From NCBI RefSeq assembly GCF_003234855.1, contig NZ_QKTO01000001.1, forward strand, positions 496,001 through 560,000: DNA of 64,000 nucleotides, given 5' to 3'. The notes under the pieces were generated by a model, which ran no database searches, was not told the DNA's origin, and worked only from the letters and a program-made list of their open reading frames with translations. A program made the position numbers and the translations under genes. Source of the DNA: Curtobacterium sp. MCBD17_032 (GTDB lineage Bacteria > Actinomycetota > Actinomycetes > Actinomycetales > Microbacteriaceae). Below, piece by piece: positions 1-64,000 of the stretch (positions are counted from its first letter, which is position 1; every line of letters begins with the position of its first letter).

Positions 1-507
1 AACAACGCCGGCACGTTCACGTCCGGCGACATCACCGAGATCGCGCCCGAGGAATGGCGTCGGGTCGTCGAGACCGACCTGTCGAGCGTGTTCTACGGCA
101 CGCGGGCGGCTCTCCCGGCCCTACGGGACACGAAGGGGTCCGTCGTGAACACCTCGTCGGTGTCCGGACTGGCGGCCGACTGGCGGATGAGCCCGTACAA
201 CGCGGCGAAGGGCGGCGTGACGAACTTCACGAAGGCCGCCGCGCTCGACAACGGCCAGTACGGCGTCCGCGTCAACGCGGTGGCGCCGGGCCTCATCTGG
301 ACCGACCTGACGACGTCCCAGGCGGAGGACGAGGAGCTCAAGGCCGCGTTCGCCGAGCGGATCGCCCTCGGTCGCGGCGGCCGGTCGGAGGAGGTCGCCG
401 CCGCGGTGCTGTTCCTGGCGAGCGACGACGCGTCGTTCATCACCGGCGCGGTCCTGCCCGTGGACGGCGGCACGACGGCGAGCAACGGGCAGCCGCCGCA
501 GGCGTGA
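1..507 (+). CDS. SDR family oxidoreductase, C-terminal part (5' end outside window)
   Basis: Short-chain dehydrogenase/reductase: a cytosolic NAD(P)-dependent oxidoreductase of unknown substrate. The reading frame is open from base 1, so the N-terminal Rossmann half with the glycine-rich cofactor motif lies upstream. Visible are the NNAG motif at the window edge, the catalytic serine region (NTSSVSG), the catalytic YNAAK (YxxxK) motif, the VNAVAPG stretch after it, and the usual C-terminal end LPVDGGTTASNG. The order and spacing are those of classical SDRs of about 250 residues, of which 168 are present. Stop is TGA at 505-507. Nothing in view links it functionally to the toxin-antitoxin pair that follows. 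Confidence 0.93.
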   Translation, partial: NNAGTFTSGDITEIAPEEWRRVVETDLSSVFYGTRAALPALRDTKGSVVNTSSVSGLAADWRMSPYNAAKGGVTNFTKAAALDNGQYGVRVNAVAPGLIWTDLTTSQAEDEELKAAFAERIALGRGGRSEEVAAAVLFLASDDASFITGAVLPVDGGTTASNGQPPQA

Positions 508-514
508 CCTTGCG

Positions 515-532
515 TTCAGAACACGTTCTGAA
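515..532. promoter_or_regulatory. Perfect dyad operator upstream of the antitoxin gene
   Basis: TTCAGAAC-AC-GTTCTGAA is a perfect 8-bp inverted repeat with a 2-bp centre, 12 bp before the antitoxin start. Phd/YefM antitoxins normally repress their own operon by binding such palindromes, so this is the probable autoregulatory site (inference). An AGAAT-containing hexamer follows directly, six bases before the ATG, and could be the -10 element, so that bound antitoxin would block polymerase. Confidence 0.65.
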
Positions 533-544
533 GAGAATGTCGTC

Positions 545-1009
545 ATGACTCTCCTCGCTCCACCACGACGTCGGCGGATCGTCCAGTCGTCGGACCTGTC
601 CCGGCACGCGAAGGACGTCTTCGCAGCGGCCGAGCAGGAGCCGCTCGAAGTGACGCGCCGCGACGGCGCTCCGCTCGTGCTCACCACCAAGGCGCGGTCC
701 GACGACGACGATGCCGTCCTCGACATCGCCGCGGAGCTCATCGCCGCCGTCACGGTGAACGAACACCTGCCGTTGCACGAGCGTCTCGCGATCCCGTACC
801 CGTGGATCGCCATGCTCAGCCGTGACGACCAGCGACAGTTCGCGCGGGAGATCGTCGAGGTCGCCCGGGGTTCGTTCGCGTTGCGGCAGCCCCGCAAGCT
901 CCTGCTCGAGATGCAGGCGTGGCGCAACTCGGCCGAGGCGATCGCGGCCGGCTGGGCCGCCGCGGAGCCCGAGCTCCTCCAGGAACCGGTCGTCGTCGAG
1001 AAGCCCTGA
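545..1009 (+). CDS. Phd/YefM-like antitoxin
   Basis: Probable antitoxin of a type II toxin-antitoxin pair (154 aa). The N-terminal part (residues about 12-55: SSDLSRHAKDVFAAAEQEP then a short RDGAPLVLTT strand) has the Phd/YefM pattern of a DNA-binding fold in which a small protein is protected from 'prevent-host-death' loss. The C-terminal two thirds are charged and alpha-helical and would wrap the toxin. It is longer than typical Phd proteins (about 80-90 aa), so the extra domain may be family-specific. The start ATG sits 12 bp after a perfect operator dyad, and the toxin gene starts 3 bp after its stop, consistent with one autoregulated transcript. Family assignment rests on pattern only. 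Confidence 0.72.
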   Translation: MTLLAPPRRRRIVQSSDLSRHAKDVFAAAEQEPLEVTRRDGAPLVLTTKARSDDDDAVLDIAAELIAAVTVNEHLPLHERLAIPYPWIAMLSRDDQRQFAREIVEVARGSFALRQPRKLLLEMQAWRNSAEAIAAGWAAAEPELLQEPVVVEKP

Positions 1010-1012
1010 GTC

Positions 1013-1357
1013 GTGGCGGCACGACGGAATGCGGTGCCCCGTCCGGTCCGCACGGACGAGTACACGATCGTGCTCGCGACGAGGTCGGCGGAGCAAGGGT
1101 GGCGAGACCTCGTCGCGACGCAACGGAACGCCGTCGTCGCGGCATGGGAGCGGCTGGCAACGGATCCGCTGACCGAAGACCTCACCTGCCACGCACTGCG
1201 TGGTGCGTTGGGGACGGTGGCCTACCTCGGCCGGTCGTGGGTCCGTCGGCAGCTGGAACTGAAGCGCGGAGCCCGGGTCTGGTTCGTGGTCGACCCCGAG
1301 GAGCGTGTCGTGCACCTGCTCGACGTCCACACGCGTCACCCGAACCAGACGAAGTGA
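1013..1357 (+). CDS. RelE/ParE-like toxin
   Basis: Probable toxin partner of the preceding antitoxin (114 aa, GTG start 3 bp after the antitoxin stop). RelE/ParE-fold proteins are small basic proteins; RelE members cut mRNA on the ribosome. The sequence ends with a strand pattern RVWFVVDPEERVVHLLDVHTR and a terminal HPNQTK that resembles RelE-superfamily C-termini, and the region WERLATDP...CHALRG fits the usual helix-turn before the beta-sheet. The catalytic residues of this superfamily are poorly conserved, so activity (mRNase or other) cannot be predicted. There is no recognisable SD apart from coupling to the upstream gene. Confidence 0.7.
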   Translation: MAARRNAVPRPVRTDEYTIVLATRSAEQGWRDLVATQRNAVVAAWERLATDPLTEDLTCHALRGALGTVAYLGRSWVRRQLELKRGARVWFVVDPEERVVHLLDVHTRHPNQTK

Positions 1358-1381
1358 CGCGAGTGCGGGCCGCCGTCTGCC

Positions 1382-1900
1382 TCAGAGGAGCTTGCGGAGC
1401 GTGTTCGTGTTCCGGGTCGTCGTGGTGCGCTTGAAGCGGGCGGCCCCGGCGCGCTTCGCGAATGGCGTCGAGGTGCTCGACCCCTTCGGGCACGACCAGT
1501 AGACGACGCCGTCACCGCGCGCGACCTGCTCGACGCCGTCGGCCGTGACACCGTCGAGCAGGTCGTCGAGCGCGGCGTCCTCGGATCCGAAGACGACGTA
1601 GTCGTGCCGGTCCTTCGCAGACGGGAACGGGAAGCCCGCGACGATCCCGGCCACGGCGGCGTGCGGGACGAGGACGATCCAGGCGTCGTACCCGAAGCGG
1701 TCGCGGAGTGCCTGCTCCACCGCCGCCCGGAGCGCATCCGCGTCGGCCGCGTCGTCCGCGGTGAAGAGGACGTTCCCCGACGCGAGGACCGTCCGGACGT
1801 CGGTGTGCCCGAGGCCGCGGACGAGCTCGGCCAGCTCGGCGCTGCGGATGGTGATGCCGTTCACGTTCACCCCGCGCAGGAGCGCCACCCACCTCGTCAT
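1382..1900 (-). CDS. DUF1697 family protein
   Basis: Conserved protein of unknown function, 172 aa. The N-terminus TRWVALLRGVNVNG is the DUF1697 signature, followed by the typical LAELVRGLGHTDVRTVLASGNVLF block and a C-terminal half with FAKRAG. Length matches the family. I chose the ATG at 1898-1900 because it gives the canonical N-terminus and lies six bases after a TACCGT -10-like element with TGGACG 17 bp further upstream, which suggests a leaderless transcript. It is convergent with the toxin gene, with only 24 bp between the stop codons and no obvious terminator there. No function is established for the family. Confidence 0.88.
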   Translation of the reverse strand: MTRWVALLRGVNVNGITIRSAELAELVRGLGHTDVRTVLASGNVLFTADDAADADALRAAVEQALRDRFGYDAWIVLVPHAAVAGIVAGFPFPSAKDRHDYVVFGSEDAALDDLLDGVTADGVEQVARGDGVVYWSCPKGSSTSTPFAKRAGAARFKRTTTTRNTNTLRKLL

Positions 1901-1906
1901 GTCGTG

Positions 1907-1935
1907 ACGGTAGCGCGGGCCGGACGGGGCGTCCA
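1907..1935 (-). promoter_or_regulatory. Promoter of the DUF1697 gene, leaderless type
   Basis: On the minus strand TGGACG (1930-1935), 17 bp, TACCGT (1907-1912), then six bases and the ATG. The transcription start would fall at or next to the start codon. Confidence 0.5.
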
Positions 1936-1938
1936 CGG

Positions 1939-2202
1939 TCACGTCCACGTCCGGGCGACGCTCCACCCGTCGTCGTCCGGGACGATGTCGACCACCAGGG
2001 TCTCGCCGTCCTCGGCCGTGGCCTGGAAGCGCCATCCCGCGGTGCGCTCGGGCGCGTGGGTGATGGCGGTGGGCAGGTCGGTCGGCGTCGTGGTCAGCCG
2101 GGTCGGGACGTCGGAGACGCGCCAGCGCCGGCCCAGCCACACCAGTCGGGCGGGTGCGCCGCCGGTCCACCACACGGTGGCAGCGGTGTCGACGATCATC
2201 AT
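1939..2202 (-). CDS. Small SOS-controlled protein, DUF6504-like
   Basis: An 87-residue protein that starts ATVWW-type and contains GGAPARLVWLGRRWRVSDVPTRL, resembling the DUF6504 group of small actinobacterial proteins whose basic beta-strand pattern (R-x-x-W-x-G-R-x-W-x-V) is often encoded near the damage-inducible polymerase genes imuB/dnaE2 (family knowledge, from memory). Start: two tandem ATGs at 2197-2202; AGGAGG lies at 2209-2214, six bases before the outer ATG, which decides for 2202. A perfect 18-bp LexA-type box lies just upstream of the RBS. The gene is therefore a probable SOS-regulon member. The second half (GWRFQATAEDGETLVVDIV) is also beta-rich. Function is unknown. Confidence 0.7.
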   Translation of the reverse strand: MMIVDTAATVWWTGGAPARLVWLGRRWRVSDVPTRLTTTPTDLPTAITHAPERTAGWRFQATAEDGETLVVDIVPDDDGWSVARTWT

Positions 2203-2216
2203 CAGGAGCCTCCTCG

Positions 2217-2234
2217 TTCGAACGTGTGTTCGAA
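2217..2234. promoter_or_regulatory. SOS box (LexA operator)
   Basis: TTCGAAC-GTGT-GTTCGAA is a perfect inverted repeat and fits the Gram-positive/actinobacterial LexA consensus CGAAC-N4-GTTCG. It lies between the promoter -10 (2234-2239 on the minus strand) and the RBS of the small gene 1939-2202. That position would let LexA block initiation. Its distance to the divergent gene at 2338 is about 100 bp, so control of that gene is less likely. Confidence 0.85.
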
Positions 2235-2262
2235 TGCTAGGTCGGCCCTCCGACAGCTGCAA
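2234..2262 (-). promoter_or_regulatory. Putative promoter for the SOS-boxed gene
   Basis: Minus strand: TTGCAG at 2257-2262, a 17-bp spacer, and TAGCAT at 2234-2239. The -10 hexamer touches the LexA dyad, the usual layout of a LexA-repressed promoter. The -35 match is moderate. Confidence 0.5.
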
Positions 2263-2337
2263 GCGCCCCGGCGCGCCGCGTTCGTCCTCCGGAGCACGCC
2301 CAGGACGACGCGAGGAGCGGTCGTGTAGACGAGCAGC

Positions 2338-2793
2338 ATGACGAACGACGACGGGCAGGGTCCCGACTCCGCACACCAGGTCCCCGAGGGGGTGTCCGAG
2401 GCGACCGTCGAGGCGCTCGGCAGCCTCTCCGCGGCGATCGAGGTCATCGAACACGCGCGCGGACTCCTCTACGGCTTCCACCGACTGACCGGCACCGCCG
2501 ACCTGAACATCGGCGAGGCGGTCGAGCAGCTGCGGAAGGCCGGGCACACCGAGCTCGCCGAGCGGATCGACACCGAACTCGTCGGGCGGAACGTCATCGC
2601 CGGGCGGTGGACGTTCCAGATCATGGAGGACTACGACGACGGCTACTACGCCACCGCGAAGGAGCTCGAGCGGACCGCGCGCGAGCAGCTCGTCGGCGGC
2701 AGGCGCCACCTGTTCGAGGCGAGCATGAAGGAGGACCGGCGGACGCCGGGTCTGCCCCACCACGAGGCCACGCCGGCCGACCTGCCGGACTGA
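2338..2793 (+). CDS. Conserved hypothetical actinobacterial protein
   Basis: A soluble, acidic, mostly helical protein of 151 aa. Its core (ARGLLYGFHRLTG, then LRKAGHTELAERI, ELVGRNVI, GRWTFQIMEDYDDGYY) is a pattern I recall from unannotated actinobacterial proteins, and the C-terminal part has a VGGRRHLFEASMKEDRR motif. No catalytic motif, signal peptide or membrane segment is visible. It is divergent from the SOS-boxed gene across 135 bp. The ATG at 2338 is the first in frame and has no clear SD. A 60-bp palindrome follows its stop. Function is unknown. Confidence 0.78.
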   Translation: MTNDDGQGPDSAHQVPEGVSEATVEALGSLSAAIEVIEHARGLLYGFHRLTGTADLNIGEAVEQLRKAGHTELAERIDTELVGRNVIAGRWTFQIMEDYDDGYYATAKELERTAREQLVGGRRHLFEASMKEDRRTPGLPHHEATPADLPD

Positions 2794-2850
2794 TCCGCGC
2801 CTCCCGGCCGAGCGGCGTCAGCGGACATCGGCGCGGCGCGGACCGACAGC

Positions 2851-2910
2851 GCACAACAGGAACCGGCCCACACCACGGACGTCCGTGGTGTGGGCCGGTT
2901 CCTGTTGTGC
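2851..2910. repeat. 60-bp perfect palindrome, member 1 of a dispersed family; bidirectional terminator
   Basis: Two 30-bp arms (2851-2880 and 2881-2910) are perfect reverse complements with no loop; the arms begin GCACAAC and include AACCGGC and ACCACGG. It lies between the convergent genes ending at 2793 and 2938. A second 60-bp element with the same ends and the same GAACCGGC block lies at 15926-15985, also between convergent genes. The transcript would fold into a very stable hairpin in both directions, but there is no T tract. Confidence 0.85.
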
Positions 2911-2937
2911 CGAGCCGATCGGCGCCGCGGCCGGACC

Positions 2938-4407
2938 TCAGCCGACGCCGAGGAGCGACTCCAGCGGACCGCGTGCGAAGTAGAGCAGGAAGCCGGCGGC
3001 GACCACGTACAGCAGCCACGAGACCTGGCGGCCCTTGCCGGACAGCGCCTTGATGAGGACCCAGCTGATGAAGCCGGCGCCGATGCCGTTCGCGATCGAG
3101 TAGGTCAGCGGCATGACGACGATCGTCAGGAACGCCGGCAGGGCCGACCCGAAGTCCGACCAGTCGATGTCCGCGACCTGGGCGACCATGAGTGCACCGA
3201 CGACGACGAGCCCGGCGGCGGCGACCTCGAGCGGGACGACCTGGGTCAGCGGCGTGAGGAACATCGACGCCAGGAACAGCAGACCTGTGACGACCGACGC
3301 CATGCCCGTGCGGGCGCCCTCACCGATGCCGGATGCCGAGTCGATGAACACCGTGTTCGACGACACCGAGGCACCGCCACCGGCGATCGCACCGGCGCCC
3401 TCGACGACGAGCGCGGCACGGAGGCGCGGGAACGTCCCGTCCTGCTCCGCGACCCCCGCGGCCTTCGCCAGGCCGGTCATCGTGCCCATGGCGTCGAAGA
3501 AGTTCGTGAAGACGAGCGTGAAGACGAGCATCGACGCGGCGAGCGGGCCGATCCGGGCGAAGGCGCCGAAGTCGAACTGCCCGACGAGGGACAGGTCGGG
3601 CAGGGCGAACAGCGCGCTCGGCAGCCCCGGTGCGTTGAGGTTCCACCCGGTCTCCGAGTCGACCGAGGTCGGCACCCGGAACACGGCCTGCAGGATGATC
3701 GCGATGACCGTGGTGGCGACGATGCCGATGAGGAGCGCGCCCTTCACGCGGCGGGCCATGAGCGTGCCGATGACGACCAGGCCGATCAGGAACACGATCG
3801 TCGGCAGGGCCCCGACCGAGCCGTCCTCGCCGAGCTGCAGCGGCGGCGACGCGAGCCCCGATGAGCGCACGAAGCCGGAGTCGACGAGCCCGATGAACGC
3901 GATGAACAGGCCGATGCCGACGGTGATCGCGGCCTTGAGCTGTGCGGGCACGGCGGTGAAGATGAGCGTCCGGATCCCGGTCAGGGCCAGCAGCACGATG
4001 ATGACGCCGTTGATGACGACGAGCCCCATCGCCTCGGCCCACGTCACCTGCTGCACGACGCTGACGGCGAGGAACGAGTTGATCCCGAGGCCGGCCGCGA
4101 TGCCGAACGGCAGGTTCGCGATGACGCCCATCGCGATGGTCATCAGGCCCGCGACGAGCCCGGTGGCCGCGGCCACCTGAGCGTTCTCGAGCCATCCGCC
4201 GCTGACGTCCTTCGCGGCCTGGTCGGCGCTGAACCCGCCGAGGATGAGCGGGTTGAGGATGACGATGTAGGCCATCGTCACGAAGGACACGACGCCTCCC
4301 CGGACCTCGCGCGGGATCGTCGATCCGCGCTCGGTGACGGAGAAGAAGCGGTCGAGGCCGGATGCGACGCTGTTCCGGGGCGGGCGGGATGTCTGCGGGG
4401 CGCTCAC
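2938..4407 (-). CDS. NCS2-type purine permease, AzgA/PbuG-like (adenine/guanine/hypoxanthine)
   Basis: Integral membrane nucleobase:cation symporter of 489 aa. The N-terminal block RFFSVTERGSTIPREVRGGVVSFVTMAYIVILNPLIL is diagnostic of the AzgA (COG2252) branch, which takes up adenine, guanine and hypoxanthine. Family hallmarks that follow are GLGINSFLA, GIGLFIAFIGL and the VFTNFFDAMGTMTG stretch near residue 300, where substrate-binding acidic residues lie. About 12-14 hydrophobic segments are apparent. The start is GTG at 4405-4407, six bases after a TAAACT hexamer, so the mRNA is probably leaderless. A long palindrome separates it from the convergent hypothetical gene. Exact substrate cannot be read from the sequence. 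Confidence 0.92.
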   Translation of the reverse strand: MSAPQTSRPPRNSVASGLDRFFSVTERGSTIPREVRGGVVSFVTMAYIVILNPLILGGFSADQAAKDVSGGWLENAQVAAATGLVAGLMTIAMGVIANLPFGIAAGLGINSFLAVSVVQQVTWAEAMGLVVINGVIIVLLALTGIRTLIFTAVPAQLKAAITVGIGLFIAFIGLVDSGFVRSSGLASPPLQLGEDGSVGALPTIVFLIGLVVIGTLMARRVKGALLIGIVATTVIAIILQAVFRVPTSVDSETGWNLNAPGLPSALFALPDLSLVGQFDFGAFARIGPLAASMLVFTLVFTNFFDAMGTMTGLAKAAGVAEQDGTFPRLRAALVVEGAGAIAGGGASVSSNTVFIDSASGIGEGARTGMASVVTGLLFLASMFLTPLTQVVPLEVAAAGLVVVGALMVAQVADIDWSDFGSALPAFLTIVVMPLTYSIANGIGAGFISWVLIKALSGKGRQVSWLLYVVAAGFLLYFARGPLESLLGVG

Positions 4408-4413
4408 CGGTGG

Positions 4414-4419
4414 AGTTTA
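4414..4419 (-). promoter_or_regulatory. -10 element, leaderless purine permease transcript
   Basis: TAAACT on the minus strand, six bases before the GTG start of the permease. No convincing -35 was found at the standard distance. Confidence 0.4.
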
Positions 4420-4551
4420 GAGGACGGGTGGACCGACCGGCACGTCGCGGCGGGATCGTAGTCGGCCCAGGAGGCCCGTTCCTGGTGATCGGGGTACGGC
4501 ACCGCGTTCTCCGGTCAGGACCGCACCGCGCGACCGGTGTTGGATGAGCGG

Positions 4552-5181
4552 GTGACGAAACGCATGGACCGTGCCCGCGTCGAGGCCGCCGTGCGCGAGT
4601 TGCTGGCGGGCATCGGCGAGGACCCCGACCGACCAGGACTCGAACGCACCCCGCAGCGGGTCGCGGACGCCTACACGGAGTTCTTCCACGGGCTCGACCT
4701 CGACGCGACGCAGATCGCCCGGGACGGCACGGTGCCCGCCGGGGACGGGGAGCGGGGCGATCTGGTCGTCGTGCGGGACATCCGGTTCCGGTCGGTGTGC
4801 GAGCACCACCTGCTGCCGTTCCTCGGGACCGCGCACCTGGCGTACGCGCCGGGGGAGCGGCTCATCGGCCTCGGGACGCTCGCGCGGGTGGTGGAGGCCC
4901 TGGCCTCGCGTCCGCAGCTGCAGGAGCGCCTCGGCGAGCAGGTCGTCGCCGCCGTGCAGGACGGCCTCGAGGCGCGCGGCGTCCTCGTCGTCCTCGACGC
5001 CCAGCACCAGTGCGTGACGACCCGGGGCGAGCGGCAGACGGGCTCCACGACCGTGACGGTCGCGGCGAGCGGGATCCTGTCCGAGGCCGCCGGCCGTGCG
5101 GAGGCGATCGCGCTCATCGGTGCGGGGACCGGGAACGGGACGGCCGCTGCGGCCGACGCCGGCCACGGGACGGACGCCTGA
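4552..5181 (+). CDS. folE: GTP cyclohydrolase I
   Basis: Converts GTP to 7,8-dihydroneopterin triphosphate, the first step of pterin/folate synthesis; cytosolic toroidal decamer with one zinc per subunit. Visible are RTPQRVADAY, the zinc site CEHH (Cys83, His86 by this start) with its partner Cys154 in QHQCVTTRG, and GLGTLARVVE. In the common enzyme this last motif reads GLSK, whose lysine contacts the triphosphate; here it is threonine, while the following arginine is kept. I start at GTG 4552; an earlier GTG at 4537 and an ATG at 4564 are alternatives. The gene overlaps the next by one base (TGATG). The C-terminal tail (GAGTGNGTAAAADAGHG) is low complexity. Confidence 0.9.
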   Translation: MTKRMDRARVEAAVRELLAGIGEDPDRPGLERTPQRVADAYTEFFHGLDLDATQIARDGTVPAGDGERGDLVVVRDIRFRSVCEHHLLPFLGTAHLAYAPGERLIGLGTLARVVEALASRPQLQERLGEQVVAAVQDGLEARGVLVVLDAQHQCVTTRGERQTGSTTVTVAASGILSEAAGRAEAIALIGAGTGNGTAAAADAGHGTDA

Positions 5182-6107
5182 TGCGCCTCGGACCCGCGTC
5201 GGGCCTCCCGTCCGGACCCTCCGGCTGGGTCGTCCCCGAGCTGCGCGCCCCGGTCCGCACCATCGGCCGCCGCACGATCGACTTCGACTCCCGCATCGCC
5301 GTCATGGCGATCGTGAACCGCACCCCGGACTCCTTCCACGACCAGGGCCGCACCTTCGCGCTCGACCGTGCCGTCGCGGCCGCCGTCACCGCGGCCGAGC
5401 AGGGCGCCGACTGGGTCGACATCGGCGGCGTGAAGTTCGCGCCCGGACCCGAACTGTCCGCGGCGGACGAGATCGACCGCGTCGTGCCCGTCGTCGAGCA
5501 GGTCGCGCAGCAGTCAGACGTCTCGATCAGCGTCGACACCTTCCGGCCGGAGGTCGCCGCCGCCGCGATCGCCGCCGGTGCCAGCGTCGTCAACGACACC
5601 ACCGGGCTGGCGGACCCGCGGATGGCCGAGGTCGTCGCGGACTCGGACGCCACCGTCGTCATCACCCACTCGCTCGCCGCACCCCGGCAGGAGTACCCGA
5701 AGCCGCAGTACGCCGACGTCGCCGGTGAGGTCGCGGCGTTCCTCCGGCTCCGGGTCGACCGGGCGCTCGCCGCGGGCATCCCCGAGGAGCGGATCGTCAT
5801 CGACCCCGGGCACGACCTCAACAAGACCACCGTGCACACGCTCGAGCTGACCCGGCGCCTGCCGGAGGTGGTCGCGCTCGGCTACCCCGTCCTCGCGGCC
5901 GTGTCGAACAAGGACTTCGTCGGGGAGACCCTCGGCAGACCGCGGGGCGAGCGCCTGTCCGGGTCCCTCGCCGCCGCGACCATGAGCGCGGTGCTCGGCG
6001 CGCGGATCGTCCGGATGCATGACGTCCCCGAGGCCGTCGAGGCGATGCGCATGGTCGAGGCCGTCCTCGGGTGGCGGGAGCCGCTGGAAGCGAGGCACAA
6101 CACGTGA
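5181..6107 (+). CDS. folP: Dihydropteroate synthase family protein, FolP2-like
   Basis: 308 aa, TIM-barrel fold of dihydropteroate synthase, which joins dihydropterin pyrophosphate to p-aminobenzoate. Signature 1 is present as VNRTPDSFHDQG. Signature 2 reads DIGGVKFAPG where classical enzymes have DIGGESTRPG; with SNKDFVGETLG and the PGHDLNKTT block this matches the FolP2 type (Mycobacterium Rv1207-like), whose studied member lacks DHPS activity (literature knowledge). Its ATG overlaps the folE stop and its stop overlaps the next GTG, so the three genes are translationally coupled. No folB or folK is next to it. It may be the real folate enzyme in this lineage or act on another pterin. Confidence 0.82.
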   Translation: MRLGPASGLPSGPSGWVVPELRAPVRTIGRRTIDFDSRIAVMAIVNRTPDSFHDQGRTFALDRAVAAAVTAAEQGADWVDIGGVKFAPGPELSAADEIDRVVPVVEQVAQQSDVSISVDTFRPEVAAAAIAAGASVVNDTTGLADPRMAEVVADSDATVVITHSLAAPRQEYPKPQYADVAGEVAAFLRLRVDRALAAGIPEERIVIDPGHDLNKTTVHTLELTRRLPEVVALGYPVLAAVSNKDFVGETLGRPRGERLSGSLAAATMSAVLGARIVRMHDVPEAVEAMRMVEAVLGWREPLEARHNT

Positions 6108-6850
6108 CCCACCTGCCCGGCTCCGTCGCCGACCTGTCCGACGACGACCTGCTCACCGCCTACACGGACGGCGCCGAGGGCACCGCGGACGGGAGCTGGC
6201 TCCGCGTCAACTTCGTCAGCTCGCTCGACGGCTCCGCCACGGCGGCGGGGAGGTCCGGCTCCCTCGGCGGCCACGACGACCTGCGCGTGTTCGACCTGCT
6301 GCGGCGAGCGGCCGACGTCATCCTGGTCGCCGCGGGCACCGTGCGCGACGAGGGCTACGGGCCGATGGTCCTGCACGACCCGGACGTGGCGTGGCGACGG
6401 GCGCGAGGGACGGCCGACCACCCGGTGTTCGCGATCGTCACCGGGTCGCTCGGCCTCGACCCGGCCTCCCGCGTGTTCACCGAGGCGCCCGCCCGGCCGA
6501 TCGTGCTCACGACCTCCGCAGCCGACCCCGAGCGCCGCCGGGCCCTCGAGGCCGTGGCCGACGTCGTGTCCTGTGGCGAGGACACGGTCGACCCGGTGCT
6601 CGCCCGCGCCGTGCTCGTAGACCGGGGGCTCACGCGCATCCACTGCGAGGGCGGTCCGTCGTTCCTCGGCTCGCTCGTCGCGGCGGACCTGGTCGACGAG
6701 TTGTGCCTGTCGATCGACCCGTCGCTCGAGGGCGGGGCCGGTGGGCGCATCGTCCACGGCTCGTCCCCGGAGCTGCGGCGGATGCGGTTGGCGCACGTGC
6801 TGCGCGGGGCGGGCGACGTGCTGCTCACGAGGTACGTGCGGGCGCGCTGA
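6104..6850 (+). CDS. RibD C-terminal/dihydrofolate reductase-like reductase
   Basis: 248 aa, GTG start overlapping the folP stop (GTGA). The fold is that of RibD C-terminal reductases, which use NADPH to reduce pterin-like or pyrimidine substrates. Visible: WLRVNFVSSLDGSATAAGRSGSLGG (N-terminal strand and loop with the conserved SLDG), DLLRRAADVILVAAGTVRDEGYG, and the NADPH-binding stretch IHCEGGPSFLGSLVAADLVDEL. Such proteins are annotated as pyrimidine reductase family proteins in actinobacteria. There is no deaminase domain, so it is not a full RibD. The tight coupling with folE and folP suggests it reduces the pterin they make (inference). Confidence 0.82.
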   Translation: MTHLPGSVADLSDDDLLTAYTDGAEGTADGSWLRVNFVSSLDGSATAAGRSGSLGGHDDLRVFDLLRRAADVILVAAGTVRDEGYGPMVLHDPDVAWRRARGTADHPVFAIVTGSLGLDPASRVFTEAPARPIVLTTSAADPERRRALEAVADVVSCGEDTVDPVLARAVLVDRGLTRIHCEGGPSFLGSLVAADLVDELCLSIDPSLEGGAGGRIVHGSSPELRRMRLAHVLRGAGDVLLTRYVRAR

Positions 6851-6882
6851 CGGCTTACGGCTGGACCGATCGCTCAGCATCG

Positions 6883-6911
6883 TTGCCTGACATGTACCAT
6901 TTCAGTACGAT
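6883..6911 (+). promoter_or_regulatory. Promoter of the cysteine-rich exported protein, leaderless
   Basis: TTGCCT at 6883-6888, 17-bp spacer, TACGAT at 6906-6911, then six bases and the ATG at 6918; the transcript would begin at the start codon. The arms ACCGATCG (6865-6872) and CGATCGGT (6908-6915) form an inverted repeat that brackets the promoter and may bind a regulator. Confidence 0.6.
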
Positions 6912-6917
6912 CGGTGC

Positions 6918-7643
6918 ATGCCATCGTTCAGTGTTCCGCCCCGTCTCATGCTCCTGACTGCCGCTTCCACGGTGCTCGCCGTCGGCGCCACACTCTCGGT
7001 CGGTACATCTCCGACGAGCGCCGCGGTCTCGACCGCGACCAACGCTCCGAGTGCGATGAGCGACGCACCGTCGGTGGAGCAGGACCTCCAGGACATCGTG
7101 CGGGAAGCCGAGACGTGGAAGCCGCTGTCGGAGGAGGCCACCTCGACTGCGGTCGGGACGTGGACGGAGCGATCGGGTCGATCTGCGAGCGGTCTGCAAC
7201 TCGACGTCGAGGCCGCCAGGGCATTCCGTACCTCCGGGGGGACGGTACTCAGGATCCCGTTCGCGTCCTCAGCCGGGGTGCTCCCGCAGTCCAACCTGTC
7301 CGCCGTGGTCGAAGGGAACACGGTGCTCGGGTGGAGTGAGATGGTGCTCACCCCTCGGTCGGCAGACTCCGGACGCCTCCGAACGTGGGTCGATGGCACG
7401 CGCCGCATCGATCGGATCGTGGAGGCGACCGCGCCGGTGGTCCGCTCGTCGTGGTGGAGTCGCTTCTCGTCGTGCCTCAGTGGTGCCGGTGTTGCTGCAT
7501 GGGCGATCACCGCGCTGTCGATCGCTTGTTCGGCCGCCTGTGTCGTGACTGCTGGTGTCGGCTGCATCGCCTGCTTGACCGCGGCGTCCGCAGTGACCAG
7601 TGGAACGATCTCGTTCTGTGCGGGGAAGGCGAGTCGGGGATGA
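6918..7643 (+). CDS. Exported precursor with hydrophobic six-cysteine C-terminal peptide (bacteriocin-like)
   Basis: 241 aa. Residues 1-36 are a signal peptide (hydrophobic core MLLTAASTVLAVGATL, cleavage near TSA-A). Residues 37-180 are hydrophilic and beta-rich without a known motif. Residues 186-234 form a hydrophobic glycine/alanine-rich segment holding all six cysteines of the protein (186, 204, 208, 216, 219, 234), in the spacing C-x17-C-x3-C-x7-C-x2-C-x14-C. This layout, exported precursor plus a C-terminal cysteine-rich hydrophobic peptide, resembles halocin C8-type and related Gram-positive bacteriocin precursors (architectural analogy, not proven homology). The next gene overlaps it by four bases and encodes a two-helix membrane protein. 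Its codons are less GC-biased than in neighbouring genes. The bacteriocin role is inference. Confidence 0.8.
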   Translation: MPSFSVPPRLMLLTAASTVLAVGATLSVGTSPTSAAVSTATNAPSAMSDAPSVEQDLQDIVREAETWKPLSEEATSTAVGTWTERSGRSASGLQLDVEAARAFRTSGGTVLRIPFASSAGVLPQSNLSAVVEGNTVLGWSEMVLTPRSADSGRLRTWVDGTRRIDRIVEATAPVVRSSWWSRFSSCLSGAGVAAWAITALSIACSAACVVTAGVGCIACLTAASAVTSGTISFCAGKASRG

Positions 7644-7840
7644 CCCGCACCACGAAGACGACACGACGGATGGTTCCACCGGTACTCGCGATCGCAGCGG
7701 CTCTGGTCATGCTCGCAGGCAGGCTCCTCCCGCCGCTCCGAGAGGCACCGATCGTCGTCTGGAGTGCAGCGCTCACGCTCCTGCTGGCGGCGCTTGTCTT
7801 CGCCGTCGCCGTCCGGCCTCACGGGGACGGCCGGCGGTAG
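7640..7840 (+). CDS. Small two-helix membrane protein, possible immunity or export partner
   Basis: 66 aa; ATG overlaps the stop of the cysteine-rich precursor (ATGA), so it is translationally coupled to it. A basic N-terminus (TRTTKTTRRM) precedes two hydrophobic helices, about residues 12-32 and 38-60, joined by a short PPLREAP loop, then a basic tail RPHGDGRR. Both ends would be cytoplasmic. No family recognised. Small membrane proteins coupled to bacteriocin genes often give self-immunity, which is the best guess here; a role in processing or anchoring the precursor is equally possible. Confidence 0.75.
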   Translation: MTRTTKTTRRMVPPVLAIAAALVMLAGRLLPPLREAPIVVWSAALTLLLAALVFAVAVRPHGDGRR

Positions 7841-7843
7841 GGT
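7838..7843 (+). promoter_or_regulatory. -10 element for the HAD gene, leaderless
   Basis: TAGGGT lies six bases before the GTG at 7850 and overlaps the stop codon of the preceding small membrane protein gene. Confidence 0.35.
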
Positions 7844-7849
7844 CGGCAC

Positions 7850-8503
7850 GTGATCGACGTCGTGGTGTCCGGGGTCCTGTTCGACATGGACGGGACGCTC
7901 GTCGACTCGACCGCGATCGTCGAGGGCGCATGGGGACGGTTCGGCGCCGACCACGACCTGGACCCGCAGACGATCCTCGCCTTCTCGCACGGCCGTCAGA
8001 CGATCGACACGATCCGGCAGTTCCTGCCCGACCTGTCCCCGGACGAGCAGCGCCGGGTCGCGCTCGAGCTCGTGAACGACGAGGTCGAGAACACCGACGG
8101 CATCGTCGAGGTCCCCGGTGCCGGCGCCTTCGTCCGACGGCTGCGGGACGCCGGCGTGCCGGTGGCGCTCGTCACCAGTGCCCCGCGGGACCTCGCCGTG
8201 AACCGGATGCGGGCCGCGGACGTGCCCGTCCCGGACGCGTTCGTCTCCGCCGCCGACGTCGAGCACGGCAAGCCGCACCCGGACGGCTACCTCCGCGGGG
8301 CCGCCTTGCTCGGGCTCGCCGCCACGGACTGCCTGGCCTTCGAGGACGCGCCCGCCGGCCTGGAGGCTGCGGTCGCCTCCGGTGCGACGACGGTCGCCGT
8401 CGGACCGCTCGCCACCGACGTGGCCGCGGACCTCCCGCGCATCACGGGGTACGACGGGATCACGGTCACGCCGGAGGGCGACGGGTTCCGGATCCGCGGC
8501 TGA
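7850..8503 (+). CDS. HAD-superfamily sugar/polyol phosphatase
   Basis: 217 aa, GTG start. HAD subfamily IA phosphatase that hydrolyses a small phosphorylated metabolite. Motif I is FDMDGTLVDS (nucleophile Asp and acid/base Asp), motif II is ALVTSAPRDL, the motif III lysine is in EHGKPHPDGYLRGAALLG, and motif IV is the acidic pair in FEDAPAGLEAA. The alpha-helical cap between motifs I and II (RQTIDTIRQFLP) is like that of 2-deoxyglucose-6-phosphate/glycerol-3-phosphate phosphatases. It lies 9 bp after the coupled small membrane gene but has its own -10-like TAGGGT six bases upstream. The substrate is not determinable. Confidence 0.9.
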   Translation: MIDVVVSGVLFDMDGTLVDSTAIVEGAWGRFGADHDLDPQTILAFSHGRQTIDTIRQFLPDLSPDEQRRVALELVNDEVENTDGIVEVPGAGAFVRRLRDAGVPVALVTSAPRDLAVNRMRAADVPVPDAFVSAADVEHGKPHPDGYLRGAALLGLAATDCLAFEDAPAGLEAAVASGATTVAVGPLATDVAADLPRITGYDGITVTPEGDGFRIRG

Positions 8504-8624
8504 GCCTCCGGTCCGCTCCGCGCACCCCTCGCTGGATGCCGCCTGCGCACTGCGAGCACACCCAGCGCCGAGCGACGACCGTGGTGTCCGCGGCCGGAGA
8601 CCCCGGCCCGCGGAAGGAGTGACC

Positions 8625-9173
8625 ATGGCAGCCCTCGACGGCAAGAAGATCCTCGTCATCGCGACGAACTACGGCGTGGAGCAGGACGAGATCGTCGTCC
8701 CCACCGACCAGCTCCGTGAGCGTGGCGCCACCGTGACCGTGGCCGCGAAGGAGTCCGGCTCGATCGAGACCCTCGTCGGTGACAAGGACCCTGGCAAGAG
8801 CGTCGACACCGACACCACCTACGACGGTGTCTCCGCGAGCGACTTCGACGCGCTCGTCGTCCCCGGTGGCACGATCAACGCCGACACCATCCGCCAGGAC
8901 AGCACGGCGGTCGACCTCGTGAAGGCCTTCGTCGAGGCGGGCAAGCCGGTCGCGGCGATCTGCCACGGCCCGTGGACCCTGGTCGAGGCCGGTGTCCTGC
9001 CGGGCCGCACGATCACGTCGTTCCCGTCCCTGCAGACCGACGTGCGCAACGCCGGCGGCGAGTGGGTCGACCAGGAGGTCCAGGTCGACACGACGAACGG
9101 CACCGTGATCACCTCGCGCACGCCGGACGACCTGCCGGCCTTCGTCGACGCGATCGAGTCAGCGCTCGTCTGA
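8625..9173 (+). CDS. DJ-1/PfpI family protein (class I glutamine amidotransferase-like)
   Basis: 182 aa, ATG with a strong GGAAGGAG at 8612-8619. Members include PfpI-type proteases, YhbO/YajL-like deglycases and general stress proteins. Visible are ILVIATNYGVEQDEI (with the conserved acidic residue before the nucleophile fold), DFDALVVPGGTINADTIR, the nucleophile elbow AAICHGPWTLVEAG (Cys followed by His), and LQTDVRNAGGEWVDQEV. Length and order match PfpI. It is probably transcribed alone and is followed by a long hairpin. Confidence 0.92.
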   Translation: MAALDGKKILVIATNYGVEQDEIVVPTDQLRERGATVTVAAKESGSIETLVGDKDPGKSVDTDTTYDGVSASDFDALVVPGGTINADTIRQDSTAVDLVKAFVEAGKPVAAICHGPWTLVEAGVLPGRTITSFPSLQTDVRNAGGEWVDQEVQVDTTNGTVITSRTPDDLPAFVDAIESALV

Positions 9174-9190
9174 CCCCTCACGCAACCCGG

Positions 9191-9238
9191 CGTGGGCGGT
9201 GTCCCGCAGCGGTTCTCCGCTGCGGGATGCCGCCCACG
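9191..9238. terminator. Bidirectional terminator between convergent genes
   Basis: 22-bp arms 9191-9212 and 9217-9238 with loop TTCT pair with only a TG/TG mismatch; pairing extends further out through CGCAAC and GTTGCG. It separates the PfpI and MOSC genes. No T tract. Confidence 0.75.
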
Positions 9239-9265
9239 TCGCGTGTTGCGGCGGCCTCGTCGCGG

Positions 9266-9832
9266 TCAAGCGTCCGGGACGGGGTGGGCCGTGCGGAGCA
9301 CCGCCGTGCCGAGGGTGAGCACCCCGTCGGACTCCGGGTCGCACCGCACCCCGCCGTGTCCGCGCATCGCGCGGAACGCCCCGGGTGCCACCTCGGTGTC
9401 CATCCACGCGCACGGGTTCGCGAGTCGGTACCCGCGGAAGCGCACGGGTCCGTCACCGGTGTCGAGGGAGAACGGCTCGCCGCGCAGGGCCTCGACGTCG
9501 ACGCCACGCAGGAACACGTTCCGCCGCGTCGCCGCCAGGTCGATCGGCCTGCCCAGCTCGCGCTCGACCTGTTCGAGCCCGTCGACGCCGATCACCGTCA
9601 CGGTCGCGTGCACGTGCGCCCGGGCGGCGAAGTACCGGTCCCCGACGATGCCGAGTCCGGCCCGCAGCTCGACCCGTTCCCGGAGCTCCCGTTCCCCCGG
9701 CTGCGGAGGAGCGGCCCCGTCGGCCGGACGTCCCTCGTAGCGGTGCCGCCGGGAGGCGAGGAGCATCACCACCTCGACCTCGCGGGCGTGCGGCAGCGCA
9801 TCGGACGCGACCGTGTCGGAACCGGGACCCAT
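9266..9832 (-). CDS. MOSC domain protein
   Basis: 188 aa. MOSC domains bind or transfer sulfur in molybdenum cofactor chemistry and occur in detoxification proteins such as YiiM. Visible: GLGIVGDRYFAARAHVHATVTVIG (the domain's GD-R motif), NVFLRGVDVEALRGEPFSLDTGD, the conserved cysteine in RLANPCAWMD, and the end RGHGGVRCDPESDGVLTLGTAV. It is a stand-alone MOSC of normal length. The ATG at 9832 lies seven bases after TACCGT, so it is probably leaderless. The sulfur donor and acceptor are unknown. Confidence 0.88.
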   Translation of the reverse strand: MGPGSDTVASDALPHAREVEVVMLLASRRHRYEGRPADGAAPPQPGERELRERVELRAGLGIVGDRYFAARAHVHATVTVIGVDGLEQVERELGRPIDLAATRRNVFLRGVDVEALRGEPFSLDTGDGPVRFRGYRLANPCAWMDTEVAPGAFRAMRGHGGVRCDPESDGVLTLGTAVLRTAHPVPDA

Positions 9833-9839
9833 GCGGACG

Positions 9840-9845
9840 ACGGTA
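9840..9845 (-). promoter_or_regulatory. -10 element of the MOSC gene, leaderless
   Basis: TACCGT on the minus strand, seven bases before the ATG of the MOSC gene. Confidence 0.4.
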
Positions 9846-9904
9846 GTCGTGCCTCCCGCGGTGAGGCGGGAGACGCCCCCGTCCGTCCGAGACGCCGCGT
9901 CGTC

Positions 9905-9938
9905 CGCGAGACGCCGCCGGATCCGGCGGCGTCTCGCG
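9905..9938. repeat. 34-bp perfect palindrome at the head of the minisatellite
   Basis: Arms 9905-9921 and 9922-9938 are exact reverse complements, centred on GGATCC. Each arm contains one GGCGGCGTCTCGCG motif, so the palindrome is an inverted pair of the 19-bp repeat core that follows. Confidence 0.85.
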
Positions 9939-10068
9939 AAGGCGGCGGCGTCTCGCGAACGCGGCGGCGTCTCGCGAACGCGGCGGCGTCTTCCGAACGC
10001 GGCGGCGTCTCGCGAACGCGGCGGCGTCTTCCGAACGCGGCGGCGTCTTCCGAAGGCGGCGGCGTCTC
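9936..10068. repeat. 19-bp tandem repeat, seven copies
   Basis: Seven head-to-tail 19-bp units: GCGAACGCGGCGGCGTCTC with small changes (first two bases GC or CC; AAC or AAG; final C or T). It occupies most of the 320 bp between the divergent MOSC and Ada-AlkA genes. The unit is not a multiple of three and no gene is called across it, so it is non-coding. No spacers, so it is not CRISPR. Nothing else is visible in that intergenic stretch except the 34-bp palindrome. Confidence 0.95.
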
Positions 10069-10152
10069 GTCGGGCCAGCTCCCGACCTGCCGGCCCACTG
10101 TGATGTCCGATACCCGCCAGTCCCTGTCGCCGGCCCGTGCCAGGCTGACCGC

Positions 10153-11838
10153 ATGACGACGACCGGAGCCGATGCGCTGCACGCCGAGCGCTACCGCATC
10201 GCCGCCTCCCGTGACGCCCGGTTCGACGGGCAGTTCGTCACCGCCGTGCACTCCACCGGCATCTACTGCCGGCCGAGCTGCCCGGCCAGGACCCCGCGGT
10301 CGACCGGCGTGACCTTCTACCGGACCAGCGCCGCCGCGCACCTCGCCGGGTTCCGCGCCTGCCGCCGGTGCCTGCCGGAGGCGACCCCGGGCAGCCCGGA
10401 GTGGGACCTGCGCGAGGACGTCGCCGGACGGGCGATGCGTCTCGTGGTGGACGGCGTCGTCGACCGGGAGGGCGTGCCGGGCCTTGCCCGCCGGGTCGGC
10501 TACTCCGAGCGGCAGCTCAACCGCATCATGACCGAAGAGCTCGGCGCCGGCCCGAAGGCCCTGAGCCGTGCGCACCGTGCGCAGACGGCCCGCACGCTCC
10601 TCACGGCGTCCGACCTGTCGGTCGCCGACGTCGCGTTCGCGTCCGGGTTCACGAGCATCCGCCAGTTCAACGACACCGTGCGCGAGGTCTTCGCGCTCAC
10701 CCCGACCGAACTCCGCGCCCACCGGCGATCCGCGCCCAGCGCCGACGGTGCACTGCGGGTCCACCTCCCGGCCCGGCCGCCGTTCGACGTGCAGGGACTG
10801 CTCGAGTGGCACGCGCTGCACGCGCTCGCCGGCATGGAGCAGGTCGAGACCGGAGCAGACGGTCGGGTCACGTCCTACGGTCGGGTGCTGGACCTGCCGG
10901 GAGGCCCGGCCTGGTTCCGCGCATCGGCTGCGGCACCCGACGGGGCCGGGTCGGGAGCCGGCCGGCAGCGCGTCCCTGGAGCGAGGAGCCGCGTCGGCAT
11001 CGACCTGCTCGTGCGCCTGACGGACCTCTCCGACCTGCCGACGCTCGTCGCCCGGGTACGAGCACTCTTCGACCTCGACGCGGACCCGGTGGCGGTGGAC
11101 GCCGCGCTCGCCGCGGTGCCCGCACTCGCACCGGTCGTCGCTCGGATCCCCGGCATGCGGCTGCCCGGCGCGGTGGACCCGCACGAGGTCGTGTTCCGCA
11201 CGCTCATCGGGCAGCAGGTGTCCGTCGCGGCGGCGAGGACCGCGCAGACCCGGCTCGTGGCGGCGCTCGGCACCCCGGTGCCGGCCGGGCTGGTGTCGGG
11301 CGGCCTCGAGCCGGGCGGACCGGTGTCGGGCGGCCTCGAGCCGGGTGGACCGGTGTCGGGCGGACCGGTGTCGGGCGGCCTCGTGCCGGGTGCGGCCGTG
11401 GCGCGTACGTTCCCGCGGGCCGCCGTCGTCGCCGAGCGTGGAGGCGAGGTCCTCCGCGGCCCCGCTGCCCGGGTCGACACGATCATGCGCGTCGCGGCTG
11501 CTCTCGCGGACGGGTCGCTCGTGGTCGACGGCGGGCAGTCCCTCGACGACCTGCGATCGGGGTTGCTCGCCGTGAAGGGCATCGGCCCGTGGACGGCCGA
11601 CTACGTCGCGCTGCGGGTCCGGCACCATCCTGATCTCTTCCTCCACAGTGACCTCGCGGTCCGGAACGGTGCACAGGAACTCGGGCTGCCCGGGACGGCG
11701 CGCGAGCTCTCCCTATGGTCGGAACGGGTGGCCCCCTGGCGGAGCTACCTGACGATGCACTGCTGGCGGCCGATCATCGATCGCGCGATGGACCGGACCG
11801 CGGCGACCACCACGACCTCCGGGAAGGAACCCCGATGA
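10153..11838 (+). CDS. Ada-AlkA fusion: methyl-phosphotriester-sensing regulator with 3-methyladenine DNA glycosylase
   Basis: 561 aa. Residues about 10-85 are the Ada zinc domain (RYRIAASRDARFDGQFVTAVHSTGIYCRPSCPAR and CRRCLPEA, four metal cysteines including the acceptor). Residues about 95-195 are an AraC-type HTH (LARRVGYSERQLNRIM; FASGFTSIRQFNDTVREVF). Residues about 205 to the end are AlkA with a HhH-GPD fold: GIGPWTADYVALR and the catalytic Asp in FLHSDLAVRNG. The protein would sense methylated phosphotriesters, activate the alkylation response and excise alkylated bases. A repeat-built insertion (VSGGLEPGGP units, residues about 381-415) interrupts the glycosylase domain. ogt overlaps its stop by four bases. 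Confidence 0.93.
   Translation: MTTTGADALHAERYRIAASRDARFDGQFVTAVHSTGIYCRPSCPARTPRSTGVTFYRTSAAAHLAGFRACRRCLPEATPGSPEWDLREDVAGRAMRLVVDGVVDREGVPGLARRVGYSERQLNRIMTEELGAGPKALSRAHRAQTARTLLTASDLSVADVAFASGFTSIRQFNDTVREVFALTPTELRAHRRSAPSADGALRVHLPARPPFDVQGLLEWHALHALAGMEQVETGADGRVTSYGRVLDLPGGPAWFRASAAAPDGAGSGAGRQRVPGARSRVGIDLLVRLTDLSDLPTLVARVRALFDLDADPVAVDAALAAVPALAPVVARIPGMRLPGAVDPHEVVFRTLIGQQVSVAAARTAQTRLVAALGTPVPAGLVSGGLEPGGPVSGGLEPGGPVSGGPVSGGLVPGAAVARTFPRAAVVAERGGEVLRGPAARVDTIMRVAAALADGSLVVDGGQSLDDLRSGLLAVKGIGPWTADYVALRVRHHPDLFLHSDLAVRNGAQELGLPGTARELSLWSERVAPWRSYLTMHCWRPIIDRAMDRTAATTTTSGKEPR
11293..11397 (+). repeat. 30-bp in-frame tandem repeat inside the AlkA domain
   Basis: Two full 30-bp copies (11293-11322, 11323-11352), a 15-bp half copy and a diverged fourth copy, encoding VSGGLEPGGP-type units. 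Being in multiples of 15 bp it preserves the frame and lengthens a surface loop of the glycosylase. Confidence 0.85.
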
Positions 11839-12347
11839 CCGACGCCGTCTGCAGCACCCTCACCACCCCCGACGGACCCTTCACCGTGCTCGAGGACGAC
11901 CGCGGTCGGGTCCTCGCCTCGGGGTGGACCCCCGACGTCGAGCGGGTCCTCGCCCGGGTGGCCGAGCGACACCGGCCGACGCGGGTCCTCGACGGGCGGG
12001 TCGCCGCGGCGGACGCGGTCGACGCGTACTACGCGGGGGAGACCGACCACGTCATGCAGGTCCCCGTCCACCAGGTCGGCACGGACCTCTTCACGGAGGG
12101 CTGGCGGCGGCTGCGGGACATCCCGGCCGGATCGACGCTGACCTACACCGCGTTCGCGAGTGCGATGGGCCGTCCGGACGCCGTGCGCGCCGCGGCGAGC
12201 GTCTGCGCCCGGAACGCCCCGGCGCTGTTCGTCCCCTGTCACCGGGTCCTGCGCTCGGACGGCTCCCTCGGCGGGTTCGCCTGGGGCCTCGACGTCAAGC
12301 GAGCCCTGCTCGAACGGGAGTCCGTGGGCGTCGACGCGCTCGTCTGA
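11835..12347 (+). CDS. ogt: Methylated-DNA--protein-cysteine methyltransferase
   Basis: 170 aa suicide repair protein that takes methyl groups from O6-methylguanine onto its active cysteine. Visible: the helix-turn-helix region IPAGSTLTYTAFASAMGRPDAVRAAASVCARNAPALFVPCHRVLRSDGSLGGFAWGLDVKRALLERE in sections, with the PCHRV active site (Cys about residue 136), the N-terminal RNase H-like half and the conserved arginine finger in the HTH. Its ATG overlaps the Ada-AlkA stop (ATGA). With that protein it reconstitutes the adaptive response as two polypeptides: sensor/activator plus glycosylase, and O6-alkylguanine transferase. Confidence 0.93.
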   Translation: MTDAVCSTLTTPDGPFTVLEDDRGRVLASGWTPDVERVLARVAERHRPTRVLDGRVAAADAVDAYYAGETDHVMQVPVHQVGTDLFTEGWRRLRDIPAGSTLTYTAFASAMGRPDAVRAAASVCARNAPALFVPCHRVLRSDGSLGGFAWGLDVKRALLERESVGVDALV

Positions 12348-12389
12348 CCCCGAGCCCGACCGCGGCGCGGCCGACGGGAGCGTGTCGGC

Positions 12390-12456
12390 GTCCACAGGAG
12401 CCCGCGTCGGCGTCCACAGGAGTCCGGCGTCCACAGGAGTCCGGCGTCCACAGGAG
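12390..12456. repeat. Four direct repeats of GTCCACAGGAG
   Basis: Copies at 12390-12400, 12412-12422, 12429-12439 and 12446-12456, the last three in exact 17-bp steps. The core GTCCACA is the right part of the DnaA box (TTRTCCACA). It lies in the 293-bp gap after ogt; the rest of the gap shows nothing recognisable. Confidence 0.8.
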
Positions 12457-12640
12457 TCACAGAGCGCTCCCCCAGGACGCGGGTGGTGACTCTCGGCGCT
12501 CCGCCTGTCAGACTCGCGACGACGGCGTGGCCCACGACCAGCGGGGGCCGAGGTCAGCGTCGCCCGAGCTGCGCGCGCCACCGACCAGTGGCACGCGCCC
12601 GGGGACGGACCACACGACGTCGGGGACGAACGAGGACGCC

Positions 12641-13465
12641 ATGACGACCATCACCGAACGATCGGTGTCGTCTGCTGACGGCACGCAGATCGCGGTCTCG
12701 TCGAGCGGTTCCGGCCCCGTGCTCGTCCTCGTCGGTGGTGCCTTCGACCACCGGGGCACGCCGTTCGTCGATGCCGTGGTCGCGGCGTTCTCCGACCGCT
12801 ACCGGGTCGTCACGTACGACCGACGTGGGCGGGGGCAGAGCGGCGACAACCGGCCGTGGTCGGTCGAGCGCGAGGTCGACGACCTCGCGGCGGTCGTCGC
12901 GGACGCTGGCGCACCGGTGGACCTGCTCGGCATCTGCGTGGGTGCCGCCGTGGTCCTGCACGCCGTCGCCGCGGGTGTCCCGGTCGGACGCGTCGTCCTC
13001 TACGAACCGCCCTACCGTGCGAGCGTCGAGGCCCGCGCGGACGACGTCCTGTTCGCCGACCGCCTGGACGAGATGATCGACGGCGGACGGCGAGCGGCTG
13101 CCGTCCGTGCCTACCTGACCCGCGTGCTCGGCGTGCCGATGCTCCAGGTCTCCGCCGTGCCCCTCAAGCCGAAGCTGTGGAAGGCGCTGCTCGCCGACGC
13201 CGGCGTGCTCGGCCGCGACGTCCGGGTCCTCGGCGGGCTCGTCGTGCCCGAGCGGGTGCTCGCCGCGATCGGTGTCCCGGTGCTGGTCGCGGCGGGGACC
13301 GCCGGGGCGGTGTGGGCACGTGCGGCTGCTCGCGCGGTGGTCGAGAGCGTGCCCGGGTCCCGCGCCGTGGTCCTCGACGGGCAGGGGCACGTGCCCGACC
13401 CTGGCGTCCTCCGGGAAGCGGTCGACGCGTTCCTGCTCGGCGGACCCACCCCCGACCCGGACTGA
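12641..13465 (+). CDS. Alpha/beta hydrolase with cysteine in the nucleophile elbow
   Basis: 274 aa. The alpha/beta-hydrolase order is clear: GPVLVLVGGAFDHRG (oxyanion region), DRYRVVTYDRRGRGQSGDN, the elbow LLGICVGAAVVLHA, and the C-terminal catalytic His in LDGQGHVPDPG. The elbow is G-x-C-x-G rather than the usual G-x-S-x-G, as in dienelactone hydrolase-like enzymes, so the nucleophile is probably Cys (about residue 106). Start ATG 12641 has GAGG nearby; it gives the conserved TERSVSSADGTQIAV N-terminus. It is followed after 19 bp by a HAD gene on the same strand. Substrate unknown; probably cytosolic. Confidence 0.87.
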   Translation: MTTITERSVSSADGTQIAVSSSGSGPVLVLVGGAFDHRGTPFVDAVVAAFSDRYRVVTYDRRGRGQSGDNRPWSVEREVDDLAAVVADAGAPVDLLGICVGAAVVLHAVAAGVPVGRVVLYEPPYRASVEARADDVLFADRLDEMIDGGRRAAAVRAYLTRVLGVPMLQVSAVPLKPKLWKALLADAGVLGRDVRVLGGLVVPERVLAAIGVPVLVAAGTAGAVWARAAARAVVESVPGSRAVVLDGQGHVPDPGVLREAVDAFLLGGPTPDPD

Positions 13466-13484
13466 CCTGCGCCAGGATGGACGG

Positions 13485-14354
13485 GTGAACGCACCCCGCC
13501 TCGGACTCCTGCTCGACGTCGACGGCCCGATCGCCAGCCCGCTCTCGCGGACGATCGCGATCCCGAGCATCATCGAGGACCTCGTCGCGCTCGCGGCGGA
13601 GGGCATCCCGATCGTGTTCAACACCGGCCGCAGCGACGCCTTCATCCGCGAGCAGGTCGTCGGCCCGCTCCTCGCCGGTGGCCTCGCCGCCGGTGGACGG
13701 GTGCACGCGGTCTGCGAGAAGGGAGCGGTCTGGTGCTCGATCGGACCGCAGTTCCCGGACGGCATGGGCGAACTCACCGTCGCCGAGGACCTGGCCCTGC
13801 CGCGCGACTTCGCGGACGAGATGCGCGACCTGGTCCGCAACGAGTACGCGGACCTGGTGTTCTTCGACGAGACGAAGCGGGCGATGGTGTCGATCGAGCA
13901 GCTGGTCGAGGTCGAGAACGCCGCCTACCTGGCCCGGCAGCCGACGTTCGACGCACAGGCGATGGTGGCGCTCGAGCGACGGGGGCTCGGCGTCCGTCGG
14001 CTCGACGACGTCCGACCGGACGAGCACGGCGCCGTGGACTGGCGCGTCGACCCCACGATCATCTCGACCGACATCGAGTCCGACCGCAGCGGCAAGGACC
14101 TGGGTGCGGAGCGTGCGCTGGAGCTCCTCGCCCAGGACGGCGCCCTGCCGCTCGAGTGGCGGACGGTCGGCGACTCCCGGAGCGACTACGCGATGGCGGA
14201 CTGGCTGCACGCGAACGGCCACCGGGTCGCGCACGTCGACGTCCGGCCGGCCGACGGGGTCCCGGAGACCCCGTACCCCGTGCTCACCGCGCCGGAGGGC
14301 GTCATCCACGACGAGGCTGGTGCGCGCTTCCTGCGGGAGTGGCGTCCCGCCTGA
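13485..14354 (+). CDS. HAD-family hydrolase
   Basis: 289 aa, GTG start with AGGAT six bases upstream (also readable as a weak -10 of a leaderless message). Motif I is LLLDVDGPI (DxDG, with the second Asp), motif II is IVFNTGRSDAF, and the late acidic motif is VGDSRSDYAMADWL, typical of Cof/sucrose-phosphatase-like HAD type IIB enzymes. The cap region includes GRVHAVCEKGAVWCSIGP and the conserved lysine may be in the DRSGKDLGAERALELL stretch. Probably removes phosphate from a small metabolite or sugar phosphate. It lies 19 bp after the hydrolase gene. Confidence 0.85.
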   Translation: MNAPRLGLLLDVDGPIASPLSRTIAIPSIIEDLVALAAEGIPIVFNTGRSDAFIREQVVGPLLAGGLAAGGRVHAVCEKGAVWCSIGPQFPDGMGELTVAEDLALPRDFADEMRDLVRNEYADLVFFDETKRAMVSIEQLVEVENAAYLARQPTFDAQAMVALERRGLGVRRLDDVRPDEHGAVDWRVDPTIISTDIESDRSGKDLGAERALELLAQDGALPLEWRTVGDSRSDYAMADWLHANGHRVAHVDVRPADGVPETPYPVLTAPEGVIHDEAGARFLREWRPA

Positions 14355-14433
14355 CGGGCGCGACCATTTGCGGACGCTCGCGGTACACCAATACCCTTCC
14401 CGGGTCCGCCTGCTCCGATGACGGGAACGTCCC

Positions 14434-15903
14434 ATGGCCCTCCGCACCAAGTCCATCGAGGCGTCGCTCGCCGACGCCGACGAGAAGGGGCGCTCGCTGA
14501 AGCGCTCGTTGAAGACGTTCGACATCGCCGCGATGGGGATCGCCGTCGCGGTCGGTGCCGGCATCTTCTCGGTCGGCGCGAACGCCGCCGCCAACTTCGC
14601 CGGACCCGGCGTCATCATCTCGTTCATCCTCGCCGCGGTCACGTGCGGCCTGGCGATCATGTGCTACGCCGAGTTCGCCTCGACGATCCCGGTCGCGGGC
14701 TCCGCGTACACGTTCACCTACGCGACGATGGGGGAGTTGCTCGCCTGGATCGTCGGGTGGGACCTCATCCTCGAGACGCTCACGGCCAGTGCAGTGATCG
14801 CGAAGTACTGGGGCATCTACCTCAGCACCGCGTTCGACGTCTTCGGCATCACGCTCCCGAGCACGATCGCCCTCGGCCCGATCGGCTTCACCTGGGGGCC
14901 GGTGCTCATCGTCGGCGTGTTCACGGCGCTGCTGGCGTTCGGGACCCGTCTGTCGAGCCGGGTGTCCGCCGTCATCACGATCATCAAGGTCGCGATCGTC
15001 CTGTTCGTCATCGTGGTCGGCGCCTTCTTCGTCAAGGCCGCGAACTTCACGCCGTTCGTCCCTGCCGCCGAGCCGGCCAAGGGTGCCGAGGGCAGCGTGT
15101 GGACCCAGTCGCTCGTGTCCTTCGCCACCGGGTCCGAGCCCGCGCAGTACGGCGTCTTCGGCCTGCTCGCCGCCGCCTCCCTGGTCTTCTTCGCGTTCAT
15201 CGGCTTCGACGTCGTCGCGACGAGCGCCGAGGAGACGGAGAACCCGCAGAAGACCCTGCCGCGCGGCATCTTCATCGGCCTCGGCATCGTGACGCTCCTG
15301 TACGTCGGCGTCAGCATCGTCATCACGGGCATGGTGTCGTACCGGCAGCTGGCCGAGGAGGACGCCCCGTCGCTCGCCTCGGCGTTCGACATCGTCGGTC
15401 TGCCCTGGGCGGCCGGGATCATCGCGATCGGGTCGCTCGTCGGCCTGACCACCGTCGTCATGGTGCTGCTGCTCGGTCTGTCCCGCATCGTGTTCTCGAT
15501 GAGCCGGGACGGCCTGCTGCCGCGCTGGTTCTCGGTGACGAACCCGAAGACGCAGACCCCGGTCCGGGTGCAGGTCGTCGCGGGCATCGTCGTCGCGTTC
15601 CTCGCCGGGTTCACGCCGGTCGAGAACCTCGAGGGCATGATCAACATCGGCACGCTGTCCGCGTTCGTGCTCGTGTCGATCGGCATCATCGTGCTGCGGA
15701 AGTCGCGTCCGGACGCACCCCGCGCCTTCCGGGTGCCCTGGTCGCCGGTCATCCCGATCCTGTCCGCCGTGCTGTGCTTCTGGTTGATGCTCAACCTCGA
15801 GGTCGAGACCTGGGTGCGCTTCGTCGTCTGGCTCGCCATCGGCTTCGCGATCTACTTCGGCTACAGCCGTCGCCACAGCCGGGTCGGTCGCGGCGAGCAC
15901 TGA
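14434..15903 (+). CDS. APC-superfamily amino acid permease (CAT-like)
   Basis: 489 aa integral membrane transporter with about 12 helices. N-terminal block KTFDIAAMGIAVAVGAGIFSVGANAAANFAGPGVIISF is the APC substrate-binding TM1 region; FAFIGFDVVATSAEETENPQKTLPRGI is the family-defining stretch after TM6; LLLGLSRIVFSMSRDGLLPRWF follows TM8. This pattern fits the cationic amino acid transporter branch and its bacterial YfnA-like members. The C-terminus RRHSRVG is basic. It is followed by the second 60-bp palindrome. Substrate is not certain. Confidence 0.92.
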   Translation: MALRTKSIEASLADADEKGRSLKRSLKTFDIAAMGIAVAVGAGIFSVGANAAANFAGPGVIISFILAAVTCGLAIMCYAEFASTIPVAGSAYTFTYATMGELLAWIVGWDLILETLTASAVIAKYWGIYLSTAFDVFGITLPSTIALGPIGFTWGPVLIVGVFTALLAFGTRLSSRVSAVITIIKVAIVLFVIVVGAFFVKAANFTPFVPAAEPAKGAEGSVWTQSLVSFATGSEPAQYGVFGLLAAASLVFFAFIGFDVVATSAEETENPQKTLPRGIFIGLGIVTLLYVGVSIVITGMVSYRQLAEEDAPSLASAFDIVGLPWAAGIIAIGSLVGLTTVVMVLLLGLSRIVFSMSRDGLLPRWFSVTNPKTQTPVRVQVVAGIVVAFLAGFTPVENLEGMINIGTLSAFVLVSIGIIVLRKSRPDAPRAFRVPWSPVIPILSAVLCFWLMLNLEVETWVRFVVWLAIGFAIYFGYSRRHSRVGRGEH

Positions 15904-15925
15904 CGGCCCGGCGCCAACCGGACCA

Positions 15926-15985
15926 GCACAACGAGAACCGGCTCGAACCACGGCATCCCGCGGTTCGAGCCGGTCCTCGTTGTGC
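15926..15985. repeat. 60-bp imperfect palindrome, member 2 of a dispersed family; terminator
   Basis: Arms 15926-15949 and 15962-15985 pair with one mismatch, and the inner CGG/CCG extends the stem to a CATC loop. Same length, same GCACAAC ends and same GAACCGGC block as 2851-2910. It lies between the convergent amino acid permease and lysE-like genes. Confidence 0.85.
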
Positions 15986-16058
15986 CGCGCCAGTCCACAC
16001 CGCGGGCCGGCACCGCGGGCGGCCGCCGCACTGCGGGCGGCCGGCACCCGCACCGGCG

Positions 16059-17108
16059 TCAGGCGCCGAGCAACAGGGTGACGCCGAACGCGAGCATCAC
16101 GACGGCCACGAGGGCGTCGAACACCCGCCACGTCACCGGTCGCGCGAACAGCGGTCGCAGCAGCCGTCCGCCGAACCCGAGCGCACCGAACCAGAGGCAG
16201 CTCGCTCCGACCGCGCCGGCGGTCCACCACCACCGGTCGTCGACGCCCTGCTGGTTCGCCACGGACCCGAGGAACACCAGCGTGTCCAGGTACACGTGCG
16301 GGTTCGCCCACGTGAAGACGAGCATCGTCAGGACCGCGGCCCGCATGGTCGGCCAACCGCGGTCGCCCGGACCGACCCGGCCGGGAGGCGCGGTGCGGCT
16401 CGCCGAGGCGGGTGCAGCCTCCAGGGCGGGGCCCGCTGCCGAGGGGAGAGCCGACACGCTCGCGACCGTCCACCCCGGTGCCGCGGCGTCGGCCGCGTCT
16501 GCAGCGTCCGTCGCGCCGGTCGCGCTGTCGGTCCCCACCGTGCCCGCGCTCACGTCCGCGCCCACGTGCGGATCGGCCGCGCCGGTCGCCGCGCCTGCGC
16601 CGGTCACCCGGCCCCGGCCGGTGTCCGCGCCCACGTGCGGGTCGGTCGCGCCGGTCGCCGCGCCCGCGCCGGTCACCCGGCCCCGGTCGGTGTCCGTGCC
16701 GGCAGCGTCCGCTGAGCCGGTCGTCACGTCGGCCCCCACCGCCGTCGCGACCACGGCAGCGCCGGGCACCCCGTCCTCCGCGACACGGTCCGCCACCCGG
16801 ATCGCATCGCCCGACGGCCGGAGCGCCCGTCGGGCGGCCAACACCCCGTAGGTGAGCAGGAACGCCGCCCCGACGAGCCGGATGACGAGCAGTGCCGCCG
16901 GCACGCGCTCGACCACCGCGCCGACGCCGAGCACCCCGGCGACGATGAGGGCCGCGTCCGACAGGGCGCACACGGCGACGGCCGCCGCCACCACGGCCAG
17001 CCGCGCGCCGACCGCGAGCCGCAGCAGGTACGTGTTCTGGACCCCGATCGCGACGATGAGGGCCAGGCCGGTGCCGAGGCCGGAGAGGGCGGGGAGGAGC
17101 GCGGTCAC
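16059..17108 (-). CDS. lysE: LysE/ArgO-family amino acid exporter with long repeat-rich cytoplasmic loop
   Basis: 349 aa; LysE-family exporters normally have about 200-235. The first half has GLGTGLALIVAIGVQNTYLLRLAVG (family signature) and three helices to about residue 95; the second half restarts at MRAAVLTMLVFTWANPHVYLDTLVFLGSVA (the conserved WANPHVYLD motif) with three more helices. Between them lie about 130 residues of Ala/Gly/Thr/Asp-rich sequence, including two copies of a 23-residue unit (GRVTGAGAATGA-DPHVGAD type). The LysR-type gene is divergent at 17177, the classical lysE-lysG layout for lysine/arginine export. GTG start at 17106-17108. Confidence 0.87.
   Translation of the reverse strand: MTALLPALSGLGTGLALIVAIGVQNTYLLRLAVGARLAVVAAAVAVCALSDAALIVAGVLGVGAVVERVPAALLVIRLVGAAFLLTYGVLAARRALRPSGDAIRVADRVAEDGVPGAAVVATAVGADVTTGSADAAGTDTDRGRVTGAGAATGATDPHVGADTGRGRVTGAGAATGAADPHVGADVSAGTVGTDSATGATDAADAADAAAPGWTVASVSALPSAAGPALEAAPASASRTAPPGRVGPGDRGWPTMRAAVLTMLVFTWANPHVYLDTLVFLGSVANQQGVDDRWWWTAGAVGASCLWFGALGFGGRLLRPLFARPVTWRVFDALVAVVMLAFGVTLLLGA
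16554..16691. repeat. 69-bp tandem duplication inside lysE
   Basis: Two 69-bp copies, offset exactly 69 bases (for example CCCACGTGCGG at 16561 and 16630), in frame with the exporter gene and coding the repeated 23-residue unit of its central loop. Confidence 0.85.
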
Positions 17109-17176
17109 AGGGGAACCGTAGGCCCACCGCGGACACCAGACCAGCTCATGTTCCTGCGGTACCGTAAGCTGCGCTC

Positions 17177-18097
17177 ATGGTGCGGTTCCAGCGCGACCAC
17201 CTCGAGACACTGCTCACCGCGGTGGACGCAGGCACGTTCGACGCAGCCGCGCGGGAGCTCTCGATCACGCCGTCGGCGGTGTCGCAGCGGGTCAAGGCGA
17301 TGGAGCAGCTCGTCGGTCGGGTCCTGCTGCAGCGGACCACACCGATCACGCCGACGCCCGACGGCGAGATCGTGCTCCGGCACGCACGGCAGGTGCGGTT
17401 GCTGGACGAGGAGACCTCCCGAGCCCTCGCCGTGCCGGGCGCCGACGGGTCGGGACGCACGCCCTCGATCCCCCTCGCCGTGAACGCGGACTCGCTCGCC
17501 ACCTGGTTCCTCGACGCCCTCGTCCGGGTGCAGCGCGACACCGAGGTGGTCTTCGACCTGCACCGCGAGGACCAGGACCGGACCGCCGAACTGCTGCGCT
17601 CCGGCACGGTGATGGGAGCGGTCACGGCGGAGGCGGCACCGGTGCAGGGGTGTTCGTCCGTCCCGCTCGGCATCGACCGTTACCGAGCGGTGGCCGCGCC
17701 GTCCTTCGTGCGGCGGTACCTCGACGGCGCCGACACCGAGCGGCGCATGACGGCCCGGCTCGACCGGGTGCCGCTCGTCGACTACGACCGCGACGACGAC
17801 CTGCAGCAGGGGTTCCTCCGGCGGGTCCTCGGACACGCGCCGCGCGGTCCGCGGCACTTCGTCCCGAACTCGGCCGACTTCGCCCGCGCTGTGGAGCTCG
17901 GGTTCGGGTGGGGTCTCCTGCCGGAGGCGCAGTGCCGCGACGCGCTGCGCTCCGGTGCACTCGTCGAGCTCACCCCGGGCCGGCGGGCCGACGTCGCGCT
18001 GTGGTGGCAGCGGTGGGCGACGGCGTCACCGTTGCTCGAACGTGTCACCGACGCGGTGCGGACGGTCGCGGCGGAACGGCTGCACCCGCCGGCCTGA
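17177..18097 (+). CDS. lysG: LysR-type regulator, LysG/ArgP family
   Basis: 306 aa. N-terminal winged HTH (residues about 4-62: DHLETLLTAVDAGTFDAAARELSITPSAVSQRVKAMEQLVGRVLLQR) is that of the ArgP/LysG branch, with the characteristic QRDHLETL start. The C-terminal effector domain (NADSLATWFLDAL; GCSSVPLGIDRYRAVAAPSF; FVPNSADFARAVELGFGWGLLPE) binds basic amino acids in known members. It is divergent from lysE across 68 bp and should activate it when lysine or arginine accumulates. Unlike many members it lies alone on its strand. The start ATG follows TACCGT by ten bases. Confidence 0.92.
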   Translation: MVRFQRDHLETLLTAVDAGTFDAAARELSITPSAVSQRVKAMEQLVGRVLLQRTTPITPTPDGEIVLRHARQVRLLDEETSRALAVPGADGSGRTPSIPLAVNADSLATWFLDALVRVQRDTEVVFDLHREDQDRTAELLRSGTVMGAVTAEAAPVQGCSSVPLGIDRYRAVAAPSFVRRYLDGADTERRMTARLDRVPLVDYDRDDDLQQGFLRRVLGHAPRGPRHFVPNSADFARAVELGFGWGLLPEAQCRDALRSGALVELTPGRRADVALWWQRWATASPLLERVTDAVRTVAAERLHPPA

Positions 18098-18241
18098 CGC
18101 CGGTGGCGGTGACGCGCCCAACCTGCCCGATGTCCGCGGAACGCACGAGCAGCACCGTGACGCGCCCGTGGCCCCTGTCCAGGGGGCGTGTTCACACGAT
18201 CGTCACACGGCGGTGCGGAGTCCTGACGTACGATCGCAGCA

Positions 18242-18261
18242 CTGACGGCGCGGGCCGTCAG
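18242..18261 (+). promoter_or_regulatory. Hairpin in the leader of the glycosyltransferase operon
   Basis: CTGACGGC, four-base loop, GCCGTCAG: a perfect 8-bp stem about 230 bases before the glycosyltransferase start. A TACGAT hexamer (18229-18234) just before it could be a -10, so the hairpin would sit at the 5' end of a long untranslated leader. The rest of the 390-bp gap 18098-18487 shows nothing clear. Confidence 0.35.
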
Positions 18262-18487
18262 CAGCTCGACCCGAACCCACCGAACACGGTCCTGCCTCCC
18301 GAGGGCGGACCACCCGGTGCGCGCCGCACCCACGGCGAGCACCGTGCCCCGGACGAGGAACCCTGGCCTCCGTCCGCGCCGGACCACCGCGTCCGGATCC
18401 TGTCGCCACCGTCGCCGACACCCGTCATCCGTCGTGCCCCGCGAGCACGACGGACCGACATCTCCGACACCCGACAGGAGAACGCGC

Positions 18488-20476
18488 ATGTCCGCACCCA
18501 CGGACGTCCGGCGACCCCGGACGACCTCTGCACCCCCGACCGAAGCCGACGACCGACCCGCGACCGACGTCCCGGCCGACGGGCAGTCCCGTCGCCAGAC
18601 CGGTCGCCGCTCCTCCGCAGGCAGCGGTCCCGCCGCCGTCGCCACCCGCAGCCCCGAGCGCGCCGACAGCCCGGCCGTACCGGTCGTGCAGGCGGCCGAG
18701 CGGCCCGTCCACGGGGGCGAGCCGACCGCCGCCACCCGCACCCGCGCCGACACCCGGGCACACAGCCCGGTCATGGTGCTCATCGTGCTGCTGGCCACGC
18801 TCGGCGTCGTCACCTACGCGGTGTTCCTGCTCAACCCCGCCAACCGCGGCGACTTCCTGCCGTACGGGCTCGTCATCGTCGCGGAGAGCGTCCTCGTCGG
18901 GCAGTCCCTGCTGTCGATGTGGACGATCCTCTCCGGCGGTTCCGATCCCCGCGACTTCGCGTTCCACAACACGCAGGACTCGCTGTTCGACGTCGACCAG
19001 ATCGACCGGCAGCGGCTCAGCGAGCGCAGCCACCTCTGGCCGATGCGGGTCCGCGGCACGCGTGTCACCGTCGACGTCTTCATCACCGTCTACGGCGAGG
19101 AGCTGACGAAGATCGCCGCCACCGTCGCCGCCGCGGTCGCGATGCGCGGTGAGCACCGCACGTGGGTCCTCGACGACGGCCGGAGTGACGACGTCCGCGC
19201 CCTCGCCGACCGCCTCGGCGCGCGGTACGTCCGTCGACTGTCGTCGAACGGCGCGAAGGCGGGCAACATCAACCACGCCCTCACCCTCGCGAAGGGCGAC
19301 TACTTCGCCGTCTTCGACGCGGACTTCGTGCCCGCGAAGGACTTCCTGTTCGAGACCGTCCCGTTCTTCGCGGACGAGTCGATCGCCTTCGTGCAGACGC
19401 CGCAGACCTACGGCAACCTGCACAACCTCGTCTCCCGCGGCGCGGGCTACATGCAGACGGTGTTCTACCGCTTCATCCAGCCTGGCCGGAACCGGTTCAA
19501 CGCAGCCTTCTGCGTCGGGACGAACGTCATCTTCCGGCGTGCGGCGATCGACGACGTCGGCGGCATCCACACGGACTCGAAGTCGGAGGACGTCTGGACG
19601 AGCCTGCACCTGCACGAGCGCGGCTGGAAGTCCGTGTTCATCCCGATGACCCTGGCCGTCGGTGACGCCCCGGAGACCATCGAGGCGTTCAGCAAGCAGC
19701 AGCTCCGCTGGGCCACCGGCGGGTTCGAGATCCTCCTGACGCACTTCCCGTTCAACCCGAAGCGCAAGCTGACGATGGACCAGCGCCTGCAGTACTTCGT
19801 CACCGCGAGCTTCTACCTGACCGGCATCGTCCCCGGCCTGCTGCTGCTCGTCCCACCGCTCGAGATCTTCTTCGACCTCCGCCCGATGAACATGTCGATC
19901 GGCGTCGGTGAGTGGGTGCTGTTCTACCTCGGCTTCTACCTCATGCAGGTCGTCCTGGCGTTCTACGCCCTCGGGTCGTTCCGGTACGAGACGCTGCTCC
20001 TGGCCGCGGTGTCGTTCCCGATCTACGCGCGTGCCCTGTGGAACGTGCTCTGCGGGAAGGAGCAGGCCTGGCACGTGACGGGAGCCGGTCGCGGTCGGGC
20101 GCCGTCGCCGTTCAACTTCATCGTGCCGCAGGTGCTCGTCTTCGTCTTCCTGTCCCTGACGAGCGTCGTCGCGATCTGGCGTGACGTGTCGAACGGGCAG
20201 CTGACCCTGGCCACCGCCTGGAACATCACGAACTCGGTCATCTTCGGCGCCTTCATCGTCACGGCGTTCCGCGAGCAGGCCGGCAACCGTCGGGCCGCCC
20301 GGCAGGAGCGCGACGCGGACACCGCCCCGGTGTTCGTCCTCGCCACGGCCGGCCTCGAGCCGGCACCTGCCCTCCGGACCCAGGTGGTCCGCCCGGACTC
20401 GCTGCAGAACGCACGCGACGTCATCACCGCCAGCGCCGCTTCCGGCACCCCGACGGCCGTGGAGGTCGCATCATGA
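18488..20476 (+). CDS. Cellulose-synthase-like family 2 glycosyltransferase (beta-glucan synthase)
   Basis: 662 aa processive membrane GT2. Residues 1-92 are a disordered Pro/Ala/Arg-rich tail; helices at about 94-115 and 123-148 follow; the catalytic domain (about 190-400) has WVLDDGRSD, DAD at 277-279, KSEDVWTSLHL and QQLRWATGG, i.e. the D, DxD, ED and Q(Q/R)xRW set of cellulose/curdlan/hyaluronan-type synthases; five or so C-terminal helices follow. No PilZ domain, so no c-di-GMP control of the BcsA kind. AGGAG at 18476-18480 supports the ATG at 18488. The next genes (HlyD-like, GH81) overlap or abut it, and the GH81 specificity suggests the polymer is a beta-1,3-glucan (inference). Confidence 0.88.
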   Translation: MSAPTDVRRPRTTSAPPTEADDRPATDVPADGQSRRQTGRRSSAGSGPAAVATRSPERADSPAVPVVQAAERPVHGGEPTAATRTRADTRAHSPVMVLIVLLATLGVVTYAVFLLNPANRGDFLPYGLVIVAESVLVGQSLLSMWTILSGGSDPRDFAFHNTQDSLFDVDQIDRQRLSERSHLWPMRVRGTRVTVDVFITVYGEELTKIAATVAAAVAMRGEHRTWVLDDGRSDDVRALADRLGARYVRRLSSNGAKAGNINHALTLAKGDYFAVFDADFVPAKDFLFETVPFFADESIAFVQTPQTYGNLHNLVSRGAGYMQTVFYRFIQPGRNRFNAAFCVGTNVIFRRAAIDDVGGIHTDSKSEDVWTSLHLHERGWKSVFIPMTLAVGDAPETIEAFSKQQLRWATGGFEILLTHFPFNPKRKLTMDQRLQYFVTASFYLTGIVPGLLLLVPPLEIFFDLRPMNMSIGVGEWVLFYLGFYLMQVVLAFYALGSFRYETLLLAAVSFPIYARALWNVLCGKEQAWHVTGAGRGRAPSPFNFIVPQVLVFVFLSLTSVVAIWRDVSNGQLTLATAWNITNSVIFGAFIVTAFREQAGNRRAARQERDADTAPVFVLATAGLEPAPALRTQVVRPDSLQNARDVITASAASGTPTAVEVAS

Positions 20477-21213
20477 CCTGGACCAACCGACTCCGCCTGT
20501 ACGGCGGCATCCTCGTCGTGCTCGTCGTCGTCGCGGCCTGCACGCTCGTCTTCAACCAGCGGCGGAGCGCGGTGACGAGCTCGTCGGCCGCGATCACCGC
20601 GCAGGAGTACGCCGTCGGCACCGACTACGGCGGAACGGTCACCGAGGAGTACGTCGAGGAGGGCGACTCCGTGCGCGAGGGGCAGGAGCTCATGCAGGTC
20701 CAGAGCCTGCAGCTCGCGCAGGACATCCGGAAGGGCGTCGTCGGGTCGGACACCACCACCAGTGCCTACGAGATCGAGCGCGACGGCCTCATCACGTTCA
20801 AGGCGGAGGTCTCGGGCACCGTGGCGAAGCTCGACGTGAAGGCCGGCGGGTACGTGCAGGCCGGCTCCGAGCTCGGCACCATCCACAAGGCGAGGAGCCT
20901 GTTCGTCACGTCCGAGTTCCTCGTCAGCCCGCGCGACTACGGCCGGATCACCGACGGTGCGAGCGTCGACCTGCTCCTGCCGAACGACCGGTCGATCGAG
21001 GGGACCGTCAAGAACGTCAGCGTCGTGACCGACGCCGACGGGCAGGCGAAGACGACCGTGTCGGTGGAGAGCCCGGAGCTGTCGGCGTCGCCGTCCTCCG
21101 GCGTGACGAGCCCCGGTACCCCGGTGGACGCGACCCTGCACCTCCGGGACGACGGTCGCCTGGCCGGCGTCACCGACGGGTTCCGCGACTTCCTCCGTCA
21201 GATTGGCCTCTGA
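20473..21213 (+). CDS. HlyD/biotinyl-lipoyl-like periplasm-facing protein of the glucan operon
   Basis: 246 aa; ATG overlaps the glycosyltransferase stop (ATGA). Residues 9-28 are a single hydrophobic segment ending VVAAC, which is either an uncleaved anchor or a lipobox. Residues about 48-140 contain two half lipoyl motifs (YGGTVTEEYVEEGDSVREGQELMQV and VSGTVAKLDVKAGGYVQAGSELGTI), then a beta-barrel part (SLFVTSEFLVSPRDYGRITDGASVDLLLP), the order of membrane fusion (HlyD-like) proteins but without the long coiled coil. It probably guides or couples the polymer outside the membrane, comparable to the accessory subunits of other glucan synthases (inference). Confidence 0.78.
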   Translation: MTWTNRLRLYGGILVVLVVVAACTLVFNQRRSAVTSSSAAITAQEYAVGTDYGGTVTEEYVEEGDSVREGQELMQVQSLQLAQDIRKGVVGSDTTTSAYEIERDGLITFKAEVSGTVAKLDVKAGGYVQAGSELGTIHKARSLFVTSEFLVSPRDYGRITDGASVDLLLPNDRSIEGTVKNVSVVTDADGQAKTTVSVESPELSASPSSGVTSPGTPVDATLHLRDDGRLAGVTDGFRDFLRQIGL

Positions 21214-21215
21214 GC

Positions 21216-23282
21216 GTGCAGCTCCGTGCCGCCGCCGTCGCCCTCGTGGCCGCGTCCGCGCTCGTGCTCACCGCCTGCACCGGGACCGGTGCCGAGACCG
21301 CGACGGGAGGCCCGGACCGCACGACCGGGACCGGCTCACCGTCCGCGGGCGGCGCGTCCCGGACCGACGTCCTGGCCGCACTCGGCGAGGTGACGGAGAC
21401 CACCGCGGGCCCGATGCGCCTGGCAGACGGGCTCGTCCCGCCGACGAACCGCTGGTTCTCCGGCCTGGTGTACGGCGCCGCGCCGCAGCCGGTCTTCCCG
21501 ACCCCGATCTCGTGGCAGGTGACCGACGACGGCTTCGCCGCCGGGCTGCCGGTGGTCAGCGCCACCGAGAAGACCATCGCCGGCGGCGCGGTGCAGCAGG
21601 TCGGGCTCGACCTCGGCGCCGACCGGACCCTCGTCTCGGCGTACGACCAGGTCTCCGTGACGGTCGAGCACCGCGACGGCGACCAGGTCGTCGGGCACAC
21701 CGTCCTGGCGCAGGGCTCGCCGCTCGTGTCGTACACGGCGGCAGCCGGACAGACCGTCCGCTCGACGGAGCGCATCACCGCGACCGGTGACGGTCCCGGT
21801 GGCACGACGACGGGCACCATCGCCGCCGACGGCCGCACGTGGGGCGTCGTCACGAGCGGGGCGGTCAGCGGCAGCGCGATCGACCTCGCCCGCGGCGGCA
21901 CCGTCGTCCTGTTCCCGGTGCCCGACGACGCGACACGGAAGCAGGTGCAGGCGCTGTCCACCGCGGCGGCGTCCCCGCTGCGGGAGGTCACACTCGCCCG
22001 CTCGTCGACCGGCACCGCGAGCGACGGCGAGCAGCGCACCGCCCTCGCGTACCGCACCGTAGCGCGCGGCGACACCGTCATCGTCCCGCAGCCCGGACAG
22101 GGCGCGACCGGTCTCGACTGCACGGGCCTGCACTACGCGACCATCACCGGGGACGCTCCCGTCTGCACCGGTGACGTGCTCCGGTTCGCCGCTCCGAGCC
22201 TCCAGGCCGACGACCGTCTGGACCTGTCCGGTCTGTCGTCCGCCGAGCGTGACGAGCTGGCCGCCCAGGTCCGCGCGGACGCCGGCGGGGTCTCCGAGGC
22301 GTCCTTCGGCGCCGACAGCTACGGCGGCGGCAAGGACCTGTACCGGGTGGCGAACCTGTACCGCCTCGCGACGCAGCTCGACCTGGACGACGTCGCCGCC
22401 GGTCTGCGCGAGCAGCTCGTCACGCAGATCGACCAGTGGACCGACCCGGACGGCTGCGGCGTCAGCGGCACGCGGTGCTTCCGGTACGACGACACCGTGA
22501 AGGGCCTCGTCGGCCAGGCGCCGTCCTACGGGTCGGACGAGTTCAACGACCACCACTTCCACTACGGCTACCTGCTGTCCGCGGCGGCGATCGTCGCGGA
22601 CGGCTCGGACGAGCTCGTGGCCGAGTGGGCGCCGGTGCTCGACCTCGTCGCCGCGGACATCGCGTCGCCGGAGGCCACGGCGTCGTTCCCCGAGCTCCGC
22701 GTGTACGACCCGTACGCGCAGCACTCCTGGGCCTCCGGGTACTCGCCGTTCGCCGACGGGAACAACCAGGAGTCCTCGTCCGAGGCCGTGTCCGCCTGGA
22801 ACGGGCTCGCCCGCTGGGGGACGGTCTCCGGGTCCCGGTCCACCGCGGAACTGGGGAGCTGGCTGCTCGCGAACGAGGCCGCGTCGGCGCAGCGGGACGT
22901 CCTCGACCCGGACCTGCGGGCGTTCCCCGGGTTCGAGCACACGATCGTCTCGCTGAACTGGGGCGGCAAGCGGGACCACGCCACGTGGTTCAGTGCGGAC
23001 CCGGCGGCACCGGCCGGCATCGAGCTCATCCCGATGCCCGCCGTCGCCACGGAGTACGTCGCGGCCGGGGGGAAGCAGCAGATCGCCCGGGTCCTCGACG
23101 AGGCATTGCCGGACGGCGACCACGCGGTGCAGTTCGGTGACTACCTGCTCATGTACCGGGCGCTCGCATCGGGTCGCCAGGCGGAGGCCGCGCTGGCCGA
23201 GGCACGGGACCTCCCCGCGGAGGACATCGACACCGGGAACACCCGGTCCTACCTGCTCGCCTGGATCATGGCGCGCGGGTAG
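21216..23282 (+). CDS. GH81 endo-beta-1,3-glucanase lipoprotein
   Basis: 688 aa; GTG start 2 bp after the HlyD-like gene. Lipoprotein signal with lipobox LTAC (Cys about residue 25), then a Thr/Gly/Ser linker. The N-terminal beta-sandwich starts with PTNRWFSGLVYG, which is typical of GH81; the catalytic (alpha/alpha)6 barrel carries FNDHHFHYGYLL (catalytic Asp region) and ADGNNQESSSEAVSAWNGL (catalytic Glu pair). GH81 enzymes cut beta-1,3-glucans such as laminarin and curdlan. Position behind a GT2 synthase parallels the cellulase found in cellulose operons, where the hydrolase trims or releases the product; degradation of fungal or plant callose is the alternative. Confidence 0.9.
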   Translation: MQLRAAAVALVAASALVLTACTGTGAETATGGPDRTTGTGSPSAGGASRTDVLAALGEVTETTAGPMRLADGLVPPTNRWFSGLVYGAAPQPVFPTPISWQVTDDGFAAGLPVVSATEKTIAGGAVQQVGLDLGADRTLVSAYDQVSVTVEHRDGDQVVGHTVLAQGSPLVSYTAAAGQTVRSTERITATGDGPGGTTTGTIAADGRTWGVVTSGAVSGSAIDLARGGTVVLFPVPDDATRKQVQALSTAAASPLREVTLARSSTGTASDGEQRTALAYRTVARGDTVIVPQPGQGATGLDCTGLHYATITGDAPVCTGDVLRFAAPSLQADDRLDLSGLSSAERDELAAQVRADAGGVSEASFGADSYGGGKDLYRVANLYRLATQLDLDDVAAGLREQLVTQIDQWTDPDGCGVSGTRCFRYDDTVKGLVGQAPSYGSDEFNDHHFHYGYLLSAAAIVADGSDELVAEWAPVLDLVAADIASPEATASFPELRVYDPYAQHSWASGYSPFADGNNQESSSEAVSAWNGLARWGTVSGSRSTAELGSWLLANEAASAQRDVLDPDLRAFPGFEHTIVSLNWGGKRDHATWFSADPAAPAGIELIPMPAVATEYVAAGGKQQIARVLDEALPDGDHAVQFGDYLLMYRALASGRQAEAALAEARDLPAEDIDTGNTRSYLLAWIMARG

Positions 23283-23348
23283 CGGGCGCCGGATCCCGGG
23301 AGCGCATCGGGGGACGCGCTCCTGGGCTCCGGCACACCTCAGGCGGCC

Positions 23349-23354
23349 TACCGT
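23349..23354 (+). promoter_or_regulatory. -10 element of the lipoprotein gene, leaderless
   Basis: TACCGT, seven bases before the ATG at 23362. Confidence 0.4.
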
Positions 23355-23361
23355 CGGGATC

Positions 23362-23886
23362 ATGACCACCTTGCGCGCGAAGACCACCGCCACCCTCGTC
23401 GGCCTCGCCACCGTCGGCCTGCTGCTCGGCGGCTGCGCCAACGCCGGTGCCCAGAACGGCAACCCGGTCGGGAAGGTGCCGGGCTCCGAGGAGTCCGCGA
23501 CCCGCTCCGACCCGGGTCAGCGCAACAGCGCCCCGTGCGGGGTCGCCTCGAGTGCCGCCGTCGACGTGATCGACGAGGCCGTCGGACCGCACGACGGCAC
23601 CGACGTCGTGAGCGTCACGGAGAGCGACGAGGGCTGGTACCTCGGCGTCTCCGTCGCACCGAACACGAGCGACGACCCGAACGACGACGAGGTCGGCATC
23701 TGGGGCACCGAGGAGGACCCCACCGCCGAGGACTTCGACGGCATGGTCTTCCCGGTGAACAAGGTCGCCGAGGACGTCGTCGCCGACGAGCAGGGCTCCG
23801 CCACGGCAGCGCCGTCCGCGTTCTCCGAGACGTCGAAGGCCGCGAAGCAGGTCCAGAGCTGCATCGTCGAGGCCGTCGACCACTGA
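23362..23886 (+). CDS. Hypothetical lipoprotein
   Basis: 174 aa. Signal peptide with lipobox LLGGC (Cys about 25) and a linker rich in Asn, Gly and Ser. The mature domain is acidic (VGPHDGTDVVSVTESDEGWYLGVSVAPNTSDDPNDDEVGIWGTEEDPTAEDFDG in parts) with two further cysteines (NSAPCGVASS and VQSCIVEAV near the end) that may form a disulfide. No known family. The ATG is preceded at seven bases by TACCGT, so it is probably transcribed separately from the glucanase. It converges with nei, with one base between the two stop codons. Confidence 0.8.
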   Translation: MTTLRAKTTATLVGLATVGLLLGGCANAGAQNGNPVGKVPGSEESATRSDPGQRNSAPCGVASSAAVDVIDEAVGPHDGTDVVSVTESDEGWYLGVSVAPNTSDDPNDDEVGIWGTEEDPTAEDFDGMVFPVNKVAEDVVADEQGSATAAPSAFSETSKAAKQVQSCIVEAVDH

Positions 23887-23887
23887 G

Positions 23888-24667
23888 TCAGGTCTGGCAG
23901 CGTGGGCACCAGTAGGTGTCCCGCAGCGTGAGCTCGGACTCGCCGAGGTCGCCCGACCGGATGCGCGTGCCGCAGCGCAGGCAGGGCTTCCCGGCCCGGT
24001 TGTAGACCCAGAACCGCTGCCCCGGGCGGTCGACGCCCGTGGTCACCCGGTTGCTCCGGTCGCGGTTGGCGACGATGAGCCGGGAGGCCATGGTCACCAT
24101 CCGCGCGGGGTCGCGCAGCTCGGCGACGGGGCGCGTCGGCAGCACGCCCCGCAGGAAGCAGAGCTCGTTGCGGTAGACGTTCCCGAGGCCCGCCATCACC
24201 CGCTGGTCGAGGAGGGCGAGGCCGACCGGACGCTCCGGGTCCGCGGTGAGGTTCGCGAGGGCGAGGTCGGCGTCCCAGTCCGGGCCGAGCAGGTCCGGGC
24301 CGAGGTGCCCGACGACGGTGGACTCCTGGTCGCGCGGGACCACCTCGAGGACCCCGAGCGTGAACCCGACGGTCGAGACGTCCGCCGCGTCGAGCACGAC
24401 ACGGGCCTGGAACGCGGGACGGCGCCAGCGCTCGCCGGGACGGTAGACGTCCCACCGGCCCTCCATCTTCAGGTGCGAGTGGACGGTGAGGTCGCCGATC
24501 CGGTGCAGCAGGTGCTTGCCGCGCGGCACGACCTCGTCGACCGTCCGCCCCACCAGGTCGAGGGTGGCGAAGGCCGGCACCCGGAAGTCGCTGCGTGTCA
24601 GGACCTTCCCGGCGAGTGCGGCGTGCAGCCGCGCCGCCGCCCGGAAGACGGTGTCGCCCTCAGGCAC
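23888..24667 (-). CDS. nei: Endonuclease VIII-type DNA glycosylase/AP lyase (Fpg/Nei family)
   Basis: 259 aa; GTG start gives the N-terminus PEGDTVFRAAARLHAAL, with the catalytic proline and glutamate after Met removal; PEGDT marks Nei rather than Fpg (PELPE). Other elements are the lysine in VPRGKHLLHRIG, the H2TH region (LLDQRVMAGLGNVYRNELCFLRGVLP), and the C-terminal zinc finger CLRCGTRIRSG...YWCPRC. It excises oxidised pyrimidines and cleaves the abasic site. It lies 24 bp downstream of lhr on the same strand, a neighbourhood that recurs in actinobacteria. Confidence 0.93.
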   Translation of the reverse strand: MPEGDTVFRAAARLHAALAGKVLTRSDFRVPAFATLDLVGRTVDEVVPRGKHLLHRIGDLTVHSHLKMEGRWDVYRPGERWRRPAFQARVVLDAADVSTVGFTLGVLEVVPRDQESTVVGHLGPDLLGPDWDADLALANLTADPERPVGLALLDQRVMAGLGNVYRNELCFLRGVLPTRPVAELRDPARMVTMASRLIVANRDRSNRVTTGVDRPGQRFWVYNRAGKPCLRCGTRIRSGDLGESELTLRDTYWCPRCQT

Positions 24668-24691
24668 GATCCACCTCAGGCTCGTTCGTCC

Positions 24692-27600
24692 TCATGCGCG
24701 GAGTCGCAGTCCCTGCGGGGTGGCCGTGAAGCCCGCGGTCCGGAGGGCCGTGCCGAGCGCGGTCTCGAGGACGAACTCCCCGTCGACCCGCTCCACCGAC
24801 AGCTTGCCGAGGCCGGTCCGCACCGTGGCCGCGATGGACGCCGCCGCGGCCGCGAGGTCGGCCGCGTCCTCGGTGAAGGTCAGGACGCTCTTGCCGCCGC
24901 GTTCGACGTAGACGGCGAGCTGTCCGTCGACGAGGACGACGAGTGCGCCCGCCTTCCGTCCGGGTCGGTGCCCGCGTCCGGTCTTCGACGGGGCCGTGGT
25001 CGCGCCCGTGCCTGTCGGGCCGGGGGAGCCGTCGACGGCTGCGTCCCCGTCGCCGGCGTCGTGCGGCCAGGGCAGCGCGGCGCCGTACGGGTTCGCCGGG
25101 TCGGTGGCGGCGAGCGTGAGCGCCTCTCGCACGCGGTCCGGGTCGGCGCGCTCCTCGTCGTCCAGGTCCTTCGCGTACGTGCGGAGCCGGTCGACTGTCG
25201 GTCCGGTCGCGAACTGCGCGGCCCCGAGCCCCTCGACGAAGTACCCGCGTCGGGCACGGCCGGACTCCTCGAACTTCGCGAGCACCCGGTAGACACCGGC
25301 GAAGCCGCCCCGGACGCCCTCGACCTGCACGGCCCCTCGGGTGACGACGCCGTAGCGTTCGAGCAGGAGTTCAGCGGTCGCCGCGGCCCGGACCGTCGCG
25401 TCGGGTTCGGCGAGCGGCAGGAGCGACCAGCGTCCGCCGACGTTCGGCGGCCCGGACTGGGTCGGCAGCGTCGGCCGCCGTCGCCCGCGGTAGGCGCGGG
25501 TCCGGGGCGCGGCCGACGCCCGCGCCTTCCCGCCGAGCATCGCCCGGAGCGGCGCGAACGTGTCGTTGGTGATCTGTCCGGCCCAGACGAGGTCCCAGAG
25601 GGCGGTCGTCAGCGCCTTGTCGTCGGTGCTCCCGACGGCCTGGCCCAGCTGGCGGAAGAAGTACGCGCCGCCGCCGGCGAGCGCGCCGAGCACGTCCCGC
25701 TGCAGCTCCGTCGTCTCGTCCCCGGCGGCCTCGGCGAGGGTCGTCGCCGCGGTGTCCGCGAGGTGCAGGCGCACCCAGCCGTCGTTGCCGGGCAGGGTCC
25801 CGCCACCCGACCAGAGGACCTCGCCCGTGGCGGTCAGCTCGTCGAGCATGCTCGGGGCGTAGTCGGACACCCGAGCCGGCAGCACGAGGGACTCCCACGA
25901 GCTGGCGGGCAGCGCGACGCCCGAGAGCTGGTCGACGACCTGCAGGACGCCGTCGATCCCGCGCAGGCCGCCGCGGGCACCGGGGACCCGGACGTGCTGC
26001 CATGCGGGCATGAACCGGGCGAGTGTGTCCGGGGACACCGGCTCGACCTCGTGCCGGAGCGCGGCGAGCGACTTCGTGCGGATGCGGCGCAGGACCTCGG
26101 CGTCGCACCACTCCGCGCCCTGCCGGTCCGGCCGGAACTCGCCCTCGACCAGGCGGCGGTCGGCGACGAGACGCCGCAGCGTGTCCTGCACGACCGCGAC
26201 GCCGAGGCCGAGCCGACCGGCGGCCTCCTGCAGGCTGAACGGCCCGTGGCTCCGGGCGTACCGGCCGACCAGGTCGCCGAGCGGGTCCGCGACCGGTTCG
26301 ACGAACGCGGTCGGCACGCCGATCGGCAGCGGGACGCCCAGTGCATCGCGGAGCCGGGACGCGTCCTCGATGACGGCCCACCGGGTGGCGCCGGCGTGCG
26401 AGAAGGCGAGGACCCGGCGGTCCCGCTCGAGCCCCTCGAGTGCCGCGCGCAGGGTGGTGCCCGCCTCGGTCCGGTCGGTGGTGTCGGCGAGCCAGCTGCG
26501 GTCGAGGAGTTCGTCGAGGTCGAGCGCGCCGACGAGTCGCAGGACGTCCACGACGCCCTCGACGTCCCGCGCCCGGCGGTCCGGGGAGAGGCGCTGCAGG
26601 TCGCGTTCGACGCCCTCGATGACGGCGGGGTCGAGGAGTTCACGCAGCTCCGCACGGCCGAGCAGCTCGCTGAGCAGCGTCGAGTCGAGCGACAGGGCGG
26701 CGGCCCGTCGTTCGGCGAGCGGCGAGTCGCCCTCGTACATGAAGGCGGCGACGTAGCCGAACAGGAGCGTCCGGGCGAACGGCGACGGCTGCTCGGTCTC
26801 GATCTCGACGAGTCGGATGCGCCGCCGGGCGATCTCGTCCGCGATCCCGAGCAGGGACGGGACGTCGTACACGTCCTGCAGGACCTCGCGTACGGTCTCG
26901 AGGAGGATCGGGAACGTCGGGTACTTCTGGGCGACCTCGAGCAGCTGGGACGCCCGCTGACGCTGCTGCCAGAGCGGCGAGCGGCGACCGGGGTCACGCC
27001 GGGGGAGCAGGAGCGCCCGCGCGGCGCACTCGCGGAACCGGGCGGCGAACAGCGCCGAGCCGCCGACCTCGTCCGTGACGATCGCCTCGAGGTCGTCGCG
27101 TTCGAAGACGAACAGGTCCGCACCGGGAGGCTCGGCGTCGGTCTCCGGGATCCGCACCACGATGCCGTCGTCGGCGGCCATCGCCCCGCCGTCGATCCCG
27201 TGCCGCTCCCGCAGGCGCGCCGCGACCGCGAGGGCCCACGGCGCGTGCACGGTCATGCCGTACGGCGAGTGCAGGATGAGGCGCCAGTCGCCGAGTTCGT
27301 CGCGGAAGCGCTCGACGACGAGCGTCGTGTCGCTCGGCACGTGGCCGGTGGCGGCGCGCTGGTCGCGGAGGAAGGTGATGAGGTTCGTGACCGCGCGGTC
27401 GTCGAGTCCGACGCCCGCCACCCGCGCGCGGGCGTCCTCGTCCGAGGCGGATTCGACCTCGCGCACGAAGGCACCGGTCGCGCGGCCGAGCTCCGCCGGT
27501 CGGCCCGGGCCGTCGCCCTTCCAGAACGGCACCCGCCCGGGTTGCCCGAACGCCGGACTGACCAGGACCCGGTCGTGCGTGATCTCCTCGATCCGCCAGC

Positions 27601-29416
27601 TCGTGGCGCCGAGTGCGAAGACGTCGCCCACGCGGGACTCGTAGACCATCTCCTCGTCGAGCTCGCCGACGCGGGATGCCCGTTCCCCGACCATGAAGAC
27701 GCCGAACATGCCGCGGTCGGGGATCGTGCCACCGCTCGTGACGGCGAGTCGCTGCGCACCGGGACGGCCGGTCAGCGTGCCGTGCACGCGGTCCCAGACC
27801 AGGCGCGGCCGCAGTTCCGCGAACTCGTCGCTCGGGTACCGCCCGGTGACGAGGTCGAGCGTCGCGTCGAACGCGGAGCGCGGCAGGCCGCTGAACGGGG
27901 CGCTCCGTCGGACCAGGTCGAACCAGTGCTCGACGTCCACGGTGTCGACGGACCCCGCGGCGACCGTGTGCTGCGCGAGCACGTCGAGCGGGTTCGCGGG
28001 GACGGAGATCGACTCGATCTGTCCGGCGACCATCCGCTCGACGGTGACGGCGCTGTTCACGAGGTCCGCCCGGTGCTTCGGGAAGAGCACGCCGCGGGAG
28101 ATCTCGCCCACCTGGTGCCCGGCTCGGCCGACACGCTGCAGGCCGCTCGCGACCGACGGCGGAGCCTCGACCTGGATGACGAGGTCGACCTCGCCCATGT
28201 CGATGCCGAGTTCGAGCGAGCTGGTGGCGACCACGCAGCGGAGCCGACCGGACTTCAGGTCGTCCTCGATGATCGCGCGCTGGTCCTTGGACACGGAGCC
28301 GTGGTGGGCGCGGGCGAGCACCGGCACGCTCGGGTCCGAGCCGCCGCCGTCGGTCTGTCCGGACTGGCCGACGAGCTGGGCCGGGGGTCGCCTCGGCGGG
28401 GCCACCGGTGCGTGCGCGGACGCCCGCGCCGGGGACTGCGCCACCGCCGCTGCGCCGACGGCCACGGGCTCGGCCACCTCGGTCGTCGCGAGCGCCCGCT
28501 CTTCGTGGATCTCGTTCAGCCGGGCGGTCAGGCGTTCGGCCAGCCGCCGGGAGTTCGCGAAGACGATCGTCGACCGGTGCTGCTCGATGAGGTCCACCAC
28601 GGACTCCTCGACGTGCGGCCAGATCGACCCGTTCGTCGGGCCCGAGGTCGCGTCGGCCCCGACCGGCGGCGCACCGAGCTCGGTCATGTCGTCGACGGGG
28701 ACGACCACGCGGAGGTCGAACGTCTTCTGCGCGGGTGGCGCGATGATCTGCACGGGAGCCCGGCCGCCGAGGAACCGGGCGACCTCCTCCGCCGGACGCA
28801 CGGTCGCGGACAGGCCGATGCGCTGCACGGGCCGCTCGAGCAGGTCGTCGAGACGCTCGAGCGACACGGCGAGGTGGGCACCCCGCTTGGAGGAGGCGAC
28901 GGCGTGCACCTCGTCGACGATGACCGTGTCGACGTTGACGAGCGTCTCGCGGGCCTTCGAGGTGAGCATGAGGTACAGCGACTCGGGCGTCGTGATGAGG
29001 ATGTCCGGCGGCAGCCGCAGGAGCTTCTGCCGGTCGGCCGACGGCGTGTCCCCGCTCCGGACCCCGACCGTGACCTCCGGCGGTTCCAGACCCATCCGCT
29101 TGGCGGTCTGCGTGATGCCGACCAGGGGACTCCGGAGGTTGCGTTCGACGTCGACGCCGAGGGCCTTCAGCGGCGACACGTAGAGCACCCGGGTCCGCTG
29201 CTTCGCGGGCGGGGTGTCGGTCGAGGCGATGAGCCGGTCGATCGACCAGAGGAACGAGGCGAGGGTCTTCCCGGAGCCGGTCGGGGCGATGACGAGCGCG
29301 TGCTGCCCGGTCGAGATCGCGTCCCACGCCCCGGCCTGCGCTGCCGTCGGTTCGCGGAAGGCGCCCCGGAACCACTCGGCGGTGGCGGGGGAGAAGCGCT
29401 CGAAGACGTCCGTCAT
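24692..29416 (-). CDS. lhr: Lhr-type large ATP-dependent helicase
   Basis: 1574 aa superfamily 2 helicase (E. coli Lhr is 1538). The N-terminal Lhr core has RFSPATAEWFRGAF, the Q-like region, Walker A APTGSGKT (about residue 45), DEVH in VIVDEVHAVASSKRG, LSATVRP, and RecA2 motifs VATSSLELGIDMGEVDLVIQ and QRVGRAGH. A winged helix and the Lhr beta-barrel follow, then about 700 residues of the C-terminal Lhr part (YPTFPILLETVREVLQDVYDVP). In mycobacteria Lhr is a damage-inducible 3'-5' translocating helicase (literature). I use the ATG at 29416; an upstream in-frame ATG at 29428 is possible. It probably forms an operon with nei. Confidence 0.94.
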   Translation of the reverse strand: MTDVFERFSPATAEWFRGAFREPTAAQAGAWDAISTGQHALVIAPTGSGKTLASFLWSIDRLIASTDTPPAKQRTRVLYVSPLKALGVDVERNLRSPLVGITQTAKRMGLEPPEVTVGVRSGDTPSADRQKLLRLPPDILITTPESLYLMLTSKARETLVNVDTVIVDEVHAVASSKRGAHLAVSLERLDDLLERPVQRIGLSATVRPAEEVARFLGGRAPVQIIAPPAQKTFDLRVVVPVDDMTELGAPPVGADATSGPTNGSIWPHVEESVVDLIEQHRSTIVFANSRRLAERLTARLNEIHEERALATTEVAEPVAVGAAAVAQSPARASAHAPVAPPRRPPAQLVGQSGQTDGGGSDPSVPVLARAHHGSVSKDQRAIIEDDLKSGRLRCVVATSSLELGIDMGEVDLVIQVEAPPSVASGLQRVGRAGHQVGEISRGVLFPKHRADLVNSAVTVERMVAGQIESISVPANPLDVLAQHTVAAGSVDTVDVEHWFDLVRRSAPFSGLPRSAFDATLDLVTGRYPSDEFAELRPRLVWDRVHGTLTGRPGAQRLAVTSGGTIPDRGMFGVFMVGERASRVGELDEEMVYESRVGDVFALGATSWRIEEITHDRVLVSPAFGQPGRVPFWKGDGPGRPAELGRATGAFVREVESASDEDARARVAGVGLDDRAVTNLITFLRDQRAATGHVPSDTTLVVERFRDELGDWRLILHSPYGMTVHAPWALAVAARLRERHGIDGGAMAADDGIVVRIPETDAEPPGADLFVFERDDLEAIVTDEVGGSALFAARFRECAARALLLPRRDPGRRSPLWQQRQRASQLLEVAQKYPTFPILLETVREVLQDVYDVPSLLGIADEIARRRIRLVEIETEQPSPFARTLLFGYVAAFMYEGDSPLAERRAAALSLDSTLLSELLGRAELRELLDPAVIEGVERDLQRLSPDRRARDVEGVVDVLRLVGALDLDELLDRSWLADTTDRTEAGTTLRAALEGLERDRRVLAFSHAGATRWAVIEDASRLRDALGVPLPIGVPTAFVEPVADPLGDLVGRYARSHGPFSLQEAAGRLGLGVAVVQDTLRRLVADRRLVEGEFRPDRQGAEWCDAEVLRRIRTKSLAALRHEVEPVSPDTLARFMPAWQHVRVPGARGGLRGIDGVLQVVDQLSGVALPASSWESLVLPARVSDYAPSMLDELTATGEVLWSGGGTLPGNDGWVRLHLADTAATTLAEAAGDETTELQRDVLGALAGGGAYFFRQLGQAVGSTDDKALTTALWDLVWAGQITNDTFAPLRAMLGGKARASAAPRTRAYRGRRRPTLPTQSGPPNVGGRWSLLPLAEPDATVRAAATAELLLERYGVVTRGAVQVEGVRGGFAGVYRVLAKFEESGRARRGYFVEGLGAAQFATGPTVDRLRTYAKDLDDEERADPDRVREALTLAATDPANPYGAALPWPHDAGDGDAAVDGSPGPTGTGATTAPSKTGRGHRPGRKAGALVVLVDGQLAVYVERGGKSVLTFTEDAADLAAAAASIAATVRTGLGKLSVERVDGEFVLETALGTALRTAGFTATPQGLRLRA

Positions 29417-29469
29417 GGTCCCGCCCATCCTGCTCCTGACCCCCGACAGCGTCCTGATGTGAGCGCTGC

Positions 29470-29499
29470 TTGACAATCCGAACAATACCGATCTATCGT
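29470..29499 (+). promoter_or_regulatory. Promoter of the padR-like gene with embedded operator
   Basis: TTGACA (29470-29475, perfect -35), 18-bp spacer, TATCGT (29494-29499). The palindrome CGAT-CT-ATCG (29489-29498) overlaps the -10 and is a likely self-repression site. A 7-bp stem (29510-29516 with 29524-29530) follows in the leader, and AAAGGAG precedes the ATG. Confidence 0.65.
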
Positions 29500-29558
29500 T
29501 ACTACATCGCGACCGGTACGAATCCGGTCGTGGACCATCCTCCACGAAAGGAGTCGTC

Positions 29559-30221
29559 ATGCACTCCATGGACGACCACACCAGCACCACGTCCCCCCGC
29601 GGCCCCTTCGGTCGCGGGCCCCGCGGACCCCGCTTCGGCGGCGCCCGCCAGCACCACGGCGCCGGGTTCCCGGGCCGTGACCACGACCACTCCGGTCGAG
29701 GCGGTCGCGGGTTCGGCGGACCCGGCTTCGGCGGGCCTGGCTTCGGGCCTGGCTTCGGCGGCGGCTTCGGCCCCGGTCGCGAGCGCCGGCGTCGCGGCGA
29801 CGTCCGGCTCGCCGTCCTCGGTCTCCTCGCCGAGGGCCCACAGAACGGGTACGCCGTCATCAAGACCATCGCCGAACGCACCGACGGCGCCTGGAAGCCG
29901 AGCCCCGGTTCGGTGTACCCGACGCTCCAGCAGCTCGTCGACGAGGACCTCGTCGTCTCGACGGGCGACGGCCGCAAGACGCTCTTCGAGCTCACCGACG
30001 CCGGTCGCGCCGAGGTCGCGGCGAAGGCCGACGAGATCGCCGCCGCGTGGGAGTCCACGCCCGGCATCCCGGACTCGCAGCGCGCGTTCGCCGAGTCCCT
30101 CCGCAGGGCGATGGGCGTGCTGCACATGTACCGGACCACCGCCACGGAGGCGCAGCTCGCCGCCGCCACCGAGGAGGTCGACCGGCTGCGCCGCACCCTC
30201 CTGCAGATCCTGGCCGACTGA
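29559..30221 (+). CDS. PadR-family transcriptional regulator with glycine/histidine-rich N-terminus
   Basis: 220 aa. Residues 1-75 are a low-complexity tail of Gly, Phe, Pro, Arg and His (GFGGPGFGGPGFGPGFGGGFGPG; five or more His). Residues about 80-150 are the PadR winged helix (DVRLAVLGLLAEGPQNGYAVIKTIAERTDGAWKPSPGSVYPTLQQLVDEDLV, with the family PSPGSVYPTLQQL motif). The C-terminal helices (residues 165-220) give dimerisation. PadR proteins repress efflux or detoxification genes and themselves; no efflux gene is adjacent, so here autoregulation is most obvious. The strong promoter and RBS (AAAGGAG) suggest it can be highly expressed. Confidence 0.9.
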   Translation: MHSMDDHTSTTSPRGPFGRGPRGPRFGGARQHHGAGFPGRDHDHSGRGGRGFGGPGFGGPGFGPGFGGGFGPGRERRRRGDVRLAVLGLLAEGPQNGYAVIKTIAERTDGAWKPSPGSVYPTLQQLVDEDLVVSTGDGRKTLFELTDAGRAEVAAKADEIAAAWESTPGIPDSQRAFAESLRRAMGVLHMYRTTATEAQLAAATEEVDRLRRTLLQILAD

Positions 30222-30236
30222 CCCCGGACCGCGGGG

Positions 30237-30854
30237 TCAGTCGTCGATGAACGCCGCCAGGTCCGCGAGCTCCGCCGCCGAGACCGCGTGCGGCAACCCC
30301 GGGTAGCTCCGGTCCGTCACCCGCGTGTGCGTGGCCGCCCACGCGCTGGTCCGGACGGTCGCATCGGCGGGGATCACCGTGTCGGCGTCCCCGTGTCCGA
30401 GGAAGACCCGTGGACGGACGGCGGCCAGGCGGTCGTCCCGGCCGTCGTCGGCGCCGGGGACCACGAAACCGGAGAGCGAGACCGCGAACGCGAACGCCTC
30501 CGGGCGGGCCCGGAGGAGCTGCAGGGCCATCGACCCGCCCTGCGAGAACCCGAGCAGCCCGATCCGCGGGTGGTCGGCAGCCACGGCGTCGACCCATGCG
30601 AGCACCGCTGCGGCGGAGGCGTCGACGGCCGCGGGCTCCGGGGACCCGGGCGTCCCGAGCGGGTACCAGCTGAAGCCGGGCCCCCACGGGTCGGGCGCCC
30701 GGAGCGCCGCCAGGGTCCAGGCCGCGGGCAGGGCCGGTGCCAGACCGAGCAGGTCCTGCTCGTGCGACCCGACGCCGTGCAGGGCGACGAGGAGCGGCGT
30801 CCCGACGCGGTCCGCTGCCGACCGGGTCCACTGCACGACGTCCGCATCCACCAT
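30237..30854 (-). CDS. Carboxylesterase/phospholipase-type alpha/beta hydrolase
   Basis: 205 aa. Short esterase of the YpfH/carboxylesterase type: VALHGVGSHEQDLLGLAPAL (oxyanion HG), nucleophile elbow LGFSQGGSMALQLL (Ser about 104), catalytic Asp in FLGHGDADTVIP and His in YPGLPHAVSAAEL. Cytosolic, no signal. Start ATG 30854 lies seven bases after TACCGT, so the mRNA is probably leaderless. It converges with the PadR gene with 15 bp between stops. Natural substrate unknown. Confidence 0.9.
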   Translation of the reverse strand: MVDADVVQWTRSAADRVGTPLLVALHGVGSHEQDLLGLAPALPAAWTLAALRAPDPWGPGFSWYPLGTPGSPEPAAVDASAAAVLAWVDAVAADHPRIGLLGFSQGGSMALQLLRARPEAFAFAVSLSGFVVPGADDGRDDRLAAVRPRVFLGHGDADTVIPADATVRTSAWAATHTRVTDRSYPGLPHAVSAAELADLAAFIDD

Positions 30855-30861
30855 GGGGACG

Positions 30862-30867
30862 ACGGTA
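30862..30867 (-). promoter_or_regulatory. -10 element of the esterase gene, leaderless
   Basis: TACCGT on the minus strand, seven bases before the ATG at 30854. Confidence 0.4.
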
Positions 30868-30916
30868 TCCGTCCACAGGCGACTCCGGCGGGCACCGCAC
30901 TCGCCGCCGGGCCTGG

Positions 30917-30922
30917 TAGGAA
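30917..30922 (+). promoter_or_regulatory. -10-like element of the DUF4916 gene, leaderless
   Basis: TAGGAA, followed by CGGTGC and the ATG. The same CGGTGC-ATG junction occurs at the cysteine-rich precursor (6912-6920). Confidence 0.35.
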
Positions 30923-30928
30923 CGGTGC

Positions 30929-31483
30929 ATGGCCTCGCTCCGCACCCCCGACCCCGATCCCGACTCCGCCTCCGGCTGGCTGTCGGACGAGGAACTCGCC
31001 TCCGTCCGTCGTCGCTTGCCGATCGCCTACGTCGAGGCGATCCCGGTGCGCACCGACGGCCTCGGCGTGGTGACCGAGGTCGGGGTGCTCCTCCGTGTCT
31101 CGCCCAGCGGGTCGATCGCGCGCACCCTCGTGTCCGGTCGCGTGCTCTACGGCGAGTCGATCCGGACCGCCCTCTTCCGGCACCTCGAGAAGGACCTCGG
31201 GCCGATGGCGTTCCCGCAGCTACCCACGAGCCCCAACCCCTTCACCGTGGCCGAGTACTTCCCGTTGCCCGGCGCCTCGGTGTACACCGACGAGCGGCAG
31301 CACGCGATCTCACTGGCCTACGTCGTCCCCGTCACGGGGACGTGCGAGCCCCGGCAGGACGCGCTCGAGCTCACCTGGATGAGCCCGATGGAGGCCGCGT
31401 CGGACGCGGTCGCGAACGAGATGGAGGGCGGCCGCGGTGCGCTCCTCCGCGCGGGCCTGGCCTCGGTCGGCGCGCTGCACTGA
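30929..31483 (+). CDS. DUF4916/NUDIX-like hydrolase family protein
   Basis: 184 aa actinobacterial protein. GWLSDEELASVRRRLPIAYVEAIPVR and the stretch GRVLYGESIRTALFRHLEKDLGPMAFPQLP, FTVAEYFPLP, correspond to DUF4916, which belongs to the NUDIX fold. The classical NUDIX box (GX5EX7REUXEEXGU) is degenerate: there is RTALFRHLEKDLG but no full REXXEE, so catalytic activity is doubtful. Divergent from the esterase gene across 74 bp; each gene has its own leaderless-type start. A strong terminator follows. Confidence 0.85.
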   Translation: MASLRTPDPDPDSASGWLSDEELASVRRRLPIAYVEAIPVRTDGLGVVTEVGVLLRVSPSGSIARTLVSGRVLYGESIRTALFRHLEKDLGPMAFPQLPTSPNPFTVAEYFPLPGASVYTDERQHAISLAYVVPVTGTCEPRQDALELTWMSPMEAASDAVANEMEGGRGALLRAGLASVGALH

Positions 31484-31533
31484 CGGCGCCCGGCGGACGA
31501 GGGCGCCCCCGTTCCGGGACACCCCGCACACGA

Positions 31534-31569
31534 CGAAGCCCCCGGATCCGATCGGATCCGGGGGCTTCG
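31534..31569. terminator. Rho-independent-type hairpin, bidirectional
   Basis: Perfect 16-bp stem 31534-31549/31554-31569 with loop GATC, between the convergent DUF4916 and CsbD genes. Confidence 0.85.
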
Positions 31570-31593
31570 CAGCGCGGTGCGGGACCGGCTTCG

Positions 31594-31794
31594 TTACTTG
31601 TCGTTCTTGAAGGAGTCGGCGACGCCGTGTGCAGCGTCCTTCACGTCGGTGACGCCCTGCTTGGCCGAGGCCTTGCCCTGGTCGGTCTGACCTTCGGCCT
31701 TCAGGCGGTCGTTGTCGGTGGCGTTGCCGAAGCCTTCCTTGGCCTTGCCGGCCGCCTTCTCAGCGGCGTTCTTGATGTCTTCGATCCCAGCCAT
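31594..31794 (-). CDS. CsbD family stress protein
   Basis: 66 aa, very hydrophilic Lys/Ala/Asp-rich protein: NAAEKAAGKAKEGFGNATDNDRLKAEGQTDQGKASAKQGVTDVKDAA shows the CsbD repeat (GKxKExxGxxTxDxxLxAEGxxDQxxG). In Bacillus csbD is controlled by the general stress factor SigB. Function unknown, probably a disordered protectant. GGAAGGAG lies a few bases before the ATG. It is 133 bp downstream of the helicase gene on the same strand and likely has its own promoter in that gap. Confidence 0.9.
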   Translation of the reverse strand: MAGIEDIKNAAEKAAGKAKEGFGNATDNDRLKAEGQTDQGKASAKQGVTDVKDAAHGVADSFKNDK

Positions 31795-31927
31795 ACGTGC
31801 TCCTTCCGACGACGGACGATTCCCCGGTGGACACTCGCGCATCCGCCGGTGACCAGTACCGTACGCTCCGGTGTCGAGCCGCTCGGAGGAACCGTTGAGG
31901 TTGCCCGGAGTGGCCGTCCGGACCCGA

Positions 31928-33571
31928 TCAGCGGCCGGAGCCGGCCGGACGGGAGGCGCGGCGCGAGCCACCACGACGGGCTGCGGGGGCAGCGTCGTCG
32001 CGCGGGGCACGACCGGCGGCGTAGCCGCCGTCCGACGACCACACCGACGCGGACCCACCACGGGTGGTGTCCGAGGCGGCGCGGCGCGGGGCACCACGGC
32101 GCTGACCGGCGGCACCACCGGTCGACGCGCCGCGGCGGTCGTCACGACCGGCTGCGTCGGACCGACCGCCACGGCGGGCGCCCGAACCGGCCGACTCGGT
32201 GCCCGCTGCGGAGCGTCCGGCCGAGGCCGTGCCTCCCGAGCGACCGCCGGTGCTCCCGCCCGCGGTGCCACGACCGCGCGAGCGGCCACGGCCCTGGCCG
32301 GCGGCGTCACCGGAGGACTGGCGACGCGGCTGCTGCTGCTGGACCGCGGGGGTGGTGTCCTCGCGGTACGGGGCGACCTCGCCGACGAGCTCGGTCACGG
32401 CCGGGGAGGTGGCGGTCACCTGCTGCGGGGTGACCTTGATCGCGGCGGCGCGCATCATCTGCGCGACGTCACGACGCTCGGCGGGCATCGCCACCGTGAC
32501 GACGTCACCCGAAGAACCGGCACGGGCGGTGCGGCCGGAACGGTGCAGGTACGCCTTGTGCTCGGTGGGCGGGTCGACGTGCACGACGAGCTCGACGGCG
32601 TCGACGTGCACACCGCGGGCGGCGACGTCGGTGGCCACGAGGACGAGTGCGTCGCCGGAGGAGAACCGGGCGAGGTTCCGCTCACGGGCACCCTGCGACA
32701 GGTTGCCCTGCAGGTCGACGGCCGGGATGCCCTGGCTCGACAGCTGCTTCGCCAGGCGCTTGGCGTGGTGCTTCGTGCGCATGAACAGGATGCGGCGGCC
32801 GGTGCCGGAGGCGAGGGCCTTGACGAGGTCCTTCTTCGCGTCGGCGTCGGCGACCTCGAACAGGTGGTGGGTCATCGCCTCGACCGGGCTGGTCTCGTCG
32901 TCGACGGAGTGCATCACCGGGTCGTGCAGGAACTTCTTGACGAGCTTGTCCACGCCGTTGTCGAGCGTGGCGGAGAACAGCAGGCGCTGGCCCTTGACCG
33001 GCGTCGCCTGCATGATCTTGGTCACACCGGGCAGGAAGCCCATGTCGGCCATGTGGTCGGCCTCGTCGAGGACGGTGACCTCGATGGCGTCCAGGTGCAC
33101 GTGGCCCTGCTGCATGAGGTCGGCGAGGCGACCCGGGCAGGCCACGACGATGTCGACGCCGCGGTTGAGCGCCTCGACCTGACGGCCCTGGCCGACGCCA
33201 CCGAAGATGGTCGTCGTGTTGAGGCCCATCGCCTTGGCGAGGGGGGCGAGCGTCGCGTCGATCTGGGTCGCGAGCTCACGGGTCGGGGCGAGCACGAGGG
33301 CGCGGGGTCGACCGGCGCGGCGCTGGCGGGGTGCGGCGGCGAGGCGGGCGGCGAGGGGGATCGCGAACGCGATCGTCTTGCCGGAGCCGGTGCGGCCACG
33401 GCCGAGCACGTCCTTGCCCTTGAGCGAGTCCGGGAGTGTGTCGACCTGGATCGGGAAGGCGTTCTCCTTGCCCTGGCCGACGAGGACGTCGACCATCGGG
33501 GCGGGGACACCGAGGTCGGCGAACCGGACGTCGGCGGTGTGGGGGTCCTGCGTGGTGTTCTGGGTGGTCAT
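31928..33571 (-). CDS. DEAD-box RNA helicase with RGG-type tail
   Basis: 547 aa. Core (residues about 15-375): FADLGVPAPMVDVLVGQG, FPIQVDTLP (Q motif), GRTGSGKT (I), PTRELA (Ia), DEAD (II) in VTVLDEADHMADMGF, SAT (III), ATDVAARGVHVD (V) and HRSGRTARAG (VI). The C-terminal 150 residues are Arg/Gly/Ser-rich (GRSRGRGTAGGSTGGRSGGTASAGR), an RNA-binding tail typical of RhlE/DeaD-like helicases in high-GC Gram-positives. It unwinds RNA in ribosome assembly or mRNA decay. ATG 33571 has GAGAGG upstream. The gap of 358 bp to the next gene holds a long leader with a CTCCCGGA hairpin (33721-33741). Confidence 0.92.
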   Translation of the reverse strand: MTTQNTTQDPHTADVRFADLGVPAPMVDVLVGQGKENAFPIQVDTLPDSLKGKDVLGRGRTGSGKTIAFAIPLAARLAAAPRQRRAGRPRALVLAPTRELATQIDATLAPLAKAMGLNTTTIFGGVGQGRQVEALNRGVDIVVACPGRLADLMQQGHVHLDAIEVTVLDEADHMADMGFLPGVTKIMQATPVKGQRLLFSATLDNGVDKLVKKFLHDPVMHSVDDETSPVEAMTHHLFEVADADAKKDLVKALASGTGRRILFMRTKHHAKRLAKQLSSQGIPAVDLQGNLSQGARERNLARFSSGDALVLVATDVAARGVHVDAVELVVHVDPPTEHKAYLHRSGRTARAGSSGDVVTVAMPAERRDVAQMMRAAAIKVTPQQVTATSPAVTELVGEVAPYREDTTPAVQQQQPRRQSSGDAAGQGRGRSRGRGTAGGSTGGRSGGTASAGRSAAGTESAGSGARRGGRSDAAGRDDRRGASTGGAAGQRRGAPRRAASDTTRGGSASVWSSDGGYAAGRAPRDDAAPAARRGGSRRASRPAGSGR

Positions 33572-33720
33572 GGTGACCTCTCGGGCCGTTGCCGGCCGGA
33601 AGGCGCGCGGTCGAGGCCGGCGCGGGCGGGAGCGCACCCGTAGCGGTCCGTTTCCCGGAGGAGACGGCGCTGGTGGACGGGTGCTGTCGCCGCAGCAGAG
33701 AGCCTGGCACCGGTTCCGTC

Positions 33721-33741
33721 CTCCCGGACGGGTTCCGGGAG
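33721..33741 (-). promoter_or_regulatory. Hairpin in the probable 5' leader of the helicase mRNA
   Basis: CTCCCGGA, five-base loop, TCCGGGAG: perfect 8-bp stem about 150 bases upstream of the helicase ATG. DEAD-box helicase genes of this type often have structured, self-controlled leaders; here that is only a suggestion. No other feature was recognised in 33572-33929. Confidence 0.3.
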
Positions 33742-33929
33742 AGGGGAGGTGCGCGATACATCGGTGTCGGTTCCGCTCGTATGCCACTGGGGCTCACTGC
33801 GGGACACCGGGAGTTTCGGGGGCGTCCGTACGACGCACGAGGCGATCGGCGCCTCGAGTGGTCCCAGCATAGCGGGCCGAGGGCCCGGAACGGGAGGGGG
33901 CGTTCGCGGCGAGCGTGCGAGGATGCCTC

Positions 33930-34826
33930 GTGCGCACCCGGAACCCCCTCGTCATCGCGTCCCTCGTCGCCCTCGTCGCCCTCACCTCGGCGGGGTGTGC
34001 GGACGCGACCGACACCGACGCAGGAGCGACCTCCGTGGACGCGGGCCGGTCCAGCGTCGACGCCGACGGACCCGGCGCGTCCGCCCGTGTCGCGGTGCGG
34101 CCGTTCCCGACGACCGGTGTGCCCGACTACCAGCTCGGTGGCGGGTACGCCCCACCCACCGGGGTCACCGTCGTCGCACGGGACAGCACCGAGCGCCCGG
34201 CGGCGGGCACCTACGGCATCTGCTACGTCAACGGCTTCCAGACCCAGCCCGGGGAGCGGGCGTCCTGGCTGTCCGAGCACCCCGACGCGGTCCTCCGGAC
34301 GGCGGGCGGCGAGCCGGTGCGCGACCCGGGATGGCCGGACGAGATGCTGCTCGACACCCGGACGGCAGCGGCGCGCGCGACCATCACCGAGGTCCTCGGT
34401 CGGACGATCGCCGGGTGCGCCGCCCACGGGTTCGACGCCGTCGAGTTCGACAACCTCGACTCGTGGACCCGGTCCGGCGGCCGGCTCACGCGCTCCGGCA
34501 ACCTCGCCCTCGCCGCCGCGCTCGTCCGGGCAGCCCACGACGAGGGGCTGGCCGCCGCGCAGAAGAACACGCCGCAGCTCGGCACGGTCGGACAGCAGCG
34601 CACCGGCTTCGACTTCGCGGTCGCCGAGGAGTGCGTGCAGTACGACGAGTGCGCCGCCTACACCGACGTGTACGGCGACCGCGTGCTGGACGTCGAGTAC
34701 GCGGACACGCTCGAGCAGGAGTGGTCGGACGTGTGCGCGATGCCGGACCGTCCGCGCATGACGATCCTCCGCGACCGGGACCTCGTGCCCGCCGGCGACG
34801 ACGGGTACGTCTTCGAGCACTGCTGA
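33930..34826 (+). CDS. GH114-like endo alpha-1,4-polygalactosaminidase lipoprotein
   Basis: 298 aa. Lipoprotein signal ending LTSAGC, then an Asp/Ala-rich linker and a TIM-barrel domain of the TM1410/GH114 family: PDYQLGGGYAPP, YGICYVNGFQTQPGE, PDEMLLDTRTAAARATITEVLGRTIAGCAAHGFDAVEFDNLDSWTRSGG (acidic motif EFDNLDS) and EECVQYDECAAYTDVYG. Family members such as the PelA hydrolase domain cut galactosamine-containing exopolysaccharides. GTG at 33930 is preferred over 33915 because GCGAGGA lies in SD position. Anchored outside the membrane, it would act on surface polymer or the organism's own capsule. Alone on its strand, divergent from the helicase. Confidence 0.85.
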   Translation: MRTRNPLVIASLVALVALTSAGCADATDTDAGATSVDAGRSSVDADGPGASARVAVRPFPTTGVPDYQLGGGYAPPTGVTVVARDSTERPAAGTYGICYVNGFQTQPGERASWLSEHPDAVLRTAGGEPVRDPGWPDEMLLDTRTAAARATITEVLGRTIAGCAAHGFDAVEFDNLDSWTRSGGRLTRSGNLALAAALVRAAHDEGLAAAQKNTPQLGTVGQQRTGFDFAVAEECVQYDECAAYTDVYGDRVLDVEYADTLEQEWSDVCAMPDRPRMTILRDRDLVPAGDDGYVFEHC

Positions 34827-34869
34827 GCGCAGCCGTCCACGCCCGCCGCGGCGCGGCGCGGCGGACCGT

Positions 34870-34925
34870 CCGCGCTGGGCGACACGACACGGCCGTCCTG
34901 CCTCGGACGGTGTCGCTCAGCGCGG
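34870..34925. terminator. Imperfect terminator hairpin between convergent genes
   Basis: CCGCGCTG...GCGACAC pairs with GTGTCGC..CAGCGCGG and inner CCGTCC with GGACGG around loop TGCCTC, with a seven-base bulge on the left side. Separates the GH114 and GntR genes. Confidence 0.65.
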
Positions 34926-34942
34926 AGCGACCGCGGAGCGCC

Positions 34943-35302
34943 CTACGCCGGCCAGGCGTCCCGCAGCGCGGCCGTCGCCTGGTCCGCCGAGAGGCCGGCC
35001 TCGCGCGCCGCGGCCACGAGCGCGGCTGCCGCAGCCGTCACGCTCTCCGGCACCTCGGCCGGCCGCACCACCCGGGTACCGGCGCCCCGTGCGGTGTGCA
35101 CGAGCCCGGCTTCCTCGAGCAGCTGGTAGGCCTTCGCGACGGTCCCGGCGGCGAGGCCCAGCTCGGCAGCGAGCCCGCGGACGCTCGGCAGTCGCTCGCC
35201 GTCGACGAGGTACCCGGCTGTGATCTGCGCGGCGAGCTGCGACCGCACCTGCTCGAAGGGCGGCACACGGCCGCCGGCGTCGATCGCGACGAATCCCGAC
35301 AT
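34943..35302 (-). CDS. GntR-family regulator, YtrA-like
   Basis: 119 aa. Winged HTH at residues 15-80 (PFEQVRSQLAAQITAGYLVDGERLPSVRGLAAELGLAAGTVAKAYQLLEEAGLVHTARGAGTRV) and a short helical tail (AAAALVAAAREAGLSADQATAALRDAW), the YtrA subfamily pattern, which lacks a ligand domain and usually controls ABC transporter operons. Here it follows a DUF1684 gene by 10 bp on the same strand, so the two are probably co-transcribed; no ABC transporter is adjacent. Targets unknown. Confidence 0.9.
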   Translation of the reverse strand: MSGFVAIDAGGRVPPFEQVRSQLAAQITAGYLVDGERLPSVRGLAAELGLAAGTVAKAYQLLEEAGLVHTARGAGTRVVRPAEVPESVTAAAAALVAAAREAGLSADQATAALRDAWPA

Positions 35303-35312
35303 GCGGTCCACC

Positions 35313-35945
35313 CTAGGAGCCGTACCGCTCGCCGACCGGGATCGCCACGGGGACGGTGTTGCCGGGTGGGGCGAGCGGGCAGGCCCACGCCGGGTCGTAC
35401 GCGCACGACGGGTTGTAGGCGAAGTTGAAGTCGAGCACGAGCTCCCCGTCGACACCGCCGAGGTCAGAGCCCTTGATGGTGTCGAGCAGGTAGCGGCCAC
35501 CGCCGTAGGTCCCGCCGGGCCGACCGGCGCCGGCGTCCTTCACGGGCACGAACAGGCCGCCCGCGTACCCGCCGTGCGACCACACGTCGAGCGAGCCGAC
35601 GCCGGGCACCTGCACGGTCCCGAGGCGGTCGAAGTGCACGACGCCGTCGGTGCCGGTCTCGACGTCGAGGGCCTGCGGTGCGGCCTCCTCGATGCGGAGC
35701 CGGAAGCGCCACGCGGGGTCGTAGTCGGGCACGGGGAGGGTCGTGAACCCGGCGGCGTCCTCGGGGAGCAGCGGGCTCGCGGGGTGCGTGGCGAACAGGG
35801 CGTCGCGGCCCTCGCGCCACAGCGCGTGCGCGGCCTCCGGCGTCGCGGCGGCCCGCGCGCGGCGGTACAGGTCGAAGGTCCGACGGCGCCAGTCGACGGT
35901 GGCGAGGGTGCTTCGGACGCGGTCGGCGGTCTCCGTCTGGGTCAC
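35313..35945 (-). CDS. DUF1684 family protein
   Basis: 210 aa cytosolic protein. The C-terminal half has the family hallmark: GGTYGGGRYLLDTIKGSDLG, then ELVLDFNFAYNPSCAYDPAWACPLAPPGNTVPVAIPVGER. N-terminal WRREGRDALFATHPASPLL and PVPDYDPAWRFRL blocks are also typical. No function is established. GTG start at 35943-35945, seven bases after TACGCT. First gene of a probable two-gene unit with the GntR regulator. Confidence 0.92.
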   Translation of the reverse strand: MTQTETADRVRSTLATVDWRRRTFDLYRRARAAATPEAAHALWREGRDALFATHPASPLLPEDAAGFTTLPVPDYDPAWRFRLRIEEAAPQALDVETGTDGVVHFDRLGTVQVPGVGSLDVWSHGGYAGGLFVPVKDAGAGRPGGTYGGGRYLLDTIKGSDLGGVDGELVLDFNFAYNPSCAYDPAWACPLAPPGNTVPVAIPVGERYGS

Positions 35946-35952
35946 GTCGCCG

Positions 35953-35958
35953 AGCGTA
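35953..35958 (-). promoter_or_regulatory. -10 element of the DUF1684-gntR unit, leaderless
   Basis: TACGCT on the minus strand, seven bases before the GTG start. Confidence 0.4.
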
Positions 35959-36018
35959 CGCCCGGCCGGCGACGCCGCACCGGGCGGTCTGGAGGCCCGG
36001 CCACCCTGGTCGCTCGGC

Positions 36019-36492
36019 TCACGCCCGCCAGGTGGGCGCGAGCGCGCGCATCCGGAACGCCCGCCACTGCCAGATGACCCACATGCCGGGCCAGAGCACC
36101 ACGCCGAGGAGTGCCGGTCGGGTCCGGTAGGTGAGACGGTCGCGGAAGAGCGTGCGCCCGTCCGGCAGCGCGGAGACGGCCATCCGGTGGCGCATGTCCA
36201 TCCGGGCGAACAGGCCGCTCGTGCCGCCGCCGCGGTCGACCTGCACGGGGACGCCCTCGGTCTGGTGCAGGTCGATGTCGACGTGGCTCGAGCCGCTCGG
36301 GAGGACACCGAACGTCGACGCGCTGATCGGGTGCGGGTCGTGCGGCGTCCAGTGTTCCGGGAACCCCTCGGGGTCGAGCGAGCGGTAGACCAGGAACGGC
36401 TTCGTGACGGCGACCATGACGGACGGCCGGAGGAGCGCGTCCCGCACGGCGTCGACGGGGGCGTCCAGTTCGATGCGGAGTCCGACGTGCAT
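36019..36492 (-). CDS. SRPBCC-like conserved protein
   Basis: 157 aa. MHVGLRIELDAPVDAVRDALLRPSVMVAVTKPFLVYRSLDP looks like the N-terminal strand and helices of a START/SRPBCC ligand-binding fold, followed by beta strands (SSHVDIDLHQTEGVPVQVDRGG, RHRMAVSALPDGRTLFRDRLTYRTRP) and a C-terminal helix with ALLGVVLWPGMWVIWQWRAFRMRAL, which is hydrophobic enough to touch the membrane. No annotated function. I chose the ATG at 36492 because the residues before it are unlike the family and a TAGCGT element lies seven bases upstream. Confidence 0.75.
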   Translation of the reverse strand: MHVGLRIELDAPVDAVRDALLRPSVMVAVTKPFLVYRSLDPEGFPEHWTPHDPHPISASTFGVLPSGSSHVDIDLHQTEGVPVQVDRGGGTSGLFARMDMRHRMAVSALPDGRTLFRDRLTYRTRPALLGVVLWPGMWVIWQWRAFRMRALAPTWRA

Positions 36493-36499
36493 GCGGCGG

Positions 36500-36505
36500 A
36501 CGCTA
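36500..36505 (-). promoter_or_regulatory. -10 element of the SRPBCC-like gene, leaderless
   Basis: TAGCGT on the minus strand, seven bases before the ATG at 36492. Confidence 0.4.
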
Positions 36506-36543
36506 CCCGGACGTGCTGGGCTGCCGTCGCCCACGGGGGACGG

Positions 36544-37176
36544 TCAGGCGTGCCGGGCGGACCGGCGGCGGGACCCTTCCGCACGGTCGTGGCTGCGCAG
36601 ACGTTCAGCGAGGGAGAGCCGGACGGTCGGCCACTCCGACTGGATGACCGAGAACACCACGGTGTCGCGGAGGCTGCCGTCCCGACCGAGGGCGTGGTTC
36701 CGGAGCACCCCGTCCTGCTTCGCGCCGAGGCCCGCGATGGCGGCGCGGGACCGCGTGTTGTGCCAGTGCGTCCGGAACTCGACCGCGATGCACTGCCAGA
36801 CGTCGAACGCGTGCGAGAGCATGAGCAGCTTCGCCTCGGTGTTGATGCCGGTGCGCTGCGCGGAGGCGCCGAGGAACGTCGCCCCGATCTCGACCCGGCG
36901 GTTGTCCCGGTCGATGTTGATGAACGTGGTCGCGCCGACGACCCGGCCGGTGGGGCGGTCCCGCACGGCGAACGGCACCATCCGCCCGCCGGCCTGCTCG
37001 GCGAGCCGCCGGTCGACCTCCGCGTCCACCTGTGCCGGTGCCGGTACCGAGGTGTACCAGGCACGCCAGAGGTCGCCGTCCGCCACGGCCGCCCGCAGGT
37101 CGTCCGCGTGCTCGTGCGACAGGGGCTCGAGCGTGACGCGGTCGCCGGTGAGGGTGGGCGCGGGGTCGGTCTCCAT
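36544..37176 (-). CDS. GNAT-family N-acetyltransferase (RimJ/RimL-like)
   Basis: 210 aa. LTGDRVTLEPLSHEHADDLRAAVADGDLWRAWYTSVP is the usual RimJ-like N-terminus; FAVRDRPTGRVVGATTFINIDRDNRRVEIGATFLGASAQRTGINTEAKLLMLSHAFDVWQCIAVEFRTHWHNTRSRAAIAGLGAKQDGVLRNH contains motif A/B, where the acetyl-CoA loop R-x-x-G is QRTGINT and the following HNTRSRAAIAGLGA is characteristic. Acetylates an amino group of a protein N-terminus or small molecule. Start ATG 37176, eight bases after TACGAT. Single gene. Confidence 0.91.
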   Translation of the reverse strand: METDPAPTLTGDRVTLEPLSHEHADDLRAAVADGDLWRAWYTSVPAPAQVDAEVDRRLAEQAGGRMVPFAVRDRPTGRVVGATTFINIDRDNRRVEIGATFLGASAQRTGINTEAKLLMLSHAFDVWQCIAVEFRTHWHNTRSRAAIAGLGAKQDGVLRNHALGRDGSLRDTVVFSVIQSEWPTVRLSLAERLRSHDRAEGSRRRSARHA

Positions 37177-37184
37177 GGCAGGGG

Positions 37185-37190
37185 ATCGTA
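37185..37190 (-). promoter_or_regulatory. -10 element of the acetyltransferase gene, leaderless
   Basis: TACGAT on the minus strand, eight bases before the ATG at 37176. Confidence 0.4.
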
Positions 37191-37259
37191 CCGGGCACAC
37201 CGGACACGGCAGCTGCGCGGGACCGCTCGGAGCGTGCCCGACCGAGGTCCCGCCGCGGC

Positions 37260-37265
37260 TATCGT
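37260..37265 (+). promoter_or_regulatory. -10 element of the ComB-like gene, leaderless
   Basis: TATCGT followed by six bases and the GTG at 37272. Confidence 0.45.
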
Positions 37266-37271
37266 GTCGGC

Positions 37272-37904
37272 GTGCAGGAACGAGGACAGCAGCGGTACCA
37301 GGTGCGGTTCGGGTGGGGTGTCTCGGGAGCGGCGCGGGTCGCCGCCGACGCGCACCTGCTCGTGTGGGTGGACGTGCTGCCGGCGGCCGCCTCCCACGGC
37401 GGCGCCCGGCACGACGACGCCCGCCACGGCGACGCCCGCCACCGGGACGTGCCGCTCGGGCAACTGCCCGACGGCCCGGAGGTCGTGCTCGGTCACCTCG
37501 GCAACACCGCAGCGGTCGCCGGACGGGTGGCGCGCCTCCAGGCCGAGCGGGGCGACCGCTGCGTCGTGGCGGTGGTCGCGGCCGGACACGTCGACGGTCC
37601 CGTCGCGGGTGACGCGGCCGCCGAGGCGGGCGAGGCGCCGGACGTGCCGGCGGTGCCGGAGTTCGCCGTCGAGGACCTGCTCGCTGCGGGGGCCGTCGTC
37701 GACGCGCTCGTGGCGTCCGGCATCGACCACACGTCGCCGGAGGCAGCGGCGGCGTGCGCGGCCTGGACGGGCCTCCGTCGGGCGGCGAAGCACCTCGTCA
37801 CCGCGTCCGAGTCGGCCGCCGTGCTCGGTGCCGAGCGGGTGCACGCGGCACTCGCCGTGGATCCCGACCTGGTCACGCTGCGACCGTCCACCGTACGGGC
37901 GTAG
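37272..37904 (+). CDS. ComB/2-phosphosulfolactate phosphatase-family protein
   Basis: 210 aa, GTG start. The pattern QVRFGWGVSGAARVAADAHLLVWVDVLPAA, GNTAAVAGRVARLQAERGDRCVVAVVAAG, FAVEDLLAAGAVVDALVASGIDHTSPEAAAACAAWTGLR, LVTASESAAVL matches actinobacterial members of the ComB family. True ComB hydrolyses phosphosulfolactate in coenzyme M synthesis, a pathway not expected here, so the real substrate is unknown. An inserted ARHDDARHGDARHRD stretch (residues about 46-60), built from a short direct repeat, lies in a loop where other members have the active-site T/S region. 48 bp before a DUF427 gene. Confidence 0.72.
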   Translation: MQERGQQRYQVRFGWGVSGAARVAADAHLLVWVDVLPAAASHGGARHDDARHGDARHRDVPLGQLPDGPEVVLGHLGNTAAVAGRVARLQAERGDRCVVAVVAAGHVDGPVAGDAAAEAGEAPDVPAVPEFAVEDLLAAGAVVDALVASGIDHTSPEAAAACAAWTGLRRAAKHLVTASESAAVLGAERVHAALAVDPDLVTLRPSTVRA

Positions 37905-37952
37905 GGTCCCGGTCGACGCCGTCGGACCGACGGCCGGAACGAGGAGGAAGTC

Positions 37953-38252
37953 ATGCAGGCAGTGATCGGCGACACCGTCATCGCGGAGGCCCCGGAGGCG
38001 GACCTCATCCAGATCGAGGGCAACTGGTACTTCCCGCCCGCGAGCGTGAAGACCGAGCTGTTCAGCGAGAGCCCCACCCAGTACCACTGCCCGTGGAAGG
38101 GCGACACGCAGTACTGGACCGTGACGGTCGACGGGCAGGAGCACGTGGACAACGCCTGGTCGTACCCGGAGCCGATCCCGTCGTCGTTCGACCGCGTCGG
38201 CCAGGACTACAGCGGCTACGTGGCGTTCTGGAAGGACGTGCGGGTCTCCTAG
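37953..38252 (+). CDS. DUF427 domain protein
   Basis: 99 aa, ATG with GAGGAGG upstream. MQAVIGDTVIAEA, IQIEGNWYFPPASVKTELFSESPTQYHCPWKGDTQYWTVTVDGQEHVDNAWSYPEP and GYVAFWKDVRV are all DUF427 hallmarks (the CxWKG motif with the conserved Cys). A small beta-barrel protein of unknown function found widely in actinobacteria. Probably co-transcribed with the ComB-like gene. Convergent with mntH, 12 bp between stops. Confidence 0.93.
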   Translation: MQAVIGDTVIAEAPEADLIQIEGNWYFPPASVKTELFSESPTQYHCPWKGDTQYWTVTVDGQEHVDNAWSYPEPIPSSFDRVGQDYSGYVAFWKDVRVS

Positions 38253-38264
38253 GAGCCGCGCGGC

Positions 38265-39515
38265 TCAGCCCGTCACGGTGAGCACGACGAGCGCCACGTT
38301 GAGGGCGACGATCACCGTGGCGATGAGCCAGGCCACGACCCGGGTGCCGACGGCGTTGACGTCGGCACCCATCACGCTCCGCCGGGACGTGTAGGCGACG
38401 AGCGGGACGATCGCGAACGCGATGCCGAAGCTCAGCACCACCTGGCTGATGACGAGCAGCTGGGTGGCGTCGGCGTCGAGCGCGAGCAGGACGATCGCGG
38501 GGACGAGCGTGACGAGCCGCCGCACCACGAGCGGCACCCGCACGCGCAGCAGCCCGTGCATGATCTCGGCGCCGGCCATGCAGCCGACCGAGGTCGACGC
38601 CAGCCCGGACGCGAGCAGCCCGATCGCGAACAGCACCCCGACGACCGGGCCGACGTTCTCGGCGATGGCCCGCTGGGCTCCGGGGATCGAGTCGGTGCCG
38701 TCGACGCCCTGCAGCGTCGCGGCGGCGAGGACGAGCATGCTGATGTTCACCCCGCCGGCCACGACCAGGGCCAGGCCGACGTCCCACCGGGTCGCGACGA
38801 GGACCCGGTGCCGCTCGGCCCCGGCCGGGACGTCCCCGTGCCGGTCCCGGGCCAGTGCCGAGTGCAGGTACACGGCGTGCGGCATGACGGTCGCGCCGAG
38901 CATCGACGCGGCGAGGAGCACCGACCCGGAGTCGGCGAACCGCGGTGCGATGCCGGCCACGAGGGCACCGGGGGAGACCTGCGCGAACAGCAGTCCGGCG
39001 CAGAACCCGATCGTGAGGACCGCGAGCATCGCCGTGACGACCGCTTCGAAGGTCCGGGCGCCGCGGCGGTTCTGCAGCAGGAGGATCGCCATCGACACGA
39101 CACCCGTGATGAGTCCCCCGGCGACGAGCGGGACGCCGAAGAGCAGGTGCAGGGCGAGCGCGCCGCCGATGACCTCGGCGACGTCGGTGGCCGCGGCGAC
39201 CACCTCGGCCTGTGCCCAGAACAGCAGGCGCGGCGTGCGGCGCATCTTCAGGCCGAGCAGTTCCGGGAGCGACTTCCCGGTGACGATCCCGAGCTTCGCG
39301 GAGAGGTACTGCACCACGACGGCGCTCGCGTTCGCGGCGACGAGCACCCACAGCAGCAGGTACCCGTAGCGGGCGCCGGCGGTGAGGTTGGCGGCGACGT
39401 TGCCCGGGTCGACGTAGGCGATCGCGGCGACGAAGGCCGGACCGAGCAGCCCGAGCCCGGCGGCGCGTCGGGTTGGCGGGCGGTGGCCCACGACCGGGGC
39501 GGCGGTGTCCGTCAT
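38265..39515 (-). CDS. mntH: Nramp-family Mn2+/Fe2+ transporter
   Basis: 416 aa, 11 helices, proton-coupled divalent metal importer. The metal-binding DPGN motif is in helix 1 (FVAAIAYVDPGNVAANLTAG) and MPH in helix 6 (LGATVMPHAVYLHSAL). QNRRGARTFEAVVTAML and the VGCMAGAEIMHGLL region are also conserved. A symmetrical TTCGG-TGCG-CCGAA site lies 21 bp before the ATG, fitting control by a DtxR/MntR-type repressor. It faces the DUF427 gene convergently. Confidence 0.94.
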   Translation of the reverse strand: MTDTAAPVVGHRPPTRRAAGLGLLGPAFVAAIAYVDPGNVAANLTAGARYGYLLLWVLVAANASAVVVQYLSAKLGIVTGKSLPELLGLKMRRTPRLLFWAQAEVVAAATDVAEVIGGALALHLLFGVPLVAGGLITGVVSMAILLLQNRRGARTFEAVVTAMLAVLTIGFCAGLLFAQVSPGALVAGIAPRFADSGSVLLAASMLGATVMPHAVYLHSALARDRHGDVPAGAERHRVLVATRWDVGLALVVAGGVNISMLVLAAATLQGVDGTDSIPGAQRAIAENVGPVVGVLFAIGLLASGLASTSVGCMAGAEIMHGLLRVRVPLVVRRLVTLVPAIVLLALDADATQLLVISQVVLSFGIAFAIVPLVAYTSRRSVMGADVNAVGTRVVAWLIATVIVALNVALVVLTVTG

Positions 39516-39535
39516 GCGGCCAGCCTGCCAGAGAG

Positions 39536-39549
39536 TTCGGTGCGCCGAA
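39536..39549. promoter_or_regulatory. Putative MntR-type operator of mntH
   Basis: Perfect dyad TTCGG-TGCG-CCGAA, 21 bp upstream of the mntH ATG. It resembles the TTTCGG...CCGAAA type of site used by actinobacterial MntR proteins (from memory); the first and last consensus bases are not matched. Confidence 0.5.
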
Positions 39550-39615
39550 TCCAGGGTTTCGGGCCGTCGTCCGATCGGCGCGGATCAGCGGGGCGGGCCC
39601 GCGGCCGCGCGCTCG

Positions 39616-40311
39616 TCAGACGGCTGCGCGGCGAGCGCGGTGCGCGCGCACCTTCGCCCGGTTGCCGCAGCGCTGCATCGAGCACCAGCGCCGTGTCCCA
39701 CCCCGCGAGGAGTCGTAGAACACCAGCCCGCAGTCCGGCGCCGAGCACCGGCTGAGTCGGGCGGAGCGGCCCTCGGCCTCGAGGTCGTCGAAGCCCACCT
39801 CCGTCAGCAGGGCGACGGCGTCGCGCGCGACGCTCGAGAGGGCCTGGGCGAGACGGACGCGGTTCGCGCCGGCCCGGCGTCGACCACCCGGGAGGCTCGG
39901 GGGCACGTCCGGCAGGGCGGCGAACAGGTTGACGGTGTCGATGTCGTCCGGCACGGGCCGGGTTCGCCCGGTCCCGGCGCGGAGGCCCGCGGCGACCGCG
40001 GTGCGCTCCGCCGCGGAGTCGGCGGGAGCGGGGGCGGCGGCGACCGCGAGGCGCGCGATCGCGGCGCGGAGCGCACGGGCGTCCTGGAGTTCGCGCGCGG
40101 TGGCGCCGACGTCGATCGGTTCGGTGTGCAACCCGAGCCACTCGTCCAGGTCGGCCGGGGTCGCGAGCAGCTCGCCGAGGTGCCCGCGCGGACGGCGGCG
40201 GTCGGGGTCGTCCGCGAAGCCGCCGGTGTGCGCGAAGTCCAGGGCGATGCGTCCCGCGTCGAAGAACCACGACGACCCGGCATCGGTCCGGATGTCCTGC
40301 CCTGTTCGCAT
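39616..40311 (-). CDS. CGNR zinc-finger (ABATE domain) regulator
   Basis: 231 aa. The N-terminal ABATE domain (WFFDAGRIALDFAHTGG, LDEWLGLHTEPIDV, LQDARALRAAIARLA) is followed by the C-terminal CGNR zinc finger: LSRCSAPDCGLVFYDSSRGGTRRWCSMQRCGNRAKVRAHRAR with four cysteines and the CGNR signature. These are presumed stress-related transcription factors. ATG 40311 six bases after TAGCCT, so probably leaderless. It ends about 100 bp before mntH on the same strand; no hairpin was seen between them, but mntH has its own operator. Confidence 0.92.
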   Translation of the reverse strand: MRTGQDIRTDAGSSWFFDAGRIALDFAHTGGFADDPDRRRPRGHLGELLATPADLDEWLGLHTEPIDVGATARELQDARALRAAIARLAVAAAPAPADSAAERTAVAAGLRAGTGRTRPVPDDIDTVNLFAALPDVPPSLPGGRRRAGANRVRLAQALSSVARDAVALLTEVGFDDLEAEGRSARLSRCSAPDCGLVFYDSSRGGTRRWCSMQRCGNRAKVRAHRARRAAV

Positions 40312-40317
40312 CCGCCC

Positions 40318-40323
40318 AGGCTA
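40318..40323 (-). promoter_or_regulatory. -10 element of the CGNR gene, leaderless
   Basis: TAGCCT on the minus strand, six bases before the ATG at 40311; it overlaps the stop region of the upstream SprT-like gene. Confidence 0.4.
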
Positions 40324-40839
40324 ACGGGTGAGCGGCGCGCCTCCGACACGATCGGCCGGCACTGGGCTAGTCGTCCCCGTCCCCCCGGTCGGGCGCCGCA
40401 CCCACGCGATGACGTTCCGCTCGTCGAACCGTCGCGAGCACCGGGCGCATGCCAGCGGACGCGTGGGGGTCCGGTACCGGAAGTGCTCGTGTCCGGCCGG
40501 GCAGTGGCCGACCCACGGTGCCAGCTCGCTCGCGATCGGCCCGTCGTGCAGCCGTGAGCCGGTGTACCCCAGTGTGCGGGCCGTCCGGCGCCACGAGGGC
40601 CCGTGACCGGCACGTGGGCCGCTCAGGGCGTGCGCGATCTCGTGCAGCAGCACCTGTTCGACGTCCTCGGGTGTGAAGCGGGCGGCGAGGTGTCGGCTCA
40701 CCGTGATGCGGCGGCGTGCGAAGTCGCACTGCCCGGCCCGGGTCTTCGCGTTGTCGAACGCGAAGGTCCAGGAGCCGTCCGGGAGGTGTGCGCCCATCAG
40801 CTCGGCAGCCCGGGAACGGACGTGGTCGAGTGCGGTCAC
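40321..40839 (-). CDS. SprT-like zinc metalloprotease-domain protein
   Basis: 172 aa. HEIAH (in VEQVLLHEIAHALSG, about residue 66) is the zincin motif; GPSWRRTARTLGY supplies the following conserved helix; a C-terminal zinc ribbon is formed by HCPAGHEHF...LACARCSRRF. The eukaryotic relative Spartan removes DNA-protein crosslinks, and bacterial SprT proteins are of unknown role. GTG start overlaps the stop of the upstream TPR gene (GTGA), so the two are coupled. Confidence 0.9.
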   Translation of the reverse strand: MTALDHVRSRAAELMGAHLPDGSWTFAFDNAKTRAGQCDFARRRITVSRHLAARFTPEDVEQVLLHEIAHALSGPRAGHGPSWRRTARTLGYTGSRLHDGPIASELAPWVGHCPAGHEHFRYRTPTRPLACARCSRRFDERNVIAWVRRPTGGTGTTSPVPADRVGGAPLTR

Positions 40840-41669
40840 TGCTCCCCGCGCGGACCCTGGCCCTCGTCGGACCGGTCCTTCCGGGCGGACAGTCGACTCC
40901 AGAGCGAGTCGCCCTCGGTCCGGGCGGCGTCCGGTGCACCGAGCACCCGGCGCCGGACCGGCGGGATCTGCTTCTCCGGCTCGGCGACGCGCGTCTGTGG
41001 TTCGTCCTCGGTGCGGACCGCGACCTCACGGGCGGTGCGCGGTCGAGCGCGCTCCGGCTCGGCGGCGGGCTGCGCCATGGAGGCCCGGAGCGCGGCCTCG
41101 ACGGCCGTACGGAGCGCTTCGGTGCGCTCCGACGGGGCGCCGGCAGCCCGGAAGGCGTCGTACGCGCGGCTGAGGACCGCGCGGGCCTCCTCGAAGCGGG
41201 AGAGCTCGTAGAGGGACCAACCCTCGAGCTCGGCGGCGGCGCCCTCCAGCTCCGGCCACTCCTCGGTCGCGGCGGTGTCCCGGGCCATCGAGGCCTCGGT
41301 CGCGGCACGCTCGTGGCGGCCGAGGTCGTGCAGGACGTGTGCGCGGCGGATGCGTGCCGCGACCTTGTCCTGGCGTTCCCCGGTGAACATCGTCAGCCGG
41401 AACACCTCCTCGGCCACGGTGAGCGACTCGTCCAGGCGGCCGAGCAGACGGAGCAGTTCGGCGCGCTCGGCGAGGGCGTCGGTGCTCCGGCTCTGGCCGA
41501 GGTCGCGCAGGCGGTCCTGCACGGCCTGGACGTCGACGGCCGGGCGGAGGCTGATCGGCGCGAAGGTGCTGCCCGGGCTGACCCCGGCGGTCACCGGGGC
41601 GGCATGACGGGGCTCCCGGGCCTGGTCGGTCCGGTCGTGGTCTCGGCGTTCGTCGGGCGGGAGGGACAT
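40836..41669 (-). CDS. TPR-like protein coupled to the SprT-like gene
   Basis: 277 aa. Residues about 50-185 are regular helical pairs that look like tetratricopeptide repeats (ALAERAELLRLLGRLDESLTVAEEVFRLT; RIRRAHVLHDLGRHERAATEASMA; LEGWSLYELSRFEEARAVLSRAYDAFRAAG). The C-terminal 90 residues are charged and probably disordered. No enzymatic motif. Its overlap with the SprT-like gene suggests a scaffold or substrate adaptor for it (inference). ATG 41669 or GTG 41672 are both possible starts. Confidence 0.8.
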   Translation of the reverse strand: MSLPPDERRDHDRTDQAREPRHAAPVTAGVSPGSTFAPISLRPAVDVQAVQDRLRDLGQSRSTDALAERAELLRLLGRLDESLTVAEEVFRLTMFTGERQDKVAARIRRAHVLHDLGRHERAATEASMARDTAATEEWPELEGAAAELEGWSLYELSRFEEARAVLSRAYDAFRAAGAPSERTEALRTAVEAALRASMAQPAAEPERARPRTAREVAVRTEDEPQTRVAEPEKQIPPVRRRVLGAPDAARTEGDSLWSRLSARKDRSDEGQGPRGEQ

Positions 41670-41728
41670 CACGGTCGAGGGTATCCGCGCGATCCCCGGA
41701 GACCTCCGTGCCACGCGCACGGAACGCG

Positions 41729-41763
41729 CACGGCCCGCCCGGGAAGATCCGGGACGGGCCGTG
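41729..41763 (-). terminator. Terminator downstream of the DUF4190 gene
   Basis: CACGGCCCG (41729-41737) pairs with CGGGCCGTG (41755-41763), with inner CCGG pairing around a short loop. Lies between the DUF4190 and TPR genes, both on the minus strand. Confidence 0.7.
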
Positions 41764-41781
41764 TCGGTCGGCGTCGAGCGG

Positions 41782-42492
41782 TCAGCGAGCCCCGGCGACG
41801 GTGGCCGCGATCGAGGCGCCGTAGGCGATGCCGAACACGACGGCAGCGAGGACGGCGAGGACGATCGCCAGGATGCCCCATACGCGGCCGCGACCCGTCG
41901 CGGCCGCGATGATGCCCTGCACGAGGGCCCAGAGGCCGAGCACGGTGCCGATGCCCGCCACGACGAGTGCGCTGCCGAGGGCCCGTACGACGGCGGGGTC
42001 CGACATGAGTTCCCGCGACAGCTGCTCCTGGTCGACGGTGCCGGAGCCGCCGTTCTGCAGGAGTTCCTGGAACGCCTGGCTCGCCCCGATGCCGCTGCCG
42101 AACAACCAGCCGCCGACGGCGCCGAGCACGAGGGCCACGATGCCCAGGCCGAACGCCACGACGCCCAGGGTGCGCTTCCGCTTCGCCGAGCCGTCGTGCG
42201 CCTGCCAGGCGGGAGCGGCGCCGTGCTGCTGATCCCACTGCTGCGGCTGCCCGTACTGCTGCTGCCCGTACTGCGGCTGCCCGTACTGGTCGCCGTGCTG
42301 CTGCTGCCCGTACTGCTGGTCGCCGTACTGCGGCTGACCCCACTGCGGGGCGGACTGCTGGCCGTCCTGCTGCGTCGGCTGGTCCTCGTACCGCGGCGCC
42401 GCACCGTGCTCGGGGGTGATGCGCTCGCCGTAGCGCGGCCGGTCCTGCTCACCGTGGCCCTGCGGGGCTGGGGTGCGATCGTCGTTGGTCAT
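41782..42492 (-). CDS. Membrane protein with Gln/Tyr/Gly-rich N-terminus (DUF4190-like)
   Basis: 236 aa. Residues 1-105 are a prion-like low-complexity tail built from QYGQPQ/QYGDQ-type units. Two hydrophobic segments follow at about 110-135 (LGVVAFGLGIVALVLGAVGGWLFG) and 172-225 (VVRALGSALVVAGIGTVLGLWALVQGIIAAATGRGRVWGILAIVLAVLAAVVFGIAYGAS, two helices). The VWGILAIVLAV ending is DUF4190-like. Cytoplasmic tail and membrane hairpin; function unknown. GAGGAGG is well placed before the ATG. Confidence 0.85.
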   Translation of the reverse strand: MTNDDRTPAPQGHGEQDRPRYGERITPEHGAAPRYEDQPTQQDGQQSAPQWGQPQYGDQQYGQQQHGDQYGQPQYGQQQYGQPQQWDQQHGAAPAWQAHDGSAKRKRTLGVVAFGLGIVALVLGAVGGWLFGSGIGASQAFQELLQNGGSGTVDQEQLSRELMSDPAVVRALGSALVVAGIGTVLGLWALVQGIIAAATGRGRVWGILAIVLAVLAAVVFGIAYGASIAATVAGAR

Positions 42493-42588
42493 CGGCGGCC
42501 TCCTCGTGGTGTGCGGTCGCGCGCTGGCGCGGCGTGCCCCCATCCTGGCAGCGTCACCGCCGCGAGGGACGTCGTCCGCAGCCGCTGC

Positions 42589-43431
42589 TCAGGCGCCGAA
42601 GACCGACCGGTTCGGTTCGGGCGACCCCACGGCCGTGGTGTCGGTGACGATGGGCGCCCCCGCGATGAAGGACCGCAGCTCGTCGCCGTGCACGACCTTG
42701 CTCGGCAGCGGGTCCGAGGAGTACCGCCGCGGCATCTCCGCGATCGGCAGTTCGCCGGGCGAGCCGAGCAGCACGATGTTGCCGAAGCGCCGGCCCTTGA
42801 GCATCCCGGTGTCCGCGACCGCGGCGACGGACGGCAGCACCGACTGCAGCGTCGCGGCCTGCCCACGGGCGAAGGCCAGGCCGGCACCGTCGGCGACGTT
42901 CACCGCGACCAAGCCGGTCGGGGAGAGGAAGGAGGCGACCGAGCGGTAGAACTCGACGCTCGTCACGTGTGCGGGTGTGCGGGCACCGCTGAAGACGTCG
43001 ACGACGGCGAGGTCCACGGTGCCACGGAGGCCGGCCGGCAGCTTCTCGAGGACCTCGCGGGCGTCGCCGTACCGCACCCGGATCGAAGCGCCGCGGGGGA
43101 ACGGCAGGGCGTCCCGGACGTGGTCGACCAGGTCGCGTTCGAGCTCGATGACCTGCTGCCGCGAGCCCGGACGGGTGACCGCGACGTACCGCGGCAGGGT
43201 CAGTGCGCCGGCGCCGAGGTGCAGCGCGGTGACCGGACCCGACGGGAGGAGGTCGATCGCGTGCCCGATCCGCCGGATGTACTCGAACGCCAGGTGCGTC
43301 GGGTCCTCGAGGTCGACGTGCGACTGTGGCGTGCCGTCGACCACCAGGGTGAACGAGCCCGGCCGGTGCCTGTCCGGCTCGACCACCGCGTACCCAGCAC
43401 CGACCCGGAACCCGTCGAACGCATCAGCCAT
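42589..43431 (-). CDS. Spermidine synthase-like methyltransferase-fold protein
   Basis: 280 aa. Rossmann-type SAM/dcSAM-binding fold: VTALHLGAGALTLPRYVAVTRPGSRQQVIELERDLVDHVRDALPFP (GxGxGT-like loop then the acidic ribose-binding residue), RYGDAREVLEKLP, DLAVVDVFSGARTPAHVTSVEFYRSV. This is the polyamine synthase superfamily, but the catalytic DxxD/Y pattern of true spermidine synthase (GGGDGG...D) is not kept, so it may be a different transferase. ATG at 43431 overlaps the stop of the upstream small gene by eight bases. Confidence 0.87.
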   Translation of the reverse strand: MADAFDGFRVGAGYAVVEPDRHRPGSFTLVVDGTPQSHVDLEDPTHLAFEYIRRIGHAIDLLPSGPVTALHLGAGALTLPRYVAVTRPGSRQQVIELERDLVDHVRDALPFPRGASIRVRYGDAREVLEKLPAGLRGTVDLAVVDVFSGARTPAHVTSVEFYRSVASFLSPTGLVAVNVADGAGLAFARGQAATLQSVLPSVAAVADTGMLKGRRFGNIVLLGSPGELPIAEMPRRYSSDPLPSKVVHGDELRSFIAGAPIVTDTTAVGSPEPNRSVFGA

Positions 43432-43798
43432 GGCTCGATGGAACACCATCGCGGCCCGCGACCTCGCGGAGGTGCTGTGCCGTCCGCTCCGTCAGGAAGG
43501 CGCACAGCCGACCGACCGCGAGGACCTCGGTGGCCAGGGTCATCACCTGTTCCGCGGAGACCTGCGCGTCGGTCTCGCGGGCCTCGAACGTCACGGTCCA
43601 CTCCGGTGACCCGCCGATCTCACGCTTCAGGTAGACCTCGGTGCCGGACGTGCCGAGCCGGGCGACGATGAGCGCGGTGTCGACCAGGGAGCCGTCCCAC
43701 GAGACGTCGATCGCCCGCGGGTCGGCCGCGTCACCGGCGTCGCGTGCACGGAACTCCGCGATCCAGTCGGAGAGCTCCTGGCTCGAGAGGGTGGGCAT
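43424..43798 (-). CDS. Conserved hypothetical protein upstream of the spermidine synthase-like gene
   Basis: 124 aa, soluble, mixed alpha/beta, acidic: SSQELSDWIAEFRARDAG, AIDVSWDGSLVDTALIVARLGTSGTEVYLKREIGG, VMTLATEVLAVGRLCAFLTERTAQHLRE. No recognised domain. It overlaps the spermidine synthase-like gene by eight bases, so both are expressed together. The ATG at 43798 follows TATCCT by six bases, so the operon message is probably leaderless. Confidence 0.75.
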   Translation of the reverse strand: MPTLSSQELSDWIAEFRARDAGDAADPRAIDVSWDGSLVDTALIVARLGTSGTEVYLKREIGGSPEWTVTFEARETDAQVSAEQVMTLATEVLAVGRLCAFLTERTAQHLREVAGRDGVPSSHG

Positions 43799-43804
43799 GC
43801 GACC

Positions 43805-43810
43805 AGGATA
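43805..43810 (-). promoter_or_regulatory. -10 element of the two-gene hypothetical/spermidine synthase-like unit
   Basis: TATCCT on the minus strand, six bases before the ATG at 43798. Confidence 0.45.
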
Positions 43811-43864
43811 CGAACCGCACGCACGACGGCCGACCGGTCGTCCGATGGACGCTGACCGCCGCTG

Positions 43865-43884
43865 GTCCATGCTCGTGCATGGAC
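43865..43884. promoter_or_regulatory. Perfect dyad in a divergent intergenic region
   Basis: GTCCATGC-TCGT-GCATGGAC, 8-bp arms with a 4-bp centre, 67 bp upstream of the minus-strand gene. The rest of the 363-bp gap 43799-44161 shows no gene. Could be an operator or a short hairpin. Confidence 0.4.
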
Positions 43885-44161
43885 AGTCAGGAGACGCCGA
43901 GGTGCACGACGTACCGTCCCGGTGTCCTCGGGCGACGAACGACGTGACCCACGACACCCGGTCGTGTCCGTCGCCCCGGTCGGCCCGACGCCGTCGACGC
44001 CCGCCCCGGTCCCCACCGGAGCCCGTCCGCCGCCGCTCCCGACCGCTCCGGACGCAGCCCGACGACGAGCCCCGCCCTCGTCGCGGGCCTCGTCGACGTG
44101 CCGCCGTCCGCACCGCACCGCCGCACCACGTCCGGGCGCCCGCGCCCGAAGGAGCCCACCC

Positions 44162-44743
44162 ATGTCCACCGACACCCTCTCCGTCCCCGTCCGTACCGGA
44201 CGCCCGCCGCGCGCGTCCGCTCGCGCACGCCGCGCGACGGAGGCGGGACGGGCCTCCCGGCCGCTCGTCGAGGACCGCCAGACCGCACCGGTCTGGATGC
44301 GCGTGGTCGGCGGGGTCGTGCTGGCCGCCGGGCTCGCGCTCACGGCAGCGGTCCTCGCCTGGCCGGGGGACGCGCCCGAGTCGGCACTCGTCGTCCCCGG
44401 GCTCGTCGCCGTCGCGGTCGGCGCACTCGCACTCGCCGCCCGCGCGGGGTTCACCGTCACCGAGGACGCCGTCGTGCTGCACTTCCGGCCGCTCCCGCCC
44501 CGTCGGATCGCGAGGCGGCGGATCGCGAGGGTCCGGGTGACCGAGGCGGACGCGACCACCTACGGCGGGGTCGGCCTCCGGCTCGGACGTCGTCGTCGGG
44601 CGCTCGTGCTGACCCCGGGTCCCGGGCTCGAGATCACCGACGACGCCGGGCGGACGACGTTCGTGCGGAGCGACCGACCGTGCGACGCGGTGCGTGCGCT
44701 CGACACCGCGACCGACGGCGAGGCGGCTCGGCCCGGGGAATGA
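44162..44743 (+). CDS. Membrane protein with PH-like C-terminal part
   Basis: 193 aa. An Arg/Ala-rich cytoplasmic N-terminus (residues 1-40) precedes two helices (about 45-66 WMRVVGGVVLAAGLALTAAVLAW and 76-96 LVVPGLVAVAVGALALAARAG). The C-terminal 90 residues are beta-rich (FTVTEDAVVLHFRPLPPRRIARRRIARVRVTEAD; LTPGPGLEITDDAGRTTFV), the order of a bacterial PH-like domain after a membrane hairpin. AAGGAG lies at a good distance before the ATG. Function unknown. Confidence 0.8.
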   Translation: MSTDTLSVPVRTGRPPRASARARRATEAGRASRPLVEDRQTAPVWMRVVGGVVLAAGLALTAAVLAWPGDAPESALVVPGLVAVAVGALALAARAGFTVTEDAVVLHFRPLPPRRIARRRIARVRVTEADATTYGGVGLRLGRRRRALVLTPGPGLEITDDAGRTTFVRSDRPCDAVRALDTATDGEAARPGE

Positions 44744-44797
44744 GACCGCTCGGGCGGGGCTTATACACGCCGGACTCGATCTCGGTCAAGCCAGGAC

Positions 44798-44827
44798 TGG
44801 ACAGCGCACTCGTCCCCGACCTATGAT
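44798..44827 (+). promoter_or_regulatory. Main promoter of rpoBC
   Basis: TGGACA (44798-44803, 5/6), 18-bp spacer, TATGAT (44822-44827, 5/6), the best sigma70-like promoter seen in the window. It gives a leader of about 270 bases before rpoB. The rest of the 359-bp gap 44744-45102 has no gene. Confidence 0.75.
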
Positions 44828-45089
44828 GACAGTTCGCGCTCCCTGGCATCCGTGTCGTCATATTGCGGTCGACCGAGTTCCTCGAAGACGCCTCTCAGCA
44901 GGTGCTTCGCAGAACACGCCTGGTGATGCCGGTCCCGTATATGGCGGCGGGGCCCGCTCACCGATCATCCCACAGGCGGCTCCGGACCCGGAGCCTCACC
45001 GTACTCGTGTCGTGATCATCGGGTTGCGCCGAGCGATCAATCCACTCACCTACACACTGCTCGTCAGTGTCGGCCCGACGGGGCCTACC

Positions 45090-45102
45090 GGAGGTCACAC
45101 CC
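45090..45102 (+). promoter_or_regulatory. RBS that sets the TTG start of rpoB
   Basis: GGAGG at 45090-45094 followed by eight bases and TTG at 45103; the GTG at 45067 has no SD and would add 12 atypical residues. Confidence 0.8.
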
Positions 45103-48100
45103 TTGGCTGCTGCGCCCAACGCATCCACCAACCCCAAGAACGGTCGCAACCACTCGCGACTCTCGTTCGCCAAGATCACGGACACCCTCACGGTCCCTGA
45201 TCTGCTCGCCCTCCAGACGGAGAGCTTCGACTGGCTCGTCGGCAACGACGCGTGGAAGGCCCGCCTCGCCGAAGGGCAGGAGCAGGGTCGTACCGACCTC
45301 GCGCTGCACTCCGGGCTCGAGGAGATCTTCGAGGAGATCTCCCCGATCGAGGACCTCGGCGAGACCATGCAGCTCTCGTTCACGTCCCCGGAGCTCGAGG
45401 ACCCGAAGTACTCGATCGACGACTGCAAGGAGCGCGGCAAGACCTACGCCGCTCCGCTGTACGTCAACGCCGAGTTCATGAACCACATGACGGGTGAGAT
45501 CAAGACGCAGACGGTCTTCATGGGCGACTTCCCGCTCATGACCGAGCGCGGCACGTTCATCATCAACGGCACCGAGCGTGTCGTCGTCTCGCAGCTCGTC
45601 CGCTCGCCGGGCGTGTACTTCGAGCGCGCCCAGGAGAAGACGTCCGACAAGGACATCTACTCCGCGCGCATCATCCCGTCGCGCGGTGCGTGGCTCGAGT
45701 TCGAGATCGACAAGCGCGACCAGGTGGGCGTGCGCATCGACCGCAAGCGCAAGCAGTCCGTGACCGTCTTCCTCAAGGCCCTCGGCCTGACGAGCGAAGA
45801 GATCATGGAGGAGTTCCAGGGCTTCGCGTCCATGGAGTCGACCCTCGAGAAGGACGCCGTCCTGACGAAGGAAGAGGCGCTCAAGGACATCTACCGCAAG
45901 CTCCGTCCGGGCGAGCAGGTCGCCGCCGAGGCCGCGCGTGCGCTCCTCGACAACTTCTACTTCAACCCGAAGCGCTACGACCTGGCCAAGGTCGGTCGCT
46001 ACAAGCTCGACCGCAAGCTCGGCATCGACGCCCCGCTGTCCGACTCGGTGCTCACCGTCAAGGACATCGTCGCGACGATCAAGTACCTCGTGTCGCTGCA
46101 CGCCGAGCGCACCACCATGGACGGCGTCCGTGACGGTGAGCCGGTCCAGCTCCGCCTCGACGTGGACGACATCGACCACTTCGGCAACCGTCGCATCCGT
46201 GCGGTCGGCGAGCTCATCCAGAACCAGGTCCGCACGGGCCTGTCCCGCATGGAGCGCGTCGTCCGCGAGCGCATGACCACGCAGGACATCGAGGCGATCA
46301 CCCCGCAGACCCTGATCAACGTGCGCCCCGTCGTCGCCGCGATCAAGGAGTTCTTCGGCACCTCGCAGCTGTCGCAGTTCATGGACCAGAACAACCCGCT
46401 CGCGGGCCTGACGCACAAGCGGCGTCTGTCGGCCCTCGGCCCGGGTGGTCTGTCCCGTGAGCGCGCCGGCGTCGAGGTCCGCGACGTCCACCCGTCGCAC
46501 TACGGCCGCATGTGCCCGATCGAGACCCCGGAAGGCCCGAACATCGGCCTGATCGGTTCGCTCGCGTCCTTCGGTCGGATCAACTCCTTCGGCTTCATCG
46601 AGACGCCGTACCGCCGCGTCGTGAACGGTCAGGTCACCACGACCATCGACTACCTCACGGCTTCGGAAGAGGACGACTTCGTCGTCGCGCAGGCCAACGC
46701 CCCGCTGACCGACGACTTCCACTTCCAGGACGACAAGGTGCTCGTCCGCAAGAAGGGCGGGGAGGTCGAGCTCGTCGGCAAGGACGAGGTCGACTACATG
46801 GACGTCTCGCCGCGCCAGATGGTGTCGGTCGCGACCTCGCTCATCCCGTTCCTCGAGCACGACGACGCGAACCGCGCCCTCATGGGTGCGAACATGCAGC
46901 GCCAGGCCGTGCCGCTCCTCCGCTCCGAGTCGCCGCTCGTCGGCACCGGCATGGAGGGCTACACCGCCATCGACGCCGGTGACGTCGTCACCGCCGACAA
47001 GGCGGGCGTCGTCTCCGAGGTCTCGGCCGACGCCGTGACCCTGCAGCTCGACGAGGGCGGCACGCAGACCTACTACCTGCGCAAGTTCGACCGCTCGAAC
47101 CAGGGCACGAGCTACAACCACCGCGTGATCGTCAGCGCCGGTGAGCGTGTGGAGCAGGGCGAGGTGATCGCCGACGGCCCCGCGACGGAGAACGGCGAGC
47201 TCGCGCTCGGCAAGAACCTCCTCGTCGCGTTCATGCCGTGGGAGGGCTACAACTACGAGGACGCGATGATCCTGTCGCAGAACCTCGTGAAGGACGACAC
47301 GCTCTCCTCGATCCACATCGAGGAGTACGAGGTCGACGCTCGCGACACCAAGCTCGGCAAGGAGGAGATCACCCGCGACCTGCCGAACGTCAGCCCGGAC
47401 CTCCTGGCCGACCTCGACGAGCGCGGCATCATCCGCATCGGTGCCGAGGTCCGCCCCGGCGACATCCTGGTCGGCAAGGTCACGCCGAAGGGCGAGACCG
47501 AGCTGTCCGCCGAGGAGCGCCTGCTCCGTGCCATCTTCAACGAGAAGTCGCGCGAAGTCCGCGACACCTCGCTCAAGGTGCCCCACGGTGAAGAGGGCAC
47601 GATCATCGGCGTCAAGGTGTTCGACTCGCAGGACGGCGACGACGAGCTCGGCTCGGGCGTCAACCAGCGCGTGGTCGTCTACATCGCCCAGAAGCGCAAG
47701 ATCACCGCGGGTGACAAGCTCGCCGGCCGCCACGGCAACAAGGGCGTCATCTCGACGATCCTGCCGGTCGAGGACATGCCGTTCCTCGCGGACGGCACCC
47801 CGGTCGACATCGTCCTCAACCCGCTCGGCGTCCCCGGCCGCATGAACTTCGGCCAGGTCCTCGAGATCCACCTCGGGTGGCTCGCGAAGCAGGGCTGGAA
47901 CGTCGAGGGCATCCAGGAGTGGGCCTCCGCCCTGCCCGAGGCCGCGCACAGTGCAGCCCCCGGCACGAAGGTCGCCACCCCGGTGTTCGACGGTGCGTAC
48001 GAGCGCGAGATCGAGGGCCTCCTCGACTCCACGCTCCCGAACCGTGACGGCGAGCGCCTGATCGGTTCCTCGGGCAAGGCGCAGCTCTTCGACGGCCGCT

Positions 48101-48591
48101 CCGGCGAGCCGTTCCCGGAGCCCGTGTCGGTCGGCTACATGTACATCCTGAAGCTGCACCACCTGGTCGACGACAAGATCCACGCCCGTTCGACCGGCCC
48201 GTACTCGATGATCACGCAGCAGCCGCTGGGTGGGAAGGCGCAGTTCGGTGGCCAGCGCTTCGGTGAGATGGAGGTGTGGGCGCTCGAGGCATACGGTGCC
48301 GCGTACGCCCTCCAGGAGCTCCTGACGATCAAGTCCGACGACATCCTCGGCCGCGTGAAGGTCTACGAGGCGATCGTCAAGGGCGAGAACATCCAGGAGC
48401 CCGGCATCCCGGAGTCGTTCAAGGTCCTCATGAAGGAGATGCAGTCGCTCTGCCTGAACGTCGAGGTCCTCTCGGCGGACGGCCAGGCGGTCAGCCTCCG
48501 CGACACGGACGACGAGGTCTTCCGTGCCGCTGAAGAGCTCGGCATCAACATCTCCTCGCGGTTCGAGTCGTCGTCCGTCGACGACATCTGA
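45103..48591 (+). CDS. rpoB: DNA-directed RNA polymerase subunit beta
   Basis: 1162 aa, TTG start giving [13 protein letters not shown], the N-terminus known from Microbacteriaceae. All beta-subunit regions are present: [11 protein letters not shown], the rifampicin region [77 protein letters not shown], and the C-terminal [26 protein letters not shown]. The rifampicin pocket is wild type at the usual resistance positions (Asp of MDQN, His of THKR, Ser of RLSA). Forms the catalytic core with rpoC, 47 bp downstream in the same operon. Confidence 0.99.
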
Positions 48592-48638
48592 TCCCTCCCG
48601 TACCGAACACGTTTCGAACTCAGCAAGAGAGAAGAACA

Positions 48639-52520
<3,882 letters not shown>

Positions 52521-52534
52521 ACCCAGTGAGCACC

Positions 52535-52574
52535 GGGAAGGGCCCCGCATCCGTCAGGATGCGGGGCCCTTCCC
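52535..52574. terminator. rpoBC terminator
   Basis: Perfect 18-bp GC-rich stem 52535-52552/52557-52574 with loop GTCA, 14 bp after the rpoC stop. It may also serve the convergent VOC gene. No T tract. Confidence 0.9.
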
Positions 52575-52649
52575 GCGTTCCGGGGCAGGAGCCGGACGGG
52601 AGGCTCGGTGCGGCCCCGCCACGGGCCTCCCGGTCCGGTGTCCGGGGAC

Positions 52650-53048
52650 CTAGACGGAGCGATCGGCGCCGCTGTCGCGGTCGCCGGTGCCGCGCCCGCG
52701 CTCGTCGGCGAGCGAGTAGAGGCTGAGGACGTTGCCGTCGGGGTCGCGGACGTCGAACCAGTCGACGGCCCCGTCGACGCACTCGACCGGTCCGACGTCG
52801 ATGCCGAGGGCGGCGATCCGGGCGTGCTGGGCGGCCACGTCGTCGACACCGAAGCGGACCGTCGCCGGGTTCTCGTCGGCGTCGGGGTCCTCGACGAGCT
52901 GGATCCAGATGCCACCGACCTCGTACTCGGCGATCCCCTCGGTCGGTTCCAGGTCCGGCTCGAGTCGTTCGAACACCGCGCCGTACCAGAGGCAGGAGGC
53001 CTCCAGGTCGGTGACGGGCAAGCCCACGGTCACGCTCGTGATGTCCAT
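52650..53048 (-). CDS. VOC-family (glyoxalase-like) protein
   Basis: 132 aa, one pair of beta-alpha-beta-beta-beta modules: ITSVTVGLPVTDLEASCLWYGAVF (module 1, with the Trp-Tyr of the fold), EYEVGGIWIQLVEDPDADENPATVRFGVDDVAAQHARIAALGI and VDWFDVRDPDGNVLSLYS (module 2, DPDGN-x-L). Such proteins are metal-dependent dioxygenases, isomerases or resistance proteins; the metal ligands here (possible Glu/His/Glu) are incomplete, so a specific activity is not assignable. Divergent from the pilus operon. Confidence 0.9.
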   Translation of the reverse strand: MDITSVTVGLPVTDLEASCLWYGAVFERLEPDLEPTEGIAEYEVGGIWIQLVEDPDADENPATVRFGVDDVAAQHARIAALGIDVGPVECVDGAVDWFDVRDPDGNVLSLYSLADERGRGTGDRDSGADRSV

Positions 53049-53379
53049 GGCTCATTGTGGTCCGTGCACACCGGGTGCGTCGAGGGCTCACCTGCCGCTG
53101 CTCCACAGGCGACCCCCGCGGCCCGGCCGTCCACAGGTCGCGCCGTCCGGACGCTGGACGCGCGCCGTGGGACGGATGCTGTCGGTCATGCGCCCGCACG
53201 CTCACCTCGATACCCGCCGGTACCCCTGTTCTGGGTCCAGCGACGACTGCTCCGCCCCCTCCTTCTGGGACTGCTCCACGAGCGGGCCCGGACGTAGCGT
53301 TGTCGAGCGTCGTACCCCTGGCGACGCCCATCGACCCACGCCGCTTCGGCGCGCCCGGCAGCAAGGAGGTACAGGGCTC

Positions 53380-55050
53380 ATGGCAACCCTGTCCGAGATC
53401 CTCATCCTCAACGGTGCGCTCCCCATCGAGTACCTCGACGCCATGACCGGCCACGAGGACGTCGACGAGCAAGCGATCCGTTCCCTGGTCGAACAGGGCG
53501 TCGTGAGCGAGGCGCAGTACATCACCGCGCGCGCCGCGTCACACAACTCGAAGACCGTCCCGCTGACCGACTACCCGGTCGACGGTACGGCGGTCTCGGT
53601 GCTGCCCGCCCCGCTCTGCCGCCGGCACTCGGTCCTCGGCATCGGGTTCGAGGGGGAGACCCTCGTGCTCGCGATGGTCAACCCGGCCAACGTCCTCGCG
53701 ATCGACGACGCCCGCGCCGCCTCCGGCCGACCGATCAAGCCGCTGCAGGTCGACGAGCGGGACCTGCTCGCCGCGTTCGACCGCTACCTGCGCGCCGACG
53801 ACGAACTGAACGACCTCACCTCCTCGCTCGAGGAAGAGGCCGCACGCACGCACGAGCAGCAGGCCGACATCGGGGACGGGTCCCTCGACGACGTGCCGAT
53901 CGTCCGCTTCGTGAACCTGCTCGTGTCCCAGGCGATCCAGGACCACGCGTCCGACATCCACATCGAGCCCGGCGAGCACGAGGTGCGGGTCCGCTACCGC
54001 ATCGACGGCGTGCTGCACGAGATGAGCCCGGCGCCGAAGAACATCCAGAACGGCGTCATCAGCCGGCTCAAGATCATGAGCGACATCGACATCGCCGAGC
54101 GGCGGAAGCCGCAGGACGGCCGCATGTCGGTCCGCCACGGCGGTCGCCAGATCGACCTGCGTGTGGCGACCCTGCCGACCGTGTGGGGCGAGAAGGTCGT
54201 CATGCGGATCCTCGACAACACGAACACGTCGTTGACCCTCAAGGACCTCAACCTGCTCGACCGGAACGCGGCGGCGTACCAGAAGTCGTACTCGAAGCCG
54301 TACGGCATGATCCTGGTGACCGGACCGACCGGGTCCGGCAAGTCGACCACGCTGTACACGACGCTCAACGCGGTCGCCCGGCCCGAGATCAACGTCATCA
54401 CCGTCGAGGACCCGGTCGAGTACCGCATGGCGGGGGTCAACCAGGTGCAGGTCAACCCGAAGGCCGGTCTGACCTTCGCGTCAGCCCTGCGCAGCATCCT
54501 CCGGTCCGACCCCGACGTCGTGCTGCTCGGTGAGATCCGTGACCACGAGACCGCCCAGATCGCGATCGAGGCGTCGCTCACCGGTCACCTCGTGCTCTCC
54601 ACGCTGCACACGAACGACGCGCCCTCGGCCGTCACCCGGCTCACCGAGATGGACATCGAACCGTTCCTCGTCGGGTCGGCCCTCGACTGCGTCGTCGCAC
54701 AGCGTCTGGCACGCAAGCTCTGCGACCGCTGCAAGGTGCCCGCCGTGTACGAGGCCGAGCAGTTGCACGCCCTCGGGTTCCTCGACGCCCCGACCGCCGC
54801 GATCCCGGAGTTCTTCGCGCCGCTCGGTTGCTCGGTGTGCTCGAACACCGGGTACCGCGGGCGCATCGCGCTCCACGAGGTGATGACCGTCACCGAGGAG
54901 ATCGAACGGCTCGCCGTCGCCCGCGCCTCGAGCGCGGAGATCAGCCGCGTCGCCCAGCAGCAGGGCATGCTCACCCTCCGGATGGACGGGTGGGAGAAGG
55001 TCAAGCTCGGACTCACGAGCGTCGACGAGATCCTGCGCGTGGTCGCGTAG
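53380..55050 (+). CDS. pilB: Type IV pilus extension ATPase
   Basis: 556 aa, ATG preceded by AAGGAGG (53363-53369). Residues 1-150 are an MshEN-type N-terminal domain (GALPIEYLDAMTGHEDVDEQAI...PLCRRHSVLGIGFEGETLVLAMVNP). The motor domain has the Walker A GPTGSGKSTTLYT, the Asp box, Walker B LLGEIRDHETAQIA, His box VLSTLHTNDAPSA, and the PilB-specific tetracysteine zinc site CDRCK...CSVCSNTGYRGR. It powers pilin insertion. First gene of the pilus operon; the 331-bp gap upstream (53049-53379) should hold its promoter, but I could not pick one with confidence. Confidence 0.96.
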   Translation: MATLSEILILNGALPIEYLDAMTGHEDVDEQAIRSLVEQGVVSEAQYITARAASHNSKTVPLTDYPVDGTAVSVLPAPLCRRHSVLGIGFEGETLVLAMVNPANVLAIDDARAASGRPIKPLQVDERDLLAAFDRYLRADDELNDLTSSLEEEAARTHEQQADIGDGSLDDVPIVRFVNLLVSQAIQDHASDIHIEPGEHEVRVRYRIDGVLHEMSPAPKNIQNGVISRLKIMSDIDIAERRKPQDGRMSVRHGGRQIDLRVATLPTVWGEKVVMRILDNTNTSLTLKDLNLLDRNAAAYQKSYSKPYGMILVTGPTGSGKSTTLYTTLNAVARPEINVITVEDPVEYRMAGVNQVQVNPKAGLTFASALRSILRSDPDVVLLGEIRDHETAQIAIEASLTGHLVLSTLHTNDAPSAVTRLTEMDIEPFLVGSALDCVVAQRLARKLCDRCKVPAVYEAEQLHALGFLDAPTAAIPEFFAPLGCSVCSNTGYRGRIALHEVMTVTEEIERLAVARASSAEISRVAQQQGMLTLRMDGWEKVKLGLTSVDEILRVVA

Positions 55051-55067
55051 GCCTGGAGGACGAGCAG

Positions 55068-56684
55068 ATGACCGAGTCCGTCTACGACGTGACCCCCGCC
55101 AGCGACGAGCCCGTGGCCGGTTGGCACCCCGGCACGCCCGGCACGCCCGGGGTCGAGGTCGGCGGGCGTCGAGCCGCGCGCCTCGCCCAGGCCGGGCAGA
55201 CGGCACCGACCTCGTACCCGCCCGCACCAGGCGGCCCGGTCCCGGCGCCGGCCGCGCCCGTCTACGACCTCGGTGACGACCTCGCCGCCTGGTCCGCACC
55301 CGTCGGGCAGCCCGTCGCGGTGCCCGTCGCCCAGCCGCAGGCCGTGCCGGCGACGCCGCCGGCCGCCGTCCCGCCGTCGACCGCCAGCTACGGGTACGAC
55401 CCGTACCAGGCGACCGAGCGGATCCCGGTGGCGCCCGCCGCCGCGAGCCTCCCGAGCGTCGCGCCGCACGCGCCGGCCCAGGTGGTCACACCGACCGGCA
55501 GCCCCGAGATCAACTTCACCCGCCACGCGCGCGAGGTGGCCGACTCCGACCTCATCACCGCGCTCGCGCAGGTCGTCTACCAGGGTGCATCCGACCTGCA
55601 CGTGACCGCGGACGCCCCGCCCACCGTGCGGGTCGACGGGTCACTCCGACCCGCCGTGCCGGGAGGCCCGTGGGCCCGCAACAAGGTCATCGCCGCGCTC
55701 AAGACACTCCTGTCGGGCGACCAGGCGGCGCAGTTCGACCAGGAGCAGGAACTCGACTTCGCGTACTCGCTGTCGCCTGAGTACCGCTTCCGCGTGAACT
55801 TCTACCAGCAGCGCGGCAACTGGGGAGCGGCCTTCCGCATCATCCCCACCAAGATCAAGACGCTCAGGCAGCTCGGCATCCCCGAGCACGTCGGCGAGTT
55901 CGCCAAGCTGTCCCGCGGGCTCGTCCTCGTGACGGGTCCGACCGGTTCCGGCAAGTCGACGACCCTCGCCGCGCTCATCGACCTCGTCAACGAGACCCGT
56001 GCCGACCACATCGTCACGGTCGAGGACCCGATCGAGTTCATGCACGAGCACAAGAAGGCGATCATCAACCAGCGGGAGGTCGGCGCGGACACGCACTCGT
56101 TCGCCCGCGCGCTCAAGCACGTCCTCCGCCAGGACCCCGACGTCATCCTCATCGGCGAGCTCCGCGACCTCGAGACCATCTCGGTCGCGCTGACCGCCGC
56201 CGAGACCGGCCACCTCGTCTTCGCGACCCTGCACACGCAGAGCGCCCCCGGCACGATCGACCGCGTCATCGACGTCTTCCCGCCGCACCAGCAGGGGCAG
56301 ATCCGCACCCAGCTCGCGGCGACGCTCGAGGGCGTCGTCTGCCAGACCCTCGTCCCGAAGGCGAACGGCACCGGGCGCATCGTGTCGACCGAGATCATGA
56401 AGACCACCCCCGCCATCGGCAACCTCATCCGCGAGGGCAAGACGTACCAGATCACGTCGGCCATGCAGGCGGGGCGGGACGCGGGCATGCACACCATGGA
56501 CCAGGACCTGGCCGAGCTGGTCAACGTGGGCACCATCACCCGCAAGGCGGCGCTCGAGAAGGTCCACGACCTCGAGGGTTTCGACCGGCTGGTGCAGCGC
56601 GTCGAATCCCCGTCCGACGCGTCCGCCGACGCCATCGCCGCGAGTGGGATCGACTTCGGCGACAAGTTCTCCGGAGGCTACTGA
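55068..56684 (+). CDS. pilT: Type IV pilus retraction ATPase with long N-terminal extension
   Basis: 538 aa compared with about 350 for usual PilT. Residues 1-150 are a Pro/Ala/Gly/Val-rich linker with GTPGTPGV; the PilT core starts near residue 155 (FTRHAREVADSDLITALAQVVYQGASDLHVTADAPPTVRVDGSLRP) and contains Walker A TGPTGSGKSTTLAALI, Walker B LIGELRDLETISVAL, ATLHTQSAPGTIDRVIDVFP (the AIRNLIRE-like end is GNLIREGKTYQ). A retraction motor implies dynamic pili (twitching or DNA uptake). GGAGGA precedes the ATG, and the stop overlaps pilC by one base. Confidence 0.93.
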   Translation: MTESVYDVTPASDEPVAGWHPGTPGTPGVEVGGRRAARLAQAGQTAPTSYPPAPGGPVPAPAAPVYDLGDDLAAWSAPVGQPVAVPVAQPQAVPATPPAAVPPSTASYGYDPYQATERIPVAPAAASLPSVAPHAPAQVVTPTGSPEINFTRHAREVADSDLITALAQVVYQGASDLHVTADAPPTVRVDGSLRPAVPGGPWARNKVIAALKTLLSGDQAAQFDQEQELDFAYSLSPEYRFRVNFYQQRGNWGAAFRIIPTKIKTLRQLGIPEHVGEFAKLSRGLVLVTGPTGSGKSTTLAALIDLVNETRADHIVTVEDPIEFMHEHKKAIINQREVGADTHSFARALKHVLRQDPDVILIGELRDLETISVALTAAETGHLVFATLHTQSAPGTIDRVIDVFPPHQQGQIRTQLAATLEGVVCQTLVPKANGTGRIVSTEIMKTTPAIGNLIREGKTYQITSAMQAGRDAGMHTMDQDLAELVNVGTITRKAALEKVHDLEGFDRLVQRVESPSDASADAIAASGIDFGDKFSGGY

Positions 56685-57907
56685 TGTCCCTCGCGTTCGA
56701 CTACCGCGGCCGGGACGGCTCCGGCAAGCTCGTCAAGGGCCGGGTCGACGCCGCGTCCGAGGGCGCCGTCGTCCAGCGGCTCCGCGGCATGGGCGTCTCG
56801 CCGATCGCCATCACCGAGGCCAAGGCCGGCACCGGACTGCAGACCGAGATCAAGATCCCGGGGTTCGAGAAGGGCGTCGGCCTCAAGGACCTGGCGATCA
56901 TGTCGCGGCAGGCCTCGACCATGCTGTCGTCGGGGCTGTCACTGCTCCGGGCGCTCACGATCCTGGCCGACCAGACCGAGAGCAAGAAGCTCAAGGACAT
57001 CCTCGGCAAGGTGCGCGACGAGGTCGAGCAGGGTGTGTCGTTCTCCGACGCCGTGGGCAAGTACCCGGTGGACTTCCCGCCGCTGATGATCAACATGATC
57101 CGAGCGGGGGAGACCGGCGGCTTCCTCGACCAGGCGATGGACTCGATCGCGACGAACTTCGAGAAGGAGCACAAGCTCCGGTCGACGATCAAGTCCGCGA
57201 TGACCTACCCGGTCGTGGTGCTCTGCATGTCGCTGGCGTCCGTCGTGATCATGCTCGTGTTCATCGTGCCGATCTTCCAGGACATGTTCTCCTCGCTCGG
57301 CGGGCAGTTGCCCCTGCCGACGATGATCCTCGTGCAGCTCTCGCACGCCATGCGCTGGGGCGCTCCCGTGCTCGCCGTCGGGATCGTGGTCGCGTGGTTG
57401 TGGTACCGGGCGAACAAGAACACCGACCGGTTCCGAGCATTCCGTGACCCGATCCTGTTGCGTCTGCCGATCTTCGGCGCATTGACGAAGAAGATCGTCA
57501 TCGCGCGGTTCGCGCGCAATTTCTCGAACATGATCGGCGCCGGCGTCCCCATTCTCCAGGCCCTGAATATCGTCGGCGAAGTGTCGAACAACTTCGTCGT
57601 GCAGAAAGCACTCGACCGCGTTTCCGAAAGTGTCCGGAAAGGCGAATCGATCGCCGAGCCGCTGGCGAAGGAGAAGGTCTTCCCGTCGATGGTCGCGCAG
57701 ATGGTCGCCGTCGGTGAGGACGCCGGTTCGCTCGAGGTCATGCTCGAGAAGATCGCTGTCTTCTACGACTCCGAGGTGGAATCGACCACGGAATCGCTGA
57801 CCGCGCTCATCGAGCCGTTGCTCATCGCGTTCCTGGGTGTCGTCGTGGGCGGCATGATCATCGCCCTGTACCTGCCGATCTTCCAGATCACCTCGCTCGT
57901 CCACTGA
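56684..57907 (+). CDS. pilC: Type IV pilus inner-membrane platform protein
   Basis: 407 aa. Two GspF/PilC domains: MSRQASTMLSSGLSLLRALTILADQTESKKLKDILGKVRDEVEQGVSFSDAVGKYP and RFARNFSNMIGAGVPILQALNIVGEVSNN...RVSESVRKGESIAEPLAKEKVFPSMVAQMVAVGEDAGSLEVMLEKIAVFYDSEV, each followed by membrane helices (about 170-195, 225-245 and 375-400). It couples PilB/PilT to the growing pilus. From about base 57,430 the third codon positions become noticeably less GC-rich (ATT, AAT, GAA) than before. The ATG overlaps the pilT stop. Confidence 0.94.
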   Translation: MSLAFDYRGRDGSGKLVKGRVDAASEGAVVQRLRGMGVSPIAITEAKAGTGLQTEIKIPGFEKGVGLKDLAIMSRQASTMLSSGLSLLRALTILADQTESKKLKDILGKVRDEVEQGVSFSDAVGKYPVDFPPLMINMIRAGETGGFLDQAMDSIATNFEKEHKLRSTIKSAMTYPVVVLCMSLASVVIMLVFIVPIFQDMFSSLGGQLPLPTMILVQLSHAMRWGAPVLAVGIVVAWLWYRANKNTDRFRAFRDPILLRLPIFGALTKKIVIARFARNFSNMIGAGVPILQALNIVGEVSNNFVVQKALDRVSESVRKGESIAEPLAKEKVFPSMVAQMVAVGEDAGSLEVMLEKIAVFYDSEVESTTESLTALIEPLLIAFLGVVVGGMIIALYLPIFQITSLVH

Positions 57908-57941
57908 GCGCCCCGTACTGAGTGTCCGGAAAGCAAGACCA

Positions 57942-58021
57942 ACCCCGGACGGGGGTGGAACGCGCATTCCTGCCCCCGTTTCTGGGGGTGTTTCGATCCC
58001 GCGGTGACCCCCGTTCTCGGG
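57942..58021 (+). promoter_or_regulatory. Cluster of C/G-run hairpins upstream of pilA
   Basis: Three short inverted repeats in a row: CCCC-GGAC-GGGG near 57945, CCCCC-GTTTCT-GGGGG (57973-57988, followed by TGTTT), and CCCCCG-TTCT-CGGG near 58010. The second with its T-rich end may be a terminator or attenuator after pilC; pilA is usually much more abundant than the motor proteins, so it may have its own promoter beyond them (TACGCT near 58050 is a weak -10). Confidence 0.45.
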
Positions 58022-58115
58022 ATTACGACACGGAATTGCCTCGAATACGCTGATGCACGGCGACGAGCACAAGCCGGAACCACTCACCCCATCATTTCCC
58101 CAGTGAAGGAAAACC

Positions 58116-58547
58116 ATGTACTTCCGTCTCATGGGCAAGCTTGACGCTCGCCGCAAGGGTCTCCTCAACGAGAACGAGAAGGGCTTCACCCTGATCGAGC
58201 TCCTGGTCGTCGTGATCATCATCGGCATCCTCGCCGCGATCGCGATCCCGGTGTACCTCAACGTCCAGAACAACGCGAAGGACGCTTCGGTCAAGTCCGA
58301 CCTGGCGAACGCGAAGACCGCGGTCATCGCGTTCCAGACGGACAAGAACGGCAAGCTGCCGACGGGCACTGAGTTCGCTGACTCCGCCACCATGACGCCG
58401 TACGGCTGGACGAAGAGCTCCGAAACGACCTTCATCTACAGCCCGGCCGCGACCGGCGTGACGTTCTCCGTCTGCGGCACTGGTTCGACGAACAAGCACT
58501 TCAAGATCACTGACTCGACTGCGGCGACGGAAGTCGCTTCCTGCTGA
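58116..58547 (+). CDS. pilA: Major type IV pilin
   Basis: 143 aa prepilin. The leader ends in LLNENEKG and the mature protein starts with FTLIELLVVVIIIGILAAIAIPVYLNVQ, a perfect type IVa N-terminus with Glu5; the leader of 23 residues is long, as in other Gram-positive type IV pilins. The C-terminal globular part contains two cysteines (SVCGTG and the terminal C), which probably form the D-region disulfide. AAGGAAA precedes the ATG by a few bases, and a hairpin with a short T run follows the stop, so it can be a strong separate transcript. Confidence 0.96.
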   Translation: MYFRLMGKLDARRKGLLNENEKGFTLIELLVVVIIIGILAAIAIPVYLNVQNNAKDASVKSDLANAKTAVIAFQTDKNGKLPTGTEFADSATMTPYGWTKSSETTFIYSPAATGVTFSVCGTGSTNKHFKITDSTAATEVASC

Positions 58548-58563
58548 CGTGCAGGTACTGCGG

Positions 58564-58591
58564 GGGCGGTTCGTCTGGCGACGAACCGCCC
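58564..58591 (+). terminator. Terminator after pilA
   Basis: GGGCGGTTCGTC, loop TGGC, GACGAACCGCCC, then CTTTC: perfect 12-bp stem with a short T run. Likely limits read-through from pilA into the minor pilins. Confidence 0.85.
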
Positions 58592-58631
58592 TTTCGCGCA
58601 CTGAACTGATCGATGTACGAGGGAGGTGACC

Positions 58632-60098
58632 ATGATCCAGCGACTACAGCGCGTCCTACGCCCGTCCGACCCGACGGCCCGGGAATCCGGCTCGAGCATC
58701 ATCGAGGTCATGGTCGCCATGATGGTCTTCGCCGTCATGTCGGTCGGCATCGCCTACGGCATCGCGAACACCCTCCAGCTCACCCAGACGAGCCGCGGGC
58801 GGGAGACCGCCGTGGCGCTGGCGTCGGAGGACATCGACATGCTGCGGCAGACCGCCGCCGGGTCGACCACCGGCATCTTCGACGTCGTCAGTGCCCGCGG
58901 CGAGGACAACACCACGACGGTCGGTGGCCTGACCTACCAGGTCGACCGGAAGGTCTCGTGGGTCCAGAGCGACGGTGCCAGTGGCGCATGCGGCACGTCG
59001 ACCGGGAAGCTCGCGTACAAGAGCGTCGTCGAGACGGTGTCGTGGCCGAACCCCCGCGGCGGGATGAGCTCGACCTCGATGGCCTCCGCGATCGCTCCGA
59101 GCGACGCCGTGACGGACCCCGGGTACGGCACGATCATCATCTCGGTCGTCGACGCCTCCGGCGCTCCGTACCCGGGCGTGACGATCAGCGTCGCGCCGGT
59201 CCGCGGTGGTGCCGGTTCCGCGCTCGCGAAGGCCCCCCTGCCGACCGACGCGCAGGGCTGCTCGTACGCCGTCAACGTCGCGCAGGGCGACTACACGGTC
59301 ACCGCGAACGTCCCCGGCGGGATCGACACCGAGCAGAAGCAACCCTCGTCGCAGTCCCCGATCTCCGTGACCGCCGGTGCCAGTGCACCGGTCCCCTTCG
59401 TCTACGACCAGGCCAGCACGATGGCGTTCCAGTACGCGAAGACCTACAACGCCACGGTCCCCGCGAACATGGTCACGGTCCTGTCGAGTCCGTCCGGGGG
59501 CTTGGACACCGTGACGCCGTGGGACACGACGAGCTCGACCGTGCGGATCACCTCGACGACGAACCCGAGCCCGACCGTCCCGGTCTTCCCGTTCACGTCG
59601 GGCTACACGGTCATCGCCGGACCGTACTCGAACAGTCTCGACCGGACGAAGAACTGCCTGAGTCCGAACCCCGCGTCCTGGACCGTCCCGGATGCGGCCG
59701 GCGCGGTCGGGGTCACCCCGGCCCTGGTCCCGGCACCGGCCGGGGGCGCCACCGAGGCGCAGGTCATGACGGGCGTGCTCACGGTGAAGGGTGTGAAGGG
59801 GCGGTACATCACCGCCGTGTCGTCGGCGAACCCCGGTCCGGGCGACCCCGGTTGTGCCGCCGGGATGACCATGCGGTTCCCGGTCGCAGAGTCCGACTCG
59901 GTCACCCTCGCGCTGCCGTTCGGCACGTGGACCATCAGCTCCGGGAAGTCCTTCGGCGACACGGCGAAGAACGAGATCGCCTCTGACCCGAAGAACGTCA
60001 CGCCCGTCACGCCCGGGTCGGTGAACCGGAAGACCGCACTGCTCGTCATCGACTACGACAACACCGTCACGCTCGACCCCCGGGGGCAGGTCCGATGA
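58632..60098 (+). CDS. Large minor pilin with carboxypeptidase-like (Cna-B type) domain
   Basis: 488 aa prepilin. After a basic leader (QRLQRVLRPSDPTARESG) the mature N-terminus is SSIIEVMVAMMVFAVMSVGIAYGIANTLQL with Glu5, and an alpha-helix of the pilin spine follows. Residues about 165-260 (GYGTIIISVVDASGAPYPGVTISV, GCSYAVNVAQGDYTVTAN) look like a carboxypeptidase-regulatory/Cna-B beta-sandwich, found in adhesins. The rest is Thr/Ser/Pro-rich, presumably surface exposed. GGGAGG lies before the ATG at 58632. A candidate tip adhesin. The next gene overlaps by four bases. Confidence 0.87.
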   Translation: MIQRLQRVLRPSDPTARESGSSIIEVMVAMMVFAVMSVGIAYGIANTLQLTQTSRGRETAVALASEDIDMLRQTAAGSTTGIFDVVSARGEDNTTTVGGLTYQVDRKVSWVQSDGASGACGTSTGKLAYKSVVETVSWPNPRGGMSSTSMASAIAPSDAVTDPGYGTIIISVVDASGAPYPGVTISVAPVRGGAGSALAKAPLPTDAQGCSYAVNVAQGDYTVTANVPGGIDTEQKQPSSQSPISVTAGASAPVPFVYDQASTMAFQYAKTYNATVPANMVTVLSSPSGGLDTVTPWDTTSSTVRITSTTNPSPTVPVFPFTSGYTVIAGPYSNSLDRTKNCLSPNPASWTVPDAAGAVGVTPALVPAPAGGATEAQVMTGVLTVKGVKGRYITAVSSANPGPGDPGCAAGMTMRFPVAESDSVTLALPFGTWTISSGKSFGDTAKNEIASDPKNVTPVTPGSVNRKTALLVIDYDNTVTLDPRGQVR

Positions 60099-60799
60099 TG
60101 CGTCTCGTGCGTCGGCTGCACCGTGACCAGGCGGGCGTCACCCTCAGCGAACTCCTGGTGTCGATGAGCATCGCGTCGATCATCATCGTGGCGATCGGCG
60201 GCTTCTTCATCGCGACGCTGCGTGCGGGGGCGACCAACTCGTCGTCGGACCAGAACTCCCGCGTGGCGTCGAGTGTCATGAACTCGGTCACGCGCTACGT
60301 GCACGCCGCGAGTCTGCTGCCGAAGGTCGACGGCTCGTCCGCCCCGGCCGTCGTCGAGGCCACGCCGACGCGCCTCACCTTCACCGCGTTCATCAACCTC
60401 GACGGGAACAGCACGGACGAGCCCGTGCTCGTCCGGTACTCGCTCAACGCAGCCAAGCGGATCGTGCTCGACCAGTGGGACGGCACCGAGACGAAGGGCT
60501 TCTACTCGTTCCCCGCGCCCACCCAGACGCCGAACCGCAGCATCGTCATCGGTGGACCGGTCGCGTCCCCGACCGGCGACGGCGACGCGCTCTTCACCTA
60601 CCTCGGAGTCGGCAACAAGGCGATCGCGACGCCGGTGTCGGGCATCGTGCCGACGGCGTCGCTCGGGACGATCCGCGCCGTACGCGTGAACCTCGAGCTC
60701 GGTTCGACCACGGCCGGGAAGGCAGCGAACACCCACGTGCAGAACACCCTGTACCTCTTCAACGTCGCCTACGGGACTGCAGCGACGGTGACGCCGTGA
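60095..60799 (+). CDS. Minor type IV pilin (PulJ/PilW-like)
   Basis: 234 aa prepilin. The leader MMRLVRRLHRDQAG is followed by VTLSELLVSMSIASIIIVAIGGFFIATL, with Glu5, and a beta-rich globular part (LTFTAFINLDGNSTDEPVLVRYSLN; TIRAVRVNLELGSTTAG). This order (type J/W-like, with an early disordered stretch then strands) is typical of initiating minor pilins. ATG overlaps the previous stop, and its own stop overlaps the next ATG. Confidence 0.88.
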   Translation: MMRLVRRLHRDQAGVTLSELLVSMSIASIIIVAIGGFFIATLRAGATNSSSDQNSRVASSVMNSVTRYVHAASLLPKVDGSSAPAVVEATPTRLTFTAFINLDGNSTDEPVLVRYSLNAAKRIVLDQWDGTETKGFYSFPAPTQTPNRSIVIGGPVASPTGDGDALFTYLGVGNKAIATPVSGIVPTASLGTIRAVRVNLELGSTTAGKAANTHVQNTLYLFNVAYGTAATVTP

Positions 60800-62682
60800 T
60801 GCGCCGGGTGACGGACGCGCTCCGGCGCGCCCACGACGACGAACGCGGCGTGGTGCTGGCGAACGTGCTCATCTTCGGGACCGTGATGATGCTGCTCGTC
60901 GCGACGATGATCGCCGTCTCGACCTCCGGCGCGGTGAAGTCGGCGTCCGACCGCAACTTCCAGAACGCGATGGCAGCCGCCTACGCCGGCCTCGCGGACT
61001 ACCAGGCCAAGCTGTCGAACGACAACGGCTACGCGCTCTACGGGAACTCCGATGCGCAGTTCAGCAAGAAGACCATCCCGCCGTCGACGTTCACCGGCGA
61101 TGACGGCAACGTCGCCTTCACGAGCAGCGGATCGAAGTGGGCGTCGGTGGTCGGCTCGACCGACCAGTTCTTCCGGTACGAGGTGGACAACTCGGAGTAC
61201 TCGGGCAAGGGTGTCCTCCGCGTGCGGGTGACCGGCAAGTCCGGCGGGAGCGTGCGGTCCCTGGTCGCGAACCTCAAGGGCGACGGGTTCATCAACTACC
61301 TCTACTTCACGAACTACGAGTCCTCCAACCCCGCCCTCACCGGGTCGTCCTGCGTCACCGCCTACCAGTGGCAGACCAGCGTGGGTGGGAAGTGCCAGGC
61401 CGTGCAGTTCGCCCCCAACGACGTCCTGGACGGGCCGATCCGCACGAACGACGTCTTCACGGCAGCGTGTGCCACGACGTTCCTCAGCGCGGTCGAGCAG
61501 CACGACCTCACGGTCCGCTCGGCCGGCGGTGGGTGCAGCGGGCAGTTCAAGGGCGGCCCGGCCTCGACCGTGCCGTACCTCGGGCTGCCGGCGCTGAACT
61601 CGAACATGTCGCAGGAGACGCGGACGGACATCCCCGCGACGGTGCCGCGCCCCGGCTGCCTGTACACCGGGCCCACCCGGGTGTCGTTCCTGGGGAACGG
61701 GAAGATGACCGTGTGGTCGCCGTGGTCGAAGGCGACCCAGATCAAGGTGAGCAGTTCGAGCGGGGCGGTGACCGCGAGCGACGACCTCGCCAAGGCAGCG
61801 TCGCTGTGCGGCTCGATCGACGCCCTCCAGAGCGCCGCGGGTGCGACCATCCCGACCCTGCCCGCGAACCTCATGTACGTGCAGGACGTGCCGTCGGCGT
61901 CGAACAACGACAACACGTGGGCGGCCGGCACGGTCCCCTCGAAGTACTCGAACACGTACTGCTCGACCGCGGTCACGGTGACGAACGGCAAGGCCACGAC
62001 GAAGGCGAACCAGCCGTACAGCAACGGCCAGGGGTTCCCGGCCGCAGGCGAGTGGATCAACACCGGTAGGTCGAACGACTTCCGGACCGGATCCGTCTCG
62101 GACACCTACTCCTGCCGTGCCGGGGACCTGTTCGTCAGCGGTGGCTTCTCCGGAGCGATGACGATGGCCGCCTCCGGCAAGGTATGGGTCACCGGGGACA
62201 TCACCTACGGCGACCCGACGAAGGACATCCTCGGGCTGGTCGGCCAGAACGCCGTCGAGATCTACAACCCGGCCGAGTGCACGGCCTACCCCTCCACGCG
62301 CAACGGCGTCGACTACACGCGGTGCACGGACGGCGGCGTGGGCCTCCTCGACCGCAGCCGGGGTGCGAAGCTCACCATCAGCGCCGCGATCGCCAGCAAC
62401 GCCGGCACGTTCTGGAACCAGAACTACGACATCGGACCGCAGCTCGGCACGCTCAAGGTCGTCGGTTCCATCGCGCAGAACTGGCGCGGTGCGGTCGCGA
62501 CGCTCGGGACGACGGGCTTCGTGAAGAACTACGTCTACGACCAGCGCCTCCTCACCACGGCACCGCCGAAGTTCCTGCAGCCCGTCTCGACCTCGTACGG
62601 CGTCACCACGCAGGTCGAGGTGCAGTCCGCGTACACGGCGTCCGGATCGTGCGCGACCGACGCCGGTGGAGGCTGCCGATGA
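60799..62682 (+). CDS. Large PilX/DUF4900-like pilus-associated protein without Glu5
   Basis: 627 aa. The N-terminus (ERG, then VVLANVLIFGTVMMLLVATMIAVSTSGAVKSAS) looks like a PilX-type pilin helix, but position +5 is Asn instead of Glu. The extracellular part has 12 cysteines (none in the helix), mostly in short loops, and repeating beta-strand stretches near the C-terminus (GDLFVSGGFSGAMTMAASGKVWVTGDITYG; AKLTISAAIASNAG; GTLKVVGSIAQNWRG) that suggest a beta-helix as in DUF4900 proteins. Probably a large disulfide-stabilised surface or tip protein of the pilus. ATG overlaps the previous stop, and pilD overlaps the end. Confidence 0.82.
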   Translation: MRRVTDALRRAHDDERGVVLANVLIFGTVMMLLVATMIAVSTSGAVKSASDRNFQNAMAAAYAGLADYQAKLSNDNGYALYGNSDAQFSKKTIPPSTFTGDDGNVAFTSSGSKWASVVGSTDQFFRYEVDNSEYSGKGVLRVRVTGKSGGSVRSLVANLKGDGFINYLYFTNYESSNPALTGSSCVTAYQWQTSVGGKCQAVQFAPNDVLDGPIRTNDVFTAACATTFLSAVEQHDLTVRSAGGGCSGQFKGGPASTVPYLGLPALNSNMSQETRTDIPATVPRPGCLYTGPTRVSFLGNGKMTVWSPWSKATQIKVSSSSGAVTASDDLAKAASLCGSIDALQSAAGATIPTLPANLMYVQDVPSASNNDNTWAAGTVPSKYSNTYCSTAVTVTNGKATTKANQPYSNGQGFPAAGEWINTGRSNDFRTGSVSDTYSCRAGDLFVSGGFSGAMTMAASGKVWVTGDITYGDPTKDILGLVGQNAVEIYNPAECTAYPSTRNGVDYTRCTDGGVGLLDRSRGAKLTISAAIASNAGTFWNQNYDIGPQLGTLKVVGSIAQNWRGAVATLGTTGFVKNYVYDQRLLTTAPPKFLQPVSTSYGVTTQVEVQSAYTASGSCATDAGGGCR

Positions 62683-63518
62683 CCGCCGGGGCGGAACTCG
62701 CCCCCGTCCTCGTGCCGCTGTGCGCCGTGCTCGGGCTCGTCGTCGGGTCGTTCCTCAACGTCGTCGTGTACCGGGTACCGGCCGGCCGGTCGGTCGTCGT
62801 GCCCGCGAGCGCATGTCCGCAGTGCGGGCACGGCATCCGCCGCCGCGACAACGTCCCGGTCCTCTCCTGGATCGCCCTCCGCGGCCGGTGCCGTGACTGC
62901 GACGCACCCATCCCGGTCCGGTACCCGGCGGTCGAACTCGCCACGGGCCTCCTGTTCGCCGCCGTCGCCGGACTGACGGTGCCGACCCTGGCCGGCGGTG
63001 GCCGCGAGGTGTCTGCCGGCGTGCTGGTGGCCGTCGGACTCCTCGTCCTCATGGCGGTGAGCGTCGCCCTGGCCCTCATCGACCTCGACACCCACACCCT
63101 CCCGAACGCGATCGTGTACCCGACCGCCGTCGTCGTGCTCGTGCTCCTCGCCGCGGCATCGACGGTGGCCGGTGATCCTGCTCCCTTCCTGCGGGGGCTG
63201 CTCGGCGCCGTCGTCCTCGGCGGTGCGTACCTCGTGCTGGCGGTCGCGGTACCCGGCGGCATGGGGCTCGGCGACGTCAAGCTGGCCGTCGTCCTCGGCA
63301 TGGTGCTCGCGTACCTCGGATGGGGACCCCTCGCAGTGGGAGCTTTCGGCGCCTTCCTGGTCGGCGGTACGGTCGCGATCGTCCTCCTCGTCGTCGGCCG
63401 AGCGCGCTGGCGGGGCGGGATCCCCTTCGGGCCGTCGATGCTCGTCGGAGCGTGGCTCGGGATCGCCTTCGGCACGCCGATCTGGGACAGCTACCTGGGC
63501 CTCCTGGGCCTCGGCTGA
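62679..63518 (+). CDS. pilD: Type IV prepilin peptidase/N-methyltransferase
   Basis: 279 aa polytopic membrane aspartic peptidase. The cytoplasmic N-terminal loop keeps the zinc motif CPQCGHGIRRRDNVPVLSWIALRGRCRDC; catalytic aspartates are in ALIDLDTHTLPN and GLGDVKL. It cleaves prepilins before residue +1 and N-methylates them (the four pilin-like proteins of this operon are its substrates; the one with Asn5 may be processed poorly). ATG overlaps the preceding stop. Confidence 0.95.
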   Translation: MTAGAELAPVLVPLCAVLGLVVGSFLNVVVYRVPAGRSVVVPASACPQCGHGIRRRDNVPVLSWIALRGRCRDCDAPIPVRYPAVELATGLLFAAVAGLTVPTLAGGGREVSAGVLVAVGLLVLMAVSVALALIDLDTHTLPNAIVYPTAVVVLVLLAAASTVAGDPAPFLRGLLGAVVLGGAYLVLAVAVPGGMGLGDVKLAVVLGMVLAYLGWGPLAVGAFGAFLVGGTVAIVLLVVGRARWRGGIPFGPSMLVGAWLGIAFGTPIWDSYLGLLGLG

Positions 63519-63556
63519 CCACCTGACATGACCCCCACAGAACCGAGAGCAGCAGC

Positions 63557-64000
63557 ATGAGCAAGAGCATCGTCGGCGTCGACATCGCCGGGTCGTCGAT
63601 CCGCGCGGTCGAGGTCGCGGACGCGGACCGCGCTCGACCGACGCTGGTGCGGTTCGCCGAGGTACCGACCCCCGAGGGAGCGGTGAGCCGCGGTGAGGTC
63701 CTCGAGCCGAACACCGTCGCCGCAGCGCTCCGGCAGCTCTGGCAGCTCGGCCGGTTCCGCTCGCGGAACGTCGTGCTCGGGATGGGCAACCAGCGCGTGC
63801 TCTCCCGTGACCTGACCGTCCCGCAGGCACCGATCGCGCAGATCCGCGAGAGCCTGCCCTTCCAGGTGCAGGACATGCTCCCCGTCCCGGTCGTGGACGC
63901 GATCCTCGACTTCTACCCGACCTCCGAGAGCCACGGCGAGAACGGCCCCGTGGTGCACGGGCTGCTCATCGCGGCCATCAAGGACGCCGTGCTCGCCAAC
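63557..64000 (+). CDS. pilM: Type IV pilus assembly protein PilM, N-terminal part (runs off the window)
   Basis: 148 codons before the window ends. SKSIVGVDIAGSSIRAVEVADADRARPTLVRFAEVPTPEGAVSRGEV is the actin-like ATPase start (DIAGSSIRAVEV nucleotide-binding strand-loop), followed by LRQLWQLGRFRSRNVVLGMGNQRVLSRDLTVPQAPIAQIRESLPFQVQDMLPVPVVDAILDFYP, the standard PilM order. PilM is cytosolic and binds the N-terminus of PilN; pilN and pilO are expected next. ATG 63557; no SD of note. Confidence 0.95.
   Translation, partial: MSKSIVGVDIAGSSIRAVEVADADRARPTLVRFAEVPTPEGAVSRGEVLEPNTVAAALRQLWQLGRFRSRNVVLGMGNQRVLSRDLTVPQAPIAQIRESLPFQVQDMLPVPVVDAILDFYPTSESHGENGPVVHGLLIAAIKDAVLAN

Follow-up and report, generated by a model that had tools for sequence, protein, structure and literature searches.

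The described systems closest to the locus presented here are the haloarchaeal halocin C8, a Gram-positive family of NCBIfam and the SDP/YIT systems of Bacillus subtilis. The mature halocin C8 peptide possesses ten cysteines, and its production and the immunity against it reportedly stem from one gene. The NCBIfam family TIGR04450 (Gpos_C8_like, 'putative immunity/bacteriocin fusion bifunctional protein'), for which a cut-off of 27 bits is set, holds proteins of about 240 amino acids with an export signal, a hydrophilic domain and a hydrophobic, cysteine-rich C-terminal segment. In SDP/YIT (SdpC, YitM) a precursor with secretion signal and pro-region carries a hydrophobic C-terminal toxin, which is freed after secretion and acts on membranes; SdpI is the immunity protein of SDP, and SdpA and SdpB are its maturation helpers. 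Some strains are described as holding only sdpRI homologs (PMC6818787). For EntV of Enterococcus faecalis, an exported pro-peptide requiring protease cleavage as well as disulfide formation is described (PMC6606811).

In the present study a gene pair was analysed in a window of 64,000 nucleotides from Curtobacterium sp. MCBD17_032 (Table 1). The initial annotation had proposed a candidate bacteriocin system with a precursor laid out like that of halocin C8. On comparative evidence we read the pair as a bacteriocin toxin-immunity module, in which P0001 would yield an exported, disulfide-bonded, membrane-active peptide and P0002 would be its immunity protein; a probability of about 0.72 is given to this reading, for which activity data are lacking.

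Table 1. Positions within the window of the two genes, the parts of the precursor and the surroundings of the pair.
Feature	Positions	Strand	Remarks
RibD_C-domain gene (left flank)	6071..6850	+	outside the system; synteny
DNA missing from the near relative G036	6855..7822	.	approximate, limits read by eye
Precursor gene P0001	6918..7643	+	241 aa
Signal peptide, P0001 residues ~1-35	6918..7022	+	cleavage site inferred by eye
Pro-domain, P0001 residues ~47-170	7056..7427	+	AlphaFold2 model; no cysteine
Putative mature peptide, P0001 residues ~176-241	7443..7640	+	six cysteines, four predicted helices
Partner gene P0002	7640..7840	+	66 aa, two membrane helices; proposed immunity protein
HAD-family hydrolase gene (right flank)	7850..8503	+	outside the system; used as synteny anchor

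P0001 displays two hydrophobic stretches (residues 10-28 and 202-220) with a hydrophilic middle between them. Its signal peptide was called by eye from hydropathy and sequence, without a predictor, on account of small residues before about residue 36, and both its cleavage site and the N-terminus of the mature peptide are guesses. The confinement of six cysteines to the hydrophobic C-terminus of an exported-type precursor was confirmed to the residue: they lie at positions 186, 204, 208, 216, 219 and 234, all within the last 56 residues and none elsewhere, an outcome with p = 1.3e-4 for six cysteines placed at random in 241 residues. The last 66 residues contain four lysines or arginines and no aspartate or glutamate. 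The second gene proved to be as annotated, with a start codon overlapping the stop of P0001 by four bases (ATGA) and a 66-residue product with two hydrophobic stretches (12-30 and 38-56), a proline in the loop and a tryptophan at the start of the second helix. The lower GC bias of the codons was upheld relative to both flanking genes, GC3 being 0.784 (P0001) and 0.788 (P0002) as against 0.950 and 0.959; among 34 long ORFs of the window, chosen partly by GC3 with those below 0.6 left out, the mean was 0.863 (sd 0.095), so that the deviation is mild at this scale. Searches of Pfam, NCBIfam and PADLOC gave no match above cut-off for the window proteins. Further along, an iterated RRRLPNAAASRERGG-like motif at about 9870-10110 of the window, known from the ORF list alone, appears in translations of several frames and looks like a short intergenic tandem DNA repeat; at 10153-11838 a protein of Ada/AlkA appearance, named by eye, contains the internal repeat GGLEPGGPVSGG.

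The distribution of the precursor family is wide and patchy, with relatives in Microbacteriaceae, Corynebacterium, Streptomyces, Arthrobacter, myxobacteria, Bacillales, an L. brevis plasmid and SPbeta-like phages. Matches to P0001 were obtained in 12 of 66 genomes of the genus, or 11 after removal of L017, which was judged to be a chance match. In the family sample the first profile matched at least nine of 398 genomes including the window's own, with two of the matches (L026 and L027) left unexamined; the count is a lower bound, as few candidates were scored per genome. The phylum sample yielded matches in four of 292 genomes, i.e., the window's own, the distant L096, and L097 and L098, which were both rejected as chance matches, and the sample of the Scopulibacillus order in 11 of 198, two places being unconvincing; L092 and L094 were likewise set down to chance. 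Fifteen loci came from named genomes of Leifsonia, Archangium, Pyxidicoccus, Brevibacterium, Arthrobacter, Streptomyces, Curtobacterium, Corynebacterium, Scopulibacillus, Microbacterium and Nocardiopsis; precursor and partner of one genus genome (L009) are those of Curtobacterium sp. Leaf261 (L038). Five of 72,556 plasmid records matched at E up to 1 and three of 50,697 phages, namely Goe11, Goe13 and Goe14. The last is SPbeta-like according to its record, and the first two are so described in a review (PMC8270828). A Bacillus query recovered 21 loci on viral contigs at 93-100% identity, and the actinobacterial alignment as query recovered none there. The PHROG family phrog_33667, of unassigned function, was matched at E <= 1 by 13 of 16 members scanned (best 6.9e-164) and by the window protein at 1.1e-4, and judged by these profile matches it is the phage branch of the family of P0001. 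Goe14 (L100:2740-3659) has a precursor with a four-base overlap to a 54-aa ORF, each of them hypothetical in the annotation, and this two-helix ORF recurs on the viral contig L059. In Scopulibacillus (L042:2932-4177) an 84-aa ORF with three helices separates a complete precursor from a short six-cysteine stretch that stands alone. In a search limited to open-licence literature, no description of a P0001-type family was recognised.

For comparison, 39 precursors (37 clusters at 90% identity) were aligned, the fused proteins described below being cut before their third hydrophobic stretch. Duplicates were not counted (L019, L038, L045-L058, L060-L065, L066-L080, L084, L095). The addition of L085 and of a decayed copy from Streptomyces (L041) brought the partner survey to 41 precursor rows from 40 loci, and L018, L086-L091, L093 and L096 were left out as distant or incomplete. 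Several rows of the survey have defects: L006 is divided between frames, L021 starts behind an in-frame TAG, L043 lacks a start in its 61-aa frame, L023 has no stop at the cut point and runs on, L007 lacks a start codon (ATG, GTG or TTG) before its signal sequence, and L041, as stated, is decayed.

The six cysteines are the sole invariant columns of this alignment of precursors from Actinomycetota, Bacillota and Myxococcota, which bears out the conserved pattern that the bacteriocin proposal called for among homologues. They are spaced x17-x3-x7-x2-x14 in 28 of the 39 precursors, 17-3-5-2-14 in six and 17-3-11-2-14 in three, besides two single variants, and 33 of 39 have no cysteine outside the C-terminal stretch. 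Hydrophobicity marks the C-terminal segments (mean GRAVY 0.98 vs -0.25 in pro-domains), whose net charges range from -4 to +3 (mean +0.7), so that not all are cationic, and the pro-domains are mostly acidic (mean charge -6.2, n=36). Four rows from three Bacillota lineages (L004, L005 and its near copy L059, L006) possess an extra pair of cysteines, one located four residues ahead of the first conserved cysteine and the other four or five behind the last, and this paired gain suggests a further disulfide joining both ends. In L090 and L093 the outer cysteines are present, yet the C-terminal stretch holds six in all, as if one cysteine each of CxxxC and CxxC had been lost together. From both patterns it was inferred that the outermost two cysteines bond to one another and the CxxxC pair to the CxxC pair; no bond has been observed. 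On the L. brevis plasmid (L006:3126-4603) a two-helix ORF and the precursor interrupted in two frames are followed by a thioredoxin-like membrane protein with a CPAC motif, whose presence fits a need for disulfide formation. No conserved cleavage motif was seen by eye in the precursors.

The comparison of L007 with L008 showed purifying selection on the C-terminal segment of the precursor. Its last 63 residues differ by no amino-acid change (dN 0.000) at dS 0.41, and the pro-domain has dN 0.075, with dS 0.45 for the whole precursor. With dN 0.21 and dS 0.43 the partner is the least constrained part of this pair of loci and the cysteine-rich end the most. Such a partner, evolving faster than the peptide, runs against the co-evolution that might be expected of toxin and immunity protein. 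Also counting against the bacteriocin reading are the lack of activity, expression or mass data, the C-terminal segments that are not cationic, the absence of a cleavage motif discernible by eye and, as set out below, the moderate confidence of the C-terminal model, the rows without a partner and the undemonstrated kinship of partners across genera.

The AlphaFold2 model of the pro-domain consists of two helices and a six-stranded sheet, with ten-residue blocks of residues 61-170 at mean pLDDT 87-97. In the C-terminal part four helices are predicted (178-189, 194-211, 214-226, 230-240; blocks at 63-89), and modelled alone this part again gave four helices at only moderate confidence (pLDDT 73, pTM 0.48). 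A sequence search of solved structures revealed no relative (best E 0.29). Foldseek returned no match for the whole precursor model in the PDB at E <= 0.001 nor in BFVD, and zero chains for the C-terminal segment alone, by which novelty of the fold is not shown. The best VIA-align match of the pro-domain, human cystatin C (Z 5.1, 79 residues, rmsd 3.8), was below the level of trust. That the pro-domain is cystatin-like, which would make the precursor a bacterial look-alike of the cathelicidin layout, may be entertained on the model alone and is unlikely.

A two-helix ORF turned out to be conserved together with the precursor, as the bacteriocin proposal demanded. Among the 41 rows it follows the precursor immediately in 15 and immediately precedes it in 11; in six rows from six genomes the two-helix part precedes the signal sequence in the same frame, and in three more a partner is close by, behind a second tandem precursor (L032, L035) or before the first part of the split one (L006). 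Altogether 35 of 41 rows have the partner adjacent, fused or close. Under one and the same rule direct adjacency was found in 26/41 precursor rows vs 2/91 background genes, both of the latter being partners of nearby precursors. Applied to eight of the left-out rows (all but L089), this rule identified a two-helix ORF at L086, L088, L091 and L096 and none at L087, L090, L093 and L018. No partner was found in four of the 41 rows (L031, L033, L003, L085), comprising both myxobacteria, B. pumilus pBP6000 and L085, and the two rows of L042 have only the three-helix neighbour. When 35 partners were aligned (32 surveyed rows plus L088, L089 and L096), tryptophan opened the second helix in 28, and of the 29 rows without a gap at the loop position 24 had a proline there. 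A profile of four window-type partners gave 3.8-13.7 bits or nothing with fused partners and those of other genera, the best decoy among 2000 shuffles, including block shuffles of the training partners, reaching 27.7. A common build and position of the partners is thus evident, but their common descent across genera is not, and on sequence grounds the fused partners and those from other genera could be unrelated proteins that merely share this build.

In Brevibacterium and Arthrobacter (L032:3749-5481, L035:3665-5413) two tandem precursors with six cysteines are followed by one two-helix ORF, possibly a two-peptide version; the second gene had been considered a two-helix partner with a pro-domain, which was dismissed since the whole reading gave a second six-cysteine precursor. 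In the fused frames two helices are succeeded by a third hydrophobic stretch and then the precursor. Five fusions of the same genus display an A-x-A-like motif (PARAEA, PARADA or PASAQA) after the third stretch, where cleavage would split the protector from the exported part.

With the HAD gene as anchor, the RibD_C-HAD junction was surveyed in the 66 genus genomes. Precursor and partner are both present in three (G000, G023, G050), the partner alone in five (G011, G030, G033, G052, G062) and neither in 56; in G065 the site runs into a contig edge, and G002 lacks a close HAD copy. G036 has an empty site with about 57 bp between flanking genes whose proteins are 97% (HAD) and 94% (RibD_C) identical to those of the window, and with flanks so nearly identical a gain or loss of the pair at this site was, judging by the sequences, probably recent. 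No match to P0001 was found anywhere in the five genomes with an orphan partner. P0002 as a lone query retrieved three of these orphans, and all five scored 48-61 bits against a profile built from the four partners linked to a precursor (best of 2000 shuffles 27.7). Once the orphans were included, strong matches were confined to nine of 66 genomes, the five with orphans and four with a precursor, in G024 at another site. Orphan pairs L113/L114 and L120/L121 had dN/dS of 0.27 and 0.47. Retention of a partner without a precursor is behaviour to be expected of immunity and not of processing factors or helpers, and the orphans add a toxin/immunity signature to the invariant cysteines and the co-conserved partner, on which support for the initial bacteriocin proposal rests, comparative as it is.

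TIGR04450 is the nearest named family to P0001, and a diverged but true membership in the halocin C8/TIGR04450 superfamily, in which the pro-domain and not the partner would confer immunity, had to be weighed. In its favour are the layout in common and weak matches to the model, one of which (L003) is colinear, with residues 92-223 aligned to 110-239 of 240 model positions. However, all scores are far under the cut-off: the window protein gave no match, one of 16 members matched at E 0.051, and four of 10 proteins reached 7.1-12.0 bits, four loci being common to both scans. The single genuine member at hand (L081, 32.5 bits) has a cysteine spacing of 7-3-16-3-8 instead of 17-3-7-2-14, and halocin C8, as mentioned above, has more cysteines altogether. 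Profile comparison by hhalign remained without significance (probability 2.2 at E 0.021, and 5.1 at E 0.0077 on the halocin C8-like side), albeit with shallow profiles of only two and three sequences. No match to TIGR04450 was found in 296 genomes of the phylum sample (the window's and 295 others), but the control genomes gave none either, so that absence is not shown. A curated halocin C8 model was not among the NCBIfam matches of the window protein (E up to 10) or of the 16 members (E up to 1). Three haloarchaeal halocin C8-like proteins (L101-L103) share with P0001 an export signal, a pro-region and a cysteine-rich, hydrophobic C-terminal peptide, and differ in a twin-arginine motif visible in L101 and L103; in two of the three loci a small hydrophobic ORF lies just downstream, as P0002 does. 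These ORFs, on plasmids of Halobacterium salinarum (L102:2804-3010) and Haloferax larsenii (L103:2799-3005), encode 68 aa with one clear hydrophobic stretch and begin 24 and 19 nt behind the halocin C8-like genes, despite the one-gene description of halocin C8. Hence the likeness to halocin C8 holds for layout, and membership, without any NCBIfam or Pfam model above cut-off, could not be established; we regard it as unlikely. Immunity, moreover, is more probably conferred by the separate partner than by the N-terminal part of the precursor. The best weak Pfam match, DUF6928 (five of 16 members, best E 0.0024), was attributed to composition.

Three further explanations assign P0002 another role. 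As in SDP, it could be a maturation helper for processing or oxidation of the precursor, with which tight coupling and fusions are equally consistent; but it contains no cysteine and no catalytic motif discernible by eye, and in the five genomes with an orphan a processing factor would be useless, which renders this very unlikely. The initial annotation itself had named as a refutation that the C-terminus merely anchors an unrelated surface protein. A hydrophobic terminal segment and a membrane-bound partner, then an insertion helper, would suit this, yet an anchor needs neither six invariant cysteines at fixed spacing nor the strongest conservation of the protein, four short helices are modelled instead of one spanning helix, and helpers without a client are unexpected, so that we consider an anchor highly improbable. 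Hardly more can be said for a secreted peptide signal with P0002 as its receptor: a secreted precursor does adjoin a membrane protein, and orphan receptors are conceivable too, but the loop of few residues between the two helices of P0002 leaves no space for a signalling domain, and the flanking genes encode neither kinase nor regulator; to this explanation we give scarcely any credence.

By analogy, the P0001 system would thus act like halocin C8 or SDP, without membership in either being shown. From SDP it is set apart by six conserved cysteines and the two-helix partner; SdpA and SdpB were not found beside P0001, where only this locus was inspected, and a model for SdpC was absent among the library matches. 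EntV differs in size and number of cysteines, and resembles P0001 in export, cleavage and disulfides, all merely proposed for the latter. What distinguishes the system from known bacteriocins of this kind is the two-helix partner, be it separate or fused.

Under the toxin-immunity reading, P0001 would be exported via the general secretory route, and the folded, cysteine-free pro-domain would carry the hydrophobic C-terminal segment across while holding it in a soluble, harmless state. Once outside the cell, three disulfides would form among the six cysteines, and a proteolytic cut in the linker at about residue 175 would release a compact, cationic four-helix peptide of about 60-66 residues, presumed to insert into and permeabilise membranes of related bacteria. 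P0002, inferred to reside in the membrane of the producer with both ends inside, would block the peptide. In the polyprotein form of six genomes one frame would comprise immunity protein, cleavable signal sequence and toxin precursor, and a single cut at the membrane would keep the protector in the cell and let the toxin out, the two in a fixed 1:1 ratio.

Whether all these loci make up one cross-phylum class of exported four-helix bacteriocins with three disulfides and a dedicated two-helix immunity protein, occurring as gene pairs of both orders, as operons for two peptides (a tandem of precursors with one partner), in SPbeta-like phages and as a polyprotein, appears evenly balanced to us. 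If true, a family of ribosomal antibacterial peptides would exist in actinobacteria, bacilli, myxobacteria and phages, to which no function is assigned in Pfam, NCBIfam, PADLOC or PHROGs. It would come with a built-in resistance gene, the orphan copies of which would predict which strains are immune, and with its fused form it would offer one of few instances in which toxin and immunity are made as one chain.
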